This document shows, one piece after another, positions 1-64,000 of a stretch of 64,000 nucleotides of DNA. How positions within the stretch are numbered: the stretch's first letter is position 1; each line of letters starts with the position of its first letter. The stretch spans positions 310,001-374,000 of the forward strand of contig NZ_CP108352.1 in the NCBI RefSeq assembly GCF_036237275.1. The letters are read 5' to 3'. Source of the DNA: Streptomyces sp. NBC_01353 (GTDB taxonomy: Bacteria; Actinomycetota; Actinomycetes; Streptomycetales; Streptomycetaceae). Made by a program: the position numbers and the translations under genes. The notes below the pieces were generated by a model. It did no database searches. It saw nothing but the letters and a program-made list of their open reading frames with translations, and was not told the origin of the DNA.

Positions 1-330
1 GCCGCCAGCAGCCGGGGGCCTTCATTGCCGTCGCGAGTGCCGACGTCTGCTGCTGACAGGCTGTGCCCGCGGCTTGTTGCGCCGCGGAGCGCCTCCTTGA
101 GGGCATCCGTCAGGTCCGCTGTCAGGCGTCGAAGTTCCTCCGGCTCGGCCCCTTCCGCACTGAGGGCTTCCAGCGCGTGCGCCACGAGGTCTGCCGCCAG
201 ACTGAGTTGCATCGCTTCGGTGTTGTCGGCCAGGCGGGACAGGTAGCCACTGCTGTTGTCGGTGCTCAGGTAGCAGGGTTTGCCGTCGGGGCCTGACCAC
301 GGGGGGAGGCCCAGCTCGTTGTGGGGTCAT
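1..330 (-). pseudogene. Decayed copy of the 114-aa element-borne protein, cut by the window edge
   Basis: The DNA closely matches the intact gene whose ATG is at 3641, read on the same strand. Here the ATG at 330 is followed by a 2-base deletion in the first 30 bases, which throws the rest out of frame, and the 3' end lies outside the window. Some positions differ throughout, so this is an old duplicate and not a recent copy. I see no function for either copy. The gene is one part of a module repeated at 3.3-4.8 kb. Confidence 0.7.
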
Positions 331-340
331 CCCTCGTGTG

Positions 341-493
341 GTGTCGTCGCTCCTCGGGATCCAGAAGGCCGGTCTCGTCACGCACATCTGGAGGACGTAC
401 TACAGCAACGAAGGACGCCCCGTGGAGACGGCAGACATCGTGGTGCCCGCCGCCCTGTGCGAGATCGTCCATGAGATTCCGATCAACCGGTAA
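341..493 (+). pseudogene. C-terminal stub of a GntR-family regulator (UTRA domain end)
   Basis: The open frame translates to about 50 residues with the pattern seen at the end of UTRA ligand-binding domains: a Leu-Gly-Ile start, then YYSNEGRPVETADIVVPA and a final EIPINR. There is no DNA-binding half, and upstream DNA belongs to an opposite-strand pseudogene, so this is a truncated remnant. It lies 21 bases before the 64-aa membrane-protein gene. Family identity is inferred from the motif only. Confidence 0.6.
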
Positions 494-514
494 CTGGGCA
501 CCACAGCGTGAGCC

Positions 515-709
515 ATGGAGTCGCTCGGGTACGTCATGGGCGCCTGGGCCTGGGGAGCGCCTCTTGCTGCTCTCGTGGTGCTGGTGGCCGCGTCAGTCGC
601 GGTCAGCCGATGGCGGCGAAAGACCATCATGGGACTGGAGCGCGCGGAGCTGGACGTGGACAGACAGTGCAGTGCCGCGCGGTCGGGGGGTGCGTCGGCG
701 GAAAGCTGA
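515..709 (+). CDS. Small single-pass membrane protein (64 aa), copy 1
   Basis: The protein has a short N-terminus (MESLGYVMG), one hydrophobic stretch at about residues 13-33, then a basic anchor SRWRRKT and an acidic C-terminal tail. It is a clear paralogue of the protein starting at 4295, sharing the W-GAP turn and RWRRKTI. Both copies keep an open frame although neighbouring module genes have decayed, so at least this part may still be made. The topology suggests a cytoplasmic tail. No function is recognised; such genes often sit beside GntR regulators in actinomycete integrative elements (recalled, not tested). Confidence 0.6.
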   Translation: MESLGYVMGAWAWGAPLAALVVLVAASVAVSRWRRKTIMGLERAELDVDRQCSAARSGGASAES

Positions 710-993
710 CCTCGTCCCGTCGGGCCGCGTCCTGTCCCCCCACGCTACTGCGCGCCGCGATTGCGCCTTCCCCGGTGCGGCGAGCGTCGGGAGCGTTCCA
801 GCGCCCGGCAGAGCGAAGGCCGCGGTGACTTCGTTCGCGAGATCGGGAGTCGCCTGTCGTTGACTTCGGCCACGGCCCGCTGAACAGCCACTCGGGGCGT
901 CGGAAATGCGCTTCATCTCGATCCAAAGGATGTTGCCCCAGACTTGGTGAGTCCGGGGCAATCGGCGAAGCTCAGGCACAGCCTGAACCGTCC

Positions 994-1287
994 CTACCGG
1001 ACGACGACGTTGTGCGCCGGAATGATCGTGGGATGCACGTCGGTATGGCCGAGGTCGGCCAGGATCGGACCGAAGGTCTTCGCGTGGGCTTCGAGGGCTT
1101 CCACGCTCTCCCAGACCTCCGTCACGCGGAACCCTCCGTCAACCGGACCCGCCGCGTGAGAGACGAGACCTGTAGTCGGCAGGTCTGCGAACTGCGTGAA
1201 GCCTTGCCAACCGGTCACGCGTTCGATGACTGCGTCGTAAAGCTCCTGCCCGGCGTCAGGGAAGTCGAAGGTGACGATGATGGCCAT
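994..1287 (-). CDS. Antibiotic-biosynthesis-monooxygenase-like (dimeric alpha/beta barrel) protein
   Basis: The 97-aa product starts MAIIVTFDFPDAG and contains VTGWQGFTQ and the segment VTEVWESVEALEAH followed by a short C-terminal strand. This order of strand-helix-strand elements and the size fit the ABM superfamily of small ferredoxin-like barrels. The ATG at 1287 was chosen because the fold begins there and an AGGGG lies just upstream; the open frame runs further up without family features. Substrate is unknown. It is not linked to an operon. Confidence 0.6.
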   Translation of the reverse strand: MAIIVTFDFPDAGQELYDAVIERVTGWQGFTQFADLPTTGLVSHAAGPVDGGFRVTEVWESVEALEAHAKTFGPILADLGHTDVHPTIIPAHNVVVR

Positions 1288-1407
1288 CCAGATGCCCCTA
1301 TCTCGGTCCGCCGCGTGGCTGCGGCAACGTCGCGATCCTAGCGTTAGGTAATCGGGTGAGTTCACAGAGCGACGAAGTGCTCATCACCAGACGACGTCGC
1401 ACTCGCG

Positions 1408-1552
1408 TGCAGAGCCGCCGCTGCCAGCGCAGGGCGATCATCGACAGCTCACGGTGGGCCAGCACCAGGGACCGTGGTCCGCGTACGGGGTGGCGCAGCG
1501 GAAGATGAAGGAAGCCGAGGCCAAGATGCGGAAGCTCCGCAAGAAGCGCTGA
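1408..1552 (+). pseudogene. Frameshifted remnant of the small basic C/H-motif protein
   Basis: The DNA matches the intact 58-aa gene at 4638-4814 over most of its length, including the end that codes for EAKMRKLRKKR. Small indels break the frame in the middle, around the second cysteine and histidine. A third, weaker copy of only the last part is visible near 1656-1715. It is therefore one of several decayed duplicates in the first 5 kb. Confidence 0.6.
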
Positions 1553-1768
1553 TAAGGCGCGACATCGCCAGCAGTACAGCAAGCCGCACCACCGCGGCGT
1601 CAGGTCGACTGCACGACCCGGGTTATCACGAGCCCCGTGACCCACGGACGGTGTGGCCCTACGCAAGGAGAAGGAACCGAGGCAAAGATGAAGCAGCTTC
1701 GGAAGAAGTGCTTTACCGCAAACCCCAGCCACCAACCGTCCGATGGCGCCCTTCCCGGGACGTGCGCC

Positions 1769-1811
1769 GGCCGGAATGATCGGTGCTAACCGATCCGGCT
1801 AGAGCTGCGGA
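1769..1811. repeat. Repeat shared with 5394-5436 next to the att-like site
   Basis: A stretch of about 43 bases, ending in ACCGATCCGGCTAGAGCT plus a variable base and CGGA, recurs at 5394-5436. There it runs straight into a tRNA-Arg 3' half. Here the tRNA-like part is absent and the start of the 1821 gene follows 9 bases later. The repeat is consistent with an element end that moved or was duplicated. Confidence 0.5.
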
Positions 1812-1820
1812 GCAGAGCGC

Positions 1821-2372
1821 ATGACCGAGCGAACTACCTACCTCGACCCCGATCCACGCGACTGGCGCTCCCGGAAGATTGGTGTTCGGGCCTCTCGGTG
1901 GTACTCCACGGTCACCCTCGATCGCGACGGGTACGTCGACGCCGCGAACTCGCGGGGGGACGACTCCCAGTTGCCGGCCGCCTACGAGGAGGCCGTCGAG
2001 CGGGCACGCAACGCGTCCATCGACCGCATCTGGTGCGACGGCTACCCGGGCGAGTTCTGGTTCGCGGGCGGCCCGCGCTGGGTCACCTTGTACGTTCAGT
2101 TCCCGCACGTCGAGGCTGCGGTCGAAGCGCTGCGCTTAGCCGAGCTCGACCACGACTACAGCGGGCTTCACTCGCTCGCCGACCGACTGGCACTTCCTGT
2201 CGATGAGTGGCTTGCTCCCGGCGAGCGGGAGCTGCCCCGTGGCGTCGACTTCGATGCGCCACCCCACGTGTTCCTGCGCTTCCTTCGAGGCCAGGCCAGG
2301 AAGTGCGGGGTGCGTCTCAACGGTCGAGCGACGGCCGGGAGTGTGGGTTCGCCCAACGCTGTCGTCCGCTGA
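1821..2372 (+). CDS. Hypothetical protein (183 aa)
   Basis: The product starts MTERTTYLDPDPRDWRSRK and is rich in aromatic and charged residues, with no membrane segment or signal peptide. I do not recognise the family. The last 15 or so residues (TAGSVGSPNAVVR) look compositionally unlike the rest, and the DNA after the stop stays open in the same frame and protein-like up to the next gene. The C-terminus may therefore be altered by a rearrangement near 2340. The start has no strong Shine-Dalgarno; ATG at 1821 is the first start. Confidence 0.6.
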   Translation: MTERTTYLDPDPRDWRSRKIGVRASRWYSTVTLDRDGYVDAANSRGDDSQLPAAYEEAVERARNASIDRIWCDGYPGEFWFAGGPRWVTLYVQFPHVEAAVEALRLAELDHDYSGLHSLADRLALPVDEWLAPGERELPRGVDFDAPPHVFLRFLRGQARKCGVRLNGRATAGSVGSPNAVVR

Positions 2373-2468
2373 GAAACAGTTCGCGAGGCGTTTCCTGCGC
2401 AGTATCCGGGGTGGGCTGACCGCTGGACCGGGTACGTCGAGTCGGATGATGCGCCCTTCCGGCCATGG

Positions 2469-3119
2469 GTGGGCGGCAGAGACCAGGACCTCAGTTACGG
2501 CGCGACACCCGTCAAGTTCCGCACAGCGAAGACGCCGACCGGCGGCGACTGCCCCTGTGGCATGAGCCTGCAAGAGCTCTCGGACGACGGGAATGCCCAC
2601 ACCGCCCACCACGCGGTGTGGGCATTCGGTGCCCGGGCACCCAAGAACCTTGAGTGGCAGGGTGACCTGGCCGTCGTAACGACACAGTCACCCATCTCAT
2701 GGCGGAAGCTGGCATACAAGGTGGCACGGATGCCGCAGAAGGAGAACCACTACGACTTCCGCTCGTGGTCCCACCTTGGCGAGCCTGAGGTGGCTACGGA
2801 CAACATGCGGGCGTACCTGTTGAAGGCGAACGGGTGCGTCATCGGCTACCTGGCCGCCAATGACGGCAACCAGCACCACCCCTGGGACCTGATCGACGAG
2901 TCACAGTACGGCGACGAGGATGACACCCTGCGTCCGCGCATCATCCTGATCTGGGTGGCGAACGCCTACCGGCGCAAGGGCGTCGGCGCCACGCTCGTGC
3001 AGGCCCTCGCAGACGACTTCGGGTGCCAGGTTGCCGATGTGTCCTGGTCGAGTCCAATCAGTGACGCGGGCCGGCACCTTGCACGTCAGCTCTCACCCGG
3101 AGGCGTCTGGATTAGCTGA
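2469..3119 (+). CDS. ESCO/Eco1-like acetyltransferase with short zinc-finger motif and GNAT-type C-terminus
   Basis: Residues 28-50 hold CPCGM, then a spacer and HTAHH, which resembles the C-C-H-H finger of cohesin acetyltransferases of the Eco1/ESCO group. The C-terminal 70 residues read WVANAYRRKGVGATLV, the acetyl-CoA-binding RRKGxG loop of GNAT enzymes, and end with SWSSPISDAGRHLARQL, like the conserved block after the acetyl-CoA loop in ESCO proteins. The finger has CxC where CxxC is usual, so zinc binding is uncertain. The GTG start is provisional: 2373-2468 is open in the same frame and codes for protein-like sequence, but a TGA at 2370 closes it. Substrate cannot be told from sequence. 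Confidence 0.55.
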   Translation: MGGRDQDLSYGATPVKFRTAKTPTGGDCPCGMSLQELSDDGNAHTAHHAVWAFGARAPKNLEWQGDLAVVTTQSPISWRKLAYKVARMPQKENHYDFRSWSHLGEPEVATDNMRAYLLKANGCVIGYLAANDGNQHHPWDLIDESQYGDEDDTLRPRIILIWVANAYRRKGVGATLVQALADDFGCQVADVSWSSPISDAGRHLARQLSPGGVWIS

Positions 3120-3245
3120 CCCCTGAGCACGCGGCCTATTTGTGGACGCAGACTCTGGGGCGAGGGAGCAACGGGCTTCTGAACTGGTGAAATGTATGAG
3201 ACACACGGGGCCTCCGGAGCCGTGTGCGTGAGCGCTGCAACGCAG

Positions 3246-3273
3246 AGGGGCCCGAACTGTGTTCGGGGCCCCT
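3246..3273. terminator. Hairpin between convergent genes
   Basis: The arms AGGGGCCCGAA and TTCGGGGCCCCT form a near-perfect stem around CTGTG. It lies between the stops of the genes ending at 3119 (+) and 3297 (-), so it could serve both. A second shorter hairpin (CACACGG...CCGTGTG) is just upstream near 3202-3230. There is no T-tract, which is usual in this kind of genome. Confidence 0.6.
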
Positions 3274-3296
3274 CCGACATTCAGTGCGCGTCAACG

Positions 3297-3641
3297 CTAG
3301 CCGAAGGCGGCTGCGGGCAAACGAGGGCCGTCGTCGCCGTCCCGACCGAGGATCCCCGGTGTCTGCAGGCGGTGGCCGCGGCTTGTTGCTACGCGAAGCG
3401 TGTCTTTGAGGGCATCCGTCAGGTCCGCTGTCAGGCGTCGAAGTTCATCCGGGTCGGTCCTCTCTTCGTTGAGGGCTTCCAGCGCGTGCGCCACGAGGTC
3501 GGCCGCCAGGTCGAGTTGGATCGCTTCGGTGTTGTTGGCCAGGCGGGACACGTAGCTGCTGCTGTCGTCGGTGCTCAGGTAGCAGGGTTTGCCGTCGGGG
3601 CCTGACCACGGGAGGAGGCGCAGTTCATTGTGGGGCGTCAT
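3297..3641 (-). CDS. Intact 114-aa element-borne protein
   Basis: The protein opens MTPHNELRLLPWSGPDGKPC and has an acidic, Leu-rich middle with likely helices and a basic C-terminus. No family is recognised. Its ATG overlaps the stop of the upstream GntR gene by ATGA, so the two form an operon and are probably translationally coupled. The frame is intact here and broken in the copy at 1-330. Such small proteins downstream of GntR genes are common in actinomycete plasmids and integrative elements (recalled). Confidence 0.7.
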   Translation of the reverse strand: MTPHNELRLLPWSGPDGKPCYLSTDDSSSYVSRLANNTEAIQLDLAADLVAHALEALNEERTDPDELRRLTADLTDALKDTLRVATSRGHRLQTPGILGRDGDDGPRLPAAAFG

Positions 3642-4283
3642 CCCTCGGCCCTTCTGCCTTCGGTCGTGTGGTGGGTGGTGAAGCGTGCGTCGGCGCGGTC
3701 GCCGGGTAGGACCAGGAGGGCGGCCTCGATGACGCGGCCCGTGGTGTCGGCAGATACGCGAGTGATGGCGAGGACAGCCAGCGCCGAACTGATCCGGAGA
3801 GTTGAGGCTTCCTCCGGGCGTGGGGAGGCGGGCGCTGACCTTCTCTCGGGTCTCCGCGAGCCCGGGCCCGAGTGCTGTTGGCTTGGGCCAGCGGCAGGGC
3901 GATTCGGCCGGCGCCAGGTCACGAGGGACGTAGATGCGGGCCAGGCTGTGTGGCGACTCCCCCACGTGGCTGACGCAGAGGAACTCGGTCAGCAGGGCCC
4001 GCGGCGGCACCTTCAGCAGGGTGCTCAGCGCCCCTTGGGCCCGGAGTTGGGTGGTGCGGACCGTGACGTGGAGAGTCGGGACGATGGGCGTAAGGGCGCC
4101 TCCCTCGTACGTGAGTCTCCGGCGGAGGCGGCGGACGAAGTTGCCTTTGCCGTGGACCTTCTCAATCAGGCCCTCTGCCTGGAGGAGCGCGAGGGCGTTG
4201 CGCAGTGTCGCCGTGCTGACCTTGTAGTGCGTGGCGAGCTGGGGCTCTGAGGAGAGACGTTCGCCGGGCTTGAGGAGGCACAA
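3638..4283 (-). pseudogene. GntR-family transcriptional regulator, N-truncated and frameshifted
   Basis: The upstream part contains LKPGERLSSEPQLA and TATLRNALALLQAEGLIEK followed by GKGNFV, the winged-helix pattern of GntR proteins, but the first 20-25 residues of the usual domain are missing because the divergent membrane-protein gene begins there. Around 3820 the frame changes: before it reads ARLPTP, after it the other frame continues EEASTLRISSALAVLAITR and ends GRRAEG at 3638. The two frames together make one UTRA-type effector domain. The stop overlaps the next gene. It is probably not functional as a whole. Confidence 0.7.
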
Positions 4284-4294
4284 GGGGGAAAGCT

Positions 4295-4489
4295 ATGGAT
4301 TCGATCGGATACGGCTTGGCCGCGTTGGTCTGGGGCGCCCCAATTGCCACTCTGCTAGTGGTGGTGCTTGCCTCGATTGCAGTCGTTCGATGGCGGCGAA
4401 AGACCATCGCGGACTTGGAGCGGGCAGAGCTGGACGCAGACGTTCGCCACGGTGCTGGGCGGCCAGTCGGAGCATCAGAGGAGATCTGA
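4295..4489 (+). CDS. Small single-pass membrane protein (64 aa), copy 2
   Basis: This is the paralogue of the 515-709 gene: MDSIGYGLA, a hydrophobic segment at residues 15-33 with LVVVLASIAVV, the basic anchor RWRRKTI and an acidic tail. A good ribosome site (AAGGGGGAAAG) lies 3-13 bases before ATG. The gene is divergent from the truncated GntR gene with almost no spacer, which supports the view that the GntR 5' end has been lost. Function unknown. Confidence 0.65.
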   Translation: MDSIGYGLAALVWGAPIATLLVVVLASIAVVRWRRKTIADLERAELDADVRHGAGRPVGASEEI

Positions 4490-4637
4490 CCTCCGGCGAT
4501 GCGTGCCGCACCGGGCCGTACGAGATGTGTGCCGTCCATGCTCCTGTCCGCTGCACCTGCGCCTCCCCTGGTGCCGCGTATGCGGGGAGCATTCCAGCAT
4601 CTGATCGGTGGCGATGCCGGAGGCAGAAGGGGGCGGG

Positions 4638-4814
4638 ATGGTTCAGTCGAAGACTGGTGCTCCGACGCAGAGCGGAGGCCGCTGCCAGAGCAAGGCGATC
4701 ATCGGTAGCTCGCGGTGCGCCAAGCACCAGGGACCGTGGTCCGCATACGGGGTGGAGCAGCGGAAGAAGAAGGAAGCCGAAGACAAGATGCGGAAGCTCC
4801 GGAAGAAGCGATGA
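4638..4814 (+). CDS. Small basic protein with C-x6-C-x2-H-like motif (58 aa)
   Basis: The product begins MVQSKTGAPTQSGGRCQSK, has cysteines at about 16 and 26 with SSRCAKHQGPWS, and ends in the strongly basic tail KMRKLRKKR. The cysteines and histidine could bind zinc, and the tail could contact nucleic acid; both are inference. The ATG at 4638 follows a GGGGGCGGG purine run. Broken copies lie at 1408-1552 and near 1656-1715. Confidence 0.55.
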   Translation: MVQSKTGAPTQSGGRCQSKAIIGSSRCAKHQGPWSAYGVEQRKKKEAEDKMRKLRKKR

Positions 4815-4946
4815 CGGGGTCTGCCGACTCGTCTGGCTGACATCCACGACTGACATCAACGGGTGCGTACGCAGGCGGTGTCGAGCAGCCTCCTGCGGAG
4901 CGCAGTACGCCGGCGCGAGCCCCGGAGGACCGGCTCGATCGAACTC

Positions 4947-5300
4947 CTAAAGCGGTGGCTTCCTGGAAACCAGCGGCAGCGGCCAGCCGGCGCAGGCCAC
5001 TAGTGCGCTGCCGTCCTCAGTGAGGAAGATCAGGGTGGTCCATGTCCGATCGGCAGCATTGATCAGCCCTGTGCGCACGGGCCGGCCATGTTCGCGGACG
5101 AGCTGCACTGCTCGTTCCAGTCCAAGGGGTTCGAGTCCGTGCATGCGCATGCGCTGAAGTCGGCGGTTGAAGACTCCGGCATGCGTACCAGATGCCCGGT
5201 CTGCCACCGAATAGGTGGCGCCGCTGCGGAGGGTGGCCAGAGCCATCACGGACGCCTCGTCATCACCGGCCAACAGCGATTCCAGCACATGTCGTTCCAT
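4947..5300 (-). CDS. Hypothetical protein (117 aa)
   Basis: The product starts MERHVLESLLAGDDEASVMALATL and ends with AACAGW-like hydrophobic strands and SRKPPL. There is no signal peptide or membrane segment. ATG at 5300 is preceded by GGGGG at a good distance; a GTG two codons upstream is possible. I do not recognise the family. It lies between the repeated module and the att-like site and may belong to an integrative element. Confidence 0.55.
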   Translation of the reverse strand: MERHVLESLLAGDDEASVMALATLRSGATYSVADRASGTHAGVFNRRLQRMRMHGLEPLGLERAVQLVREHGRPVRTGLINAADRTWTTLIFLTEDGSALVACAGWPLPLVSRKPPL

Positions 5301-5430
5301 GGTCACCCCCGTTTGGATCCTGCGGTACAGCAGCCAGGTACCGCAACCCCGGCAATCGCCCGCGTCCGGTAGCGTCCCTCCGGGGCCTGGTAGCGGCCGG
5401 AATGGCCGTCACTGACCGATCCGGCTAGAG

Positions 5431-5467
5431 CTACGGATCAGAAGGCTGCAGGTTCTAATCCTGCCAA
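5431..5467 (+). other. Attachment-site-like 3' half of tRNA-Arg(ACG)
   Basis: The sequence CTACGGATCAGAAGGCTGCA matches the anticodon loop (ACG) and 3' anticodon stem of tRNA-Arg as I recall it. It continues with a T-arm of GCAGG, TTCTAAT, CCTGC and then CCAAG. The 5' half of a tRNA is absent: upstream is the 1769/5394 repeat. This is what is left at one side when an element integrates into the 3' end of a tRNA gene. The T-loop has TTCTAA, not the usual TTCGAA, so the site is degenerate. Confidence 0.6.
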
Positions 5468-5480
5468 GTACACAGCCTGA

Positions 5481-5508
5481 GAGGTCCCGGACGAGAGTCC
5501 GGGGCCTC
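5481..5508. terminator. Hairpin after the tRNA-like site
   Basis: GTCCCGGAC and GTCCGGGGC pair around a GAGA loop with extended flanks (GAGG...CCTC). A strong hairpin 14 bases after a tRNA 3' end is the normal place for a tRNA terminator, which supports the reading of 5431-5467 as tRNA-derived. Confidence 0.65.
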
Positions 5509-5624
5509 CCGTGCTGCACCGCAGCGGAGTGCAGCAACCGTGGCAGGTCCAGCCCAGAGCAGCTCCACGACCTCGGATAGCCTCTGCCCACCCGGGATTC
5601 GGGCAACGTGAAACGGAGGCCGCT

Positions 5625-5915
5625 GTGTCGGTACGCGAGAACTTCGCCAGGCTCTTCAAGCGCACAGCCGAGCTCTCTGACGGTGAGCTGTTCGCCGTGG
5701 AGCGCCCTTGCGAGTGCTCGCCGGAGTGGCCCGGCCTGGAGTCGACAGCGAACGGACACATGCTTCCGGCTCAGCCTTCCAGTCACTACAGCGTTCTAAC
5801 GAACCCGGAAATCGGTCCTTTCATAGCGCGGTGCACGGGCTGTCGGGCGCGCTATCCGCACCCTTGGGTGGTTCCGCAGGGCGCGCCGATGCCCTTCGAC
5901 TGGGCTCACGACTGA
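5625..5915 (+). CDS. Small Cys-containing hypothetical protein (96 aa)
   Basis: GTG at 5625 follows GGAGG by 5 bases, which decides the start. The protein reads MSVRENFARLFKRTAELSDGE, then PCECSPEWPG and later RCTGCRARYPHPW. Two CxC/CxxC pairs may form a zinc knuckle. I do not recognise a family. It is monocistronic and follows the tRNA-like site directly. Confidence 0.6.
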   Translation: MSVRENFARLFKRTAELSDGELFAVERPCECSPEWPGLESTANGHMLPAQPSSHYSVLTNPEIGPFIARCTGCRARYPHPWVVPQGAPMPFDWAHD

Positions 5916-6058
5916 GTAGGCTCCGGGCCGTCTGTGGGCCGTGGGAAGGCGGCCGAGGGTGGCCAAGAGCGACAACCGGCGACCGCTCGCCCGCAGGTCA
6001 GAGGCAGTGTGCTGGGTTAAGCCCCCGGTCGGATCAACAACCAGGGCAAGAAGCAGCC

Positions 6059-6451
6059 CTAAGTTGGATCCTGTGGCTGGGCTGACAAGTTGTGCCGCTC
6101 GTGGCCACATCCGCCGACGCAGTGCAGCACGCGCCTGCGGGTGTCGGCAATGCTGAAGAGGGCGACGAGCAGGCGGAATGACTTCGTGAGTTCATAGGCC
6201 GGAAGGCTTTCCATCCCGAAGCGCCACTTCGTGAGCATCACCGCGGGCGTGTGAGTGGGTCGAATGCCGGAGCGCGCGATGCTCTCCGGCGCATCCTCCT
6301 CGCGCGCGCGGGCTTGCCCGCAGAACAGCACCAGCGCGTGCAGGGCCTTGCGCTGGTCGTCCTCCGACAGGCCCTCGAACCACTCGACCCCCTCAACCGT
6401 CGGCCTGAGCCCCTGCGCGAGTTCGTTCAGGATCACCTCGTGGGCGTACAA
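6059..6451 (-). CDS. DUF5958-like protein
   Basis: The product contains the block ILNELAQGLRPTVEGVEWF, then FCGQAR, IARSGIRPTHTPAVML and FRLLVALFSIADTRRR, ending with HCVGGCGHERHNL. This matches my recollection of the small DUF5958 family of streptomycetes, about 125 residues long. TTG at 6451 has a GGGAGG five bases upstream; GTG at 6454 would be too close. About ten extra residues follow the usual end. Role unknown. Confidence 0.65.
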   Translation of the reverse strand: MYAHEVILNELAQGLRPTVEGVEWFEGLSEDDQRKALHALVLFCGQARAREEDAPESIARSGIRPTHTPAVMLTKWRFGMESLPAYELTKSFRLLVALFSIADTRRRVLHCVGGCGHERHNLSAQPQDPT

Positions 6452-6604
6452 CACAGCCTCCCACTCCCATGTGATCAGGCCGACGGTACGCCTACGACCG
6501 CCCGCGAGCAGCACGGTTTTACGCGATCTACGTGCCCCTTCCGTGCCCGATCGGACAGGGAACAGCGGGGAACACCGGGCGATCACAGCGACCGGGCAAG
6601 CAGA

Positions 6605-6637
6605 CGGCCCCTGACCGTCGATCCTGATCAGGGGCCG
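6605..6637 (-). terminator. Hairpin beyond the tRNA-like att site
   Basis: CGGCCCCTGA and TCAGGGGCCG form a 10-base-pair stem with a 13-base loop. On the minus strand it comes directly after the tRNA 3' end at 6645-6673, as expected for the terminator of the original tRNA gene. Confidence 0.6.
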
Positions 6638-6639
6638 TT

Positions 6640-6987
6640 TCATCTGGCGGTGGGTGTGGGATTGGAACCCACGTTCGTATGCCCCTCCAGCCAGGCGTCA
6701 GAGGCAGTCGCCACTTCGGCGTCACGTCCGGCGACAGGACGGGCGTAATGCCGGGTGGTCACGCTCGCGTTCGAGTGGCCGAGGCGATGTGCGGCGGTCA
6801 TGACGCCGTACCGATCAGCGACCCAAGTTCCGTGCGAGGCCCGAAGGTCATGCGGAGTCACGTCGGTCAGGCCAGCCGCCGCGACCGCCGGGTCAAAGTG
6901 CGCCTGGTCGCCACCAAAACGGGGCGACGCCCCGGTGACCGGACGCAGCAGGACCCGCCCTGATTGCGTCCGCGCCTCGGCCAGCAT
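6640..6987 (-). pseudogene. C-terminal stub of a tyrosine recombinase (integrase)
   Basis: The frame contains HDLRASHGTWVAD, then HRLGHSNASVTTRHYARP, the HxxR...H...Y catalytic pattern of tyrosine recombinases. Only the last 90 or so residues of the catalytic domain remain; the N-terminal and core-binding parts are absent and upstream frames show no continuation. The 3' end overlaps the tRNA-like att site, the usual position of int in tRNA-integrating actinomycete elements. It cannot encode a working integrase. Confidence 0.8.
6645..6673 (-). other. tRNA 3'-end att-like site with encoded CCA
   Basis: On the minus strand the sequence is a T-arm GTGGG, TTCCAAT, CCCAC, then ACCCACC, a G and CCA. 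That is the full 3' side of a tRNA (T-arm, acceptor strand, discriminator and CCA). The upstream side is integrase coding sequence, not a tRNA 5' half, so this is an attachment site at the end of an integrated or decayed element. The tRNA species cannot be named from this part. Confidence 0.6.
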
Positions 6988-7786
6988 CGCCGCCTTTGCC
7001 GTCCGGCGCCGCTATCGCCGTACGCCCTGAGAAGAGGGCTGGCCGCCGCGGCCGCCGACGGCAGCGGGCTCGCGCCCACCAGCTGCTGGCATCCGCCCCG
7101 CGCCGCGCGGCCCGGACGGTGAGCTGTTCCGGCCCGGGGTGCGGGTGACCGACGGATACCACCCCGAGATGGCGACCGTGGAGCCACGCCGCATCGGCAC
7201 CCTGAGCATAACCAGCGGGCTGCTCGCCGTCTTCGACCCGGACACGCCCGGCGAGTACGTACTGGAGGAGGCGCAGGCCAGACGCACCTATCACTGCGAG
7301 TGGCAGAGGAGCGAGATCACTCCGCTACCGCGAGGGCCCCTGCCGGCGCCGCTCGCGCGCCGCTCGGCCCGCCTCTTGGAGCCGGCGACCTTCCGCTCGC
7401 AGGGACGGATTCTGCAGCGCCTTACCGTCGGACTCCTTCATGAGTCCCCGAACCTGTATGTACGCGGCTTTCACGATGCCCATCAGGTGTCACCTCGCGT
7501 TTGGGACGCGTCCCAAGGGCTGTCCCTTGAGAGTTCGCCATGGGGTAGTTCATGCCGTTTTTCCCTCTTTGATGCGGTGGAAACTGGACGGCTTCAGCGA
7601 ACTGAGCCACCGGTCGGTCAGCCTTCCCTTGGTGCTCACAACCACGGGTTCACCCGCAAGCCGCGACCGCCTCCTGACGTGTGCCCCGGTGGTGATCCTC
7701 CTGCCCCGAGGCCGTGGCAGACGGATCCCTCTGCCGTGGTTCCTGCGGCCAGGCATGGCGTCCTGGTGATCGCACGCCTCCGGCGC
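6988..7786 (+). other. Mostly degenerate stretch with a short protein-like remnant
   Basis: From about 7110 to 7300 the plus strand reads FRPGVRVTDGY, TVEPRRIGTLSITSG and VFDPDTPGEYVLEE, which looks like a piece of a real gene with no proper start or end. The rest (7300-7786) has only long antisense-type open frames without protein character. I see no further gene here. Confidence 0.3.
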
Positions 7787-8065
7787 TCAGGCGTGACGGG
7801 TGGCCAGGATGAAGCCGTCGGGCTGCGGCACGGCTTTCAGGCCGGCTTCGCGCAGGACGCTGGTGAGGGCGGTGGCCAGGGCGGCGCGCAGGCCGGGCAT
7901 GTGCAGCGGGTCGGCTGCGTGTGCGTCGATGGTCAGGCGGACGAGCGGGTCGGCATACCACGTGATGAGCACGCCGTAGGCGTGCTCATGGAGGTGTAGT
8001 CCGCTGTCGGGGCCGTACCCGGCGGCCGCGAGAGCCTTCACCCCCTCGGTCAGCTCCTTGTCCAT
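7787..8065 (-). CDS. Hypothetical protein (92 aa)
   Basis: The product starts MDKELTEGVKALAAAGYG and reads HEHAYGVLITWYADPLVRL and LREAGLKAVPQPDGFILA. It is a small soluble alpha/beta protein of the kind often found in tandem in streptomycetes. ATG at 8065 was chosen over longer frames because the upstream residues are Arg/Pro-rich shadow sequence. It follows the 8089 gene by 23 bases on the same strand. Confidence 0.6.
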   Translation of the reverse strand: MDKELTEGVKALAAAGYGPDSGLHLHEHAYGVLITWYADPLVRLTIDAHAADPLHMPGLRAALATALTSVLREAGLKAVPQPDGFILATRHA

Positions 8066-8088
8066 GGAGCGTTCCCGCGAGGGCGGGG

Positions 8089-8358
8089 TCACGCGGACCG
8101 AGTCCGCGCCGCTGGCGTGGCACGGCCGACGGCGGCAAGGGGGATTCCACCGTGGTCGCACCATCGGCGGGCGCGTGCCAGGACGCTCAGGCAGGCGGGT
8201 GAAGGATCGGCCGTGGGCAGCTGGATTCTCACCCGTGCGTAGGGGCGGTGCGCGAACAGCAGCATCTCGATCTCCAGGGTGGCCGCGGCGCGACTGGAGA
8301 TGTCGAGGTCTCGCAGGATCTCAAGGTGCAGGACGCCGGACCCCGTCCTGCACCTCAT
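8089..8358 (-). CDS. Hypothetical protein (up to 89 aa)
   Basis: The middle reads HLEILRDLDISSRAAATLEIEM and PYARVRIQLPTADPSP, which has normal alternating hydrophobic character; the last 15 residues are Arg/Ala-rich and less convincing. The true start may lie later than 8358. It is the upstream partner of the 7787 gene. No family is recognised. Confidence 0.4.
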   Translation of the reverse strand: MRCRTGSGVLHLEILRDLDISSRAAATLEIEMLLFAHRPYARVRIQLPTADPSPACLSVLARARRWCDHGGIPLAAVGRATPAARTRSA

Positions 8359-8769
8359 GCCTGATCAGCAAGATTCCTCCCGCATCGACGGGCTGGCCCG
8401 CCGGAGGAGGACGCTCTCATCGAGCCAGCACGGCAGAGGACAGCCCGACCATTATCTCCTGAACAGGTAGAACGCACCCTGCGGACGCCGCACACGCCCT
8501 ACGGAGGCCTGGCGATCTCACTGCGGTGACCGTCGGGAGTTGTTGGCCGTCGCCTCACACCGATCGACGCCCGGAATGATCGTGGGTCGGTGATGGAGCC
8601 GTTGTTGCGACGGGGACGAGGGCAAAACGGGCGCCGACCTGGCCCCGGGCGTCAGCTGCTCGACGGCATACGGTTCCGGACCCGTGTTCAGTGCGGGGAC
8701 GGACACGTCGAGTAGCCGGTCCTATCGCTGGACGCCGGGACTGGGCTGGCGGTGACGAGACCTTCGAAT

Positions 8770-9399
8770 CTAGGCGGAGGTGAGGGCGTCGAGCTGGGCG
8801 GTGAGGCCGGGGTGGGTGGCGGTCAGGTGGCGGCGGCTGGCTGCCAGGGGTGCGAGGAGGGCGGCCGGGTCGTCGTGGGCGAGTGCCGCGTGGAGATCGT
8901 TGAGCGGGCGGCGGGCGGCGGCGGGCAGGTCGGTGAGGGCGCTGATCTGGCCGGCGAGGCGGCGCAGGTCGGCGGCGTTGTGGCGGGCCCGGGTTGCGGT
9001 GGTGCGTTCTGCGGCGCGGGCCTGTCGGGTGGCCTGGACGCGTTGTTCGCCGGTGGTTCCGGCGGCGCCGGGTCGGCCGCGCAGGTAGCGGCGTTCGGCG
9101 GCCTGGCGGCTGGCGACACCGAGGGGGTCGGCGAGGTCGGCCCAGCTGGCTCCTGCGTCGCGGGCGGTTTCGATCAGGCCGGTCTCCCATGCGGCGAGTT
9201 GCTCGCGCACGTGTCGCAGCAGCATGAGGGAGGCCAGGGCCTGCTCCGGGCCGGGCGCGTTGCCGGGCGCGTCGGGGGTCTCGCGCCGGGCGGCGAGCAG
9301 GGCGTCGTCTATGGCGTGCAGGGCTGCGGCGGCGGCGAGGAACGACGCCGGGCTGTGGGCATCGGTACTGGTCATGGATGGCTGGTCGGCTGCGGTCAC
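8770..9399 (-). CDS. rheA: RheA-like HSP18 repressor
   Basis: The 209-aa protein has an N-terminal helical part, then ETARDAGASWADLADPLGV followed by SRQAAERRYLRGRPG, which looks like a helix-turn-helix and is the hallmark of the HSP18 regulators of streptomycetes. The Ala-rich C-terminal half is helical. It is divergent from hsp18, and two perfect TGTCATC-N5-GATGACA repeats lie in the 128-base gap. RheA of Streptomyces albus is described as a thermosensing repressor of hsp18 binding such a repeat (recalled). It probably also represses itself. Confidence 0.8.
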   Translation of the reverse strand: MTAADQPSMTSTDAHSPASFLAAAAALHAIDDALLAARRETPDAPGNAPGPEQALASLMLLRHVREQLAAWETGLIETARDAGASWADLADPLGVASRQAAERRYLRGRPGAAGTTGEQRVQATRQARAAERTTATRARHNAADLRRLAGQISALTDLPAAARRPLNDLHAALAHDDPAALLAPLAASRRHLTATHPGLTAQLDALTSA

Positions 9400-9416
9400 G
9401 GGTACCTCCCTCTTGT

Positions 9417-9461
9417 TGTCATCATGTGGATGACAACGTGTTTGTCATCCATTGGATGACA
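9417..9461. promoter_or_regulatory. Two RheA-type operators
   Basis: TGTCATC-N5-GATGACA occurs twice without a mismatch, at 9417-9435 and 9443-9461, with centres 26 bases apart. They lie between the divergent rheA and hsp18 starts. The spacing of about 2.5 helical turns would place two dimers on nearly opposite faces. The repeat is the one I recall for RheA binding. Confidence 0.85.
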
Positions 9462-9527
9462 TGCTACAACGGTTTCAGTGAAGCGCATTGGCAGCAACTG
9501 CCTGAACCTGCTGGAGGTGTTTTAACG

Positions 9528-9959
9528 ATGTTGATGCGCACTGATCCGTTCCGTGAGCTGGACCGCCTGGCGCAGCAGCTGATGGGCCCGGGCACCTGGT
9601 CCCGCCCCTCGGTGATGCCGATGGACGCCTACCGCGAGGGCGACGAATACGTGGTGGCCTTCGACCTTCCGGGCGTCACCGCGGACGCGATCGACATCGA
9701 CGTCGAGCGGAACATGCTGACGGTCAAGGCCGAGCGCCGGCCGGTGGCGAAGGCCGACGACGTACAGATGGAACTGTCCGAGCGGCCGCTGGGCGTCTTC
9801 TCCCGCCAGATCGTGCTCGCCGACACCCTCGACACCGAGCGCATCCAGGCGGACTACGACGCGGGCGTGCTCACTCTGCGCATCCCGATCGCCGAGCGCG
9901 CCAGGCCGCGCAAGATCTCCATCGGCGTCGGATCCGGCCGCCAGGAGATCTCCGGCTGA
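9528..9959 (+). CDS. hsp18: HSP18, small heat-shock protein (Hsp20 family)
   Basis: The 143-aa protein has the alpha-crystallin fold: PVMPMDAYREGDEYVV-type first strands, FDLPGVTADAID, NMLTVKAERR, the conserved end-strand DAGVLTLRIP and a basic C-terminus. GGAGG lies 10 bases before the ATG at 9528; a second ATG is two codons on. The product is an ATP-independent chaperone holding unfolded proteins. It is single-standing after the RheA operators, so repression relieved by heat is the expected control. Confidence 0.92.
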   Translation: MLMRTDPFRELDRLAQQLMGPGTWSRPSVMPMDAYREGDEYVVAFDLPGVTADAIDIDVERNMLTVKAERRPVAKADDVQMELSERPLGVFSRQIVLADTLDTERIQADYDAGVLTLRIPIAERARPRKISIGVGSGRQEISG

Positions 9960-10059
9960 CACGGACCGGACGGGTGCGGAGGGCGGGCACCTGATCTCCC
10001 CCTCACCTCGCGCTCCGCACCCCCGTCGGAAGTCCGAAGAAGAAGGGGTGGTGGCCGGC

Positions 10060-10449
10060 ATGACTCTGCGACGCGAAGCGTTCCTCGGTCAGGTGAAGGA
10101 GCGCGGCGAGTACGACACTCTGGAGGAAGCCGAGCGCGCGGCCCGCGTGGTGCTCGCCCTCCTCGGCGCACACCTGGTCGGCAGCGTCCGCGCCCAGCTG
10201 GCCGCGCGCCTGCCTGAGGCGTTCGCCCTGATCCTGCTCAATCCGCTGCAGAGCGCCGAGCCGCTGCCCCCGGAGCGTTTCGTCCGCGCAACCGCCGCAT
10301 GGATCGAAGGCGCCACCGAGCAGACCGCGGCGTGGGACGTCAGCGCCGTGCTGTCCACCGTCGCCGGCGCCGCCGGCGAGGACCTGCTGGGCCAGATCCT
10401 GCTGCAGCTCCCCACCGGCTACGACCTGCTCTTCGGCCGCCCCCAATGA
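10060..10449 (+). CDS. DUF2267 protein, copy 1
   Basis: The protein reads VKERGEYDTLEEAERAARVVLALLGAHL, LAARLPEAFALI and ends with DLLGQILLQLPTGYDLLFG. These are the features of DUF2267: an opening helix with Y/F-x-T-x-E-A, the LP-x motif and the closing LP-x-Y-x-x-LF. ATG at 10060 follows AAGGGG; a GTG at 10048 is also possible. It lies 100 bases after hsp18 and is followed by a paralogue. Such genes are often stress-linked, though the biochemical role is not known. Confidence 0.75.
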   Translation: MTLRREAFLGQVKERGEYDTLEEAERAARVVLALLGAHLVGSVRAQLAARLPEAFALILLNPLQSAEPLPPERFVRATAAWIEGATEQTAAWDVSAVLSTVAGAAGEDLLGQILLQLPTGYDLLFGRPQ

Positions 10450-10501
10450 CCACCCACCCGGTGCCCGACCACCGGCCACACCAAGAAAGGCAGCCACCCC
10501 C

Positions 10502-10939
10502 GTGATCTCCGACCGGCACGCACCGCCTCAGCAGCCGTACGGGAAGGCATACGAAGAGATGCTGGAGAAGGTCCGCTACGAGGGCGCCTATCCCACCCGC
10601 GAGAGGGCCGACGAAGCCGTCCGCCTCGTTCTCGCCGGACTGGGGCGTCAGCTGACCGGCGCCGAACGCGTCGACCTGGCTGCTTGCCTGCCCTTGGAAG
10701 CCGCACTCGTGCTGACCGCGCAGATCCCCGCCAGCCAGCCGCTGACCGGCTGGTCCTTCGTCAAGGACCTCGCCGCCCGCACCGGCGCCTCCCTGGCCAC
10801 GACCCGCTGGGACACCGGCTCCGTCTTCTCCGCCGTCACGGCCTACGCCCGCCCCGACCTGATTACCCGCATCCTCCGACAGCTCCCCACCGGCTACGCC
10901 CTGCTGTTCGGCCGCGCCGAACTCACCCCAGCCGCGTAG
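10502..10939 (+). CDS. DUF2267 protein, copy 2
   Basis: The 145-aa product shares with its neighbour the opening EMLEKVRYEGAYPTRERADEAV, the ACLPLEAALVLT motif and the closing RILRQLPTGYALLFG, so this is a tandem duplication that has diverged. The start is GTG at 10502, 52 bases after the first copy. Both may be co-transcribed and could form a hetero-oligomer (inference). Confidence 0.75.
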   Translation: MISDRHAPPQQPYGKAYEEMLEKVRYEGAYPTRERADEAVRLVLAGLGRQLTGAERVDLAACLPLEAALVLTAQIPASQPLTGWSFVKDLAARTGASLATTRWDTGSVFSAVTAYARPDLITRILRQLPTGYALLFGRAELTPAA

Positions 10940-11250
10940 CCGGCGGTGTGCCACCCCTGCACGACGCGGGCCAGCCCACGTCAGGTGACGCCAGCCTGGG
11001 TCCAGCCTCGGCCTGCCCTATGCTCTCGCCGGTCGACGGAGGCGTGGCAGGTTCAGCCCCGTGGTCGCCGCCGGTCGCATCCAACGGGGGATCAGATCGT
11101 GCGGGGTGCTACCGCTCTTCGTACGGTCGGTGTCGGCAACCCGGACAGACCGGGCGCGCCGTGAGCCGTGCCCGCGTTCCTTCGCACGTACACGGGGTCT
11201 ACTCCGTGCCATAGGGCGTCGGCAGGAGTATCACCATCCGGTAGATGTGG
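10940..11250. other. Intergenic stretch without recognisable gene
   Basis: Open frames here are Arg/Ser/Pro-rich and change strand freely; none has a convincing start or protein pattern. No strong hairpin was seen. Confidence 0.5.
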
Positions 11251-11637
11251 TCAGCCCGGGCGAGGGCCGGAGGACTCGTCGTCCGGGTTGACGCCGGTGA
11301 ACGCCGAGTCGTCCTTCGTGCCGCTGGGACGCTGTGACCGGCCCTTGCGGCCGGTGTCGTCCATGCCCTTCTCGGATGAGCGGGCCCGCTTCTCGCCTCT
11401 GGTCGTATCGCTCTCAACGGTGTCGCCGGGGACGCTCCCGTCTTCTTCCTTGGAGGTCTTACGTCCCTTGCCGCGTGAGGGGGCGTGCTTCTCAGGGTGG
11501 AAGGAACGCGAGGCGCTCGGATTGTCCTGCTGGCTGGTCTCGTCCACATCGGGGGACCACCCGTGGTGTCCGTCCATACGGTCGCGGCTTGGTTCGCCGC
11601 CGCGCGAGGGTCCGGAGGGCTTCGGATTCTCGGCCAT
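11251..11637 (-). CDS. Hydrophilic, probably disordered protein (128 aa)
   Basis: The product starts MAENPKPSGPSRGGEPSRDRM and is almost free of hydrophobic residues; Ser, Lys, Asp, Gly and Pro dominate (HPEKHAPSRGKGRKTSKEE, DDTGRKGRSQRPSGTKDDS). Streptomycetes carry conserved proteins of this kind near stress genes (recalled). It may protect cell contents under drying or osmotic stress, but this is inference from composition. It reads towards the DUF2267 genes. Confidence 0.6.
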   Translation of the reverse strand: MAENPKPSGPSRGGEPSRDRMDGHHGWSPDVDETSQQDNPSASRSFHPEKHAPSRGKGRKTSKEEDGSVPGDTVESDTTRGEKRARSSEKGMDDTGRKGRSQRPSGTKDDSAFTGVNPDDESSGPRPG

Positions 11638-12185
11638 GAGCCGACCTGCCTGTCCGTGGGAGACATGCGCATCCGCACCTGAATGACCTTGATTTTCCCA
11701 CGGGCTTCGAGACGCGTCACGTCGGCCGCTGGTGTCCAGGGCATGAGCGCCGTCACCCGTCTGCCAGCAACGGTCAGTCCGGCGGCCTCCGCCCGACGGT
11801 CAGGGCAACGCACCATCCGCCAATTCGACGGCCCCGTGCTCCGTCGTGCTCAGCGGCACGGCGAACAGGCCTGACTCATCCGCGAGCAGGGCCACGACCA
11901 TCAGCGCGAGAATCGACCTAGCGAGTCACGACCTCTCGCCCAGGGCGCACGGCGGGTCGGCGTCCGCCTGTCGACGTTCCCTGCATTCATCCTGGTGAAA
12001 ACCACCGTAGGCCCCCATGAAGGTCAGCTCAGTGACACCGCACGTCGTGCAGAGAGACGGTGAAGGGAGGAGGTGGTGGGGTCGAGACATCTGCCCGGGC
12101 GGGTGGAGAGCGAGTCGCAGGGGAAGGTGCGGGCGGATGCGAGAGGGTGGGCGAGTTCCGAGATGTGTGCGGAGGGAGAAGTCCC

Positions 12186-12977
12186 GTGGTGCTGGCGGCA
12201 GCGGATGTGGTCGGTGCTCCGTGCTGGCTGAGCCTGGCGGCGCGTGACCGGCAGGCAGCGGAGCGCTTTTACGGGGCGGTGCTGGGCTGGACCTTCCGAC
12301 AGGGCCGCTTCGGCCGGGCGTTTTCGGTGGCCGAGGTCGACGGCGTTCCGGTCGCCGGCATCGGGGCTGTGGCGGGCGAGTTCGCCGTACCGGTGGCCTG
12401 GACGCCGTACTTCGCCGTGGACGACGCCGACGAGGCCGTCGCCAGGGTGCGCGAGAGGGGCGGCACGGTCGGGGTGGGCCCAGTCTCCTACCCACCCGGG
12501 GGCCGGGCGGCGCTGGTGTCCGACCGTGAAGGTGCCGCCTTCGGTATCTGGGACGGCGACGTTCTTGCCGAGTGGAGTGTCGGTGCCGAGCGGTCGGCCG
12601 TCTGGCTGGAGCTCCACACCGGCAATGCGTTCGACGCGGCGATCTTCTACGGCGAGGTACTGGGATGGGGCCAGGGCGACAGCGGCGCCTGCTGCGACAC
12701 CTCCTACGAGGAGGATCAGGTCGTGCTCAGGCGGCGCGGGCATCCCGTCGCCAGGATGAACAGTGGTCCCGTCGAGGAGGCCGCAGCTCGACCGCAGCTT
12801 CGGCCGCGCTGGTTGGTCCACTTCAAGGTCCCGGATCTGGAAAGGGCGGTCGCGCTCGCGCTGGAGAACGGCGGTAGCACCGTCACCGGGCTGGAGTGGG
12901 GCGGCGGCCGTCGGACGACACTCCGGGACCCCGACGGCGGCCTTTTCACCCTCGACGACTCGAACCAAGCGACATGA
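12186..12977 (+). CDS. Two-domain VOC (glyoxalase/bleomycin-resistance) protein
   Basis: Two similar halves are seen. The first reads WLSLAARDRQAAERFYGAVLGW ... YFAVDDADEAVARVRERGG ... DREGAAFGIW, and the second WLELHTGNAFDAAIFYGEVLGW ... HFKVPDLERAVALALENGG ... RDPDGGLFTLDD. Each is a VOC half-module repeated to give one metal-site barrel. GTG at 12186 has GGAGGGAGAA five bases upstream; the longer frame is Gly/Arg filler. The conserved DPDG/DREG ends fit ring-cleaving or resistance-type members; the substrate is unknown. Confidence 0.8.
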   Translation: MVLAAADVVGAPCWLSLAARDRQAAERFYGAVLGWTFRQGRFGRAFSVAEVDGVPVAGIGAVAGEFAVPVAWTPYFAVDDADEAVARVRERGGTVGVGPVSYPPGGRAALVSDREGAAFGIWDGDVLAEWSVGAERSAVWLELHTGNAFDAAIFYGEVLGWGQGDSGACCDTSYEEDQVVLRRRGHPVARMNSGPVEEAAARPQLRPRWLVHFKVPDLERAVALALENGGSTVTGLEWGGGRRTTLRDPDGGLFTLDDSNQAT

Positions 12978-13112
12978 GATTTTGCGCCGACGAGGGGCTT
13001 CGCGGCGGCATCCGCACCGTGAATGCACATGCGGCGTCCGGGGCAGCCCGCCGTTGGGTCAGTCCAAGTCGAGGGCCGCATGGAACGGGCGGGGGTGGTA
13101 AGTCGCCGGGTT

Positions 13113-14153
13113 ATGAATCCGAAGACGAATCCAGAGCGAGGTGAGACCCGCGAGCCCAGTACTGGCGGGTCCGGCAGCGTAGGGCCATCCAGGCAAGTGG
13201 AGGAGCGGGCGCCGGACCGGCTCTCGCAAATGCCCCGTCGGTCCTGGAAAGCCGTGCTGCGCGGCACGCTGAAGGAATTCAAGGACGACGAGCTTACCGA
13301 CCGCGCCGCGGCCCTGACCTACTACGGCATCCTGGCCATCTTCCCGGCTCTCCTGGCGCTCGTGAGCGTGCTGGGAATCGCGGGTGAGTCGGCCACCAGA
13401 CAGGTGCTGGACAACATCCAGACGCTCGCGCCCGGCCCCGCACGCGACGTGATCACCGACGCGGTGCAACAGCTTCAGGGCAACAGCGGTCTCGGATCCA
13501 TCGCAGCCATCGTCGGCCTGATCCTGGCCATCTGGTCCGCCTCCGGATACATCGCCGCGTTCATCCGGACCTCGAACGCCGTCTACGACATGCCCGAGGG
13601 CCGTCCCGTTTGGAAGATTCTCCCGCTGCGCTTCGTCCTCACGGTGACGCTCATGATCCTGCTCGTTGCCAGCGCGCTGATCGTGGTGTTCACCGGCGGC
13701 CTGGCACAGCAGGTGGGCGACGCCCTTGGGGTAGGAGACACGGCGATGACGGTGTGGTCGATCGCGAAGTGGCCGGTCCTGGTGCTCCTCGTCACCATCA
13801 TGATCGCCCTCCTGTACTGGGCCGCTCCGAACGCAAAGGGCCGCGGCTTCAGATGGATCACCCCCGGCAGCTTCCTTGCGCTCGTACTCTGGATGATCGC
13901 CTCGGCCGGCTTCGCGCTCTACGTGGCGAACTTCGGTTCGTACAACAAGACGTACGGCACCTTGGCAGGTGTGATCATCTTCCTGGTATGGCTGTGGATC
14001 ACCAACCTGGCCATCCTCCTCGGCCTGGAGTTCGACGCCGAGATGACGCGCCAGCGCGCCATCGCCGGCGGCCACCCCAAGGACGAGGAGCCTTACGTCG
14101 AGCCCCGGGACACACGTAAGTGGACTGATGAGGACCGGCAACGCCTTGAATGA
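13113..14153 (+). CDS. YihY/BrkB-family inner membrane protein
   Basis: After a 75-residue hydrophilic lead the protein reads DELTDRAAALTYYGILAIFPALLAL, the hallmark start of the YihY/BrkB family, followed by about six membrane segments (for example IAAIVGLILAIWSASGYIAAF and a closing VIIFLVWLWITNLAILLGLEF-AEM). The family was once called ribonuclease BN, wrongly. ATG at 13113 was chosen as a compromise; an earlier ATG at 13080 is possible. The 3' end overlaps the PAP2 gene, so the pair were once co-translated. Confidence 0.85.
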   Translation: MNPKTNPERGETREPSTGGSGSVGPSRQVEERAPDRLSQMPRRSWKAVLRGTLKEFKDDELTDRAAALTYYGILAIFPALLALVSVLGIAGESATRQVLDNIQTLAPGPARDVITDAVQQLQGNSGLGSIAAIVGLILAIWSASGYIAAFIRTSNAVYDMPEGRPVWKILPLRFVLTVTLMILLVASALIVVFTGGLAQQVGDALGVGDTAMTVWSIAKWPVLVLLVTIMIALLYWAAPNAKGRGFRWITPGSFLALVLWMIASAGFALYVANFGSYNKTYGTLAGVIIFLVWLWITNLAILLGLEFDAEMTRQRAIAGGHPKDEEPYVEPRDTRKWTDEDRQRLE

Positions 14154-14600
14154 GCACCACGTGGAGCAGCTGCGGGCCACGAAGCGACAGAGCAAGCGGA
14201 CTCTGGCGGCGCTGCGTCACGTTGATCACCAGCTGACGCAACACGTGGCTGCCTGGGATTCCGCCTGGGCTCGTCGGCTGCTGCCCCCGATCGAGGAAGC
14301 AGCCGAGCACACGAAGCTTTGGTGGGCGGTCGCCGTCGTCATGTCGGTGTCCGGGGGCTGGAAAGGCCGCAAGGCAGCAGCCGCCGGTATCAGCGCCATG
14401 GCGGCCGCAGAAGTCCTGTCCAACGGAATCGCGAAACAGCTCGTCGAACGGCGTCGGCCGCCCAAGGACTGGATCCCGCAGGACGACGTGGAAGACCGGC
14501 CCGACAGCTCCTCCTTCCCTTCTGGGCACACCGCGGCCGCAGTGGCCTTCACCGCGGCTGTCACGCCCTCATGGCCATGGGCGGGTGCAGCCTGCGCCGC
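14128..14600 (+). pseudogene. PAP2-family lipid phosphatase, truncated
   Basis: The frame contains KQLVERRRPP (motif 1, KxxxxxxRP) and SSSFPSGHTAAAVAFTAAV (motif 2, PSGH). The third motif (SRxxxxxHxxxD), which holds the catalytic histidine, is missing. After about position 14590 the frame turns into Cys/Ser/Arg-rich filler while the opposite strand becomes protein-like, so a rearrangement has replaced the C-terminal half. The intact part would include one membrane segment only. It overlaps the YihY-like gene by 26 bases. Confidence 0.75.
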
Positions 14601-14846
14601 ACACCGGGCACCCTCGTGCTGTTCAGCGACAGGCACATGGAACACCGCGACCATCTGCATGAGCGCGCCGAGCAGGATTCCAGGGGTGGCCATCGGAGTG
14701 AACTCGGCAATGAAACCGGTGTCGAACGCGGCGTACTTGAGGACGTCGCCGAGTAGCGCCACCGGGTTGGTGCCCTCCCGCCGGCGCGGTCCCGCCACTG
14801 GGCCCTCGTCCGATCCGTACGGGGCACGCCTGGCTAGGGATGGCAA
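14597..14846 (-). pseudogene. Hydrophobic membrane-protein fragment in opposite orientation
   Basis: On the minus strand the frame reads NPVALLGDVLKYAAFDTGF and IAEFTPMATPGILLGALMQM, followed by VAVFHVPVAEQ. It has natural membrane-protein character, unlike the plus strand at this place. It probably belongs to the piece of DNA that joined and destroyed the PAP2 gene. I cannot name the family. Confidence 0.3.
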
Positions 14847-14978
14847 CCTCCGATCGAGGTTCCCGTGGCGCGCTCATGGCCACGCCCTTCTTCCGCGCCG
14901 CCCAGTGGGCTGTGGGAGTGGTTCACAGCCACCCGTCGGGGCGGATCCATGTGCGCTTCGGATTCTCGTTCGGCACAT

Positions 14979-15003
14979 GTGAGAGGCGCACCGGGCCGGG
15001 TAC
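14979..15003 (+). promoter_or_regulatory. Promoter-like boxes GTGAG-N14-GGGTAC
   Basis: GTGAG at 14979 and GGGTAC at 14998 lie 54 bases before the 15052 ATG. The same boxes with the same 14-base spacing stand before the paralogue at 18859. GGGTAC resembles the -10 element of the SigB/SigH-type stress sigma factors of streptomycetes; the -35 is only a partial match. Confidence 0.45.
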
Positions 15004-15051
15004 GCGCAGCATGTGCAGAGAGTCGACGCCCCCTGAAGGAGGGTCATCGTC

Positions 15052-15378
15052 ATGCCCCGAGGAAGCAGTGCCAAGCGCGAGCGCCAGTACGAACACATCA
15101 AGGAGTCCGGCAAGGACCGCGGAATGTCCGAGGGCCGCGCAAAGGAGATGGCCTCGCGCACCGTGAACAAGGAACGCGCGCGATCGGGCGAGAGTAAGTC
15201 GGCCAGCCGCAGCTCCACGCAGGGCAAGTCCGCGTCACAGCGCGGTGGGGAGAAGTCCGGCGGTGGCGGCTCGTCCGACCGAACCAAGGACGATCTCTAC
15301 CAGGAAGCGAAGAAGCGCGGCATCGAAGGCCGCTCAACCATGACGAAGCAGCAGCTCAAGAACGCCCTCGGCCACTGA
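15052..15378 (+). CDS. Rho_N/SAP-like small basic protein ('plasmid stabilization' type), copy 1
   Basis: The 108-aa protein starts MPRGSSAKRERQYEHIKESG, has MSEGRAKEMASRTVNKERA, a Ser/Gly/Lys-rich linker and closes with TKDDLYQEAKKRGIEGRS and TKQQLKNALG. The ending is the helix-extended-helix of Rho N-terminal/SAP-like nucleic-acid-binding modules, and the KxL-x-A pattern fits. GGAGGG lies at the right distance. Streptomyces genomes call this type plasmid stabilization protein; no plasmid function is shown. A 108-aa sister is at 18859. Confidence 0.75.
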   Translation: MPRGSSAKRERQYEHIKESGKDRGMSEGRAKEMASRTVNKERARSGESKSASRSSTQGKSASQRGGEKSGGGGSSDRTKDDLYQEAKKRGIEGRSTMTKQQLKNALGH

Positions 15379-15517
15379 CAGAGCGTCCACGGACGACCCA
15401 GGAGCCGGCCGATCAGACAGCTGGGAGCGCAGGCGGGCCGCTGCACGACCAAGGCCGAGCCGATGTTGGTTCCGCCAGCGGAGACAAGCGAGGACCGTCA
15501 TCCTCCGCGCGGCGCTG

Positions 15518-15748
15518 GTGTCCCGCTGGTCGGACCGCTTACGGCAGCCCGCTCGTCGGCGGTTCTGCATCGACCGCTACATCATCACCCAACGACCGGT
15601 CCGCCGCCCGCACAGGCCGCCCGCACAGGAACCTGCAGAAGTCACCCAGCGACGCAAGCAGGCAATCGCCACTGTCCGTGGCCTCCAGCAACTCGGCTAT
15701 CACCTTGACGAGGCGCTCCTGCCCGGCCCTGACATGGCCGCCGGATAG
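15518..15748 (+). CDS. Possible small protein
   Basis: The last part reads TQRRKQAIATVRGLQQLGYHLDEALLPG, which looks like a natural two-helix segment; the first 40 residues are Arg/Pro-rich and may not be translated as given. A start closer to the helix is possible. No family is recognised. Confidence 0.3.
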   Translation: MSRWSDRLRQPARRRFCIDRYIITQRPVRRPHRPPAQEPAEVTQRRKQAIATVRGLQQLGYHLDEALLPGPDMAAG

Positions 15749-15802
15749 CGACGCCGGACGGGCGCCACGGCAGGACATGGACGGAAGTGGGAGAGCGCTT
15801 TT

Positions 15803-17332
15803 ATGAGACACCTGCCCGGTACCTACGAGTCGTACTGGATGGAAACGGGGACGGGGCCCGAGCATCCCTCCCTGACCGGTGATCTGGAAGTCGATGTGGC
15901 AGTGGTCGGTGCCGGTGTCGCCGGGATCTGCACCGCCTGGGAACTCGCACGCGCCGGGCTGCGGGTCGCCCTGCTCGAAGGCGACCGCGTGGCGGCGGGA
16001 GTCACCGGTTACACCACCGCGAAGCTCTCCGCCCAGCACGGCCTCCTCTACGCCCATCTGCGCAAGTCCTTCGGAGTGGAAGGAGCGCGGCAGTACGCGC
16101 GCTCGCAGCAGGAGGCCGTCGACTACGTCGACCGGGTCGCGGCGGAGCTGGGGATCGATTGCGAGCTGGAACGGGTGCCGGCATACACGTACGTGGAGTC
16201 GGCGCACGCGGTCGACCAGCTGCGGGCCGAGGCGGACGCGGCGCGCGAGGCAGGGCTGGCGGCTTCGTTCGTCGCGGAAACCGGGCTGCCGTATCCCGTC
16301 GCGGGCGCGGTCCGGGTGGACCACCAGGCACAGTTCCATCCACGGAAGTTTCTACTCGCTCTCGTCGCTGATCTCGTCGAACGCGGCGGGACCGTGCACG
16401 AACGAACGCGGATCGTCTCGCTCGACGAGGGCGAGCCCTGCCGGCTCACCGCCGAGAGCGGGGCCGAGATCGTGGCCCGTGACGTCGTCGTCGCCACGCA
16501 CTACCCCGTCTTCGACCGCGCCCTGCTGTTCTCCCGGCTCGAACCGCACCGTGAACTCGTCATCGCGGCCGCCCTGCCTGCCGACGAGGACCCTCAGGGC
16601 ATGTACCTGACCCAGGAGCAGAACACCCGGTCGGTGCGGACCGCTCCGTACGGCGAGGGGAAGCGGCTGCTCATCGTCACCGGGGAGAAGTTCACACCGG
16701 GCGTCGGCGACGTGGGCGAGCGCTACGAGCAGCTCGCCACCTGGACCTTGGAACGCTTCCCTGCCGCGCGGATCACGCACCGGTGGGCGGCGCAGGACAA
16801 CACCACCACCGACAAGGTGCCCTTCGTCGGGCCCTTCCACCCCGGCTCCCGGCACGTGTACGTGGCGACCGGCTTCGGTGGCTGGGGCATGAGCAACGGC
16901 GTCATGTCCGGCCGGCTCCTCGCCGCCCAGATCACGGGCGGCAAGCTGCCCTGGGCCTCGCTGTACGACCCGCGACGCCTCCACGCCCGCGAGACACCGT
17001 CCCTGCTGAAGGTGCAGGGTTCGGTTCTCAAGCACTTCGTGGGCGACCGGCTCCGCACCTCCCACGCCGACAGCATCGACGAGATCGCGCCCGGTACCGG
17101 AGCCCTCGTACGGGTCGGTGGGCGGCGCTGCGCGGTCTACCGCGACGAGAATGGCGCGACGCACGCCGTGTCCGCGCGCTGCACCCACCTGGGCTGCCTC
17201 GTCCACTTCAACGACGCCGAGCGCGCCTGGGAGTGCCCCTGCCACGGATCCCGATTCGCCGTCGACGGCTCCGTTCTCCAGGGCCCTGCCGTCCACCCGC
17301 TCGAACCGCGGTCGTTGCCCGAGACCGACTGA
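15803..17332 (+). CDS. FAD-dependent oxidoreductase fused to a Rieske [2Fe-2S] domain
   Basis: Residues 29-60 read VDVAVVGAGVAGICTAWELARAG-type Rossmann GxGxxG for FAD, and the DAO-type body ends with VYVATGFGGWGMSNGV and the second FAD contact. Residues 430-500 contain CTHLGC and CPCHGSRF, the CxH...CxxH pair of a Rieske cluster, followed by GPAVHPLEPR. At 509 residues the order matches DadA/Rieske fusions known in bacteria. GGGAGAG lies 8 bases before ATG. It stands alone. The electron donor and substrate are unknown. Confidence 0.9.
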   Translation: MRHLPGTYESYWMETGTGPEHPSLTGDLEVDVAVVGAGVAGICTAWELARAGLRVALLEGDRVAAGVTGYTTAKLSAQHGLLYAHLRKSFGVEGARQYARSQQEAVDYVDRVAAELGIDCELERVPAYTYVESAHAVDQLRAEADAAREAGLAASFVAETGLPYPVAGAVRVDHQAQFHPRKFLLALVADLVERGGTVHERTRIVSLDEGEPCRLTAESGAEIVARDVVVATHYPVFDRALLFSRLEPHRELVIAAALPADEDPQGMYLTQEQNTRSVRTAPYGEGKRLLIVTGEKFTPGVGDVGERYEQLATWTLERFPAARITHRWAAQDNTTTDKVPFVGPFHPGSRHVYVATGFGGWGMSNGVMSGRLLAAQITGGKLPWASLYDPRRLHARETPSLLKVQGSVLKHFVGDRLRTSHADSIDEIAPGTGALVRVGGRRCAVYRDENGATHAVSARCTHLGCLVHFNDAERAWECPCHGSRFAVDGSVLQGPAVHPLEPRSLPETD

Positions 17333-17928
17333 ACGTTCGTACGCGGCACAGGACACGATCCCAGCAGACCGAACGCACGCTGGGCCTGCCACCGAGCACG
17401 CGGGCCACGCCACCCACAGGAAGTGACCGGGCGCGGCATCTCGGAGGTAGGGGCGGCGCCGCTCCAGGGTAACCTTGTGCGTTTGCTGTGCTACACGAAT
17501 GCTTGTGCGTGGCGCTTCCGACTGCGGTGGCAGGGGGGCAGGACGCAGGCGGGGATGCGCAGCTCGAAGGCCCCGTGGAAGGGTGCGGGTTTTGCATGAT
17601 CAGCCTGCGCGCCGGTCAGGCCGTCCACGACGGCAGCCAGGACAGCGACACACATCCCTGAAACTTGATCGGCTTGACTGAGTCACAATGCCACGTCGTA
17701 CTCATGAGGGTGCCCACCGCGCCACTCGATCATGGCCGAATCCGAGCCGATGAGCGCCAAGCATCGCCAACCCATGGCCGGCGAGAAGTTCGACCATGTC
17801 GCGGTCGTGACACACAAGCCCCAGATCTCCCCCAGGGGCACCCGACGACCGCCGGTGGCTGACAGCGCGCCTCCGATGTCTCCAGGGTGCGCCTCGGCGC
17901 TGTGTTCCGGGAACCCTGCGCGTCCCCA
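17333..17928. other. Intergenic stretch without recognisable gene
   Basis: Frames on both strands lack protein character. The region separates two convergent-looking units. I see no strong terminator or repeat. Confidence 0.45.
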
Positions 17929-18278
17929 TCACTCGACCGCCGCATTCGGCAGGCGGGCAAAACCCGCCGCTTCCCGGCCGAGTCGCATCCGAACGTAGCC
18001 GCCGCCCGACCTCAGTGGCCACAACCGGACTTCTCCCTCGCCACTGAGTCCGTACGTGCCGGAACGCAGGAGTTCACGCGAGAGGTTCCATGCGACCAAT
18101 CGCCCCAGCGGGTCACGGAAGCATGCCTGTACCGCCCAGGGATCGTCCGGATCGTAGCCGAACGTCGCTTCCAGGAGGACGTTGACCCCGTCATGGATCT
18201 GACGGACCGTCGTGCACCACGGACGAACCCGTGGCCTGCCATCCCCGCCTGCCTCTCCTGTCGTTCGGGCTCGGACAT
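17929..18278 (-). pseudogene. SsgA-like (SALP) sporulation/cell-division protein, frameshifted
   Basis: ATG at 18278 has a fine ribosome site (GAAGGAAGTGGTGACG) and starts MSEPERQERQAGM. Near 18210 the frame changes, and the other frame continues TTVRQIHDGVNVLLEATFGYD, DPDDPWAVQACFRD, VAWNLSRELLRSGTYG and GEGEVRLWPLRSGGG. This is the SsgA fold as I recall it. The stop comes about 10-15 residues before the usual family end. Two defects suggest a dead gene, although a single sequencing error could explain the first. SALPs control septum placement in sporulating actinomycetes. Confidence 0.7.
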
Positions 18279-18576
18279 CGTCACCACTTCCTTCGAGCGA
18301 CCGACCAAGGAGGCGCACGCGGCGCCGTGACTTCTCACGTAACCGCCCACACGGACTTCACGCCCTCAGGGTGAAGAGCGTGTGACGTCGGCCTTCGGCC
18401 GCAGCTGTTGCCGAGCGGCCGGGGCACCAGGCCGCCCAGCAGAGACAGCCCGTCGGCGAGGGTCTGAGAAAGCCCGCTGGGTAGCCGCGAGTACAACCGA
18501 ACCAAAGAGGCGGCCCGGCATGCGAAGGCAGGTTGGCGAAGTCCCAGATCAACCTCAGGCAGGAGAGCCCGGTCGT

Positions 18577-18717
18577 ATGAGCGATGCGCAATTTGAGACG
18601 CTGATGTCTGAGGCTCGCGCGGAGGCACGCGATCTGTGGCTGGGTCGTCCTCCCAGCGCAGAGTCGGACTTCGACTTCCGGACCCGGCATGCCGAGTTCG
18701 GGGCGTCGGCACGCTGA
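18577..18717 (+). CDS. Very small acidic protein (46 aa)
   Basis: ATG at 18577 has AGGAGAG nine bases upstream. The product MSDAQFETLMSEARAEARD ends DFDFRTRHAEFGASAR. It has one likely helix and no membrane segment. It is short but has a good site and natural composition. Function unknown. Confidence 0.45.
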   Translation: MSDAQFETLMSEARAEARDLWLGRPPSAESDFDFRTRHAEFGASAR

Positions 18718-18782
18718 AGGCCGGTCGGACTTGGTGCCTCTGTCCACGGTTATTTCCCGGCCAGGCTCTCGGCCGGGCGCGC

Positions 18783-18807
18783 GTGAGATGCGAGGCGGGT
18801 GGGGTAC
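18783..18807 (+). promoter_or_regulatory. Promoter-like boxes GTGAG-N14-GGGTAC, second copy
   Basis: GTGAG at 18783 and GGGTAC at 18802 stand 57 bases before the 18859 ATG. Box sequence, spacing and the following GCGCAG are the same as before the 15052 gene, which makes a shared sigma factor likely. Confidence 0.45.
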
Positions 18808-18858
18808 GCGCAGTATTGCCGGGAACCCCCAGCCCCTCACGAAGGAAGTGCACCCGTC

Positions 18859-19185
18859 ATGCCCAGAGGAAGTAGCCCCAAGCGCGAGCGCCAGTACGAG
18901 CGCATCAAGGAGTCCGGCGAGAAGCGCGGCATGTCCGAGGACCGCGCAAAGGAGATGGCCTCCCGCACCGTGAACAAGGAGCGCGCACGGTCGGGCGAGA
19001 GCAAGTCGGCCAGCCGCAGTTCCACCCAGGGCAAGTCCGCCTCCCAACGCGGTGGCGAAAAGTCCGGCGGTGGGAGTTCGTCCGAACGCACCAAGGACGA
19101 CCTGTACCAGGAGGCCAAGAAGCGCAACATCGAGGGCCGCTCCAACATGACGAAACAGCAGCTCAAGAACGCTCTCGGCCACTGA
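18859..19185 (+). CDS. Rho_N/SAP-like small basic protein, copy 2
   Basis: The product is 108 residues and differs from the 15052 protein at only about ten positions (for example KRERQYERIKESGEKRGMSED). It keeps TKDDLYQEAKKRNIEGRS and TKQQLKNALGH. A GAAGGAAG site precedes ATG. The intervening 3.5 kb contains unrelated genes, so the copies arose by dispersed duplication or transfer. Both frames are intact, which suggests selection on both. Confidence 0.75.
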   Translation: MPRGSSPKRERQYERIKESGEKRGMSEDRAKEMASRTVNKERARSGESKSASRSSTQGKSASQRGGEKSGGGSSSERTKDDLYQEAKKRNIEGRSNMTKQQLKNALGH

Positions 19186-19517
19186 GCACGAGCGCGGCGC
19201 CCCGACGCTCAGCCCCGTCCTCTGAGCTCTCGAACGATTGGCCGCTCATTCACGCCGCCCACCGATGTCCGTCAGCCACCTGATCAGGCGCTCGCCGCCG
19301 GTGCAAACCCGCTCGCACGCGGTTGCGCGGGCTTATGCAGGAGTCCGATGGCAACGGCACTGCAGAATCCGTGCTTGCGATCGAAGGGCTGCCGACTCCA
19401 AAGAGGAAGGCCGAGCCGACGATGGCTGCGCAAGAGAACGAACGCAGAGATGACGCGCGGGGTAAGTAGGCGCGCGCCTCGAAATTGCTGAGATCTGAGA
19501 ACGCCGGGGTGCTTGCT
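19186..19517. other. Intergenic stretch without recognisable gene
   Basis: Only shadow frames are seen on either strand, and no repeat stands out. It leads into the ligase remnant. Confidence 0.45.
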
Positions 19518-19690
19518 CTAGTAGGGCTGCACTTCACCGGACAGTGCCGTCGTGTCCAAGCGCAGCCGCTTGAAGTGCACCGGATGGCCGGTGGACGCCG
19601 CCGTCGACTGCGATGCCGGCACTGATCTCCGCCACGAGATCGGGGCGGACGAGGGTTACGTCCAGCCCGTCTCGGCTGCCCTTCCAGGGG
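19518..19690 (-). pseudogene. C-terminal scrap of an ATP-dependent DNA ligase
   Basis: Minus-strand reading gives LDVTLVRPDLVAEISAG and then, in another frame, HPVHFKRLRLDTTALSGEV with a stop at 19518. RPDLVAE followed by a basic strand RHP-x-F-x-RLR is the end of the OB domain of LigD/LigC-type ligases. One extra base around 19585 separates the two frames. Nothing upstream restores the adenylation domain. It may belong with the Ku fragment at 26.7 kb. Confidence 0.55.
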
Positions 19691-20125
19691 CACGCCTTCC
19701 TGCCGCTGGGCAACGATCCCCAAGCGAGAAGGGCGAGCCCAGTCAGCTCTCGGGAGAAGGAGCGCCAGGCTGCCTTGTAAGGCGACAGTCGCCCGGCACC
19801 GGCTACAGCTCACCGGCAAACCCCGCTTCGTCTTGCTGGACCCGTTCCGGCCGACGAGTCGATCCGTTCCGGATGGCCGCGACGCCTGTTTTACATGCAA
19901 CTGCCGTGGGAACCCGTCAGTCGATCGCAAAGCGACCGAGGCTCGCTCCCGAGTACTCACTCTCTGCGCCGTCACGGTGGGCGCGGCCGAGCGCAGCGCG
20001 GCTAGGGCCTCGGCGATCCGGCTGAGCTGGGACAGGTGCACCTCGGCGGCGTCCCAGTCAGCTTCGAGAAGCAAGCAAGTGGGGGAAGTCGGCGTCTGGC
20101 GGGTGCTGAAGTGGACAGGTTGTCG

Positions 20126-20539
20126 ATGTATCTGCAGGAAGTACTCGGGTCGGGCTGCGTGGCCCAGGCCGAGGTCCTCCGCATGGACGGCACGGTGCGC
20201 ACGTCGACGGGGCCGTGGCTCACGACGGTCCAGGAAGGCAGACGGCTGGCGAGTCTGTTCGAAGCGCCGGCGGACACCATCGCCGCGGGGATCACGGTAG
20301 GCGGACGCACATACGTGGCCGCGCAGGCTGATCGGCGTCTCCTGCACGGCAAACGTGGGACAGCCGGCGTAGTGGCCGTTCGGCATCCTCCATTCATCGT
20401 GGTCGCCCTGTACGGAGAGGAGCACCGTCCCGCGGACGCGGTCCTGGCCATTGGCAACCTTGCCGACCTTCTCGCGTCCCGTGCCGAGCACCCGGACTCG
20501 CCCCCGCGGCATCCCGCGGGGCCCCAGGCCAAGTTCTGA
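20126..20539 (+). CDS. Bacterial profilin-like protein
   Basis: The 137-aa protein opens MYLQEVLGSGCVAQAEVLRMDGTV, then STGPWLTTVQEGRRLASLF, AGITVGGRTYVAAQAD, HGKRGTAGVVAV, FIVVALYGEEHRPADAV and GNLADLLASR. Order and spacing of these blocks match eukaryotic profilin: a DGSVWA-like strand, the GGxxY-x-x-Q strand, GKKGxxG, the strand ending in Y-x-E and a closing helix with L-x-D-Y/L-L. Length is also right. ATG at 20126 follows an AGG; TTG two codons earlier is possible. Actin binding cannot be claimed; a role with actin-like or other partners is inference. Confidence 0.65.
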   Translation: MYLQEVLGSGCVAQAEVLRMDGTVRTSTGPWLTTVQEGRRLASLFEAPADTIAAGITVGGRTYVAAQADRRLLHGKRGTAGVVAVRHPPFIVVALYGEEHRPADAVLAIGNLADLLASRAEHPDSPPRHPAGPQAKF

Positions 20540-21055
20540 CCGCTGGACCGCCGTCAGCATCGGCGAAGGCCGAGCATCGTGAGCCGAAGGCCGCCGAGGG
20601 CGAGGAGGAGGCGGCCCAAGGAACCCCCGCCGGGTCGTCGTCCACGCCCGCGACGAGCACAACCGCAGGGCCTACGCCTACGGCGACACTCCCGCAGCAT
20701 CCCCGAGCGTGGCCGCAGGGCAGGGAAGCGCGGGGCACCCTCCAAGGCACCCGCCCGCCCCATGCCCTGGCCGACGACGGCCCTGTCGGCCCCACGCTTC
20801 GCCTACGCAACCTTGGCGCGGGGCCCAGACCGCGCGCCGTCAGCCGGCCACCCCGAAGGCCAAAGGATGCCCGCGGCCGGATCGGCGAGCACGCCTCTTT
20901 TCACAAGATCCCGAAGAAGAAGGCCGCGGCCGGGAACACGCCCACGAGGAAGACCGCCTGCAGCGCGCCTCCAAGCCGGTTGTCTGGTGACGCCGGAGCG
21001 GTCGAGGCCACGGCCCGTCCCAAAGCCCGGGCTCACGGAGGCCCGCCGTCAGCGG
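20540..21055. other. Low-confidence coding debris
   Basis: One plus frame reads EHREPKAAEGEEEAAQG, then a Thr/Pro/Ala-rich part and KIPKKKAAAGNTPTRK. It has no start after the profilin stop and may be a remnant of a Lys/Ala-rich protein. The long Arg-rich frame that runs into the next gene is a shadow. Confidence 0.25.
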
Positions 21056-21483
21056 TCACACCGCGTCAGCGCTGGAGGCCGACTCGGGGAAATCCCGGAG
21101 GTGTGCGCGCATCAGCGCGACGGGCCTGGAATGGTCACAGTGGACGAGGACCGTGCCGGTCATCTCCGAGCCGCCGCGCGACCAGTTCTCGAACGGACGG
21201 GAGGTGAAGTACGAGACGGCAGCGTGACCCGACGCTCGTCCCAGGTCCGTACGGTGAGGAAGGTCAGCGTCACCTCCTCAACGACCCCCCATTCGCCGTC
21301 GACCACGACCGTATCGCCGATGCGCACCATGTCGCCGAACGCGATCTGGAACTCGGCGAAGAGGTTCCCGAGCGTCGACTGCGCCGCAACACCGGCCACG
21401 ATGCCGATGATCCCGGCCGAGGCGAGCAGGGACGTGCCGAGGGCACGGAAGGACGGGAAGGTCACGCCCGAGGCCCGAACCAC
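21056..21483 (-). pseudogene. MscS-family mechanosensitive channel, remnant
   Basis: The frame reads FRALGTSLLASAGIIGIVAG, VAAQSTLGNLFAEFQIAFG, DMVRIGDTVVVDGEWG and VRTWDERRVTLP, the pore helix and beta domain of MscS proteins. Near 21218 the frame shifts and the other frame continues YFTSRPFENWSRGGSEMTG and LVHCDHSRP to a stop at 21056. The N-terminal membrane helices are gone and the C-terminus is short. It is a decayed channel. Confidence 0.75.
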
Positions 21484-21640
21484 GGCTTGTCATCGACATC
21501 TGCGGAACCACCAGAGTCCCGTCACAACTGGCGCGGCCTCTCTTGCTGCGCGTGGCGCGTGCGTTCCGCCGAAGCGGGCAGGCGAGGACATACCCGTCCG
21601 ACACGAATGCACGGACGAAGGACAGAGGGAGTGTCTCACC

Positions 21641-21904
21641 GTGGAAATCTCGGGAATCGTCAGCGCGTTGGTCATCGGGGTGATCATCGGACTCCTGGGC
21701 CGCTTGGCCCTGCCGGGGCGGCAGCACATCGGAGTGCTGTGGACCATCGTGGTCGGCATCGCGGCCGCTCTCTTGGGGACGGTGATCGCCCGCATGATGG
21801 GGGTCGCGGACACCGACGGCGTGGACTGGATCGAGTGGGTGGTACAGATCGTCTTGGCGGCGCTCGGCGTGGCCGCGCTCTCCAGGGCGAAGGGCCTGCG
21901 CTGA
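21641..21904 (+). CDS. GlsB/YeaQ/YmgE-type (transglycosylase-associated) membrane protein
   Basis: The 87-aa protein starts with GTG at 21641 (GAGGGAG nine bases before) and reads SGIVSALVIGVIIGLLGRLALPG, WTIVVGIAAALLGTVIARM and a third hydrophobic helix. Three short Gly-rich helices are typical of this family, which is often under general stress control. It lies 88 bases before gvpO on the same strand, so it may be a first gene of the transcript. Confidence 0.7.
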   Translation: MEISGIVSALVIGVIIGLLGRLALPGRQHIGVLWTIVVGIAAALLGTVIARMMGVADTDGVDWIEWVVQIVLAALGVAALSRAKGLR

Positions 21905-21992
21905 CGCGCCCGATCGGCCTTCGCGCCGGATCGGACTGTCCCACAAGGAGTTTGAGGCCCCATCGGGCGGTCATACGCCCCAGGAGGAAGAC

Positions 21993-22301
21993 ATGGCCGA
22001 CACATCCGAGCACGGTACGGAGAAGACGGACCAGAGGCAGCCGGTCCACGCCGCCGCGGTGATCCGGGCAGCGAAGGAACAGCTGACGGAGCTGCTGTCT
22101 CAGCCGGCCGAGGCGGTCAGCGCCTGCGAGCGCCACGAGAACGGCGTCTGGCGGCTGTCGGTCGAAGTCCTCGAGCTGCCCCGGGTCCCGGACACCGTGA
22201 GCCTGCTGGCCTCGTACGACGTGGAGGTCGACGACCACGGCGTGCTCATCGGCTACCGGCGCACCTGGCGTTACGAGAGGGGTCGTGTAGACCGCCGCTG
22301 A
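21993..22301 (+). CDS. gvpO: Gas vesicle protein GvpO
   Basis: The 102-aa product reads AAAVIRAAKEQLTELL, CERHENGVWRLSVEVLELPRVPD and LLASYDVEVDD-G followed by GYRRTWRYERG. This pattern (E/V-W-x-V-x-VVE-x-xR-x-P and RY-RG) is that of GvpO, an accessory protein of vesicle formation. A GGAGGAAG site precedes ATG. It opens the gvp cluster. Confidence 0.85.
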   Translation: MADTSEHGTEKTDQRQPVHAAAVIRAAKEQLTELLSQPAEAVSACERHENGVWRLSVEVLELPRVPDTVSLLASYDVEVDDHGVLIGYRRTWRYERGRVDRR

Positions 22302-22355
22302 CCGGCGATGGCCCGGCCTCCGTCCCCGAGACGAGACAAGAAGGAACCGGAAACC

Positions 22356-22802
22356 ATGACTGTCGTTCCTGCCCAACCCGCGTCAACCGCCTCCGGAGGC
22401 GGCTCCAGTGGCTTGTACGACGTCCTCGAACTGGTACTGGACCGCGGCCTGGTGATCGACGTGTTCGTGCGGGTCTCCCTGGTCGGCATCGAGATCCTGA
22501 AGATCGACATACGTGTCGTCGTCGCCAGTGTGGACACCTATCTGAGGTTCGCCGAGGCCTGCAACCGGCTCGACCTGGAGGCCGGTCCGCGGAAGAACCC
22601 GGGCCTGCCCGAACTCGTCGGCGAGGCCACCGAGTCGGGCGCGCACCGCAAAACAAAGGGCGCCCTGAGCGGCGCCGCCCAGAGCATCTCCGACGCCTTC
22701 CACCAGGTGCGCGGCGACGACGCCGAGGCGGAGAAGGAGTCGGCCCCGAGCAAGTCCCGGAGGCGTAGCAGCACCAGCACCCGCGGGGAGGAGAAGGAAT
22801 GA
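22356..22802 (+). CDS. gvpA: Gas vesicle structural protein GvpA with a long basic tail
   Basis: Residues 15-70 form the GvpA core: LYDVLELVLDRGLVIDVFVR, VSLVGIEILKIDIRVVVAS and VDTYLRFAEA. This is the amphipathic unit that builds the ribbed gas-permeable wall. A further 80 residues (LVGEATESGAHRKT ... SKSRRRSSTSTRGEE) are low-complexity and charged, as in actinobacterial members. The ATG at 22356 follows AGAAGGAA. The stop overlaps gvpF by ATGA. Confidence 0.88.
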   Translation: MTVVPAQPASTASGGGSSGLYDVLELVLDRGLVIDVFVRVSLVGIEILKIDIRVVVASVDTYLRFAEACNRLDLEAGPRKNPGLPELVGEATESGAHRKTKGALSGAAQSISDAFHQVRGDDAEAEKESAPSKSRRRSSTSTRGEEKE

Positions 22803-23518
22803 GCACCTACGTCTACGGCATCACCCGCGCGGAACAGAAGCTGCCGGACGACGCCGAGGGCATCGGCCAGCCACCGATGCCGGTGAGGACCGTGCGGAGC
22901 GGCGCGCTGGTTGCCCTGGTGAGCGACGCACCCATCGAGCTGAAACCCAAGCGGCGCGACCTGCTGGCCCACCAAAGGGTGGTGATCGGTGCTGCGAGCG
23001 GAGGGCCCGTGCTACCGCTCAGGTTCGGCGGGGTCTCCCCCGACGACGCCACCGTCGCATCGATCCTCGACGAACACCAAGACCGCTATCTGGAGCGCCT
23101 CGCAGCACTCGAGGGCAAGGACGAGTTCAACGTGAAGGCCTCCCATCACGAGGAGGCCGTGCTGGCAGCCGTGCTGGCCGAGGACCCCGAGCTGCTGAGG
23201 CGGCACGCTGCCAACCGCGCGGCGAAAGGCGGCGATCACGCGGCGAGGCTGGCGTTCGGCGAGCTCGTGGCCCGAGCGGTCGCCGAGCGGGAGCAGGCCG
23301 ACGCTGCGCTGGTCGGGCAGACGCTCGCCCCTCGTGCAGCCGGGACGCGCCCAGGCCCGGAGGGCACCGGATGGCTGGCCAACCTGTCGTTCCTGGTGGA
23401 ACGAGAACGACAGGAGGAGTTCCTGGAAGCCGTCCGGCGCCTGCACGAGGAACACGAACACCTGCAGGTGCAGGTGACGGGCCCGCTGCCGGCGTACAGC
23501 TTCGCCGCGGCGGACTGA
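22799..23518 (+). CDS. gvpF: Gas vesicle protein GvpF/L family, copy 1
   Basis: The 239-aa protein starts MSTYVYGITR and has VVIGAASGGPVLPLRFGG, NVKASHHEEAVLAAVL, YLERLAALEGKDEF and a closing LQVQVTGPLPAYSF. The Y-V-Y-G-I start, the PLRFG core and the final TGP-x-P-x-YSF are GvpF/L features. It probably sits at the vesicle tip or binds GvpA subunits during assembly. It overlaps gvpA and is followed 5 bases later by gvpG. Confidence 0.88.
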   Translation: MSTYVYGITRAEQKLPDDAEGIGQPPMPVRTVRSGALVALVSDAPIELKPKRRDLLAHQRVVIGAASGGPVLPLRFGGVSPDDATVASILDEHQDRYLERLAALEGKDEFNVKASHHEEAVLAAVLAEDPELLRRHAANRAAKGGDHAARLAFGELVARAVAEREQADAALVGQTLAPRAAGTRPGPEGTGWLANLSFLVERERQEEFLEAVRRLHEEHEHLQVQVTGPLPAYSFAAAD

Positions 23519-23523
23519 GCGCC

Positions 23524-23781
23524 ATGGGTCTGCTCAAGGAGGTGCTGCTGCTGCCCGCCGCGCCGGTCCGGGGCACGGCGTGGGTGCTCAGGCAGGTTGT
23601 CGCCGAAGCGGAGCGGCAGTACTACGACCCGGCCGTGATCCAGCGGGAGCTGGCGCAATTGGTCGCCGTGTTCGAGGCCGGCGAAATGGACGAGTGCGAA
23701 TTCAACCGCCGGGAGGACGAACTACTGGCCAGGCTGGAGCACGCCGGCAGGGCGGGCGGGGCGCAGGGGGCGGGGACATGA
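23524..23781 (+). CDS. gvpG: Gas vesicle protein GvpG
   Basis: The 85-aa product reads MGLLKEVLLLPAAPVRGTAWVLRQVV, AEAERQYYDPAVIQRELAQL and EFNRREDELLARLE. The pattern G-x-x-x-LP-x-AP, then two helices ending with E-x-F-x-x-x-EDELL is GvpG. It overlaps gvpJ by ATGA. Confidence 0.85.
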   Translation: MGLLKEVLLLPAAPVRGTAWVLRQVVAEAERQYYDPAVIQRELAQLVAVFEAGEMDECEFNRREDELLARLEHAGRAGGAQGAGT

Positions 23782-24095
23782 CCATGCCCTCCGGCCTCCC
23801 CCGCCCCTACGACGACCACTCCGGTGATGCCAACCTCGCCGACATCCTCGAACGCGTCCTCGACAAAGGCGTCGTCATCGCCGGGGACATCCGCATCAAC
23901 CTCCTCGACATCGAGCTCCTCACCATCAAGCTGCGCCTCGTCGTCGCGTCCGTCGAGCGGGCGAAGGAAATGGGGATCGACTGGTGGGAACAGGATCCGG
24001 CGCTCTCCTCCCGGGCGCGGCAGGGTGAGCTGGGCCGGGAGAACGATGAACTGCGCCGCCGGGTCGCCGAGTTGGAAGCAAGGACGGAGACATGA
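23778..24095 (+). CDS. gvpJ: Gas vesicle minor structural protein GvpJ
   Basis: The product has the GvpA-type core LADILERVLDKGVVIAGDIR, INLLDIELLTIKLRLVVASV, then WWEQDPALSS and a coiled-coil tail ending ELRRRVAELEARTET. Compared with GvpA it has the I-A-G-D-I/L-D signature of GvpJ/M-type members that shape the conical ends. It is coupled on both sides (ATGA overlaps). Confidence 0.82.
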   Translation: MTMPSGLPRPYDDHSGDANLADILERVLDKGVVIAGDIRINLLDIELLTIKLRLVVASVERAKEMGIDWWEQDPALSSRARQGELGRENDELRRRVAELEARTET

Positions 24096-24949
24096 CCCCG
24101 GGACCCCTGCTGTACGTGTACGCCGTCGTCGCCTCCTCCCCCGCGCCCTATCCGCCTCCCACGCCGGACGAACTTCCCGACGCCCCGCTCGGCGCGAGTC
24201 TCGCGCTGGTCGAGCACCGGGGGCTCACCGCCGTCGTCGAGCCCGTCGACGCGGGCGAGTTCGACGAGAGTCCACTGCGGGAGCACCTGGAGGACCTCGA
24301 CTGGCTGGCATCGGTCGCCCGCGCCCACCACCGAGTGGTGGACGCCGTCGGTCGCCGCACCACGACAGTTCCGATCCGGCTGGCGACCATCTGCCGCGGC
24401 GAGGCGGGGGTACGCCGACTGCTGAGCTCCGGCCATGACCGGCTGCGCGCGAGCCTCGAGCGGGTCGCCGGCACGGAGGAATGGGGCGTCAAGCTGTACG
24501 TGGACGACGACGCGGACCCATCGGACCGGACCGAATCGCAAAGACCGGCCACTTCGTCAGGCTCGGCGGATTCGCCAGGATCATCGGGCTCTGCGCATGT
24601 CGACGGCTCGGCGGGGCGCGACTATCTGCGCCGGCGCCTGGACGACCGCAGGACCCGCCAGGACCGCGCCGCGAGGATCTCCGACACCGCTGACCGCGTC
24701 CACGCGCTGCTCGCGACCCGCGCGACCGATGCTGTACGCCACCCGCCGCAACATGCGCGGCTCTCGCACACCCCCGGCCGGAACGTACTCAACACCGCCT
24801 ATCTCGTCCCGGTCGAGGGACGGGAGGCCTTCCTGGAAGCGGTCCCGGCGCCGGACGACCTACCCGACGGCGTACGCGTGGACATGACGGGCCCCTGGGT
24901 GCCGTACTCCTTCGCCCAGAGCGCCCTCGAACCGGAAGCGAACCGATGA
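24092..24949 (+). CDS. gvpL: Gas vesicle protein GvpL (GvpF/L family, copy 2)
   Basis: The 285-aa product reads LLYVYAVVASS at the start, HRGLTAVVEPVDAGEFD, ARAHHRVVDAVGRRTTTVPIR, EWGVKLYVDDDAD and ends NTAYLVPVEGREAFLEAV and TGPWVPYSFA. A Ser/Gly/Asp-rich insert of about 40 residues sits at 150-190. It is the second GvpF/L protein of the operon and overlaps gvpJ and gvpS. Confidence 0.86.
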   Translation: MTPGPLLYVYAVVASSPAPYPPPTPDELPDAPLGASLALVEHRGLTAVVEPVDAGEFDESPLREHLEDLDWLASVARAHHRVVDAVGRRTTTVPIRLATICRGEAGVRRLLSSGHDRLRASLERVAGTEEWGVKLYVDDDADPSDRTESQRPATSSGSADSPGSSGSAHVDGSAGRDYLRRRLDDRRTRQDRAARISDTADRVHALLATRATDAVRHPPQHARLSHTPGRNVLNTAYLVPVEGREAFLEAVPAPDDLPDGVRVDMTGPWVPYSFAQSALEPEANR

Positions 24950-25155
24950 CGGGCCGCGATGCGGTGGCGGTCCGCGACGAGGAGGAGATCGCCCTCGTCG
25001 ACCTCCTGGACCGGCTCCTGGCCGGCGGTGTGGTCCTTGCAGGAGACATCACCCTGCGCATCGCCGACGTCGATCTCGTACGCATCGATCTCAAGGCGCT
25101 CGTCAGCTCCGTCGGCGACGCCGTGCCGTCCCCGTGGAAGCAGGTGACGACGTGA
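24946..25155 (+). CDS. gvpS: Gas vesicle protein GvpS (GvpA-like, small)
   Basis: The 69-aa protein reads EIALVDLLDRLLAGGVVLAG, DITLRIADVDLVRIDLKALV and SSVGDAVPSPW. It is the GvpA-type core with the A-G-D-I signature and almost no tail. It overlaps gvpL (ATGA) and gvpK (GTGA). The symbol follows position in the Streptomyces-type cluster; it could be called GvpM elsewhere. Confidence 0.75.
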   Translation: MTGRDAVAVRDEEEIALVDLLDRLLAGGVVLAGDITLRIADVDLVRIDLKALVSSVGDAVPSPWKQVTT

Positions 25156-25430
25156 CCTCACCGCGGCCCCGGCGGGTCGAACTCGACCCCGACACGGTCG
25201 AACGTGACCTGGCACGGCTGGTGTTGACCGTCATCGAGCTGCTGCGGGAACTGATGGAGCGCCAGGCACTGCGTCGGGTCGAGGTCGGCGACCTCACCGA
25301 GGAGCAGGAAGAGCGGCTCGGGCTGACCCTCATGCTCCTCGAAGACCGGATGGGCGTGCTCCGGAACCGGTTCGGCCTGAAACCGGAGGATCTCAACATC
25401 GACCTGGGCCCTCTGGGCAAATTGCTCTGA
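25152..25430 (+). CDS. gvpK: Gas vesicle protein GvpK
   Basis: GTG at 25152 overlaps the gvpS stop. The product reads VELDPDTVERDLARLVLTVIELLRE, LMERQALRRVE, EEQEERLGLTLMLLEDRM and ends FGLKPEDLNIDLGPLGKLL. The D-P-D-x-V-x-R-x-LA-L start and the LNIDLGPLG end are GvpK. It is accessory to vesicle assembly and closes the recognised gvp genes. Confidence 0.9.
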   Translation: MTSPRPRRVELDPDTVERDLARLVLTVIELLRELMERQALRRVEVGDLTEEQEERLGLTLMLLEDRMGVLRNRFGLKPEDLNIDLGPLGKLL

Positions 25431-25442
25431 ATGGGGTTTGAC

Positions 25443-25856
25443 ATGACGGGACGGGAACAGACGAGAAGCATGAGTGCTTCCGAGAAGAGCAACAACAGCA
25501 ATGCCCGCAGCGGCGGTTCGCGCGCCGGCTCGAACGGTTCCGGCACCCGAGAGCGAGCCGCCCGTGGATCCGGCGACGCCGTGAAGGCCGCGTCGGACGC
25601 CAAGGAAGAGACCACCGCCACGCTGACCGCCCTCCCCGCCCCGATTGCCGAGAAGACACTGGCCACTGCCCAGGCGGTACGGGGCGTCGTGGGTCCCGGT
25701 GGCTGGCTCTGGGCCGCCCTGCGCGCCCGCAAGGGCCTCGCGGGCGGGTCGGCGGCGAGTACGGTCGCGCTCGTCACCGGGGCGTACGCCCTGGGGCGGC
25801 GTGCGGGCCTGCGCCGCCGTGGCCCGATCTCCCGGCTCACCGGGGGCAGGATCTGA
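25443..25856 (+). CDS. Membrane-associated protein at the end of the gvp cluster (137 aa)
   Basis: The first 45 residues are Ser/Asn/Gly/Arg-rich and flexible, followed by a helix EEVTTTLTALPAPIAEKTLA-like and two hydrophobic parts (WLWAALRARKG, STVALVTGAYALG) with a basic end LRRRGPISRLTGG. It begins within 12 bases of the gvpK stop, so it is in the same transcript. I do not recognise a family; it occupies a place where other streptomycete clusters have GvpY/Z-type genes. Confidence 0.65.
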   Translation: MTGREQTRSMSASEKSNNSNARSGGSRAGSNGSGTRERAARGSGDAVKAASDAKEETTATLTALPAPIAEKTLATAQAVRGVVGPGGWLWAALRARKGLAGGSAASTVALVTGAYALGRRAGLRRRGPISRLTGGRI

Positions 25857-25904
25857 GCAGCGAAACCCGTGACCGTACGGGGTACGACACCGACGGAGAC
25901 AGCG

Positions 25905-26126
25905 ATGGAGAGCTGGCGCCGCTTCGCGGCCTGCCGGACCCAGGTCCCCGATCTCCTCCTTCCCGTGGGAACCGGCGCGCCCGCGCCGGCCCAGGCCGAG
26001 GAGGCGAAACGCGTCTGCCAGGGCTGCCCGGCAAAGGCATGCCTGGGCTGGCCATGGACGACTCATGTCAGGTGTCGGAGGTCGGGGGCGGAGACGGCGA
26101 TGGACCGTGCGACCGGCGGTGCCTGA
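25905..26126 (+). pseudogene. WhiB-family regulator, truncated/frameshifted
   Basis: ATG at 25905 begins MESWRRFAACRTQVPDLLLP, then EEAKRVCQGCPAKACLGW. This is the N-terminal part of a WhiB protein with its Fe-S cysteines, but the spacing of the last two is one residue short (CX2CX4C where CX2CX5C is usual) and after LGW the frame turns to filler. The opposite plus frames carry hints of the lost G-V-W-G-G turn. It cannot bind a normal cluster or DNA. It follows the gvp operon by 48 bases. Confidence 0.65.
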
Positions 26127-26609
26127 CCGTATCGACGGCGCCGGCTCCGCGGAGGGTCTCATACGGACGGGCCCTCGCCCAGCTGGGCGGGGTGCCCGCG
26201 CCTCCGCACCGCCGAGGCTCACTTCCGCGGCGGGGACGGATAAGGGCGAAGCGATCGAGGTACGGCGCACCTCGCGACCGCGCGGTCCACGGAGTTCGAG
26301 GCCGGTGTGCCCGCTACCGGGCCCGACGCCCACGGGGCGTGGGACGCGAAGGCGGGGCGTCTACCGGCCGACTCGCCTTCCGTCGACCCCCGGGTGCTGC
26401 TGTTGCTGGACGAGGCGTACCGGCTCGGCGAGGCCATCGGGAGCACCGCGGCCGGTGCCCCGGCGTTCGCAGCGGCGCGGATGCCGTCCGACGCGCCGGG
26501 ATCGTCATCGACGACGACGCGGAGGCCGCGCTGGGGCGCCTGCTGGAGCTCCTCGGCGAGCACCGCGTGTGGCAGCGCTGCCCCGCCACGAGAGCTGAGC
26601 ACGCGGCGA
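26127..26609. other. Mixed debris between WhiB and Ku remnants
   Basis: Short plus-strand pieces with protein character are seen: RVLLLLDEAYRLGEAIGS near 26390 and IDDDAEAALGRLLELLGEH near 26500, in different frames. They may be parts of one decayed gene. No start or end can be placed. Confidence 0.3.
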
Positions 26610-26871
26610 TACGCGGGTGGGCACCAGGCGCCTCGCGGTAGTGGTCGGTCAGCTCCGACTCGCCGATGTCGGCCAGGTGCTCCACAGACATGGCCTCCAG
26701 GAGGGCGAGCGCCACGCCGATCTCCTTCTCGGTGAGGTCGACGTCGTCGGGGGTCAGCTCGTTCGGGTCGCGAACTTCGTCGTCCCAGCGCATCGAGTGC
26801 AGGAGGAGCGCGTCGCCGTAGGGGCGGAGCAGGCCGAGGCGCTCGCGGCCGCGGAGGGCGAACTTGGCCAC
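26610..26871 (-). pseudogene. Ku protein (NHEJ) C-terminal fragment
   Basis: The frame reads MAKFALRGRERLGLLRPYGDA, LLLHSMRWDDEVRDPNELTP and EKEIGVALALLEAMSVEHLAD, ending DHYREA. These are the last conserved blocks of bacterial Ku (A-K-x-x-x-R-x-RE-LG-LL, H-x-M-x-W-x-DE-R, Y-x-x-A). The core barrel upstream is missing. The continuation past 26610 is filler. Together with the ligase scrap at 19.5 kb it points to a lost NHEJ locus. Confidence 0.7.
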
Positions 26872-26915
26872 TTCCCTGACGCTTGGGTGAGTTCATGCAT
26901 CAGGAGGGACCAGGG

Positions 26916-27104
26916 TTGAGTACGTGGAGAGTGGTGCGGGTACCGGATCCGGGCGGGTGGGGAACCCTGCCGATTGAGGGGGTCTTGGGTGTTCGGGACC
27001 TGCCGGAGGCCGTGGCCCGGATCGGCCTGCGACCGGGTGACCCAGAGACTCGCAGCAACCTCCTTGTTGGCCGATCATTCAACGTGGCCAGACCACAGAA
27101 GTGA
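26916..27104 (+). pseudogene. Possible N-terminal stub of a large tyrosine recombinase
   Basis: TTG at 26916 has GGAGGGACCAGG before it. The product reads STWRVVRVPDPGGWGT, EGVLGVRDLPEAVARIGLRPGDPE and then filler to a stop. The G-V-x-V-R-DLP ... GLRPGDP opening resembles N-termini of some streptomycete integrases (recalled). It would be about a tenth of such a protein. Confidence 0.35.
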
Positions 27105-27174
27105 GCCACGACCCCACTTCGGGAGGCACCGCTGTCCGGCGCTGTTCGATCGGTACTGGCACCCTGTCAGTCCG

Positions 27175-28272
27175 CTAGAGGAGGCCGGTGCGCATTTGCT
27201 GCGTGAGGCTCTCGGTGATCTCGCGTAGCCACGGGGTGCGGACGGCCGGCAGCCGGGCCAGGGTTCGCTGGAAGACTTCCCAGTCGATCCGGAACACGTC
27301 ATGGACGCTCGGCGTGGGCGGGTCGTCTCGAAGGACGCCGTCGGGTATGGGACCCGATGCGGGGACGGGCAGCTGCGGCTCGGGAAAGACCAGCCGGAGC
27401 CACACCCCGAACGGCAACGGGACCACGTACGCCGGAGCGGCCGGGGTCCATGCCTTCCCGGTCTGCGGGTGGGACGGCACGAGGAGGATGTCCGCGTCAG
27501 CGTTGCGGGCCGGCTGTCCCGGTCCGGCCAGGACGGCGCGCCGCGTCGGCCGGCCAGCCGGCAGCAGGGTGTCGAGGGCGCGTTGGAACATCTTTGCGGT
27601 CAGGCCGTCCTGAACCGCCACCGCCCGGCCTTCCGAGGCCACCAGGAGGTGGGCGAGCGCCTGCCCGGCTGCCGCCACCCACTGGGGGCTCCAGTGCCAC
27701 CGGTCGCTCGCCCCGAACCGCTCTCCCCACCGGGCGATCGGCTCGGACGGGGGCACGCCCGCCCCCTCCGCGAGCAGGTCCGCCCAGGACAACAGCCCGG
27801 CGTCGGCCCCTTCGACGGGAAGGCGGCGCACGGCGTTCGGGGCGAGCCACACGGCCTGCCAGAGCGAGCAGTCGTCGATCCTGCTCGCTACAAGAAGACC
27901 GCATGCCGCACAGCCCATGTTGGGGCCGTCACCCCCGTCGAAGCCGCAGCAGGCGCCGCCGCGCTTCTCCGGGATCAGCACAGTGCCACGGGCGTCTCCC
28001 GGTGCGATGACGACCGCGCCGGCCGCGCCTTCGGACAGGGCGTGGACCGGCGCGTAGATGCCGCGGGCAGCTGCCTCGTCCGGATCGATCTCCTCCCACC
28101 TTCGCCACGGCGGCCCCCAGGGCTCCAGTTCCACCGCGAACGTCCCCGATTCCATGAGCACCGGGAGCTGAAGCCCGTTCCCGTACTTCTGACGAGCGTG
28201 GGCCGGCAGGGCGACCTGGGACAACGGGGCGGTCAGCTCGGCGCCACACCGCGCACACACGAAAACGAACAA
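27175..28272 (-). CDS. Conserved hypothetical protein with Cys pairs (365 aa)
   Basis: TTG at 28272 has GGAGGA three bases before. The protein starts with FVCARCGAEL, a zinc-ribbon-like half, and has CCGFDGGDGPNMGCAACGLL in the middle that could supply the rest. Later parts (WLAPNAVRRLPVEGAD, WHWSPQWVAAAGQALAH, DILLVPSHPQTGKAW) are well folded in appearance. No catalytic motif is recognised. The stop lies within Leu-rich TQQMRTGLL. Such proteins are widespread in streptomycetes as hypothetical (recalled). Confidence 0.7.
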   Translation of the reverse strand: MFVFVCARCGAELTAPLSQVALPAHARQKYGNGLQLPVLMESGTFAVELEPWGPPWRRWEEIDPDEAAARGIYAPVHALSEGAAGAVVIAPGDARGTVLIPEKRGGACCGFDGGDGPNMGCAACGLLVASRIDDCSLWQAVWLAPNAVRRLPVEGADAGLLSWADLLAEGAGVPPSEPIARWGERFGASDRWHWSPQWVAAAGQALAHLLVASEGRAVAVQDGLTAKMFQRALDTLLPAGRPTRRAVLAGPGQPARNADADILLVPSHPQTGKAWTPAAPAYVVPLPFGVWLRLVFPEPQLPVPASGPIPDGVLRDDPPTPSVHDVFRIDWEVFQRTLARLPAVRTPWLREITESLTQQMRTGLL

Positions 28273-28434
28273 GCGTCCTCCGCTCGGGAAACAGGGGCAT
28301 CGTCGCAGCTCCGTGGCAGACCGGCCAACGTGTTTTCAATTCGCTATGGGACCGAAGCACAGCCACGACGCCGAGCATCACCGTTCGAATCCTCGGCGGG
28401 CTCTGATGCCTCCCGAAGTGGTGAACATCTGCTG

Positions 28435-28746
28435 CCCGTTCTCGGGTTCTGGCTCAACTTCTGTGGTGACCACCCGACGCTTGGCGCACCCGGGCCAGCA
28501 CATGCGGGGAACCAGCAGGTCAGCGGCTTGGTCCGACGCAGGCTTGATCGCGCACGGCGCCACTTCACAGAAGTTGAGCCAGAACCCGTTCTCGGGCTCT
28601 GGCACACATTCCGTGGTGACGAACCTTCGATCACTGCGCCGGCTCGGCGAGCGCAGGAAACCAGCAGGCCAGAGGGTCGGCCCGACGTGGGAACGAGTAG
28701 GGACGGCGCCCCATCACAGAAGTTGAGCCAGAGCCCGTTCTCGTGG
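28435..28746. repeat. Two tandem inverted-repeat (MITE-like) units
   Basis: Unit 1 (28435-28596) has arms CCCGTTCTCGGGTTCTGG... and the inverse, each carrying TTCTGGCTCAACTTCTGTG. Unit 2 (28585-28746) shares its left arm with the right arm of unit 1 and ends in the same inverse arm. The interiors also match (CCAGCAGG-C-G, GACGGCGCC). The arms recur at 53522-53560, next to an IS5-type remnant. The units carry no gene. They look like short non-autonomous elements. Confidence 0.7.
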
Positions 28747-28769
28747 ACAAAGCCACATGCGTCACGATC

Positions 28770-29069
28770 GAGACGGTTAGCCCCGCCGCGAGACCGGTGA
28801 AGGACATCTGAAGCGGGAGGACGGCCCAGACAAGGGCCAGCAGCGTGGCCATCACCAGGTGGTACTGGGCGACGTGTCCCAGACACGCGCCCCAGCCCCT
28901 TCTCGGGCTCACGCCGTCGGCGACCTCAGCCCCCGACGGCGCGGCCTTGCCCTCGGCCTGGTGGTCGGTCTGTCCGATCACATGGTCCGCGAGGTTGTGT
29001 CCGACCGCGAGCACCGCCCATACCGAACCCGAACGTCGCCACCGTGGCGACCTGCTCGATGCTTGTCAT
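28770..29069 (-). pseudogene. Membrane protein of integrative elements, N-terminal half (broken by the repeat array)
   Basis: ATG at 29069 starts MTSIEQVATVATFGF; after a frame change the sequence reads AVGHNLADHVIGQTDHQAEGKA, then HVAQYHLVMATLLALVWAV and GLAAGLTVSIVTHVAL. After this the frame runs into the MITE-like repeat at 28746. I recall a streptomycete family with HQ-x-AD-x-W-x-QTDHQA and a downstream WADRR; the second half is absent here. A homologous C-terminal half is at 29700-30060. Confidence 0.6.
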
Positions 29070-29167
29070 CGGGCACCCACCAGAAGGCCGCGACGCGAGC
29101 GCTCGGTAATGTCCGAGGTCGAAACTGCCGCCATCAGTCCAGCGGGCCGCCGCGAGAGGGAGCACTC

Positions 29168-29341
29168 ATGCCATTCGGTGACTTCGATGCTTGGCGGCGA
29201 GAGCTGCTCTGGACGGGCGTGCTCGTCCAGGACGGTGACACCTCCGTCTCCGACGAAGAGGCCGGCTACCGCTACGACCGCTACGTCGCCCTCGCGGACA
29301 TGGTCGACGGCACCGAGGCCCCGCAGCAGTTCACGCCTTGA
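29168..29341 (+). CDS. Small hypothetical protein (57 aa)
   Basis: ATG at 29168 has GAGGGAG upstream. The product is MPFGDFDAWRRELLWTG ... EEAGYRYDRYVALADMVDG. It ends in a TTGA overlap with the next gene, so the two may be coupled or may be halves of one gene separated by a frame change. No family is recognised. Confidence 0.5.
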   Translation: MPFGDFDAWRRELLWTGVLVQDGDTSVSDEEAGYRYDRYVALADMVDGTEAPQQFTP

Positions 29342-29667
29342 TCGCGTCGCTCCAAGTGGAGCAGGGATACGGCGCCCACGAAGCTATCTACGGTGTCCTG
29401 GAGCAATTCCCCAGCCAGCACCTGGTCAGTAGCACGATCACGGCCGCCGCCGACCTCTTGAACATCCCTCGTGACCACAGCGGCCAAGTCCTCCAGCTCT
29501 TGACCCTGCTGGGTAGCACCGATGACCTGAGGACGTTCACGAACGCTTGCAGCCGCCTCGAACCAGAGCTGCGGGCTGGACTGGCAGCACTCATTGCCGA
29601 TCATGAGGCCGACGAGTGGCTTGCAGACGAGCGCTCCCTCGGACGGCTCCGGCTCGCACAGGACTAA
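29338..29667 (+). CDS. Hypothetical protein (109 aa)
   Basis: Starting with TTG at 29338 the product reads IASLQVEQGYGAHEAIYGVLEQFP, DLLNIPRDHSGQVLQLLTLLG and ELRAGLAALIADHEADEWLADE. It is helical and soluble, and has natural composition throughout. The family is not recognised. Confidence 0.55.
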   Translation: MIASLQVEQGYGAHEAIYGVLEQFPSQHLVSSTITAAADLLNIPRDHSGQVLQLLTLLGSTDDLRTFTNACSRLEPELRAGLAALIADHEADEWLADERSLGRLRLAQD

Positions 29668-29699
29668 CCTCCTACATTCAGCACCGCCCTTGTTGGTGC

Positions 29700-30060
29700 A
29701 GAGAAGGTCGAGCGCGTAGGCCCCGGTCCCGAGGTGAGCGGCGGGCTTGCGTTCTACGGTGACGGGGTGAGCCGAGTGGTCACCGGTGCCGAGCCTGTAG
29801 AACTCGCTCTTTCCGGTGACCTTGGCGAGCCAGGCGAGGCTGGAGCGTCGGTCCGCCCACCAGTGCGAGGCGGCGTCCAGACCGAGGCCGACAGTGACAC
29901 CCGCCACGCTCAGCGGCAGTTCGAGGACGGCGGCGGCGAGCGCCAGGAGCAGCGCCTTGGTGAGGGTCAGGCCGATGACATGTCGGGTGCAGGCGAGGCG
30001 ACCGACGCGGCTGGACTGGCCCGGGTTGCGGTCGTGCTGGCCGTTGTCGGCGCTCTGGAC
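29700..30060 (-). pseudogene. Same element membrane-protein family, C-terminal half
   Basis: The frame reads RVGRLACTRHVIGLTLTKALLL, AVAGVTVGLGLDAASHWWADRRSSLAW and FYRLGTGDHS ... LGTGAYALD. This has the (H)WWADRR and GTGAYALD marks that the 28770 fragment lacks. Its N-terminal part (QTDHQ) and the end after ALD are missing. The two fragments overlap in part of the family, so they come from two gene copies and not from one split gene. Confidence 0.6.
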
Positions 30061-30062
30061 CG

Positions 30063-30322
30063 AGCACAGTCTGCACCGCCTCCTCTCCGAGCTCACCGCC
30101 GAGGTCTACCTCGGCCACGCCGAGACCGACATGACGCCCGAGGCCCTCGGCGAGCCCAACCAGGCCCTGGACGCAGCGGGTGTCGGCTACACCTCCGAGA
30201 TCTACCCCGGCACCTTCCACGGCTTCACCATGTCCGACACCGACGCCTTCAACCCCGCTGCACTGCAGCACCATTGGGACCGCCTGCTGCCCCTCCTCGA
30301 CCGCACCCTGACTGACAGCTGA
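30063..30322 (+). pseudogene. Dienelactone-hydrolase-family C-terminal fragment
   Basis: The plus frame reads VYLGHAETDMTPEALGEPN, then YPGTFHGFTMSDTDAFNPAA and RLLPLLDRTL. It contains the catalytic Asp (HAETD) and His (GTFHGF) regions of DLH-type alpha/beta hydrolases. The nucleophile half is absent; the DNA before 30060 belongs to the opposite-strand membrane-protein remnant. The C-terminus and stop look natural. Confidence 0.7.
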
Positions 30323-30389
30323 GGCTCCTGCCCGGAAACCAGACTCGAAGTGCACGGCTCCGGAGTCCTAGCGACGTTTCGTAGCCGGT

Positions 30390-30416
30390 GTGAGGGCGGG
30401 CGCAGCCCGCCCTCAC
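30390..30416. terminator. Perfect 12-bp hairpin
   Basis: GTGAGGGCGGGC and GCCCGCCCTCAC pair perfectly around GCA. It is 68 bases after the hydrolase fragment stop, the position of its former terminator. No T-tract follows. Confidence 0.7.
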
Positions 30417-30757
30417 CGAACGGGGCCACGACCGGATCCGACGATCACGGCCGCTGCATCCCTGGTGGAAAGGAATCCCGTGGGAGCCGACTCCTCGTCA
30501 CCCTCCCTGCCCTGGACCTGCTCGCACACACCGTCCCACGGGCCACTGGTGGGACGACTCCCCATAGTCATTGTGCGCTCGCTCGACAACGATGCAGCGC
30601 TCAGCTTGTGGCTACACAACCGAGGAAGGCCGCGGCCTCACCGGTTGCCTCACTCCAGCCAACGGAACCGGCCGGTCATGCCCGAAACTGGCCGCAGTTG
30701 CTCCGTTTGGCCCACACCCCGGCGCCTGCGATCGCCTCCACGGCTAGCGTCTGTTCC

Positions 30758-31477
30758 ATGAGCGGGCTGCGAGGGCCGGGCGATGGGCAGGAACACGCCC
30801 CGCTGCCCGACGAAATCCAGGCCAGACTTGGGAAGCGCCTGGACGGCGTCGCCAAGATCCTCGCCGGGGCCCTGGTCACCGTCGCGGGCGTCATGACCGC
30901 TCTCGGGCTCACCAGCGACGTCGTCTTTGTCGCGCTCAACAACGAGTCGTGGCCCATCTACGTGGCGTCGCTCTGCGCCATCCTGGCAATTGTCTGCAGC
31001 ATCGTGGCGCTACTGATGCGTCCCACACGGCGGGGCAACATGTGGGAGACCGCCGTGCTCATCCTCGGGGTGATCTTCTACATGGTCGCGCTGAGCGTGG
31101 CTGTGGTCGGTGCCACGACGGCGGCGGGCGGGAACGGGCGGCCGACCATCACCGATGTCACGCTCACGGGGCCCCGGTCAGATCCGAGGCTGAGGTTCGT
31201 CGTGCACGCCGACGGCGTCGATAGGTGGGCCACCATCGAGGTGTACGCAAACGCCGTGGATGAGGCCGGGGAGGCTCTGGAGCCTCCGGTGGACTTCTTC
31301 CACAGCATTCTCCGGCCCAATGATCGAGGCGTGGTCGAGCAGCGGGTCGATACACCGGTCACCGTTCCGGCCGGGGTATGGGGCATCGCGATCGGGGCCG
31401 TGGTCGCCAACGGGGCGGAGGACTGCGAGACGCTGGCGGAGCGCGGGCCCACATGTGTGATGATCCAGCTGCCCTGA
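30758..31477 (+). CDS. Membrane protein of unknown function (239 aa)
   Basis: From ATG at 30758 the protein has a short acidic lead, then three hydrophobic segments (VAKILAGALVTVAGVMTAL, IYVASLCAILAIVCSIVALLM, TAVLILGVIFYMVALSVAVV). The outer C-terminal part from about 125 is a beta-type domain (ITDVTLTGPRSDPRLRFVV, WATIEVYANAVDEAGE). No ribosome site is seen, and it may be leaderless. Longer in-frame readings upstream lack protein character. Family not recognised. Confidence 0.55.
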   Translation: MSGLRGPGDGQEHAPLPDEIQARLGKRLDGVAKILAGALVTVAGVMTALGLTSDVVFVALNNESWPIYVASLCAILAIVCSIVALLMRPTRRGNMWETAVLILGVIFYMVALSVAVVGATTAAGGNGRPTITDVTLTGPRSDPRLRFVVHADGVDRWATIEVYANAVDEAGEALEPPVDFFHSILRPNDRGVVEQRVDTPVTVPAGVWGIAIGAVVANGAEDCETLAERGPTCVMIQLP

Positions 31478-32068
31478 CGTACCTCAGGCCGGCGGGCGCA
31501 GGCTCAGGCACCCGTACGACGTCGAGCATCCCCACACGATTAAGCCTGGCCGCCTCGTGGGCCTGGGTGCGCAGGTGGCCGTAGCCTCCAGCGCGTCCAG
31601 GCCGTGCATAGGGACCCTCTACGCGCAGGCACGCTATGGACCCAACCAGGCCGACCAGGGATTCTGCAGGCACGTTGGCCCCGTCCCTGTCTTCAAAGTG
31701 CCGGCGCCACCGGCGCCGGCACTTCGCATCCACGCCATGGCTGGCTGTGGACACTGATCATCAATCCGTACAAGACCGCCGAGTGCGCGCTGAACCGCCT
31801 TCAAGAGGAGATCCAGCCCATGGCGATGAGGCGGCACGAGGCTCCAAGACCACACCAAGGCCGCTTGCTGCTCACCGAGATGGGCACCTCTCGCACACCG
31901 CAGGACGCGATCCGTACGGGGTGGACGCACTGGTCGGGCTGGTACCGGCGTTCCCCTCGTCGATCTCCGCAGGTTCGGGCCGGCGGCCGAATGGTCCGAC
32001 GCTCCCGGGACCGTGGCCCCGATGCCGCCTGACCCCTTCGTGCGGTACGGCGGCATGGGGAACGGCTG
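31478..32068. other. Gene-free stretch with a perfect hairpin
   Basis: No credible coding region is seen on either strand. At 31696-31724 AAGTGCCGGCGCC and GGCGCCGGCACTT pair perfectly around ACC. It may end transcription from 31477 or from the minus strand. Shadow frames cover the rest. Confidence 0.5.
31696..31724. terminator. Perfect 13-bp hairpin
   Basis: Arms AAGTGCCGGCGCC / GGCGCCGGCACTT with a 3-base ACC loop. No T-tract follows on either strand. It stands 219 bases after the stop at 31477, so its role is uncertain. Confidence 0.5.
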
Positions 32069-33346
32069 TCAGAGGCGGATGCGGTAGACGCGCCGGGTGT
32101 CGGGGTGTTCAGCGAGGCCCCACAGGACGCCTCCCCTGGCCCGTGGCTGGTAACTGAGGTCTTCCGGCCCCAGGCTGAGCTTGCCGCGAGGCGCGGTCAT
32201 CCTCTCGCCCCGGGGCCACTGCAGCCACAGACTTCCCTGCTTCGGCTCGCTGGTGACGGCCTCCACGGGCGCGTTGGTCGAGTAGTAGGTCTGGTCACCG
32301 ACACAGACCGCGCCCTGCACCCTGGGGATGCGCAGACGCCAGGCGGAGGTAGCCCGCTCGGCGGCGATGTAGCCAGCTCTGTTCAGGCTCCAACGCACGG
32401 CCACGCCGTCGGGGCTCCTCTCGAAGTACTCGCTGACGACGAGCGACTGCGTAGCCCCCTGGGTACGGTCCACGGACACCTGGGAGTACGCCAGCTCCGC
32501 CGACCACCTGGCCGGCCGGTACACATGATGAAGGGGCATGACGTACCGGTAGCCGTGCGCGTAGTACTTCTTGTCTCCGCCGTGATAGCCGCACCAGTTC
32601 TTGGCGTGCTCCCGGGTTTCCGCCGTCGACCCACGCGACACCTTGAGCGTCCTGGTGGTGTCGAAGACATACAGGCCATGGATCCTGTCCGCCACGTACA
32701 GCCACTTCCCCACCCAGGCGATACCGCCCGCATGGAGATCGGTGACGTTGAAGTCGTAGGGCTCGCCCGACTCCTTGGTGGGCACGACCAGGAGGACGTG
32801 GTCGTACCAGGGGCGGCTCGACGAACCGGTGCGGGTGACGTCGATGACAGACACCCTGGCGCCCTGGTTTCCGCCCGTCTGCTTGTCGTACCAGGAGACG
32901 AGGGCGACCTTCTTGCCCCCACTCCCCGGCACGGAGCCACCATAGGCGTCGTGGCTCGTGGTGATGCCCTGCGGGTACCACCGCTTGCCGCCGGCGTCCT
33001 CGCTGTACTTGGGCCTTGCGTCCCATCCGAAGGCGAAGTCGAGTCGATCGGGCTGAGGGGCCGAACCCGGACCGTCCCGCCAGTCACCGGGCGCCGAAGC
33101 GCGCCGCTCGGCCCTGTTGAGCACGTCGTCGACGAGATCGGCCACACCAAGCCGCTGCCTCGAGATCAGCCCCTGGGTGGCGGCTGCCCACGTCGTGCCG
33201 GTTGGTGCGCCGTCACGGTCATACATCCTCAGCCCGTACTCCGGCTCCGCCGCCCGTGCCACGGACGGTACGAGCAACCCGCCGGCCGTCACCGCGAGGG
33301 GAACAGCCGCGACGCCCTTCAGTAACGCTCTGCGTGTGGTGTCCAT
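32069..33346 (-). CDS. Secreted protein with Tat signal peptide (425 aa)
   Basis: ATG at 33346 gives MDTTRRALLKGVAAVPLAVTA, a twin-arginine signal ending near SVARAAEPE. The mature part has repeated strands with GWDARP, GGIAWVGKWLYVADRIHGLYVF, NWCGYHGGDKKY and RRVYRIRL, suggesting a beta-propeller-like secreted protein. TTRRALLKG matches a folded-protein export signal. I recall similar proteins as hypothetical in streptomycetes; no enzyme motif was seen. The longer upstream frame is not used because the signal starts at 33346. Confidence 0.75.
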   Translation of the reverse strand: MDTTRRALLKGVAAVPLAVTAGGLLVPSVARAAEPEYGLRMYDRDGAPTGTTWAAATQGLISRQRLGVADLVDDVLNRAERRASAPGDWRDGPGSAPQPDRLDFAFGWDARPKYSEDAGGKRWYPQGITTSHDAYGGSVPGSGGKKVALVSWYDKQTGGNQGARVSVIDVTRTGSSSRPWYDHVLLVVPTKESGEPYDFNVTDLHAGGIAWVGKWLYVADRIHGLYVFDTTRTLKVSRGSTAETREHAKNWCGYHGGDKKYYAHGYRYVMPLHHVYRPARWSAELAYSQVSVDRTQGATQSLVVSEYFERSPDGVAVRWSLNRAGYIAAERATSAWRLRIPRVQGAVCVGDQTYYSTNAPVEAVTSEPKQGSLWLQWPRGERMTAPRGKLSLGPEDLSYQPRARGGVLWGLAEHPDTRRVYRIRL

Positions 33347-33499
33347 GCCGAGCGAGGGTACGGGCGAACCAGCCGTTCCGGCCCTGCCCGAGCTGTTCGG
33401 GACATGTCCCGGACAGGGGACGAGACGAGGAAGCGCCCGACAGCCGTACCTGGAGGCCTCCGACCGGGGCAGGATCACCGCGCAGTCGGCAGGCGGACC

Positions 33500-33555
33500 G
33501 TCACGCCGTCACGCCGTCACGCCGTCACGCCGTCACGCCGTCACGCCGTCACGCC
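33500..33555. repeat. Seven tandem copies of GTCACGCC
   Basis: The 8-base unit GTCACGCC is repeated seven times without a mismatch. It lies between the start of the Tat-secreted gene (minus) and an IS remnant, about 150 bases upstream of the former. Short perfect repeats like this vary in number by slippage and could influence the neighbouring promoter. Confidence 0.85.
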
Positions 33556-33679
33556 GCCCCACATGTCGGCAAGCGAGAACCCCTCGGCCTGGGCCAGGCG
33601 CCAGCGAAATGCGGCAAAGCCGCTGTAGGACCAGTCGACATCCGGATTGCTGTTGTCCCCATCGCCCGGGAAAAGAACC

Positions 33680-34323
33680 AGCCCCAAGCTCCTGCTGGTC
33701 GCGGCGTACTGGCGCACCAATTTGACCCTGCGGCAGCTCGCCCCGCTGTTCGGCGTCTCAAAGTCGGCCGCCGACCGCATCATTGACCACCTCGGACCTG
33801 CGCTCGCGTTCCGGCCCCACAAGCGGTTCCGCAGGGGCACCGTGCTCATCGTGCACGGCGCCCTCGTGCCCACCCGCGACCACACCGTCGCCGAACGGTC
33901 CAAGGACTACCGCTACTCCACCAACCACCAGGTCGTCATCGACACCGACACCCGGTTCATCGTCACCGTCGGTCGGCTGCTGCCCGGCAACCGCAACGAC
34001 TGCAAGGCGTGGGAGCTGTCCGGCGCCAAGGATGCCGTCGGCAAGACCGCGGTGATCGCGGACGGCGGCTTCCGGGGCACCGGTCTGGTCATCTCACACC
34101 ACCGCGAACGCGGCCAGAGTGAACTCCCTGCCTGGAAGGAGGAGTACAACCCCACCGCCAGGTCCGCGCCCGCGTCGAGCACAGCTTCGCCCGCATGAAG
34201 ACCTGGAAGATCCTCCGCGATTGCCGCCTGAAAGGCGACGGCGTCCACCACGCCATGCTCTCCATCGCCCGACTTACGCAAGAACGCTTAGGTCGGTTCC
34301 GTCCGCGCCTTCGGAGTACGTGA
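33680..34323 (+). mobile_element. IS5-type (DDE superfamily) transposase remnant
   Basis: The frame reads LLLVAAYWRTNLTLRQLAPLFGVSKSAADRIIDHLG, TVLIVHGALVP, YSTNHQVVIDTDTRF and VIADGGFRGTGLV. The first aspartate position, where related copies have D in LIVDGT, is H here (VHGA). Near 34145 one C is missing and the continuation RVRARVEHSFARMKTWKILRD is in another frame. The N-terminal 50 residues are also gone. It is dead. Confidence 0.8.
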
Positions 34324-34343
34324 GCGCCGTGTCCACCAGGGCT

Positions 34344-34844
34344 TCAGTCTTCACCTGAGGTGAGAGTGAGGGCAAGTCGTTCCAGCAGGTCCGCAAGGTC
34401 TGCCTGCTCGTCTCTGCTGAGCCCGGCGAGGAGCCGCCGCTGGTTGTCCAGGTGGATGGCGATGAGCTCATCGGTCAGCGCAACGCCCTCCGTGGTGAGG
34501 GTGATCAGGCGTCCGCGTGAATCGGCCTCGGCAACGGTCCTGGCGACCAGGCCACGGGCTTCGAGCCGGTCGACCCTCTTGGTGATCGCGCCGGTGGTGA
34601 CCATGACAGTGCGGCTGAGCTCGCCCGCGGACAGCACATAGGGCTCGCCGGCACGCCGAAGCGCCGCGAGCAGGTCGAAGTCGCCACTTCCCAGGCCCGC
34701 GGCACCGAACGGAGGACGCAGTCGCTGATCGAGGGCGTCGGTGAGACGGAAGAGCCGGCCGACGACGAGCATCGGCGTCGCATCCAGATCGGGGCGCTCA
34801 CGCTTCCACTGTTCGACGATGGCGGCAATGGCGTCGGGCTGCAT
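34344..34844 (-). CDS. MarR-family transcriptional regulator
   Basis: The 166-aa protein has LFRLTDALDQRLRPPFGAAGL, the HTH region GELSRTVMVTTGAITKRVDRLEARGLV and the wing VAEADSRGRLITLTTEGV. It ends with the dimer helices. It is divergent from the MFS gene at 34884 with only 39 bases between the starts, which carry two palindromes. A drug- or metabolite-responsive repressor of the pump is the natural reading. Confidence 0.88.
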   Translation of the reverse strand: MQPDAIAAIVEQWKRERPDLDATPMLVVGRLFRLTDALDQRLRPPFGAAGLGSGDFDLLAALRRAGEPYVLSAGELSRTVMVTTGAITKRVDRLEARGLVARTVAEADSRGRLITLTTEGVALTDELIAIHLDNQRRLLAGLSRDEQADLADLLERLALTLTSGED

Positions 34845-34854
34845 GTCTTCATTC

Positions 34855-34892
34855 TATCTTCCACGGATGATAAAACATCTTCCATGGAAGAT
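34855..34892. promoter_or_regulatory. MarR-type operators
   Basis: A perfect 16-base palindrome ATCTTCCATGGAAGAT lies at 34877-34892 and contains the MFS start codon. An imperfect copy, TATCTTCCACGGATGATA, is at 34855-34872. Their centres are about 21 bases apart, two helical turns. Binding here would block both divergent genes. Confidence 0.75.
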
Positions 34893-36174
34893 AAATCCTT
34901 TCCTCGAACTGCCTCACCGGCCGTCCGCCCTGACGGCCCGGGCACTCCTACGCGCCGCCGCCTCATCGCCGCGAGCCTGGCCGGCTCGATCGGCGACGGC
35001 ATCTACGTGCCGCTGACGATGCTGTTCATCCACTCGCTCACCAACCTGTCCCTGACGTCGATCGGCACGGGTCTCACGGTTGCCGGGCTCTGCGCGTTGG
35101 CGTTCATGCCGGCCGCGGGCATCCTCATCGACCGGTTCGGCGGCCGCCGGGTGCTCATCGGCGTGCTCGCTCTGCGCGCGATCGGGTTCGCCGCCTTACC
35201 CGTTCGCCGACTCCTACCCCGCCTTCCTGGCGATCGCTTTGGTGGTCGCTGTGGGGATGTGGGCCTCATCGCCCAGCCAGCACGCGCTCATCGGTGACAT
35301 CGCCCAAGGCACCGAGCGTGACCGGCTCCTGGCGTGGGACCGCAGCCTGCGCAACGCCGGGATGGGATGCGGCAGCCTGGCGGCAGCCGGCATGCTGGCA
35401 TGGAACGGCGCCGCCGGCTTTGTCGCCGCCGCCGAGGCTCTGGCCGTGGTCTTCGCCGTCGCCGCGGTGCTGGTGGCCCGGATCCCGAACGTCCGCAGCG
35501 GCGTCAAGCGGCCGGAGACACGCGAGGGGTACCGGCAGGTGCTCGCCGACCGGCCCTACCTGTTCATCACGGCGGCCAATTTCCTGATCGCCTTCGGCTA
35601 CACCACCCAGGCCATGGCCCTGCCGGTCTTTCTCACCCGCGATGTCGGCATGCCCGATGCCCTGGCCGGGGCCGTCTTCGCAGTCAACACCGCTCTGGTC
35701 GCCGCGCTCGGCGTCCCCGCCGCCCGCCTGACCTTGCGCGGCAGACGCACCCGTGCCGCCTCGCTCGGCGCAGCCGTCTTCGCGCTCTCCTTCGCCGCCT
35801 TCGCCGTCCTCCCCCAGCTCGTCAGCGGCCCGGATGCCCTCGTCGCCGTCCTCGCGGTCGCGGTGCTCTACACCGCCGGCGAGCTCGTCCACTCCGCGCC
35901 CTCGCAGGGCCTGTCCGTCCAGGCCGCCCCCGATCACCTGCGGGGACGGTACCTGTCGGTCTACCAACTGTCCTGGTCGGTCTGCCGCACCATCGCGCCC
36001 ATGCTGCTGGGATTCCTGCTCGACGCGGGCCAGTGGCATCTGTGGACGGTCCTCGCGCTGATGGTCCTGACCGGCGCGGCGATCCTCCTGTACGCCGAGC
36101 GGTCGCTGCCGGCGCACTCGGTCATCACCAGCCAAACCCCTACCACCACCGCTCCCCAGAAGGTGACGACCTGA
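34884..36174 (+). pseudogene. MFS transporter, frameshifted
   Basis: Reading from ATG at 34884 gives RRLIAASLAGSIGDGIYVPLTMLF, TSIGTGLTVAGLCALAFMPA and the RFGGRR loop typical of the major facilitator superfamily. Near 35200 the frame changes: the second frame continues PFADSYPAFLAIALVVAVGMW, DRSLRNAGMGCGSLAAAGML and eight more membrane segments to 36174. The two frames join at the same helix, so one base is lost or gained. It may be recent or a sequencing error. The start lies inside the MarR palindrome without a visible ribosome site. Confidence 0.8.
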
Positions 36175-36821
36175 TGACCGAGAACCCACACGACATGCTC
36201 CGGACCTTCCCAGTCCTCGCCGCCGACCTGCCGACCCTCGACGGCGCGACGGCACCTCACGACCCGGCACCCCTGTTCGTGAGGTGGCTGATGAGGCGAT
36301 TGAGAAACAGGTCCCCGGACCCCACGTCATGACCCTGACCACCGCCGACGCCGATTGACGCACCTCCTCCCTCGAGCACATCTACACGGACGTCAGTGAC
36401 GACGGCCCTGTGGTACTTCGCGTCAGTCGAGGGCAGGCTCACAAGCCATCGCCCGGCCGCCCATCCCCCTGCCACACCACGTTCCGCTGGCCCCGGATCC
36501 GCCGCCAGATCAGCATCCGCGGCACGGTCGCCCGGGCAGGGACCGAGACCGACGCCGCCGGCCACCCGACGCGCCCCACGGCCTCTCGCGGCGAGGCACT
36601 CCTCAGCCGTCAGTCCACACCGCTGGAGGATCCGGCCGAGCTCCAGTCCGCCTTCGAGCAGGCACTCGCCCACCTCACGGCAGACCGTGGCCTGAGCGCA
36701 CCGATCTGGACCCACCGCTCAAGAGGTCGAGTTCTGTGAGGCCGATCACGAGCGGCTGCACACTCGCCTGCGCTACGAGCGCACCGACACTCCGTGGCGA
36801 CTCCAGCGGCTCTGGCCGTGA
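36174..36821 (+). pseudogene. Pyridoxamine-5'-phosphate-oxidase-family gene with several frame breaks
   Basis: The start MTENPHDMLRTFPVL and DPAPLFVRWL matches the opening of this family. One base is then missing, and the next frame reads EAIEKQVPGPHVMTLTTADAD and stops. Later pieces in different frames are EALLSRQSTPLEDPAELQSAFEQAL and EVEFCEADHERLHTRLRY, RTDTPWRLQRLWP, the typical end. Order and spacing are complete, so this was a full gene that decayed by indels. It overlaps the MFS stop (TGATG). Confidence 0.75.
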
Positions 36822-37001
36822 ACGCGGGCCAGAGCCGCACCGCCCTGGACCACCTGTCGGCACAAACCATCAATGGAGACCAATGAAAAGGTATCTCGGG
36901 CACCACCCTGAAGCTGCTTCTGGTTGCGGGGTCAGGCCCATTCCACGCCGATCTCGGCGAGTGCGCGTTGGTTCGCCGCCGCACAACCTGTTGTGCACTT
37001 C
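36822..37001 (-). other. Short debris, possibly the end of a helicase-associated domain
   Basis: On the minus strand near 36940-36990 the frame reads AAANQRALAEIGVEWA and a stop. This is like the last residues of a helicase-associated domain. It is too short to name firmly. Nothing else is seen. Confidence 0.25.
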
Positions 37002-37694
37002 CTACCCAGTGGCAGCCGCCAGGAGAAGGTCCTTATAGATCGTCGGGTCGTCGGATTCGATCACCGGGAAGCCGACGCCGTAGGAGCCTTCCCATCGCAC
37101 GTCGATCCCGGGGTTGGCCCAGTCGCTGCCGTCGGGCAGGAACAGGTGGGGGCTGCACCTGACCGCCTCGGTACGGGCGGTCGCGGCCTGGCCGGAGAGG
37201 GCGCTGCGGGCACGGCCGTCGTCCAGGGCCTCCGCCAGCGCCGTCACATCGATGACGCCGGTCTCCGCGGCCACGTCCAGGATGACCTTGCGATTGCTGA
37301 CGGACCGCGACTCGGCCCAGAATGCTGTCCGCAGGCCAAGGTCGAGTTGTTCGGATGCCGCCAGGGACTGCTCCTTGGCAGCCTGGACCGCCTCCAGCGC
37401 GGGCAGCATGGTGGAGGGGTAGAGCCAGTCCTTGGCCTGCCAGAGCTGCCAGCCGGCCGCTGGTTCCAGACTGGCCATCCGGCCCACTTCACTGTCGGTT
37501 CCGGGGCGCGGGCTGGGCGCGTCGTTGAGGAGCTCCAGGGGGAAGGCCCGCAGGTCGAAGCGGACTTGGTTCTCGAGTCCGAGCCGCTTGCGCGTGGCGT
37601 GCAGACGGTAGATGCCGATGTGCGCGAACGAACACCAGATGTCCGAGAAAACGGTGATGATGCCCGGCGGCGGTGTCAGGGATGCAGCGGTCAA
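37002..37694 (-). CDS. DsbA-family oxidoreductase / FrnE-like protein
   Basis: The protein reads PPGIITVFSDIWCSFAHIGIYR at the N-terminus: the thioredoxin-type strand and W-C-S-x-A-H, in place of the CxxC of true DsbA. Further blocks are RFDLRAFPLELLND, LEAVQAAKEQS, RKVILDVAAETGVID and HLFLPDGSDWANPG, close to the 2-hydroxychromene isomerase/FrnE group. TTG at 37694 has GGAG at 6 bases; a longer ATG start at 37781 adds a Pro-rich lead without a site. The substrate is unknown. Confidence 0.75.
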   Translation of the reverse strand: MTAASLTPPPGIITVFSDIWCSFAHIGIYRLHATRKRLGLENQVRFDLRAFPLELLNDAPSPRPGTDSEVGRMASLEPAAGWQLWQAKDWLYPSTMLPALEAVQAAKEQSLAASEQLDLGLRTAFWAESRSVSNRKVILDVAAETGVIDVTALAEALDDGRARSALSGQAATARTEAVRCSPHLFLPDGSDWANPGIDVRWEGSYGVGFPVIESDDPTIYKDLLLAAATG

Positions 37695-37777
37695 CGGTGA
37701 CTCCAAGGGGTGTCGAGGAAGTGGCGAAGTGGGTGGTTCAGGGCTCAGCAGTCGCTGAGGGTCGAGGGCTCGTGCAG

Positions 37778-37870
37778 TCATGGGGCGGCCTGGGCGCCGT
37801 GCGCGTCCAAGGAGGGCAGGACGTGCCGTTCGGGCTTTACGGCGTAGGTCTCCACGAGGAACAGCCTTCT
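37778..37870 (-). pseudogene. Possible short N-terminal scrap (ABM-like)
   Basis: The minus frame reads RLFLVETYAVKPERHVLPSL and ends HGAQAAP. A start of this type is seen in small NIPSNAP/ABM proteins, but only 30 residues remain. It could also be random. Confidence 0.25.
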
Positions 37871-37896
37871 CTCTGAGGGGTTGTACGAGCGCGAGC

Positions 37897-38835
37897 TCAG
37901 ACGAGTTGAATGGTCAGCGATCCGGCGAGCAGCAGGCCGAGTCCCGTCAGACGCGGCGCGCTCAACAGCCGGGTCGGCAGCCGGAACATGCCCCGGTGGT
38001 CGATCAGGGCGGAGGTCAGCTGCTGGCCGGTCACGGTCAGCCCGACGGTCACTGCGGCGCCGATCTCGGGGATCAGCAGGAACGTGCCGGTGACGTAGCC
38101 CGCGGCGCAGGCTCCGCCGAGCCAGCCCCACCAGGGCATCGCCTTCAGCGGGGCCAGCTGCGGTCTGGGGGTCTTGCCCGTCAGGCGCAGCACCAGCAGG
38201 ACGACGGCGATGGTGAGCGTGGCCACCGTGAAACTGAAGGCTGCCACGGTGATCGGGGCGCCCAGACCGTGCCGGAGCTTGGCGTTGACCGCGCCCTGAA
38301 CCGGGAGCACACCGCCGGCGGCGATGCCGAGGGCGATCCATCCGATCCGGCCGGGGCCCGACATCGTCGGGGCTCCGGGCGGGGCGGTCGCCTGCTGTCC
38401 CCGGATGATCACGATGATGCCGGCGAGGACCCCGAGGGCGCCGAGCGCGATGCCCGGGCTCAGGTCCTTCTTCTCCAGCCCGAAGAGGCCGCCCAGGTCG
38501 AGGACCAGTGAGGAGAACATCTGCCCCGTGACGAACAGCCCGACCGAGGCCAGGGCTCCCAGCCGGGGGAAGAGCAGGATGCCGCTGGTGATGTAGAGGG
38601 GGCTGGCCAGGCCGCCCAGCAGATGCCACCACTCGACGTCGGGGGTCTTCCCGAGCGCGCCGAGTGAGCCGGTCACCGCCGCCAGGACCACCAGGAGTCC
38701 GGTGGCCACGCCCAGTTGGACCGTGGAGGCGCCGTAGGGGGTTCCCACGGCCTTGTTCAGTTGCAGGTTGACCGACGCCTGGACGGCCAGGAGGCACCCG
38801 ACCACCAGGGCTGCCGCGAGCAGCGCAGCGTTCAT
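37897..38835 (-). CDS. DMT-superfamily membrane protein (YdcZ/DUF606-like)
   Basis: The 312-aa protein has ten hydrophobic segments in two similar halves (AVQASVNLQLNKAVGTPYGAS and PVQGAVNAKLRHGLGAPIT at matching positions), the mark of the YdcZ/DUF606 group of drug/metabolite transporters. GGGGGAG precedes the ATG at 38835. It is divergent from a TetR gene, with direct repeats between them. A TetR-controlled efflux function is likely but the substrate is unknown. Confidence 0.82.
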   Translation of the reverse strand: MNAALLAAALVVGCLLAVQASVNLQLNKAVGTPYGASTVQLGVATGLLVVLAAVTGSLGALGKTPDVEWWHLLGGLASPLYITSGILLFPRLGALASVGLFVTGQMFSSLVLDLGGLFGLEKKDLSPGIALGALGVLAGIIVIIRGQQATAPPGAPTMSGPGRIGWIALGIAAGGVLPVQGAVNAKLRHGLGAPITVAAFSFTVATLTIAVVLLVLRLTGKTPRPQLAPLKAMPWWGWLGGACAAGYVTGTFLLIPEIGAAVTVGLTVTGQQLTSALIDHRGMFRLPTRLLSAPRLTGLGLLLAGSLTIQLV

Positions 38836-38852
38836 CTCGTTCTCCCCCACAT

Positions 38853-38911
38853 CAAACGGACGGTCGTCTCATTTAAGATAGGCCTGAGGATGCCAAACGG
38901 ACAAGGTGTCC
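38853..38911. promoter_or_regulatory. Repeats in the DMT/TetR intergenic region
   Basis: CAAACGGAC occurs at 38853-38861 and 38894-38902. The second overlaps the inverted repeat GGACA-AGG-TGTCC at 38899-38911. These are candidate TetR operators, as they lie between the divergent genes. A TAAGAT box near 38874 could be a -10 element. Confidence 0.45.
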
Positions 38912-38942
38912 ACTTAGAGTCTTGGGAAGTAGGGTGACCCGC

Positions 38943-39581
38943 ATGAGTAACGGCGACGAGCATCCCGCCCCGCCCGTAGTCCTCCGCGGTGATCTCCAAG
39001 CGGTGCCCCAACGTGCCACCGGACCCCGGCAGCGCGCCGACGCGGTACGCAATCGCGCGCAGATCCTCTCCGCCGCCGAACTCCTCTTCACCACGCACGA
39101 TCCGAGCACCGTGACCATGGAGCAGATCGCCAACGCCGCGGGCGTCGGCCGCGCGACCCTCTACCGCTCGTTCCCCGACCCGCCCTCCGTCGCCACCGCC
39201 CTCCTGGACGAGCACGAACGCCGGCTGCAGGGACAGATGATCTACGGCCCGCCTCCGCTGGGGCCGGAGGCACCCCCCGCCGAACGCCTGGCCGCGTTCT
39301 ACATCGCCTACCTGGACCTGCTCCAGCGGCATCTGCCTCTCGCGTTGGGCGCGGAAACCGGGCCCGCCCGCTACGTCACCGGCGCCTACGGGTTCTGGCG
39401 CCTCCACGTGCGCACCCTGCTCATCGCCAGCGGAGCCCCGGACCCCGACGCGCTCGCCGACATCGCCCTCGGCCCCCTGGCCCCGCAGCTCTACCACCAT
39501 CAGCGCAACACCCTGGGCATCCCCCACGAGCGCATCGCCCAAGCCCTCGCCGTGTTCGCCCGGCGCCTCCTGGGGGCCTAG
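38943..39581 (+). CDS. TetR-family transcriptional regulator
   Basis: From ATG at 38943 the HTH reads ADAVRNRAQILSAAELLFTT, TVTMEQIANAAGVGRATLYRSF. The rest is the all-helical effector domain (PAERLAAFYIAYLDLLQRHLPL, ERIAQALAVFARRLLGA). Divergent from the DMT transporter gene. The stop TAG at 39579-39581 is inside a CTAG that directly precedes an IS end. Confidence 0.88.
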   Translation: MSNGDEHPAPPVVLRGDLQAVPQRATGPRQRADAVRNRAQILSAAELLFTTHDPSTVTMEQIANAAGVGRATLYRSFPDPPSVATALLDEHERRLQGQMIYGPPPLGPEAPPAERLAAFYIAYLDLLQRHLPLALGAETGPARYVTGAYGFWRLHVRTLLIASGAPDPDALADIALGPLAPQLYHHQRNTLGIPHERIAQALAVFARRLLGA

Positions 39582-39870
39582 GGCCTGCCGGCGGATCTTG
39601 TGACTGTGTGGGGGTCGTGTCGTTGGCACGGTCATGGGACGGGGAGATCTCACGAATGAGGAGTGGGTCCGGGTGAAGCCGCACCTGCCGAAGTCAGGGC
39701 TGCGCGGCGGCCGGTGGGCCAGACATCGCAGGATCATCAACGGGATCCTGTACCGGCAGCGCACGGGTGTGCCCTGGCGGGATCTGCCTGCGCGTTTCGG
39801 TCCGTGGAAGACCGTGTATGAGCGGCACCAGCGCTGGTCGGCGGATGGCACGTGGGACAGGACCTTCTAG
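39582..39870 (+). mobile_element. IS5-type element, left end and transposase N-terminus only
   Basis: The end GGCCTGCCGGCGGATC starts right after CTAG at 39578-39581. The frame from 39634 reads MGRGDLTNEEWVRVKPHLPKSG, GRWARHRRIINGILYRQRTGVPWRDLPARFGPWKTVYERHQRW and stops after GTWDRTF. It matches the first third of the more complete copy at 48721-49665. The rest is lost. Confidence 0.85.
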
Positions 39871-39915
39871 GGCCAACCGGGGAGGGGGTACCTTCACGTC
39901 TCGGTGCGGCGGTGC

Positions 39916-40656
39916 TTACGGTTTGTGGGTTACCCAGAGCATTTCTGCCGGCCAGCGGTGTGCCCAGTCAGGCGGGTCGGTTTGGTTGTAGCCGTTGGCT
40001 GTTCCGGGTTCGGGCCGCGGCTCGATGAGGTCGTCGATGACGAGACCTGCGCCGCGCAGGACCTTGATCCAGTCGCCATAGGTGAGCTGATAGCTGACCG
40101 CGCCCTGGTCTTCGGGGATGGTGTCCAGCCCGAAGTAGTCCTGGTGCAGCGTCGTGGTTACGCGGCTGGCGGCTTCGTCGTAGCAGGCTTCGAACCATGG
40201 GCTGGCGACGTTGAACACCAGGCGCCCACCGCGGCGCAGGATGCGTGCGGCCTGCGGGACGGCCAGGTGCGGGGGCGCCCAGCTGAGCCCGCCGTAGTCA
40301 CAGAACACCAGGTCGAAGCTGTCGGCGGCGAACGGGAGGTGTTCGGCGGCGCCTTGCACCAGCGGGTAGCGGGCCGCTCCCATCGCGCGAGCAGCCGCGG
40401 CGAGCTGGGCTTCGGACAGGTCGAGCCCGACCACGGTGGCGCCCTCAGCGGCGAGCGCCCTGGACCACTGGCCGGCGCCGCAGCCGAGTTCGAGGACGCG
40501 CTTGCCGGTGACGTCGCCCAGGGCGTGCAGGTGCGCGTCGGGGATGGAGTACATGCCCCACAGCCGGGGTGTGGCGCCGATCTGCGGGTCGTGCTCATGC
40601 TGGTAGGCGCTGCTGATCTGGTTCCAGAACCGCCGGTTGGCAGAAATGCTGTCCAC
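39916..40656 (-). CDS. SAM-dependent methyltransferase (class I)
   Basis: The 246-aa protein has ANRRFWNQISSAYQHEHD, the motif I loop VLELGCGAGQWSRALA, motif II VVGLDLSEAQLAAAARA, FDLVFCDYGGLSWA (motif post-II) and RILRRGGRLVFNVASPW (motif III). It ends EMLWVTHKP. GTG at 40656 was chosen because the family starts near this point. The substrate is unknown. Neighbours are IS remnants, so it may have been carried in. Confidence 0.85.
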   Translation of the reverse strand: MDSISANRRFWNQISSAYQHEHDPQIGATPRLWGMYSIPDAHLHALGDVTGKRVLELGCGAGQWSRALAAEGATVVGLDLSEAQLAAAARAMGAARYPLVQGAAEHLPFAADSFDLVFCDYGGLSWAPPHLAVPQAARILRRGGRLVFNVASPWFEACYDEAASRVTTTLHQDYFGLDTIPEDQGAVSYQLTYGDWIKVLRGAGLVIDDLIEPRPEPGTANGYNQTDPPDWAHRWPAEMLWVTHKP

Positions 40657-40789
40657 GCGCCGACTCAAGCACTGCCTGCCGGGGGCGGTCAACACGATTG
40701 TGCTGCGACCGGGAAGGTTCACCGGTTCACGGGTGTCCTGTCTGGCTGCCGATGCGATCGGGTGGGATCGATCGACCCGATCCAGCGTC

Positions 40790-41310
40790 AGGAGACGTGG
40801 TGACACCACGGGTTCAAGTCCGCAGGATCGCCGACTACGAGGGCAGCAGCAGCTGCAGCAGATCGTCCGGCGGGGCAGCACGACCAGCGTGCGCTACCGG
40901 CGGGCGATGATCCTGCTGGCCTCTGCGGGCGGCAACACCGTCCCGGTCATCGCCCGTCTCATGGCCGCCGACGAGGACACCCTCCGCGATGTTATCCACC
41001 GCTTCGAACGAGATCGGCCTGGCCTGCCTGGACCCTCGGTGGGCGGGAGGCCATCCCCGCCTACTCAGCGATGACGACGAAGCCTTCGTCATCCAGACGG
41101 CCACCACCCGCCCGGTCAAGCTCGGCCAGCCGTTCACCCGCTGGTCGATCCGCAAGCTCACCGCCTACCTGCGCAAAGTCCACGGACGCGTGATCCGCAT
41201 CGGCCGCAAGGCCCTGCGGATGCTACTCAAGCGGCATGGCATCACCTTCCAGCGCACCAAGACCTGGAAGGAGTCCACCGACCCCGACTTCGACGCCAGG
41301 CTCGAGAGCG
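40790..41310 (+). mobile_element. IS630-type transposase remnant
   Basis: The plus strand reads RLQQIVRRGSTTSVRYRRAMILLASAGG-like sequence, VPVIARLMAADEDTLRDVIHRF, then in a second frame EIGLACLDPRWAGGHPRL, FTRWSIRKLTAYLRK and RMLLKRHGITFQRTKTWKESTDPDFDA. This is the helix-turn-helix half of IS630 transposases. A frameshift near 41010 splits it, and the DDE catalytic half is missing. Confidence 0.8.
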
Positions 41311-41450
41311 CACCGGGCCACCCGTCCCAACCGGCAACCCGGCGAACCTATGCGGTCACGGCACTAGCTCCCGCCACGAGAGTCGGCCACCTCACCAGAA
41401 CTCACGGGGAGCTGGCCGACGGCCCATCAGGTCGCAGCGCGGACCACACC

Positions 41451-41813
41451 TCATCGAGCCGGGGACCCGGGATCACGAACAGGCTGACCCACCTCGGATG
41501 ACCAATTGGGACGGAAACGTCCCATGAAGTCTGTGAAGTCGTTCCGGAGATACCGAGAATCGGACGGCTTCAGCCGGATCTGCTGACGGCTGCCTGCCCA
41601 CCAGATCTCGAAATCCGCAACCGTGCCCTCCGCCGGCCAGTCATCGCTTTGTTCCGGAAGCAACAGGACGTCGACGAAGCCTCCGACGCTCAAGCCGATG
41701 TCCACGAAGATCCCGATCGCACCGGGCCGGGGAACCTCCACGACGGTGCCCTCGAGAACCTGCCCGAAGCGCAGCCCCCTCCGAATCCGAGCCCACTCGG
41801 CATCTGTCACCAC
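41451..41813 (-). CDS. S1-domain-like hypothetical protein (120 aa)
   Basis: The product has RFGQVLEGTVVEVPRPGAIGIFVDIG and VGGFVDVLLLPEQ, the strand order of an S1-like RNA-binding barrel (G-x-V-x-x-V-x-x-G-x-F-V-D). The rest is ADFEIWWAGSRQQIRLKPSD. The start GTG is at 41813. Its role could be in RNA binding or in an element's toxin-antitoxin, but this is not supported further. Confidence 0.6.
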   Translation of the reverse strand: MVTDAEWARIRRGLRFGQVLEGTVVEVPRPGAIGIFVDIGLSVGGFVDVLLLPEQSDDWPAEGTVADFEIWWAGSRQQIRLKPSDSRYLRNDFTDFMGRFRPNWSSEVGQPVRDPGSPAR

Positions 41814-42167
41814 GAACGCATCTTCGCACCCTCGTCCCGGTCATGAGCAGCTGCACTCGGGCGGCGGAGTCCCGTCACGGACGTCGATCGCCCCGCCCGT
41901 CTGGGCGACACAGCATGCCCTCACTTCTCGTGAACAATCCCCGACAGACGGACGCTCAACTGCTGCTGAAACTCATCGACAAACGCTGTCGCTGAACGTG
42001 AACGAAGCGGGTGCGTACCGGCAGCTTCCCCCGCGGTCTGGCGGATCCGGCTCGATGCCGAACGGGTTCGTCTAGGTCAAGGCCAAGCGCCGATGGGTCC
42101 GGACTGCAGACTGTGCGTGACCTCCAAAGGCCCAGGCCGCCCAGGCCAACCGTGTCGCCTGCTGGTG

Positions 42168-42722
42168 CTACCTGTGTCGGTAGTCAGCCAACGGATCGAT
42201 CACTGCGGCGATGGAACGCTGCCACCAATCCGTGCCGTCCGCGCTATGGCAGCCCAGCTGAACGAGGATCTTGGTGGGAGCAGTTCTGCGCTCAATCTCG
42301 AATTCCACGATCGCCGTGGCGCCAACTGCTAGGGGGCCGATTTCAATGCTCTCCGGTCGCTCCGTTTGGATTTCTCCGCCCTCCTGCTCGCTCAGGAACC
42401 AGGCGGCAAGTGGCAGCCCCTCCACTCCATCGCCAGACACGGTGGCTGTGACGGAGCTCAGCGCAGGTCCGTGGACTTGTCGCAGCGTGATACCGCCCGC
42501 GTCCCTCCTGTCTCTGATCCGCACGTCCTCAACGGCGAACTGTGGACCGCGGGCCTCTCTGCGTTCTTCCTCCTCTCCTTCGATCTGACGTCGCATCAAA
42601 GCAACCTGCTCCTCGGCTGACTGGGCCGCCGTCTTGGCCGTGCGTGCCTCCCCGTACGCGACAGCAGCGGCCCCCACACTCACGACAGCGGTGGCGATCG
42701 CCGCAATCAGTTCGCCGTCCAT
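42168..42722 (-). CDS. Membrane-anchored hypothetical protein (184 aa)
   Basis: From ATG at 42722 the protein has a hydrophobic start (MDGELIAAIATAVVSVGAAAVAYG), a coiled coil (QSAEEQVALMRRQIEGEEEERRE) and a beta-type C-terminal domain (AVEDVRIRDRRDAGG, SVTATVSGDGVEGLPLAAWFLSE). AAGGGAAA precedes the start. This layout is common in streptomycete hypothetical proteins. No function recognised. Confidence 0.6.
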   Translation of the reverse strand: MDGELIAAIATAVVSVGAAAVAYGEARTAKTAAQSAEEQVALMRRQIEGEEEERREARGPQFAVEDVRIRDRRDAGGITLRQVHGPALSSVTATVSGDGVEGLPLAAWFLSEQEGGEIQTERPESIEIGPLAVGATAIVEFEIERRTAPTKILVQLGCHSADGTDWWQRSIAAVIDPLADYRHR

Positions 42723-42849
42723 AGTTTCCCTTCCGAAGTAGACCCGCATGGCAGTGCGCCCTGGTATCTGTAGTGCTTCGGACTGAAGCTGACGGTCACC
42801 ACACAGTTAGCTGCCGGCCAGGCGTAGGCGGTTTCATTCGCACGGTGGA

Positions 42850-43073
42850 GCGCTCCCGTACGTGCGCCGCGCCTTCACTACGGCCCTTGGCCAACCGCGA
42901 GCTCGCCACCCTGTTCGCACCGCACGCCCGCAGCCGGGCCATGGGCGCAGGACTTCCGCGCCGGCCTCGCCGAAGGCAGCGAAGCCGTCCGGGCCGTCGA
43001 ACAGGGCTTGGACAAGGCCTTCCGGGCGATCGGCCACGTCTCATACAAGGAACCTGCCGGGCCCGAGCCCTAG
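42850..43073 (+). pseudogene. Low-confidence decayed frame
   Basis: Pieces with natural character are NRELATLFAPHARSRA and, in another frame, AQDFRAGLAEGSEAVRAVEQG and LDKAFRAIGHVSYKEP with a stop at 43073. Together they suggest one small decayed protein. The family is not known to me. Confidence 0.3.
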
Positions 43074-43140
43074 ACCCTGCTGCGCCGGGTGTCTGTGCGA
43101 TGTACTGGTCAGTTGATCGGTTGTGCTTGCCGGTTAGTGA

Positions 43141-43776
43141 TCACTGATGCGAGGTGGGAACCGAATCGAGCTCCTGATGCTGCCGATCCGGCCCGTGGAC
43201 AACGTTGGGCGGACCGCCTTCGGACCTTGGAGGTCGTCGCATGGACCCCCACCGCGTCTTCCTCCCCCCACGCGTCTGCGCGTGCTGTGCCCGCCGGTGC
43301 AGCGAGTCCTCCAGCAGCCGGTTGTGGTACTCGTCCGACACCCACGTGTACAGCGCCGTCGTGGCGGCGTACCGGTGGCCGACCTGGTCCTGGACGAACC
43401 GTTCCGGGTACCCGAACTCGATCAGGTGCGTGATGTAGGTGTGCCGCAGGCAGTACAGCTCCAGCTCCTGGCTCAGCCCGGCCAGGTCCCTCACGAGGGC
43501 GAAGACCTCGTCAAGGCGCCGGGGGCTGATCCTGCCGCAGCGCTCGGTCACCCACAGCGCCGGATACGCGCCCGCCCCGAACCCGTCCCGCACCTTCGTC
43601 GTCCGCTCCTCCAGCAGCGGGATTCTCCAGTCCATCTCCGGAACCGTGAGCACCGTCCGCCGCTTCGGCGGGCTGCCCCGCGACGCCTTCCCGAACCTGA
43701 CCTCCACGGAACCGAACCGCCCGTACTCCTTCGCCCGCGGGTTGTGCCGCAGATCGTGCAGATCCAGCATCACCAC
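43141..43776 (-). pseudogene. Tyrosine recombinase, C-terminal part
   Basis: The frame reads LDLHDLRHNPRAKEYGRFG, GSPPKRRTVLTVPEMDW, LELYCLRHTYITHLIEFGYP and QDQVGHRYAATTALYTWVSD. The H/RxxR...H...Y set is present, with LRHT...GH...Y. The N-terminal half is replaced by the end of an HNH-type gene fragment at 43770. A ribosome-like GAGG precedes MVMLDL, so a truncated protein may be made. After SLHRRAQ the tail is unusual. Confidence 0.8.
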
Positions 43777-43997
43777 CTCCCGGCGCCGCGTGCGAACTTG
43801 TCGCGGGTGTAGCCCGCCCGGGACGCATCCGCGATCAGGAGCTGATCCAGGGCGTCAGCGAGAGCCAGGGTCGCGGCCTGCGGCGGCGCAGCCGGGACTG
43901 CGGGAGCTGCGGGCGCGGCGAAGGCCGTGGAGGGCGCGGTGAGCGGGGCGATGGTCAGGGTGAGCGCGGCGAGGCCGCGGGCAAGGTTCTTGATCAC
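43770..43997 (-). pseudogene. N-terminal stub of a secreted HNH nuclease
   Basis: GTG at 43997 starts MIKNLARGLAALTLTIAPLTA, a signal peptide with AFA-APA cleavage area, then LALADALDQLLIADASRAGYTRDKF. I recall HNH nucleases of streptomycetes opening with this signal peptide and L-x-x-AI/L-x-x-L-x-V-AD-x-x-R-x-GY-x-R-x-x-F. The stop at 43770 comes at the junction with the integrase remnant. The catalytic part is gone. Confidence 0.6.
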
Positions 43998-44384
43998 GAA
44001 TGCTGGCCTACCGGCCAACCCCCGGCGGCGACCGCCGGTTTCGCGGTCGGCTCAGCCGGTCGGGTGAGGAGGTTCACCGCGGAAACGGTCTCCCGCATCC
44101 GGCCGTACGGCAGGCACCGCACGCCAGTTCGGCATCCGTACAAGGTGCCGGGCCGAGTTGTGTCTCGAAGCGCTGTCAGTCGTGCCTGGGACACTCCGCG
44201 GCATGGCCGTCTCGCTCACCTGCGTCCGTTCCGGCCGGTGCGTTCACGGCGCCGCCGTCCGGCGCCAGCAGGAAGTACTGCTCGCAACCGTGCTTCCGGG
44301 CACAGCAGACCGAGGACACCGCGTGGGTCTCGCGGTCGTGCGTTCACTGTGAAGGCGAGTTCCGCGGCAGGGCAATGAGGCCGC
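43998..44384 (+). other. Debris with a possible zinc-ribbon piece
   Basis: A plus frame around 44255-44370 reads SGASRKYCSQPCFRAQQ and RSCVHCEGEFRGRAM, two CxxC pairs as in small zinc-ribbon proteins. It has no start or flanking domain. The remainder of the stretch is non-coding in appearance. Confidence 0.3.
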
Positions 44385-44436
44385 CTCAGGGGCTGGCCCC
44401 GGCAGGCAGAACAGCCCGCCGGGGCCAGCCCCTGAG
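44385..44436 (-). terminator. 19-bp perfect hairpin
   Basis: CTCAGGGGCTGGCCCCGGC and its exact inverse GCCGGGGCCAGCCCCTGAG flank a 14-base loop. It starts 7 bases beyond the stop of the 44443 gene on the minus strand, so it is almost certainly its terminator. Confidence 0.85.
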
Positions 44437-44442
44437 GACCGG

Positions 44443-45087
44443 TCATTTTCGCCAGAACAGGTGGTGCGTCACCCCGCTCGGGCTGGGAACGACCTCCAGG
44501 TGGAACCGGTCGAGCAGCTCATCGGGGGACTCCCAGAGTCGTACTCCGGACCCGAGCTTCACCGGTGAGACCGCCACGTGCAGGGTGTCGACGAGGTCGG
44601 CGTCGAGGAACTGCCGGATGGTGGTAGCCCCGCCGCCGAGTCGGACGTCTTTGCCCTGCGCCGCCTCCCGGGCCTGCTCGAGGACCGTGGCAGGGTCGCC
44701 GTCGACGAAGTGGAACGTGGTGTCAGAAAGCGTGAGCGAAGGGCGCTCGTGGTGGGTCAGGACGAAGACCGGGGTGCGAAACGGGGGCTCGTCACCCCAC
44801 CAGCCCTGCCATTCATGGTTGTGCCAGGGCCCGCGCTGGGGCCCGAACTTGTTGCGGCCCATGATCTCGGCGCCGATGTTGCGGGCGTAGTCCCGCGTGA
44901 GGTAGTCGTCCAGGCCCCGGCTCCCCCCGGGGTCGGTGCGCATGGGCCAGCTCGCCGTGGCGCCGGCCCAGGCGAATAGCCTCTCGGGCTCGACATGACC
45001 GAACGGCCTCTCGAGGGTCTGGTCCTCACCGGCACCGATCCCGTCACTCGAGACGTTGAAGTTCTGGACTCTCAGTAGTTGAGCCAC
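44443..45087 (-). CDS. Dihydrofolate-reductase-family protein (RibD C-terminal type)
   Basis: The 214-aa protein reads LLRVQNFNVSSDGIGAGEDQ, AEIMGRNKFGPQRGPW, FRTPVFVLTHHERPSLTLSD, DVRLGGGATTIRQFLDADLVD and VAVSPVKLGSGVRLWES. These are the marks of the RibD-C/DHFR-like group (GGG-x-TI, PV-LG-G-x-R-L). GTG at 45087 has AGGAGG at the right distance. Substrate and role are unknown. A strong hairpin ends it. Confidence 0.85.
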   Translation of the reverse strand: MAQLLRVQNFNVSSDGIGAGEDQTLERPFGHVEPERLFAWAGATASWPMRTDPGGSRGLDDYLTRDYARNIGAEIMGRNKFGPQRGPWHNHEWQGWWGDEPPFRTPVFVLTHHERPSLTLSDTTFHFVDGDPATVLEQAREAAQGKDVRLGGGATTIRQFLDADLVDTLHVAVSPVKLGSGVRLWESPDELLDRFHLEVVPSPSGVTHHLFWRK

Positions 45088-45162
45088 GTGTTCCTCCTGT
45101 GTTGTCGCAACAGTGGTGAGACTTGCCGGGCCGGGAAAACTCATCGCTGCGTCCGTGACCGG

Positions 45163-45426
45163 TCAGAAACTGGGCTGGAGCGTGTTCAGAACCCCGCGAG
45201 GGCTTGCAGGTCGTGGAGGACTGGAACTCTGCGGACAAGGTGCCGACCGCTCGGAGAGGCGACTGCCGGGAGGCAAAGGCCGGACACGCTCGGAAAGACC
45301 CCGCTGGGTCACCTCGGCCCGGCGGACCTCGGCCCGCTCCTTGACAACCTTGTATGCCAGTCGTGCCAGGCCACCGACCACGGAGGTCATCCCGACCACG
45401 ACCATCGCCATCACCGTCGGATCCAT
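45163..45426 (-). CDS. Small protein with one membrane helix (87 aa)
   Basis: From ATG at 45426 (site GAGAGGCAG) the product reads MDPTVMAMVVVGMTSVVGGLARLAYKVV, then a charged helix KERAEVRRAEVTQRG and a less convincing Ser/Pro tail. The first 50 residues look natural; the end may be wrong. Function unknown. Confidence 0.4.
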   Translation of the reverse strand: MDPTVMAMVVVGMTSVVGGLARLAYKVVKERAEVRRAEVTQRGLSERVRPLPPGSRLSERSAPCPQSSSPPRPASPRGVLNTLQPSF

Positions 45427-45633
45427 GATCTGCCTCTCGACCTCCGCGGTGCGTTGTACTCCGCGTCTGGGTCCTAGAGCAAAGAGGAGGCCCGAGGGTG
45501 ACATCGCACCAAAGAGAAACTTTCACGACAAGATCACGAATGGCGATCGGGGGGTGACGGGTTGTCAGTGGTGGGTGCTTTCATGGGTCGGTTGCGCAGG
45601 GAGGCGCACCACGATTGGTAGGGGGATGTTGCT

Positions 45634-45993
45634 GTGCCGTTAATCAGGACGTACAAGAGGGCGGATGGGACGGTGGTCCGGGAACACTCGCGGTTGCCGG
45701 CCGGTGCGCGACGGCAGACCGCGATCGCCTTCGGGATCGTGGCGGTGGTGGTCATCTTCGCGAATTCGGGCACGGCGGCCACCGGCTCGCCCGGCACGGA
45801 GCGGTTACCGAAGCCTGGGCCGTCGACGGTGACGTACCCGATCAAATGGCCGGACGCAGACAGGCCGGCACCCCGGTCCACGCCACCCGTGAAGTACCCG
45901 ATCAAGTGGCCTGGGTGGAAGGAGGCGGCTCCGCGGCCGACACCGACGGTCTCGTATCCGATCAAGTGGGAGCGCAACGGAGACGGGCAGTGA
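45634..45993 (+). CDS. Membrane protein with three YPIKW repeats (119 aa)
   Basis: The protein starts PLIRTYKRADGTVVREHSRLP, has one hydrophobic segment QTAIAFGIVAVVVIFANSG, and its outer part carries TVTYPIKWPD, PVKYPIKWPG and TVSYPIKWER, three copies of a Pro-rich unit with YPIKW at about 26- and 24-residue spacing. GTG starts it. Its stop overlaps the nuclease gene by GTGA, so the two are translationally coupled. I do not know the family. The repeats could be a ligand or cell-wall-facing motif. Confidence 0.6.
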   Translation: MPLIRTYKRADGTVVREHSRLPAGARRQTAIAFGIVAVVVIFANSGTAATGSPGTERLPKPGPSTVTYPIKWPDADRPAPRSTPPVKYPIKWPGWKEAAPRPTPTVSYPIKWERNGDGQ

Positions 45994-46688
45994 GCCGCCG
46001 CCCGCCCGCACGGCGGCGGACCGGCCGTCGACGCACTCGGAAGGCGTCCGGCGGCGAGCAGCTCGTCCTCATCGGAGGAGGGCTGCTGCTGGTGTGGCTC
46101 ATAGTCGTGGGAGTGCTGCGCTTCCTGGCCAACAACCCCGTGGTCCCGGTGCTCCTGGTCCTGGTCGTCGGCGGCGCGGTGGCCGTCAGGGTAGTTCAGC
46201 ACCGGAAGACGGCGCAGTGGGAACGGGTGAGGTCACAGGGTCTTCGCTACGCGCTCTCCCAACTCGACGGGCTCCATCACCGGGAGTTCGAGCACGCTGT
46301 GCGGGACCTGATGCGTCGCGACGGCTGCGGGGACGCTGTCCAGGTCGGCGGTGCCGGGGACAACGGCGCGGATGTGAAGGCAACCGATCCGTACGGGAGG
46401 CGCTGGGTGATCCAGTGCAAGCACCGTAAGGCCGGCCTGGCCGGGTCCGCGGTGGGCACCCCGGATCTGCAGGTCCTCAACGGCACCGGGCGGCCGGTCC
46501 ACAAGGGGGACGTCGTTGTTCTCGTGACCAACGGCAAGTTTTCCAAACCGGCGGTCGAATTCGCCCGCTCGCAGCGGCTCCACCTGGTCGATCGTGCGGT
46601 CCTGGGCGAGTGGGCGAGCGGTTCCCGACCCATCTGGGAACTGCTGCGGGCCGTCCCACCACCGAGGCGGCCAACTTCGCTGTCCTGA
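45990..46688 (+). CDS. Membrane-anchored Mrr-type restriction endonuclease
   Basis: Two hydrophobic segments (QLVLIGGGLLLVWLIVVGVL and FLANNPVVPVLLVLVVGGAV) precede a PD-(D/E)xK domain of the Mrr_cat type: GLHHREFEHAVRDLMRRDGC, VQVGGAGDNGADVKATDPYG and WVIQCKHRKAGLAGS, giving the D...QxK catalytic set, then VVLVTNGKFSKPAVEFA and LVDRAVLGEWA. Mrr-type enzymes cut modified DNA (established for the family); membrane anchoring suggests action on entering DNA, which is inference. It is the second gene of a pair. Confidence 0.8.
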   Translation: MSRRPPARRRTGRRRTRKASGGEQLVLIGGGLLLVWLIVVGVLRFLANNPVVPVLLVLVVGGAVAVRVVQHRKTAQWERVRSQGLRYALSQLDGLHHREFEHAVRDLMRRDGCGDAVQVGGAGDNGADVKATDPYGRRWVIQCKHRKAGLAGSAVGTPDLQVLNGTGRPVHKGDVVVLVTNGKFSKPAVEFARSQRLHLVDRAVLGEWASGSRPIWELLRAVPPPRRPTSLS

Positions 46689-46889
46689 GCAGTGGCTGTA
46701 ACAAGGGGGCCCGCACCTTGGTTCTGATGCGGGCGCTCTGCGAACGGCGCGGGCTACGCGGGGACTGGCCGCGCCGACGGGCAGCAGCTTCTCCGGCCTC
46801 CTGCCCTGTGGCCGCAGCACCGACGATCACAGGTCGCGGCACCCGCCACCCCCAGCCTCCGACCCCTCCGCGACCTCCGGGAGACCCCA

Positions 46890-47440
46890 TACCGCTGCCG
46901 ACGCGCCCCGTCCGGCCGCTCGCCCTGCCCGTCGTACCGCTCCTGGCCACCGCCCTGATGACCGCTGGCCTGACCGGCTGCTCCGCGCTGTCACCGTTCA
47001 ACACATGTGACGAAACGGCGACGCGGCTGAAGGACCTGCGCTCTCAGTCGATCCTGAACTCCACCCCCGAAGGGGCTCGACTCGGTTGACTCGCGCTGCA
47101 TCGACGACACCGGCGACGCCTGGCTGTACGCCGCGCGCGCCTACGCCTTCCCCGGCTCCCGGCAGAAGGTCGTGGACTTCTACCGCACCACGGCCAAGGC
47201 GGACGGCTGGCACCTACAGCACGACCCCTCAGATCCGAACACCCCCGAAACAACGGCGGGACTGTGCTTCACCAAAGGCGGAGACGGCGAAGCCCTCCTG
47301 CTGACCGTGCAGTTCACCACGGCCAGCGATCTGAAGTCTGAGTACGACTACGAGGCCGGCCGGAGTTCGATTCGGGCTCCGGATTCGAGATAGAGGTCGG
47401 CTCCGAGACGGACGGGGCGAAAACCGGCTGTTTCGACTGA
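46890..47440 (+). pseudogene. Lipoprotein gene with two frameshifts
   Basis: The first frame reads LALPVVPLLATALMTAGLTGCSALSP, a lipoprotein signal with LTGC lipobox, then TCDETATRLKDLRSQ. Near 47080 the frame moves and continues VDSRCIDDTGDAWLYAARAYAFPG, VDFYRTTAKADGW, TTAGLCFTKGGDG and TASDLKSEYDYEAG. Near 47370 a third frame adds EFDSGSGFEIEVGSETD and ends GCFD at 47440. It was a secreted or surface lipoprotein. No good start codon remains. Confidence 0.65.
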
Positions 47441-47695
47441 CACCCTGGGGCTTCACGAACAGGCCACAGGGCGGACCGCAGCCGGCCCTGCCCTGGGGTG
47501 ACGGTGTCGGTGTCGGTGTCGGCGACGTGAGCAGGCCGCAGTCGCGGGGGACCGCGGCCTGCCGGTGCGTGCGGCCGAACCTGGCGGGACCAGGCCGTCT
47601 CTATTGGATCACCGCGCGGCCCTGATGAGGATGCCCGCGAGGTGGAGGCCGGCCTACCGGACCAACGACCCGATGATCCGAATGGGACGGCCTCG
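47441..47695. other. Intergenic stretch
   Basis: A short run of GGTGTC-type repeats near 47503-47523 is visible. No gene was seen. Confidence 0.4.
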
Positions 47696-48070
47696 GTGCA
47701 GGATGAGCCCGTGCTTCCTCCCCGACTACTGTGGCGTGATCCCCGGCCCATCCCCCGGTTCAATCGACAGGAGCCGGTAACCCAGATCGTCCGTGACCCC
47801 GGCTTCTACGAACCGAGCGATGAGGACGACTGCTCGAGGTACGGGTACTTCTGCCAGGCGCATGACCGCCACTACTGGCACGAGTCCTGCGGGGAAGGGC
47901 CGCATCTCATCGCCTTGCACTGCCAAGAGCATGGGCCGGAGAGCATGTGGCCGCAGCCACTCATGCTGATGTTCCCAGAGGGGTTCGACCCTCCGCTGAG
48001 CGACGCACAGCTGGCCTGGGTGCGGGCAGACGACGACCTGTCTAGGCGTGATCCGAAAGAGACGGCCTAG
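47696..48070 (+). CDS. Hypothetical protein (124 aa)
   Basis: The product reads VTQIVRDPGFYEPSDEDD, RYGYFCQAHDRHYWHESCGEG and PQPLMLMFPEGFDPPLSDAQL. Cysteines and histidines in the middle (C-x3-HDRHYWHESC) may bind metal. GTG at 47696 is provisional. The stop TAG lies in a CTAG (48067-48070) followed at once by an IS end (GGCCTGTCCGGCGGATCA). Confidence 0.55.
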   Translation: MQDEPVLPPRLLWRDPRPIPRFNRQEPVTQIVRDPGFYEPSDEDDCSRYGYFCQAHDRHYWHESCGEGPHLIALHCQEHGPESMWPQPLMLMFPEGFDPPLSDAQLAWVRADDDLSRRDPKETA

Positions 48071-48145
48071 GGCCTGTCCGGCGGATCACGCCGGGCGGTC
48101 CACAGGCGCTGATTCGCTGTAGCGACCCGCCGGACAAGGAGCTGG
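48071..48145 (+). mobile_element. Solo end of the CTAG-type IS
   Basis: GGCCTGTCCGGCGGATCA follows the CTAG at 48067-48070 and matches the outer end of the copy at 49648-49665. No transposase part follows; an inverse-like GACCCGCCGGACAAGG stands near 48130. It is the residue of an insertion. Confidence 0.6.
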
Positions 48146-48213
48146 GTGAAGCAGGTTGGGCACGCCGTTAAATGCCTCGACATCGGTCACGGTGATCGGG
48201 GACGCTTCGCGCG

Positions 48214-48720
48214 ATGACAAGAATCGACGACACGCCGCCCGCGTGGGACGAGCGCACTCAGCTCACCACGTTTCTCGACTACGCACGTGACACCGCCCGC
48301 GCCAAGTGCGCTGGCGTCTCAGCGGAGAACGCCGGCAAGGCGCTCCTGCCGGGCTCACCGCTGATGACCATGAGCGGAGTGATCAACCACCTCCGCTGGG
48401 TCGAGTACTACTGGTTCCAGGTGGTCTTCCTCGGCGAGGAAAACCGGGGCCCCTGGACCGAGGAGGACCCCGACCGCGAGATGCGTATCGCCGTCGACTT
48501 CCCGCTCACACAGTTGCTCGACGAATACGCCGAACAGAGCGCCCGCTACCGCGAACTGGTCGCCGGGAACAGCCTGGACAAGCAGGCCCAGCGAGCCATC
48601 CGCGACGGCCTCCACGTCGACTTGCGCTGGATCCTCCTCCACCTCACCGAGGAGACAGCCCGCCACAACGGCCACCTGGACATCCTGCGCGAGCTGCTCG
48701 ACGGCACGATCGGCGACTAG
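48214..48720 (+). CDS. DinB/DUF664-family protein (168 aa)
   Basis: The protein reads LTTFLDYARDTARAKCAGVS, MTMSGVINHLRWVEYYWFQVVFLGE and LRWILLHLTEETARHNGHLDILRELLDG. The helix with H-L-x-x-VE and the late HL-x-EE-x-ARH-x-GH-x-D supply the metal-binding histidines of the DinB four-helix bundle. This subgroup includes thiol (mycothiol) transferases in actinomycetes (family knowledge). Its TAG stop lies within CTAG at 48717-48720, next to an IS. Confidence 0.85.
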   Translation: MTRIDDTPPAWDERTQLTTFLDYARDTARAKCAGVSAENAGKALLPGSPLMTMSGVINHLRWVEYYWFQVVFLGEENRGPWTEEDPDREMRIAVDFPLTQLLDEYAEQSARYRELVAGNSLDKQAQRAIRDGLHVDLRWILLHLTEETARHNGHLDILRELLDGTIGD

Positions 48721-49665
48721 ATCCAGCGGAGATCACGGGCGGAGCCAGAGTCGGATCGAGGCGACGGTGACGGTCCCGTGGAAGATGTAGCCGCGCTTGT
48801 CGAACCTCGTGGCCACGGCCCGGGAGTTCTTCAACGCATTGATCGTTCGCTCGACTTCGTTCCTTCGCTTGTAGATCGTCTTGTCGAAGCCTGCGGGCCG
48901 GCCGCCCTTGCTGCCCCTTCGTTGGCGGTTGGCCCGCTGGTTCTTCGGTTCGGGGATGGTGTGCTTGATCTGGCGTCGTCGCAGGTAGCGGCGGTTGCGA
49001 CGGGAGGAATACGCCTTGTCGCCGCCGAGATGGTCGGGCCGCGTGCGCGGGCGTCCGCCGCCGAGGCGGGCGACACGGATGCGTTCCATGACCGGGATGA
49101 GCTGCGGAGCGTCGCCCCACTGGCCCGGAGTGATCAGCAGGGCCAGGGGGCGGCGTCCACCCTCACCGGCGAGATGGATCTTGCAGGTCAGGCCGCCCCG
49201 GGAGCGTCCGAGTCCCTCGTCGGGGCGGTGCTGCCGGGGCGTGCGTCTTTCCCCGGCACTCCTGGCGGTTTCCTACGAGCCCCGGCGGCGTGCTGATGGG
49301 CCCGGCAGGAGGTCGAATCGACGCTCACCATCGACCAGTCGATCCGGCCTTCCGTGTCGGCGTCGGCCAGGACGGACGCGAAGATCTTGCCCCAGGTGCT
49401 GTCCGCCGACCAGCGTCTGTGCCGTTCGTACACCGTCTTCCATGGACCGAAACGCGCAGGTAGATCCCGCCATGGCACCCCCGTGCGCAGTCGGTACAAG
49501 ATTCCGTTGATGACCCTCCGGTGCTTGGCCCACCGGCCGCCGCGCTGACCGGACTTCGGCAGATGCGGCTTTAGCCGGGCCCACTCCCCATGCGTTAAAT
49601 CCCCCGCCCCATGCTCATGCCAACGACCCGAAGCCACGACGGTCACATGATCCGCCGGACAGGCC
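48721..49665 (-). mobile_element. IS5-type element inserted in CTAG (about 945 bp)
   Basis: The element lies exactly between CTAG (48717-48720) and CTAG (49666-49669), as expected for a 4-base target duplication. The outer end at 49648-49665 is GGCCTGTCCGGCGGATCA (minus strand); the other end (ATCCAGCGGAGATCACG) is less similar. It carries one transposase in two overlapping frames. Fragments of the same element type are at 39582, 48071, 57570 and 58202. The flanking gene stops share the CTAG. Confidence 0.85.
48733..49646 (-). CDS. IS5-type transposase in two frames (OrfA 49188-49646, OrfB 48733-49089)
   Basis: OrfA has LKPHLPKSGQRGGRWAKHRR, GVPWRDLPARFGPWKTVYERH and VSVDSTSCRAHQHAAG (first Asp). 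OrfB has HLGGDKAYSSRRNRRYLRR (second Asp) and YKRRNEVERTINALKNSRAVATRFDKRG (Glu region). The DDE set is complete over both frames. The middle (DEGLGRSRGGLTCKIHL-like) is only open in the OrfB frame, so the elements may use a frameshift near 49240, or a base has been lost. Confidence 0.8.
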
Positions 49666-50289
49666 CTAGGGCACCGGGTTTCGGGGCCTGACCCCTAGGA
49701 GGGCGAGTGTGGCGGTCCGTAGCCATGTTGCCGCCTCTTCCACGGACATGCGGTGCGCCCCAACCTCGTCGCCTGCTGCGTGGCCGAGAGCGGTGACTGC
49801 GGCCACCAGCCAGGTGGCTGGTGGTGCGGGGTCGAACTCGCCCGACGCCTGGCCCTTCTTGACCAGCCGGGTGAGCCGGGCTGCGACGGGCTCATGGCGA
49901 GCCTGGTCTGCGGCGGCGCCGGCGCGGGTGCTTCCGAGTTGGAGGAGCGCTGGGTTACGTTCGAACAGTCGCCAGCCGATGGCCTGGAGCTGCAGTAGCT
50001 GGTCCAGGGCGGGACCGCCGTTCTCTTCCGCCTCGTCCATCGCGGCCATGGCCTGGTCCGTGATCCGGTCGGCGACAGCGTCCAGCAGCGCGTCACGGTT
50101 GCCGAAGTGCGCGTACACGGTCTGGCGGGTCAGGCCGGCCGCAGCGGCGATGGCAGCCAATCCGGCGTCGGGCCGCTCGGCCAGCAGTCGGACCGCGGCG
50201 TCCAACACCGCGGCCCTGCTGCGCTCAGCGTCGGCGCGACGGCGCGGCCGTGCCCGCGACGAGTCGCCCGGGAGTTCGAACGCAGCCAA
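49666..50289 (-). CDS. TetR-family transcriptional regulator
   Basis: The HTH reads ADAERSRAAVLDAAVRLLAERPDAGLAAIAAAAGLTRQTVYAHFGNRDALL, typical of TetR. The C-terminal part is helical and ends LALLGVRPRNPVP. TTG at 50289 is the start. It is divergent from the NTF2-like gene with TCTTAC-N6-GTAAGA repeats between them. Its TAG stop is part of CTAG 49666-49669, which is also the IS target site. Confidence 0.85.
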   Translation of the reverse strand: MAAFELPGDSSRARPRRRADAERSRAAVLDAAVRLLAERPDAGLAAIAAAAGLTRQTVYAHFGNRDALLDAVADRITDQAMAAMDEAEENGGPALDQLLQLQAIGWRLFERNPALLQLGSTRAGAAADQARHEPVAARLTRLVKKGQASGEFDPAPPATWLVAAVTALGHAAGDEVGAHRMSVEEAATWLRTATLALLGVRPRNPVP

Positions 50290-50290
50290 C

Positions 50291-50343
50291 TCTTACACCC
50301 TTGTCAGAAATGGACCCTCGTCATATCTTACAGGCACGTAAGA
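50291..50343. promoter_or_regulatory. TetR-type operators
   Basis: TCTTAC-N6-GTAAGA at 50326-50343 is a perfect inverted repeat. TCTTAC-N6-GTCAGA at 50291-50308 is the same with one mismatch. The repeats are centred 35 bases apart between tetR and the NTF2/DUF1772 operon, so autoregulation and control of the operon are likely. This form resembles sites of TetR proteins that regulate DUF1772-type genes. Confidence 0.75.
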
Positions 50344-50364
50344 GATTGCTGCGAAGTGCAGCCG

Positions 50365-50793
50365 ATGACTGGCAGGAGCACGGTGAACCCTCTCCACGCG
50401 AAACCTCCCGAGCAGTTCATCGCTGACTTCTTCACGACCTTCACCGACGCCGTGGTCCATGGGTCGGAAGACGTCTCTGAGCTGATGGCCAGGTACTACA
50501 CCCGTGACGTCGTTCAAGTCGCTGACGGCGTGCGACTCGACTGGGACCGCCTCCTCGCTCACCTCCGCCCGGTACGCAAGAACCTGCGAGAGTTCCGGTT
50601 CGAGGTGCATGAGGCGTTCGTGGACGGCGGCCGGATCGCGGCCCGCTTCACGATCCACGCCCAGATGCGCAAGGGAGGACCAGTGTCCACGCGAGTCCAC
50701 ATGTTCGCCGAGTTCACGCCCGACGGCCTGCTGCGACGAGCAGAGCAGCTCACGCGGTCCGCCATCCCCGCCGAACCGGAGACGGGGGAGTGA
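50365..50793 (+). CDS. SnoaL/NTF2-like protein (142 aa)
   Basis: The product has FIADFFTTFTDAVVHGSEDVSELMARYYTRDVVQVADGVRLDWD, FRFEVHEAFVDGGRIAARFTIHA and HMFAEFTPDGLLRRAEQLTR. The conserved opening helix, the strand pair and the D-G-x-I/L-x-R-x-x-E-L end are SnoaL/NTF2-like. ATG at 50365 or GTG at 50383 (AGGAG four bases before) are both possible. The gene overlaps the DUF1772 gene by GTGA. Confidence 0.75.
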   Translation: MTGRSTVNPLHAKPPEQFIADFFTTFTDAVVHGSEDVSELMARYYTRDVVQVADGVRLDWDRLLAHLRPVRKNLREFRFEVHEAFVDGGRIAARFTIHAQMRKGGPVSTRVHMFAEFTPDGLLRRAEQLTRSAIPAEPETGE

Positions 50794-51284
50794 TCCGCAT
50801 GCGCATCCGGCTCGTCCAGGGTCTTGCCCTGCTGTCCACCGGTGCCCTCGCCGGCGCATTCGGCTACGGAGCGGCCAACCTCGTCCCCACATTCAACGCC
50901 GTACCGCTCGACATGAGGTTGTCATTCCATACTCAGTTGATGCAGATGAACGGCATCACCATGCAAGGTGCCATGGGCATGTCGGCGCTCAGCGCCCTCG
51001 CGCTTGCCGTCTTGACGCGTGGCGCCACGCGGTGGCTGGCCGGAGGGGCTGGGCTCCTTGCTGTTGCGTCCTTCCTGATAACCCGTCTCGGCAACGTCCC
51101 CATCAACGGCCGTATCAAGCAGTGGGCGGCGACCTCGGCACCCGCCGATCACGCCGAGATCCTGGCTCGCTGGGAGGCGTTCAACTACGCACGCACGGGC
51201 GCCGCGTTCGCTGCCTTCGCGCTGCTGATCCTTCTCGCCCTGCACCGAAGCCAGGCTGTTCAAGATCCAAACGACACCCTCTAG
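50790..51284 (+). CDS. DUF1772-type membrane protein (164 aa)
   Basis: The protein has four hydrophobic segments (LVQGLALLSTGALAGAFGYGA, MQGAMGMSALSALALAVL, WLAGGAGLLAVASFLIT, AAFAAFALLILLALH) and N-x-x-P-x-N near the middle (GNVPINGRIKQWA), which is a mark of DUF1772/anthrone-oxygenase-like proteins. GTG at 50790 overlaps the NTF2-like stop. It and its partner are under a TetR-type operator. Confidence 0.75.
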   Translation: MIRMRIRLVQGLALLSTGALAGAFGYGAANLVPTFNAVPLDMRLSFHTQLMQMNGITMQGAMGMSALSALALAVLTRGATRWLAGGAGLLAVASFLITRLGNVPINGRIKQWAATSAPADHAEILARWEAFNYARTGAAFAAFALLILLALHRSQAVQDPNDTL

Positions 51285-51440
51285 GTGTATTGACCCGCGG
51301 CGTTGTCGACTCGGCTGATGGGCGGGGTGCCTTCGAGCGCGGTGTGACAGCGGTGGTGGTTGTAGGTGTGGAGGAAGTCTGCCAGGGCTTCGGTCCGCTC
51401 CTGGTTCGAGGTGTAGGGCCGCTGGTAGGCCCATTCTCCG
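51281..51440 (-). mobile_element. IS481/IS3-type integrase C-terminal scrap
   Basis: The minus frame reads GEWAYQRPYTSNQERTEAL, DFLHTYNHHRCHTALEG and PPISRVDN. W-AY-x-R-x-Y-x-S-x-x-ER ... Y-N-x-H-R-x-H-x-AL-x-G-x-P-P is the end of the rve domain. The remainder is missing. The stop overlaps the DUF1772 stop on the other strand. Confidence 0.75.
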
Positions 51441-51777
51441 TAGACAGCGGCGCCCGCAGCGAGAACGGCGGCGCCTGCGATCACCGAGGAGGCCGGGCGG
51501 GTTGTACGGCGAGCCCGCGCACGGCGACCCTTGATCGCCCCAACACGGCCGAAGGCGCGCTGCGGCTTCGGCCCGAGTTGGCCGGATGCCGATGTGGACG
51601 TCGGGTTGCCGTCTGCCGTGGCGAGAGCCGGCCGCCGGGAAGACACAGCTGGCTTGCGCAGGAGTGGTCACAGGAGCTGCTGGATCCAGTAGCCCACGGC
51701 GCTGGCGGCGGTGATCCCGGCGCCGTAGCTGAGGCCGCGTACGAAGTGCCCTGCGGCAGCGCGGCGCTGGCGCAGGC
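51441..51777 (-). other. Non-coding stretch between IS scraps
   Basis: One minus frame runs HFVRGLSYGAGITAASAVGYWIQQLL to a stop near 51668. It has natural hydrophobic character, but lacks a start. Nothing else was found. Confidence 0.3.
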
Positions 51778-51975
51778 CCCATCGGGCGAGGAAATGCTCG
51801 GCTTTGCGTTCGTAGCGTCGGAGGAGTCGGCGGCAGCCGGCGAGCCAGGCCATGGTGCGTTCGATTGTCCAGCGGTGGCGGCCCAGCCGTTGCGAGACGA
51901 CCGACATCGCCGCCAGCCTCCGGCATGACGCCCGCGACGCCAGCAGGCCGCTTGCCCTCCTCGGACTCACATGAT
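51778..51975 (-). mobile_element. IS5-type transposase C-terminal scrap
   Basis: The minus frame reads VVSQRLGRHRWTIERTMAWLAG, CRRLLRRYERKAEHFLA. R-L-G-R-x-R-W-x-I/V-ER-x-x-x-W-L-x-x-x-RR-L-x-x-RYE-R is the E-region of IS5 transposases. Upstream and downstream parts are lost. It is another decayed copy. Confidence 0.75.
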
Positions 51976-52040
51976 CACGAATACCGCGTTTGAGATCTCG
52001 GTGGGGGACGGAGCCGGCATGCCCGAAAACCGGTTGACCT

Positions 52041-52595
52041 GTGGTCAATGATGAAATCGTGATCTCCAAGCAACGCGCCGTCGAGCTCATCGAGTCCTTC
52101 CTGGCCAGAGAGCTGCCGACGTGGCCATGGTGGGGGCCGGCCCCCACGCCGGACGTCTACCACGTGCAGGAACGCGCAGTCGGCTGGCTCGTCTTCTGGC
52201 GCTCGGCCGAGCAGGCCCACGACCGTGACGCGCGCGGCAGCTTCGTCGGCGGCCACTACCTGGTGGACCGGCACGACGGGAGCATCCACTACGTACCCGG
52301 CGTCTGGTGGGAGGACGAAGGCTGGGAGGAGCAGTACCTCCTGCAGACCAAGGGCATCAGGCGGCCTGATCCACTGGCCTGCGCTGTTCGCGCGCTCGTC
52401 CACTCCGTCGGTGTCGTGGCCGCGATGAGTCATCTGCGCAAGCAGGCCCCGCGGCTGAGCTTGCAGGAAGCAAAGGCCTACGTCACGACCGTTCGGGACG
52501 GTGCCGAGCCACCGGAAGAGCTGGCAAGCCTCACCCGGAACGAGCCGAAGTGGCCGCATCCGCCCATCGAAACGCTGGCTGGCCCGGTCCGGTAG
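52041..52595 (+). CDS. YrhB-like protein (184 aa)
   Basis: The product reads ISKQRAVELIESFLARELPTWPW, YHVQERAVGWLVFWRSAEQAHD, FVGGHYLVDRHDGSIHYVPG and a closing ETLAGPVR. The A-x-x-x-I-x-x-x-L start, GW-V-F and the DR-DGS-x-x-V are those of the YrhB/immunity-type family as recalled. GTG at 52041 or 52059 is possible. If it is an immunity protein, its toxin partner is not in the window. Confidence 0.6.
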   Translation: MVNDEIVISKQRAVELIESFLARELPTWPWWGPAPTPDVYHVQERAVGWLVFWRSAEQAHDRDARGSFVGGHYLVDRHDGSIHYVPGVWWEDEGWEEQYLLQTKGIRRPDPLACAVRALVHSVGVVAAMSHLRKQAPRLSLQEAKAYVTTVRDGAEPPEELASLTRNEPKWPHPPIETLAGPVR

Positions 52596-52693
52596 GGATC
52601 TGGCTGAGGGGCCGAGGCCGCCTCTGAACCCCTCGGCCAGCAGCGACCGAAGCGACTCACCGTCGTACAAACCTCGTCAAGCCTCCAGAGCGC

Positions 52694-52721
52694 ATATCTC
52701 TCTCGGCGCCGAGAGAGATAT
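52694..52721. promoter_or_regulatory. 28-base perfect palindrome
   Basis: ATATCTCTCTCGGC is followed directly by GCCGAGAGAGATAT, a perfect palindrome. It is much richer in A/T than the surroundings. It lies 98 bases before the ATG of the 52819 gene. It could be an operator or the stem of a cruciform; with a tight loop it could also act as a terminator. Confidence 0.7.
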
Positions 52722-52818
52722 TGCCGGGCCCGCAGCTAGAGCCCGTCTCTTTGACGAATTGATCAACTGGCCGGTGCAGCCTGAAGGCTTGGGGCGTCGC
52801 GCATGGAAACCTGGCGGC

Positions 52819-53280
52819 ATGGATACGTTCGCGGGCCGACTCGACGGCGGATGGAAGTGGTGGGACGCCGCCATCGAGGAAGCGCAGGAAGGGCGCTGGG
52901 TCCGTGATGCCGTCGAACGGCAGGTGATGAAGGACATCAGCGCTGCCACCAACCCTCCCCATGGTGGACGGATGGCACCGTTCACCGAGGACTCGTGGCA
53001 CGTACGCATCGGGAGGATCGCGAACTGGGCCGGGGTGCTGCGGCTCGCTGCCCGATCGGGCGGGTGGGTGCTCCAACCAGTCGCCGGACGCCGCCCGCCG
53101 CACCCTGCGGGCATGGCCGAGCTGCTGTCTGGCATCTACGCGGTCGGCGAGCAGGGAGAGATCTGGATGAAGCAGCTCCTGAAGGGCGAGCTGCCACCAG
53201 AAGACGAGATCGCGAAGGCCGAGGGCTTCCTCACAGGGCCAGGGTCCATCGAGGACCTTGAGCTGTTCTTCGACGACTGA
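52819..53280 (+). CDS. Hypothetical protein (153 aa)
   Basis: From ATG at 52819 the protein reads FAGRLDGGWKWWDAAIEEAQEG, MKDISAATNPPHGGRMAPF, EDSWHVRIGRIANWAGVLRLA and ELLSGIYAVGEQGEIWMKQLL. It is a soluble helical protein; the family is not recognised. The palindrome at 52694 may control it. Confidence 0.55.
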   Translation: MDTFAGRLDGGWKWWDAAIEEAQEGRWVRDAVERQVMKDISAATNPPHGGRMAPFTEDSWHVRIGRIANWAGVLRLAARSGGWVLQPVAGRRPPHPAGMAELLSGIYAVGEQGEIWMKQLLKGELPPEDEIAKAEGFLTGPGSIEDLELFFDD

Positions 53281-53284
53281 AAGC

Positions 53285-53560
53285 CTGCTTTCCATCGGCA
53301 GCGACGTGTCCAGATGAGGATGGTGGCGACGTGGAGTGCGGCCCGGTGGGCGATAGCAAGTTTGTCCGCTCGCATGGCCAGGCCGCGCCGCTGCTTGAGC
53401 CGGATAGTGCACCGCTCGACAGCGTTGCGCTGCTTATACACCTCGGCATCGGAGCCGGGCGGGTGGCCTCCCGCGCGGCCTCGCCGCAGGCGGTGTCCGA
53501 TCTGGTTGGCGGGCTGGGTGGCTTTGTTCATGAGAACGGGTTCTGGCTGAACTTCCGTGG
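53285..53560 (-). mobile_element. IS5-type remnant plus MITE-like arm
   Basis: The minus frame reads DAEVYKQRNAVERCTIRLKQRRGLAMRADKL and HRAALHVATILIWTR, the C-terminal end of an IS5-type transposase. At 53522-53560 the sequence GAGAACGGGTTCTGGCTGAAC matches the arms of the 28.4-28.7 kb units, including the flanking GTGGCTTTGT. This relates the two loci. Confidence 0.75.
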
Positions 53561-53632
53561 ACTTGTTGCGGAGCGTTACTGGTGACGGCCCCCGGTGGCG
53601 TCCACGGGTGAGCGATCGTGCACGCTGGTTGC

Positions 53633-54202
53633 ATGGCCAGTCGCATAGAGAAGTACCTCGCCCATCTTGATCGGCTTTCCGGGGGAAGGGAGCCCCGGTT
53701 CTTCCCTGTCGAGTCGACCAAACAAGGGCTGCGGGGCGTGACGGAGATCGTGTACGACGACCTGCCGGACGGACTTCTCACGACGCTCACCTACGGCTTG
53801 TCGCTGGCAGAACACCCGGACTGGCAGCAGGGCTCGCCGGAGCTCTGCCTCAGCGTGAACTCGACCAACGTGATCTGGGCCCACGCGGTGGGCTTCCTCG
53901 CCGAGCAGCTCCGTGGCACCTGCCCATTCAGTTATGGCAGCACCATCAACTTCGGCGAGCGAATCGTGCCCGAGTCGGAGATGACGGCGTTCTGCGTGTT
54001 CGCGCCGATCGTGCTCGACAGAGACGACTACCTGGGCATCGACGTCGGCGTTCCGGGACACGAGGGTCACGACGTGATCAACGTCCAGGGGATGTACCCC
54101 ATCCACGAGGTGGAGCGGCAGTTCATCAACGAGCACGGGCTTGAAGCCTTCTGGAAGAGCGACTGGGAGCCCACTGACGTGCTGCGTCGCCCCGCAATCT
54201 GA
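53633..54202 (+). CDS. Suppressor-of-fused (SUFU)-like domain protein (189 aa)
   Basis: The protein reads IEKYLAHLDRLSGGREPRFFPV, VTEIVYDDLPDGLLTTLTYGLSL, PELCLSVNSTNVIWAHAVGFLAEQ and INVQGMYPIHEVERQFINEHGLEAFWKS. The D-L-P-D-G/L-T-Y-G-L-S block and the final E-R-x-F-I/L-x-x-x-G-x-E-x-F-W are SUFU-domain features, as in bacterial members beside toxin genes. ATG at 53633 gives the natural start. Immunity-like function is family inference. Confidence 0.72.
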   Translation: MASRIEKYLAHLDRLSGGREPRFFPVESTKQGLRGVTEIVYDDLPDGLLTTLTYGLSLAEHPDWQQGSPELCLSVNSTNVIWAHAVGFLAEQLRGTCPFSYGSTINFGERIVPESEMTAFCVFAPIVLDRDDYLGIDVGVPGHEGHDVINVQGMYPIHEVERQFINEHGLEAFWKSDWEPTDVLRRPAI

Positions 54203-54245
54203 TCTGGGGAGGGCAGCAGCCCTGATCTCGATGGCTCATTGATGG

Positions 54246-54555
54246 ACGACAGCAGGCGAGCAGGACTCGCTTGCGCACGAGTGCGCAGCCGGCTCGGCCG
54301 AACATCTGGCGCTTGAGCATCGTGATCCGGTTGAACGTGTCCTTCGACACCCGGAACTCCGGGGCAGGGTGAGGCCGGCGGTGACGGCGTTCCTGTCGCG
54401 TTCGATGTCTGCGGCGAGGTGTGGAGGCTGGGCAGGTCGACGCTGCGAACGGCTTCGATCCGCTGCGGAAGCCGCTCGCATTGGCGCTGGGGCACTATCT
54501 CGGCGAAGGAGCGGACGTGCCTGGTCAGAGCGTCGAGCTCCGGGCATTGCGCCAG
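54246..54555 (-). mobile_element. ISL3-type transposase C-terminal remnant
   Basis: Minus-strand pieces read CPELDALTRHVRSFAEIVPQ, AADIERDRNAVTAGLTLPRSSG and, in a second frame, VSKDTFNRITMLKRQMFGRAG with LVRKRVLLA. These are the final parts of ISL3 transposases (…LTLPWSSG…N-x-x-K-x-L-KRQM-F/Y-GRA). The two frames show a frame break, and the upstream part is lost. Confidence 0.75.
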
Positions 54556-54624
54556 AACGGCCTTGAGGTGGAGTCGTTCGGTCTCGGCCAGGGCTTCAGG
54601 ACGGCTCAGGATCCATTCAACGGT

Positions 54625-55662
54625 CTACTGCAGGCTCCAGCGGGCCGGGTGCCCGGGATCGGCAGGGCAGGCGAAGACGTTGAGCTCACCGTGGTTGCCC
54701 ACGATGACCCCGGTAGGCGTGGCGAACGGGAACGGGCGCAGGCCCTGATCTTCGACCGGTACCCAGCTCTGGCTTCCGCCGTCCCACTCGGAGCTGTCGA
54801 CGGTCAGCAGCAGGTGCATGGGTGTCGCGCAGGTCAGGCAGTCCATCGGAGACGGATCGGTCGCATGCCAGGACGCGTATCCGCCAGCGCGCCAGCCGGG
54901 CGGGATCGACAGGTCGTACTGGTAGCCGACCGGCTCTGCCTCGTCCGCGTCCGCTCCGTCCTCCCGCTCGGCCTCCTCTTCCAGGGCTTCCTCCCAGGTG
55001 TCGATCCGGTCGCTCAGGTCCTTGGGCAGGAGCCCGGCGAACGGGTAGGTGACCACCTGCTCCGGGTACAACTCGCAGGGCACAGGGACGTATCCATCGA
55101 ACCCGACGACCGGCGGCTGCGGCGGTGAGGCCAAGACGTCGCCTACCTCCGCCGACCTGCGCCAGCGCAGGTGAAGGAACATGCTGTACCCCGTGGGGTC
55201 GTGTGCGTCGAAGGGGCACCAGAACACCTGGAGCAGGTCACAGCCGTCCGGCCCCGCGGACAGATCGGGGACGTCCCGCCTGTACAGCTGCGCGAGGCCG
55301 AGCATGGGCAGCGGATCGGTCTCGTTCGTCCCCGGCACCTGGTGTGTGCGGCCCAACTCCTTGACGAGTCGCCGTTCTTCTTCCGTCAGGCCCTCGTACG
55401 GTTCCCGCGCCCACGCCGCAGCGCGGACCTCTCGCTCCCGACGGATGTCCGCCGGGCGCCGCCCGCGCCCGCGTTGGTGCGCCCCGGTACACACCGGCCA
55501 CGGCTCTTCCGCCGGCCACAGCATCGGTCCGCCGACGGAACTCGCCGACACATCCGGGCGCCCCGGCCGCGGATGCAAGCGGGTGGTCGTGCCCCGATGG
55601 GCGGCCAGTTCCGGGAAGAGCGCCTCGACGTCGAGCGGGCGCGGCGGCGTGGTCCGTGTCAT
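54625..55662 (-). CDS. Hypothetical protein with N-terminal Pro-rich part (345 aa)
   Basis: From ATG at 55662 the protein reads PLDVEALFPELAAHRGTTTRLHPRPG, SSVGGPMLWPAEEPWPVCTG, DLLQVFWCPFDAHDPTGYSMFLHLRWRR and YQYDLSIPPGWRAGGYASWH. Repeated Trp/Pro-rich strands and CTCATPMHLLLTVDSSEW suggest a DUF1963-like beta-type domain with a CxxC, but the match is not sure. It ends GHPARWSLQ. Streptomycete orthologues are likely. Confidence 0.65.
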   Translation of the reverse strand: MTRTTPPRPLDVEALFPELAAHRGTTTRLHPRPGRPDVSASSVGGPMLWPAEEPWPVCTGAHQRGRGRRPADIRREREVRAAAWAREPYEGLTEEERRLVKELGRTHQVPGTNETDPLPMLGLAQLYRRDVPDLSAGPDGCDLLQVFWCPFDAHDPTGYSMFLHLRWRRSAEVGDVLASPPQPPVVGFDGYVPVPCELYPEQVVTYPFAGLLPKDLSDRIDTWEEALEEEAEREDGADADEAEPVGYQYDLSIPPGWRAGGYASWHATDPSPMDCLTCATPMHLLLTVDSSEWDGGSQSWVPVEDQGLRPFPFATPTGVIVGNHGELNVFACPADPGHPARWSLQ

Positions 55663-56009
55663 GGAAACGACCCTAGAGAGCCGACAGACGCGGTAGACGA
55701 GCACCCCCACCGGGCGGGACGTGTCCACGAACAGGACCGGGACGGAGTCCGCTCAGCACAACCGCTGTCCAATCCCGTGAACCTATCGATTCACCCACCG
55801 GCGCCAGGTGCCCTCCCACGTTGTTGAACAAGTGCTGTTCGTTCTCGCGAACAGAGCCACCGATCGCTTCGTCGAAGGGGATCCTGTTCAGCAGACAGTG
55901 GTGAGTTGTCCGAGCATCCGGTCGAACAGGTGCCGCAGGGCCTGCATGTGCCACTCCCCGGAGGACCGCCGGCGGCGGCGGTAGTGACGTCCGCGCCGGC
56001 CGGGCCGCT
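55663..56009. other. Intergenic stretch before the ABC scrap
   Basis: No credible frame was seen on either strand. It may contain the promoter of the 55662 gene. Confidence 0.4.
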
Positions 56010-56199
56010 GAGGGCAAGCGGCTACGCCACCTCGCCACCGGGCGTACCGCGGTGTTCGTCACCCACCGGCTGGCCAACGTATGGCTCGCCGACCGGATCA
56101 TCGTCCTCGAGCGCGGCCGGATCGTGGAAGAAGGCGACTTCGACTCCCTCATCAACGCCGGCGGCCTGTTCGCCGAGCTGTACAAGAGGTGGCAGTAGG
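56010..56199 (+). pseudogene. ABC transporter ATP-binding domain, last part
   Basis: The plus frame reads GRTAVFVTHRLANVWLADRIIVLERGRIVEEG, DFDSLINAGGLFAELYKRWQ and a stop at 56199. It holds the H-loop (THRL) and the D-x-I-x-V-L-x-x-G-x-I-x-E-x-G end of an exporter-type ATPase (permease-fused type). Nothing remains of Walker A/B upstream. Confidence 0.7.
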
Positions 56200-56202
56200 T
56201 GC

Positions 56203-56402
56203 GGAACTCCGGGTCAGGATCGTCCTGTACCAGCAGGCTCTGCCCGTAGCCAGCGTCAGGCTGGAACGGCGGAACCTCGGGTTCGGTCGCCCAGCGGGGA
56301 GTGATCACGTACACGTCCCCACCGGCGAACAACTCGTCGAGGACCGTGTTGTAACGCTCCAGGACGACGGCGTACGCGCTCTCGTCCTCTGCGTATCGCT
56401 TC
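56203..56402 (-). pseudogene. Fragment of a DUF3885-like protein
   Basis: The minus frame reads AVVLERYNTVLDELFAGGDVYVITPRW and PEVPPFQPDAGYGQS, LLVQDDPDPEFRTYCHLL. The ER-x-N-x-V-L-D-E-L-F and the DD-D-P start are like DUF3885. It has no start or end and lies head to head with the ABC scrap. Confidence 0.45.
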
Positions 56403-57041
56403 GCACATGGTGGGCGCTGGCACCAAAGGCGCGAAGTTCCCGGCTCGGGCGGTGTCCACGGCGTTGGCGTCGACGCCACCACGACGCTGGTCGTTCAGCT
56501 CATCCGGGACCGAGGTCACGCCACAGGCCGATACCGCGGCGCTTGCGCGATGACGCAACTTGCGCGGCCGCCGAGCAGGCAACGGCGAGCCTCTGACTGC
56601 GCGGCTACCGGGTGCTATCCGCGTCACTGAACGCCGCAGGGCAGTGAGCCAGCCTCGTAACCGTGTCATCGACGCCGTAGCAAGCAGCCTATGCCGCCAA
56701 TGCCTGCTCACTTGTCCCGCGCGGCCAGATCGCATGCTGACCAGCGCCATCACCCACCGTGCGACCCAAAGATTGTGGCACCACGACACAAGTGTCGCCG
56801 CCTGTCCCGAAACGGGGGCGACCGTGCGTCGGAATCCTCGGCATCCCCGAGATTCCCGCACTACCCGAGGCTCCTCCTGGCCCTCAGGCCCGCCACGATC
56901 GTGCAGACATCCCATGACGGCTCAAGCCGTAGGGATGGACCCGGAAGGGGAACTCCCCGGCTCTTTCACGCGTTGCGGAGGACGACCTGATCGTTTGGCG
57001 TATGACACGACGGCCGCGCCGTCGGGGGAAGCGAGCAACCC
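56403..57041. other. Gene-free stretch
   Basis: Open frames exist on both strands but are Arg/Ser/Pro-rich and lack protein character. I see no repeat or hairpin of note. Confidence 0.45.
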
Positions 57042-57569
57042 ATGGCCATGGTGGGCCTGTTCTGGATAGCCGAAGGAGATGTCTACGTGGGCGCGAAGCC
57101 GTCCGGTCTGGCTCCCGGGGTTCGCCTGACCCCCGAGGGTGTGGTGGCCCTCGGCGACAGACAGTCCAACGTCTACCTGTGGGAGGACGTGCACGCCCTG
57201 ACGATGGCGGGCGTCCCCGTGAAATCCCTGAAGCGCCAGATCGGCGCGGTCACGGACATGGCTCTGGACACGGTGGTGAACCTGGCTATGCCCGGGGGCC
57301 CAGGCCCGGTGGGCGGGGGCCCGGCGATGATGACGGTGCGCGTGGAATCACGCGACTGCGACACCGAGCTGTCGACCTACATGGCCGCTGCCGTCGGCTA
57401 CTCCCCCACAGAGATCGACCTCTCCCAAGCTCTCCTGTCTCGCCTCACAGAGGGCGCCGCGACGATGGCCACGACGATGGCTGCGATGTCGGAGTGGGGT
57501 CGCGCGTGGGAGGGAGGCTCACCCCGGGGAGCGCAGCGCGAGGAGCTGTTGCGGCGATGGGTGGGCTAG
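57042..57569 (+). CDS. Hypothetical protein (175 aa)
   Basis: The product starts MAMVGLFWIAEGDVYVGAKPSG, and reads VALGDRQSNVYLWEDVHALTM, MALDTVVNLAMPGGPGP and CDTELSTYMAAAVGYSPTEIDL. GGGGGAAG is a fair site 12-19 bases before ATG; a second ATG is two codons later. It looks like a soluble beta-rich protein of unknown role. The stop TAG is in CTAG (57566-57569), followed by an IS end. Confidence 0.6.
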   Translation: MAMVGLFWIAEGDVYVGAKPSGLAPGVRLTPEGVVALGDRQSNVYLWEDVHALTMAGVPVKSLKRQIGAVTDMALDTVVNLAMPGGPGPVGGGPAMMTVRVESRDCDTELSTYMAAAVGYSPTEIDLSQALLSRLTEGAATMATTMAAMSEWGRAWEGGSPRGAQREELLRRWVG

Positions 57570-57723
57570 GACCTGTCCGGCCGATCATGCTGCTGGTTCG
57601 GGTATGCGAGCGGGTCGAAAGTGAGCGCGAGATCAGCAGTACGTTCTGCCTGTGGGCCCAGCCGCGGGCAACCGATCACTGAATCCGTCCCGGGCGGGGA
57701 TCTACAAGTAAGGCGGGCGCAGC
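57570..57723. mobile_element. Solo end of the CTAG-type IS
   Basis: GACCTGTCCGGCCGATCATG begins directly after CTAG at 57566-57569 and is a variant of the end at 49648-49665. No transposase sequence follows up to the gene at 57724. The rest of the gap is empty. Confidence 0.5.
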
Positions 57724-58182
57724 GTGAAGTCCTGGAGTTTTCGGCATAAGGCCGTCACCACCGTGACCGCGGTGTTCCTGCTCGGTATGGGAGTCTGCAT
57801 CGCCGGGCTCACCGAGCAGCCCGAGAGCATCGAACGCACGCGGATCGCCGGTACGTGGACCGGCGACGCCGGTGCCCGTGTGGAACTGCACGCGAACGGC
57901 CGGTTCGAGATGTCCGGCATTCCCCGCAGTGCCATCACCTTCAGTTTCATCGATCCGCCACCGGGCGACGGGAAGCTGTCCGGGAGTGGGACGTGGAAGC
58001 CCGCAAGGGACGGCGACAGGGTGGACAGCATCCTCCTGTACGTCGACGCCGGCGGGTCGTTCTCCGAGACGTCGGAGACCGGGGAGTTGGGAGTGGCGGA
58101 GAGCGGTGAGAACCCGGTGCTCTACTTCTCTACCAGCCCCGACAAGTGGTACGGATACGAGATCCGCAAGACCGGCACATGA
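57724..58182 (+). CDS. Membrane-anchored or secreted hypothetical protein (152 aa)
   Basis: GTG at 57724 starts MKSWSFRHKAVTTVTAVFLLG, with one hydrophobic helix; the rest is a beta-rich domain with IAGTWTGDAGARVELHANGRFEMSG and SGTWKPARDGD and WYGYEIRKTG. G-T-W-x-G-x-x-G and L-x-x-x-G-x-F are typical of lipocalin/calycin-like extracytoplasmic domains in streptomycetes. The function is unknown. Confidence 0.65.
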   Translation: MKSWSFRHKAVTTVTAVFLLGMGVCIAGLTEQPESIERTRIAGTWTGDAGARVELHANGRFEMSGIPRSAITFSFIDPPPGDGKLSGSGTWKPARDGDRVDSILLYVDAGGSFSETSETGELGVAESGENPVLYFSTSPDKWYGYEIRKTGT

Positions 58183-58201
58183 TCGGCCGGAAAAGCCCTA
58201 G

Positions 58202-58320
58202 CCTCGCCGCTCGATCACGGAGCCGGACGATGACTGCGCCAGCGGTGGCGGTTCCGTAGTAGACGCATCCGCGCTTGTCGTGCCAGGTGGTGAATCGCCG
58301 AGGGCGAGCTGGTACTGCAG
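58202..58320 (-). mobile_element. CTAG-type IS5 remnant, transposase end
   Basis: The minus frame reads RFTTWHDKRGCVYYGTATAGAVIVRLRD, matching the last 30 residues of the 48733 transposase (ATRFDKRGYIFHG..., frame end). It abuts CTAG at 58198-58201. The frame then reads through where the other copy stops. The other side leads into a truncated response-regulator gene. Confidence 0.7.
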
Positions 58321-58445
58321 ATCCGGTTTGCGCCCCCGTGCCCGGCCCTCGGAAGATCACGGGCTGGATCGCCCGCGATGGCCTGCGCTCGGCGGAGTCG
58401 TCGTCTGGGTCTCTGCAGCGAAGATGGCCGGGCAAGTCGGGTCGA

Positions 58446-58736
58446 TCATGCATTCTCGTTGTCGTACACGGTCAGCATCAGGATCCGAAGACCAGGGCGG
58501 ATGCGAGCGAGTTCTCGGGCAGCCTGCAGGCCGCTCTGGCGGGGCATGGCGATGTCGAGGACGGCGAGATCGATGTCGAGGCTGCGGGCATGGGCGACGG
58601 CTTCGGCGCCGTCGGCGGCCTCTGCGACCACATGCAGGTCGGGTTCGGCGTCGAGGATGAGACGCACACCGCGGCGGACGAGGGTGTGGTCGTCGGCGAG
58701 CAAGATGCGAGCAGACCCGGTGTCCGGCTGATTCAT
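58446..58736 (-). pseudogene. Response regulator receiver domain, truncated (NarL/LuxR type)
   Basis: From ATG at 58736 the sequence reads ARILLADDHTLVRRGVRLILDAEPDL, EAADGAEAVAHARSLDIDLAVLDIAMPRQSG and LRILMLTVYDNENA with a stop. DD (acidic pocket), the phospho-accepting D in LDIAMP and T in LTVYD are present. The last third of the receiver and the LuxR-type HTH output domain are missing. The break coincides with IS debris. Confidence 0.8.
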
Positions 58737-59465
58737 TGGGTAGCCCCCGAAGCGTCGGCGATATCGGGTCGGACCTGAGTGCCGCCGTTCGGACTCGCGC
58801 CGATCAGTAGTTCGGCGCCGATGAGCAGAGCGCGTTCGCACATCCCGCGGAGACCCGCGCCTTCGGGTGCGTCCCTCAGTCCTCGACCGTTGTCTCGCAC
58901 CAGCAGCCCGCTCCGCCGCGAGGCAGCGGCCGGGCGACGCGGCGGATTTCGTCCAGGCCGGCACGGGTGGTCTCCTGGGCCCCCAGTGGATCGGAACGCA
59001 TTGAATCGGAGGCCTGATTGGCTGCGTGCTTGAGCTGGAGAAGTACTGCGGTGAGGTCTGGCCGATCTCGTCGTGGAGTTCCTGGCAACGCACCGGCGTT
59101 CGGACTCCAGCGCAGTGAGCACTCGACCGCTGCTGGTGGCCCGCTCGGCTTCGAGGCGGTCAAGCAAGGCGTTGAGGGTCTTGGTGAGTTCGGCGATCTC
59201 GCCTTCGCCGGTGACCAGGGGCCGGGCGCCGGGCTTGAGAAGGTCGGCGGTGGCCATCGCCCGATTCAGCCTGCCGAGCGGGGCGAGCCCGATCCGCAAC
59301 GGAGCTGCGTTGACGACCAGCATGGCGGCCAACCCAGCGAGCAGGACGAGCACCTCGCCGAAGAGAACCGGGGTCGAGACGGTTGGTCACCGGGCCGGGC
59401 AGCAGTGCCACCGCGACGGTCAGCACCGCGGCGTTCAGCAGGAAGACCCGCCAGTACAACGACAT
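58733..59465 (-). pseudogene. Sensor histidine kinase (NarX/DesK-type), decayed
   Basis: ATG at 59465 (GTGGAGGC site) starts MSLYWRVFLLNAAVLTVAVALL. After a frame change: VLVLLAGLAAMLVVNAAPLRI, then HAMP-like LGRLNRAMATADLLKPG and EIAELTKTLNALLDRLEAER. ELHDEIGQT (H box) and LLQLKHAANQAS are in other frames, and DNGRGLRDAPEGAGLRGM (ATP-binding Gly box) is at the end. Several indels and a missing segment between H box and G box make it non-functional. It overlaps the regulator by 4 bases. Confidence 0.75.
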
Positions 59466-59696
59466 GCCTCCACGCCTTTCCAGCCTGCCCATCCATGCGC
59501 CCTGACCTGCAGCGAAGCCTACGTGCCCCGCCTCATCCTCACCGGGTCGGAATGGTCGTGTCCATCCGTGTCGGCACCCATATTTCGGTCATCAGGAAAG
59601 TGGCACTATGAGGCGGCCGAGCGGCCGCCTCCTGCCCATGGTCGTGCCGCCCACCGCACCGACATCACGCACGGATCGACAATGAGGGGAACCGTT

Positions 59697-60182
59697 GTGC
59701 CTGCTCCACGGATGCGCTCGACACCATTGCCGGGCATCGGGGTCCAGTACGACCTGACCACCCGCGAGCACCGTCACCTGTCGGTCATCGCGCACCGCGA
59801 CGGAACCCGGACCGTCAACCTGTATGAGCGGGACGACCCCGACGCCTGTGCACAGTCGCTTCATCTGACCGGAGCGGAGGCAACCTCTCTGATCGACGCA
59901 CTCATGCCGGCCCATCACAGTCCCAACCTGCTCCACACCACCGACCTGGGGCTGATCGCCGAGCGGATCGAGCTGTCGGCTCACTCCTATTGGAACGGGC
60001 GACTGCTTGGCGAGACCCGGATGCGGACCGAGACCGGCGCCTCAATCGTTGCCGTGCTGCGCCGGGCGGAAGCCCGTCCCTCCCCCGCGCCGGACTTCCG
60101 CCTGGCCGGTGGGGACACCCTGATCGTCATCGGTACCCGCGAGGGTGTCGACGCCGCTGCGGCGATACTCGGACGGACGTGA
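59697..60182 (+). CDS. TrkA-C-type regulatory subunit of a K+/H+ antiporter (KhtT-like)
   Basis: GTG at 59697 has GAGGGGAA seven bases before it. The 161-aa product has LPGIGVQYDLTTREHRHLSVIAHRDG, AHSYWNGRLLGETRMRTETGASIVAVLR and DFRLAGGDTLIVIGTREGVDAAAAIL, the last being a TrkA-C domain with GDxLxxxG. It is 6 bases before the antiporter gene and presumably gates it in response to nucleotide or pH, as known for KhtT. Confidence 0.85.
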   Translation: MPAPRMRSTPLPGIGVQYDLTTREHRHLSVIAHRDGTRTVNLYERDDPDACAQSLHLTGAEATSLIDALMPAHHSPNLLHTTDLGLIAERIELSAHSYWNGRLLGETRMRTETGASIVAVLRRAEARPSPAPDFRLAGGDTLIVIGTREGVDAAAAILGRT

Positions 60183-60188
60183 TCGCCT

Positions 60189-61439
60189 GTGCATTCCGCT
60201 CTCTTTCTGATCGAGTTCGGCGCAATCATCCTGGGCCTGGGGCTGCTCGGCCGGGTCGCCGGACGTCTGAAGTTCTCTCCGATACCCCTGTACCTGCTGG
60301 CCGGTCTCGCCTTTGGTGAGGGTGGGCTTCTGCCCATGGGGGCGAGCGAGGAGTTCGTCGCGATCGGCGCCGAGATCGGCGTCATCCTGTTGCTGCTCAT
60401 GCTGGGTCTGGAGTACACGGCCAGCGATCTGGTCTCCAACCTCAAGTCCCAATACCCGGCGGGGCTCGTCGACTTCGCCCTCAACGCTGTACCCGGTGCG
60501 ATCGCCGCGCTACTCATGGGCTGGGGCCCGGTCGCGGCCGTCGTGCTGGCCGGCGTCACATGGATCTCGTCCTCGGGTGTGATCGCCAAGGTCATGGGCG
60601 ACCTCGGCCGCGTCGGCAACCGGGAGACACCGGTCATCCTCAGCATTCTGGTGCTGGAGGACCTGGCGATGGCCGTCTACCTCCCGATCATCACCGCGCT
60701 GCTGGCGGGGGTGAGCCTTGCTGCCGGCAGTGCAACACTGGCCATCGCGCTCGGCGTTGCGGGCGCGGTGCTGTTCGTCGCCGTGCGCTTCGGGCGGGTG
60801 ATCTCGCGGTTCGTCTCCAGCGATGACCCCGAGAAGCTCCTGCTGGTGGTCCTCGGCCTCACTCTTCTCGTCGCGGGCATCGCCCAACAGCTCCAGGTCT
60901 CCGCCGCCGTCGGGGCATTCTTGGTGGGCATCGCCCTGTCCGGGGAGGTTGCGGAGGGCACGCACACGCTGCTCAGTCCGTTGCGGGACCTGTTCGCCGC
61001 TGTGTTCTTCGTCTTCTTCGGCCTTCATACGGACCCCGCGAGCATCCCGCCTGTGCTGCTGCCAGCACTTGCCCTCGCAGTGATCACTGCACTCACAAAG
61101 ATCGCCACCGGGTACTGGGCGGCCAAGCGGGCGGGGATCGGTGTGAAGGGCCGCTGGCGCGCCGGCGGCACGCTCGTCGCGCGCGGCGAGTTCTCCATAG
61201 TCATTGCAGGTCTGGCTGTCACCGCTGGTATCGAACCGGCTCTCGGCCCTCTCGCCACCGCCTACGTCCTCATTCTGGTCGTGATCGGTCCGCTCACTGC
61301 CCGCTACACGGAACCGGCCGCTGCCTGGCTCAATCGCCGCCGCGCACCCGGGGGCCGACTCCTGGGAGCCGTACCCTCCCCTTCGGGTTCCCCGGAGGAG
61401 GTTCAGGAGCAGACGCAGGATCCGGCCAGCCGCGCGTGA
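60189..61439 (+). CDS. Cation:proton antiporter, CPA2 family (KhtU-like)
   Basis: The 416-aa protein has about 12-13 membrane segments with FLIEFGAIILGLGLLGRVAGRL, YLLAGLAFGEGG, LLLLMLGLEYTASDL, ISSSGVIAKVMGDLGR (the SSS-G-V region) and VLEDLAMAVYLP, QLQVSAAVGAFLVGIALSG. These are the hallmarks of Kef/KhtU/GerN-type CPA2 antiporters. No RCK domain follows in the same chain; the regulatory subunit is separate. GTG start. Overlaps the next gene by GTGA. Confidence 0.9.
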   Translation: MHSALFLIEFGAIILGLGLLGRVAGRLKFSPIPLYLLAGLAFGEGGLLPMGASEEFVAIGAEIGVILLLLMLGLEYTASDLVSNLKSQYPAGLVDFALNAVPGAIAALLMGWGPVAAVVLAGVTWISSSGVIAKVMGDLGRVGNRETPVILSILVLEDLAMAVYLPIITALLAGVSLAAGSATLAIALGVAGAVLFVAVRFGRVISRFVSSDDPEKLLLVVLGLTLLVAGIAQQLQVSAAVGAFLVGIALSGEVAEGTHTLLSPLRDLFAAVFFVFFGLHTDPASIPPVLLPALALAVITALTKIATGYWAAKRAGIGVKGRWRAGGTLVARGEFSIVIAGLAVTAGIEPALGPLATAYVLILVVIGPLTARYTEPAAAWLNRRRAPGGRLLGAVPSPSGSPEEVQEQTQDPASRA

Positions 61440-61693
61440 GTGAGGACACGTGGGCGGCGGTCACCGGCCGGGACACCGTGCTGCTGCTCGCCGCCCTGTC
61501 GGTCTATCTCGGCGGCGCCGTCGGATTCGCCCGCCGACTGCCCCGCGTACTGATGCACCACCCGGACTGGCGCCGTGACACCGAGCGCGATCCCTTCCCC
61601 GGTGCTGCCACCCTCACGGTGGTCATCGTCCTGTGGCCGGCGGCCGTCGTGTACCTGGCCTGCAAAGTCGCTGTCGGACACCGCAAGCGGTGA
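61436..61693 (+). CDS. Small membrane protein in the antiporter operon (85 aa)
   Basis: The GTG at 61436 overlaps the antiporter stop. The product reads DTVLLLAALSVYLGGAVGFARRL, MHHPDWRRDTERDPF and ATLTVVIVLWPAAVVYLACKVAV, two membrane helices with a polar loop. It is probably a conserved operon partner. No family name is recalled. Confidence 0.6.
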   Translation: MSEDTWAAVTGRDTVLLLAALSVYLGGAVGFARRLPRVLMHHPDWRRDTERDPFPGAATLTVVIVLWPAAVVYLACKVAVGHRKR

Positions 61694-61876
61694 CGTGTGT
61701 GCCCGAGAAGCGGCCGTGAACCCCGTCCTCCGCTCCTTGTGACGCTCCAGGGCCGGTGGCCGAGGCGGTGTGGTCGTTGCAGCGCCTGCGCTGCCCTTCG
61801 AGGTCTTCGTGCCACTTTCGGTGGTCTGTTGCGTGGTGATCGCGATCGCGCAGGTCTCCGGCACCTGACAGGTAGG
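61694..61876. other. Intergenic stretch between convergent genes
   Basis: No gene was seen. Transcripts from both sides meet here. No strong hairpin was identified. Confidence 0.4.
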
Positions 61877-63395
61877 TCACTCGGCGTCGTCGGCGGGTTC
61901 GGTCCTGCCGTGCTCGCCGAGCCAGCGGGCGAGTTTCCCGCGCCGGCCGACGGCACGCAGGCGCCGTTCAGTGGCCTGCCGGGTCGCCGGGGTGGTGACG
62001 AGGAGCAGCTCGTCCCCGGCGGCGAGTAGCGTCTCGGGGCCTGGCACCAGGGTGATGCCGTCTCGGACGAGGAGGGTGATCACGGCCGGTGGAGGCAGAC
62101 GCAGTTCGAAGACGGCGACTCCGTGGAGCCGTGAGCCGGGCGGGATCGTGACCGTCAACAGGTCGGCGTCCAGAACGTCCAAGGGGGCGCTCTCGACCTG
62201 GATCTCTCTCAGAACACCCGTCTTGACCACGTGGAGGAGGCGGGCGGCGGCGGGGAGGGTGGGGCCCTGGACGAGGGTGAAGACGACGACGAGTACGAAG
62301 ACGATGTTGAGCAGGTGCCGGGCGCCGTCGACGGCCGCGACGATGGGGAAGGTGGCGAGAACGATGGGCACGGCGCCGCGCAGGCCGGCCCAGGAGATGA
62401 ACGCCTGTTCCTTCCATGGGGTGCGGAAGGGCAGCAGACAGGCGGCGACGGACACCGGGCGGGCGATCAGCAACAGGACGAGTCCGATGGCGAGGGCCGG
62501 CAAGACCGCGGTAGGCAGTTCGCTGGGGTCGACGAGCAGGCCGAGCATGACGAACAGGCCGATCTGGGCGAGCCAGCCCGTGCCTTCAGCGAACGACCGG
62601 GTCGCCGCGCGGTGGGGTAGGCGCGAGTTACCCAGGACCAGTCCGGCCAGGTAGGCGGCGATGATGCCGCTCGCGTTGAGCGCGCCCGCGGCGGCGAAGG
62701 CGATGATGCCGAACCCGACGGTGGCCAGCGGGGAGAGAGCAGTGGCCGGGAGGGCGATGTGGCGGAGTGCGGCCACCCCGATCCGACCGACGGCCAGGCC
62801 CAGGATTCCTCCGACGACAAGCTGGTAGAGGACGTTGCCGAGAATGGCGGCGGGGCCGGGTAGATCGGCCGCCGCGGTGGAGAAGACGAGAACCAGGATG
62901 ATGGTCGGGGGCATCGTTGAACCCGGACTCGGCCTCCAGCAGTCCCGTGGTCTTCCTCGGCAGCGGCAGAAGACGCAGGACCGCGAAGACGGCGGCGGCG
63001 TCAGTGGAAGAGACGATCGCGCCCAGCAGCAGCGCCAGGTGCCAGTCCATGCCGAGGAGGAAATGGGCCCCGGCGCCGGTGACCCCGACAGACACGGCGA
63101 CGCCGACGGTGGCCAGCACACCGGCAGGCGCCAGCACCCGCCTGAAGTCCGGCCAGTGGGTAGTCAGGCCACCTTCGACGAGGATGATCGCGAGGCCTGC
63201 GGTGCCCAGGGACTGCGCGAGCTGCGCGTCGTCGAAGTCGATGCCGACCACGTCTTCGCCTGCGATCACGCCGACGGCGAGGAAGAACAGCAGGCTCGGG
63301 AGGCCGATGCGGTGCGCGGCGCGGACTGCGGCAATGCTGGCCATGAGCACGGTGCCGCCCACCAACAGAACCAGGTACACCTGCTGCAACGTCAC
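61877..63395 (-). pseudogene. Potassium/proton antiporter, CPA1 family, with one frameshift
   Basis: From ATG at 63395 the frame reads VAVRAAHRIGLPSLLFFLAVGVIAGEDV-like sequence, ILVEGGLTTHWPDFR, SSTDAAAVFAVLRLLPL and LEAESGFNDAP. At 62912 one extra C shifts the frame, and the other frame continues TIILVLVFSTAAADLPGP to a TrkA-C-type end (LLAAGDELLLVTTP). The split is exactly at the E-S-G-x-N-D-A-P motif, so a full NhaP2-like protein was encoded. It may be a sequencing error in CCCCC. Confidence 0.8.
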
Positions 63396-63404
63396 GGCGG
63401 GTCC

Positions 63405-63682
63405 CTAGTGCCTGCGTCCGTGGAAGCGGCGCCGTCGGGTGTCGAAGAGGTTCACGGCAACCGCGGCCATGACCAGGCCGGACGCCAAGAGCAGTCCGTG
63501 TGGCACAAGCGCTCCGGCGACAATGGCGGCCAGCGCGAGGGCCATGGCCAGCCAAGCTCGGCTGCGGCGGTCTCGCGGGGCCGCCGGGGCCGGCCCTTGC
63601 CCAAGCCACGGGCGAAACGGGGATCGTCATGCCACAGCCGGGCTTCGAGGTCGGCGATCCTTTCGTCGTCGGGTTCGCCCAT
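63405..63682 (-). pseudogene. DUF3040-type small membrane protein, frameshifted
   Basis: ATG at 63682 begins MGEPDDERIADLEARLWHDDPRFA, the opening of DUF3040. Near 63575 the frame shifts, and the other frame continues RSRAWLAMALALAAIVAG, ALVPHGLLLASGLVMAAVAV and ends HGRRH at 63405. The two helices fit the family. It is 10 bases from the antiporter start and 23 from the transporter stop, so all three were one operon. Confidence 0.65.
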
Positions 63683-63704
63683 TGCTCTCAGCTCCCTTCA
63701 GTGG

Positions 63705-64000
63705 TCAGGCGAGCGCGAAGTAGCGCAGCCACACGTACAGACCCGCGATGGTGACCGTGACAGCGGTGACGACCAGGCCGTAGCGGCTGAACTGCCAGAA
63801 GGAGATGTGGTGTCAGCTGCGGTCGGCGATTCCCACGACGACGACGTTGGCAGAGGACGCGATGATCGTCGCGTTGCCGCCGAGGCCCGCCCCCAGGGCG
63901 AACGACCACCAGAGCACGCTCGCCTCCTCCGTTCCGCCGGAGGAGGCGACGATCTCGGAGACGATCGGGCTGACCGAGGCGACGAACGGGATGTTGTCCA
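63705..64000 (-). pseudogene. Ion transporter (SLC13/ArsB-like), C-terminal part with internal stop
   Basis: Reading from the window edge: DNIPFVASVSPIVSEIVASSGG, LWWSFALGAGLGGNATIIASSANVVVVGIADRS, then TGA at 63813-63815, and [21 protein letters not shown] and [11 protein letters not shown] to the stop at 63705. The G-x-GLGGNAT-x-I-x-x-SAN motif is that of Na+/H+ or arsenite/anion permeases. The gene continues beyond the window. The stop within the last helix region suggests inactivation, or a sequencing error. Confidence 0.7.

Follow-up and report, generated by a model that had tools for sequence, protein, structure and literature searches.

A diverged profilin homologue in a small Streptomyces clade, possibly repurposed as a binding module

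Does this streptomycete encode a genuine profilin, and if so, what does the protein do in a bacterial cell? The question arises from a short gene on the plus strand of the window, the 64,000-nucleotide stretch of Streptomyces sp. NBC_01353 DNA that was analysed. The preliminary description placed an intact 137-codon frame at 20126-20539 (+) and read in it, in this order, the blocks MDGTV, GGRTYVAAQ, HGKRGTAGV, VALYGEE and L-x-D-L-L. The frame is indeed open, and all five blocks are present as claimed, the last as LADLL. The end of the frame also stands, and its start is corrected here. Alignment with the type I relatives described below suggests that the gene begins at GTG 20111, which aligns with the ATG of the gene in Streptomyces sp. 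ISL-66; it would then span 20111-20539 (+) and encode 142 aa. ATG 20126, giving 137 aa, has a GGACAGG stretch upstream and is a possible start. The gene is single-copy on an 8.47-Mb contig of an 8.57-Mb genome that is 99.98% complete, and it is therefore chromosomal and not from a contaminant contig. Its GC3 is 0.79, and our home-made gene caller did not pick it.

The assignment of the protein draws on Pfam, PDB sequences, alignment, an AF2 model and Foldseek/VIA. The preliminary description had inferred a profilin fold and proposed a PF00235 search and a comparison of an AlphaFold model with profilin; both were carried out and both bear the inference out. The window protein matches Pfam Profilin (PF00235) with E 8.6e-20 and 71.6 bits, far above the curated cut-off of 25 and well outside what chance would give, over model positions 6-124 of 127. 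This is the sole Pfam match listed up to E = 10, a range in which the filters drop most matches above about 0.1. An NCBIfam search of the protein gave nothing significant (best E 0.044). The best matches among PDB sequences are Acanthamoeba profilins (2.4e-17 to 2.7e-14), with fungal and other profilins next. A profile made from the window protein and its three type I relatives again put the Acanthamoeba profilins on top and recovered 27 profilin sequences at E <=2e-5, the one non-profilin having E 0.13; the type II proteins of two other genomes (G112 and G208) likewise match Acanthamoeba profilins best. The predicted structure (pLDDT 84.2) fits the profilin fold, a seven-stranded sheet with the N- and C-terminal helices on either side, and rows 1-46 of the Foldseek search with this model are all profilins (TMq <=0.80). 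We regard it as almost certain that the window protein is a homologue of profilin. The Acanthamoeba castellanii profilins IA, IB and II (1prq, 1acf, 2acg/1f2k) are the best matches in sequence and fold and have the same order of elements, with their YGKKG and LADYL corresponding to HGKRG and LADLL of the Streptomyces protein. Identity to profilins IA and II is 22-33%, and the WQTYVD helix and the aromatics are missing in type I.

Searches with PF00235 gave 7 positives among 295 and 7 among 392 sampled Streptomyces genomes, two overlapping samples with identical positives, and at the order level 4 among 391 genomes, all in the genus of the window genome. In a sample across the phylum (1/396) the only positive was the window genome itself. 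The same was true of the window genome and its relatives (1/61), and the gene is therefore dispensable at the species level. The genus and order samples together hold eight positive genomes (G000, G039, G046, G112, G188, G191, G208 and G392). Type I consists of four proteins, from the window genome, Streptomyces sp. ISL-66, S. avidinii JCM 4726 and S. bambusae T110, which form a clade with support 100/100 in the tree. The three relatives, found in the search for streptomycete homologues that the preliminary description had called for, are 56-62% identical to the window frame, and the four proteins are 50-64% identical among themselves over the conserved part. The type II proteins, from G112 and from the one-contig genome G208, are more eukaryote-like, carry the WQxYVD helix and are 20-35% identical to type I. 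The G191 copy is partial, and the G392 sequence (L018, G392:C41:3987-4356, minus strand) is split over three frames and is apparently a broken copy; both were taken as broken, partial or misassembled and left out of the intact count. A tree test neither demonstrated nor rejected a single origin for all bacterial profilins (AU p 0.169), and the tree singles out no donor and no number of transfers.

Profilins also occur on plasmids, namely pRLB1-9.2 and the megaplasmid of Streptantibioticus (Streptomyces) cattleyicolor (two records). The gene on the linear plasmid pRLB1-9.2 (L022:9917-10261) is already annotated 'profilin', and its annotated frame is without the usual N-terminal helix. We discarded a phage- or plasmid-borne type I gene as a candidate: tblastn with the window protein gave 0 matches in phage records and one in plasmid records, a different protein with 33% identity. 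A plasmid search with the G208 type II protein found nothing. Scans that required exact short peptides, and are weak negatives, returned 0 relatives among 35 matches of alignment-derived patterns in viral contigs and 0 among 197 matches of single-sequence patterns in genome contigs; with alignment patterns, 3 of 74 matches in genome contigs were relatives.

As judged from codon positions, the type I frames are shown to be under purifying selection: in six gene pairs, differences at third positions are 1.4-2.3 times as frequent as at the first or second. In helix 1, all four type I proteins lack the Trp and Tyr of WQxYVD, which all three type II proteins having the N-terminus carry. The strand-2 Trp is kept among the four only in ISL-66, and the Tyr of ADYL is replaced by Leu in 4/4. 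Because these aromatics of the poly-proline groove, N- and C-terminal, are missing, we do not class type I as a canonical profilin. Helix 1 is the least conserved type I element (mean pairwise identity 0.28); the best conserved are strand 3 (0.83), the LLHGK-bearing strand 5 (0.78) and helix 4 (0.67). For other actin-face elements, conservation is no more than average (strand 4, 0.56; strand 6, 0.54) or low (helix 3, 0.42). The YGK lysine, which we take to be important for actin binding in fission yeast, is Lys in three of the four proteins and Arg in the fourth; our search of the open-licence literature found no paper on this role. Since the aromatics are lost and the conservation of elements is uneven, the poly-proline side of type I has decayed and the actin side is only partly conserved. 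A comparable case is mammalian PFN4, which according to excerpts of PMC8387879 binds neither G-actin nor poly-proline. Both are profilin folds without key residues; unlike PFN4, type I, known here from sequence, keeps Lys (or Arg) at the YGK position.

Profilin serves animals, plants and amoebae in the control of actin. A canonical profilin has a eukaryote-type actin in the same cell, and a PF00022 search detected none in any of the eight profilin genomes, giving only matches at the level of MreB. The matches in the window genome are weak (best stretch 26.9 bits, 50.5 with neighbours in frame); none lies near the profilin gene and the nearest is >5 Mb away. In the seven other genomes, single stretches reach at most 47.8 bits, or 51.3 with neighbours. 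Eukaryotic actin was rejected as the identity of the three best single stretches (G039, G188 and G392), which by eye are MreB-like paralogues near mreB; the remaining matches were judged by score alone. Three profilin-bearing genomes thus carry an extra MreB-like gene near mreB (L030:5546-6595, L031:3132-4214 and L032:5888-6949). The preliminary description had proposed an actin regulator with a bacterial partner. This part was not shown: the weak MreB-level matches are all that PF00022 returned, the helix-1 aromatics are gone in 4/4 and no partner was identified. Because no eukaryote-type actin was found in the genome, unlike in Acanthamoeba, a profilin relative in this bacterium probably has a new job.

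A bacterial profilin with its actin has been described. Excerpts of PMC3254629 (2012) report that PfnM of Microcystis aeruginosa PCC 7806 is 84% identical to eukaryotic profilin, is encoded beside the eukaryote-type ActM and binds it, and call it the only known prokaryotic profilin homologue. PfnM and Streptomyces type I would both be bacterial profilins of eukaryotic ancestry, but type I is far more diverged, PF00022 found no ActM-like actin, and no actin gene stands beside the profilin as in the Microcystis pair. Asgard archaeal profilins (5yed, 5yee, 5zza and 5zzb; PMC8410842) were reported later; they are 15-16% identical to the Streptomyces protein in structural alignments. For a streptomycete profilin, we found no account among the open-licence papers that our searches listed, and some searches were swamped by the word 'profiling'. 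In the excerpts retrieved, 'bacterial profilin' occurs only as a term for a ligand of Toll-like receptors, those of PMC4316618 and PMC2442094 mention profilin only for a Pfam clan and the Microcystis genes, and a table in the excerpt of PMC2651865 gives no prokaryotic orthologue of profilin. A profilin profile match in a prokaryotic genome need not mean an actin cytoskeleton, and a diverged streptomycete clade under selection offers a naturally occurring experiment on how the profilin fold is used in the absence of its actin and poly-proline partners.

Our preferred reading, to which we give a probability of roughly 0.45, is that type I is a true profilin homologue of eukaryotic ancestry, kept in a small streptomycete clade and repurposed as a binding module that is plausibly stress-related. 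The gene would have entered Streptomyces from a eukaryote, with Acanthamoeba nearest among the solved structures. The poly-proline site may have been lost once no formins or VASP proteins were left to meet, and the protein would have been retained as a small cytoplasmic binding module. It would probably make contact through the C-terminal helix and strand 5, which holds LLHGK, a portion of what was once the actin face. The target may be a bacterial protein or lipid, plausibly in the stress response, with a partner-switching protein or MreB/Mbl as candidates.

Type I profilins sit among stress-type genes. The window gene is isolated, with a gas vesicle cluster 1.45 kb downstream and an Hsp20-DUF2267 group about 9 kb upstream. 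The cluster (21993-25430, +) contains genes for GvpO (Pfam 1.7e-29), a Gvp structural protein (Gas_vesicle, 8.7e-11), GvpL/F (GvpL_GvpF, 6.2e-63) and further gvp-like genes; single-gene Pfam tests covered the cluster up to 23515. The Hsp20 gene and the two DUF2267-type genes that follow it (9528-10939, +; HSP20 3.2e-20, DUF2267 3.5e-23 for 10502-10939) have counterparts near the ISL-66 and S. avidinii profilins (blastp, 67-81% identity). An FAD-dependent oxidoreductase with a Rieske domain (15803-17332, +; DAO 4.5e-49, Rieske 4.8e-15) has a homologue (58%, blastp) near the ISL-66 profilin, which also has a SpoIIE gene nearby. HATPase_c_2, GAF-SpoIIE and DUF6098 genes are close to the S. avidinii profilin, the S. 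bambusae profilin adjoins a STAS gene, and the G112 type II gene lies near gas vesicle genes. These loci share kinds of neighbourhood, not a conserved operon. A partnership with gas vesicles was rejected, as just 2 of the 8 genomes (G000 and G112) have PF00741 genes no more than 2 kb from profilin; elsewhere they are about 113 kb off (S. avidinii), >2 Mb away (G208), on other contigs (G046, G188, G392) or absent (G191). When the regions upstream of the four type I genes were searched with two simple sigma-B-like promoter patterns, one loose match turned up, in ISL-66; the window gave none. By eye, a short frame at 21160-21483 (-) of the window resembles part of a mechanosensitive channel and is perhaps a gene remnant. 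The S. cattleyicolor megaplasmid profilin (L026:6993-10372) is, again by eye, divergent from a conservon-like operon of kinase-like, Roadblock, DUF742 and GTPase genes.

Several observations weigh against repurposing. The neighbourhoods are loose, with gas vesicle genes within 2 kb in only 2/8 genomes and no sigma-B-like pattern in the window; three actin-face elements (strand 4, strand 6 and helix 3) show no more than average conservation; and the window gene has a GC3 of 0.79, was passed over by the gene caller and is found in 1/61 of the relatives set. Use of the old actin face to bind MreB or Mbl, which would alter their polymerisation or nucleotide exchange in sporulation or stress, would agree with the good conservation of strand 5 and the C-terminal helix, with the Lys or Arg at the YGK position, and with MreB-level proteins being the sole PF00022 matches in 8/8 genomes. 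However, MreB is general in Streptomyces and profilin is present in just 7/392 genomes, and the MreB-like genes lie >5 Mb from the profilin gene in the window genome. A preserved profilin interface is also improbable because the actin-profile matches reach only about 20-51 bits. We consider this explanation unlikely.

Action on foreign actin, with the protein escaping from lysed cells or being delivered to eukaryotes such as amoebae and fungi, where it would sequester G-actin, appears quite unlikely. Amoeba profilins are the nearest solved relatives, the distribution is sporadic like that of ecological effectors, and ADF/cofilin is also sporadic in the genus; but neither a signal peptide nor a transmembrane stretch is apparent by eye in any type I protein, and an identity of just 25-33% to Acanthamoeba profilin IA is poor for mimicry. 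We likewise hold it quite unlikely that the transferred gene is without function and drifting to loss. Such drift would fit the patchy distribution, the damaged or incomplete copies of G392 and G191 and the GC3 of the window gene, whereas the four type I copies, 50-64% identical, retain open frames, a third-position excess and conserved motifs. There is a negligible chance that the protein is a Roadblock/LC7 member or some other bacterial protein that merely folds like profilin, the outcome that the preliminary description had named as refuting: Roadblock 3kye of S. avermitilis has rank 47 (TMq 0.57) in the Foldseek search, behind profilins only, no Roadblock match is among those that the Pfam filters let through, and the type I profile recovers profilins.

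The genus has another eukaryotic actin-binding family, ADF/cofilin, a different family with similar stress-type neighbourhoods; excerpts of PMC2651865 note its Streptomyces homologue as a probable HGT. PF00241 occurs at 19 places, spread over 17 of the 392 Streptomyces genomes, and in two of the eight profilin genomes, namely in ISL-66 (3.8e-22) and in S. avidinii (3.7e-10), in the latter on the same contig as profilin, about 50 kb apart. Co-occurrence in one genome (2/392) has a weak P of 0.033. Genes matching the four type I neighbourhoods, called by a home-made script, make up 45 of 343 genes in 19 cofilin loci vs 13 of 305 in 17 control stretches (P 8.5e-5, a value that treats genes as independent, with three loci supplying 21 of the 45 matches). 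The control stretches were placed arbitrarily in 11 of the 17 genomes with cofilin, unmatched for distance to the chromosome end. By locus, the counts are 17/19 vs 8/17 (P 0.010), and without seven broad-family query genes, picked after the result was known, 13/19 vs 1/17. SpoIIE phosphatases are equally common in the controls and therefore count for nothing. The comparison supports, without proving, a stress-island setting shared by the captured actin-binding proteins, and it raises the question of whether they work on MreB-like filaments or as part of stress signalling. More broadly, Streptomyces may have repeatedly captured profilin and ADF/cofilin and re-used them without a eukaryote-type actin as stress-island binding modules beside partner-switching proteins, including a STAS-cofilin fusion. 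This wider proposal is doubtful at present; if true, it would mean a bacterial regulatory layer made of domesticated actin regulators. Among the cofilin loci (L054-L070, L033 and L034), a few genes are eukaryote-like and more are of a streptomycete type with a GNLTHDEL-like motif. The STAS-ADF/cofilin fusion is encoded at L070:9856-10650 (-), with STAS_2 at 5.5e-14 and Cofilin_ADF at 8.2e-8.
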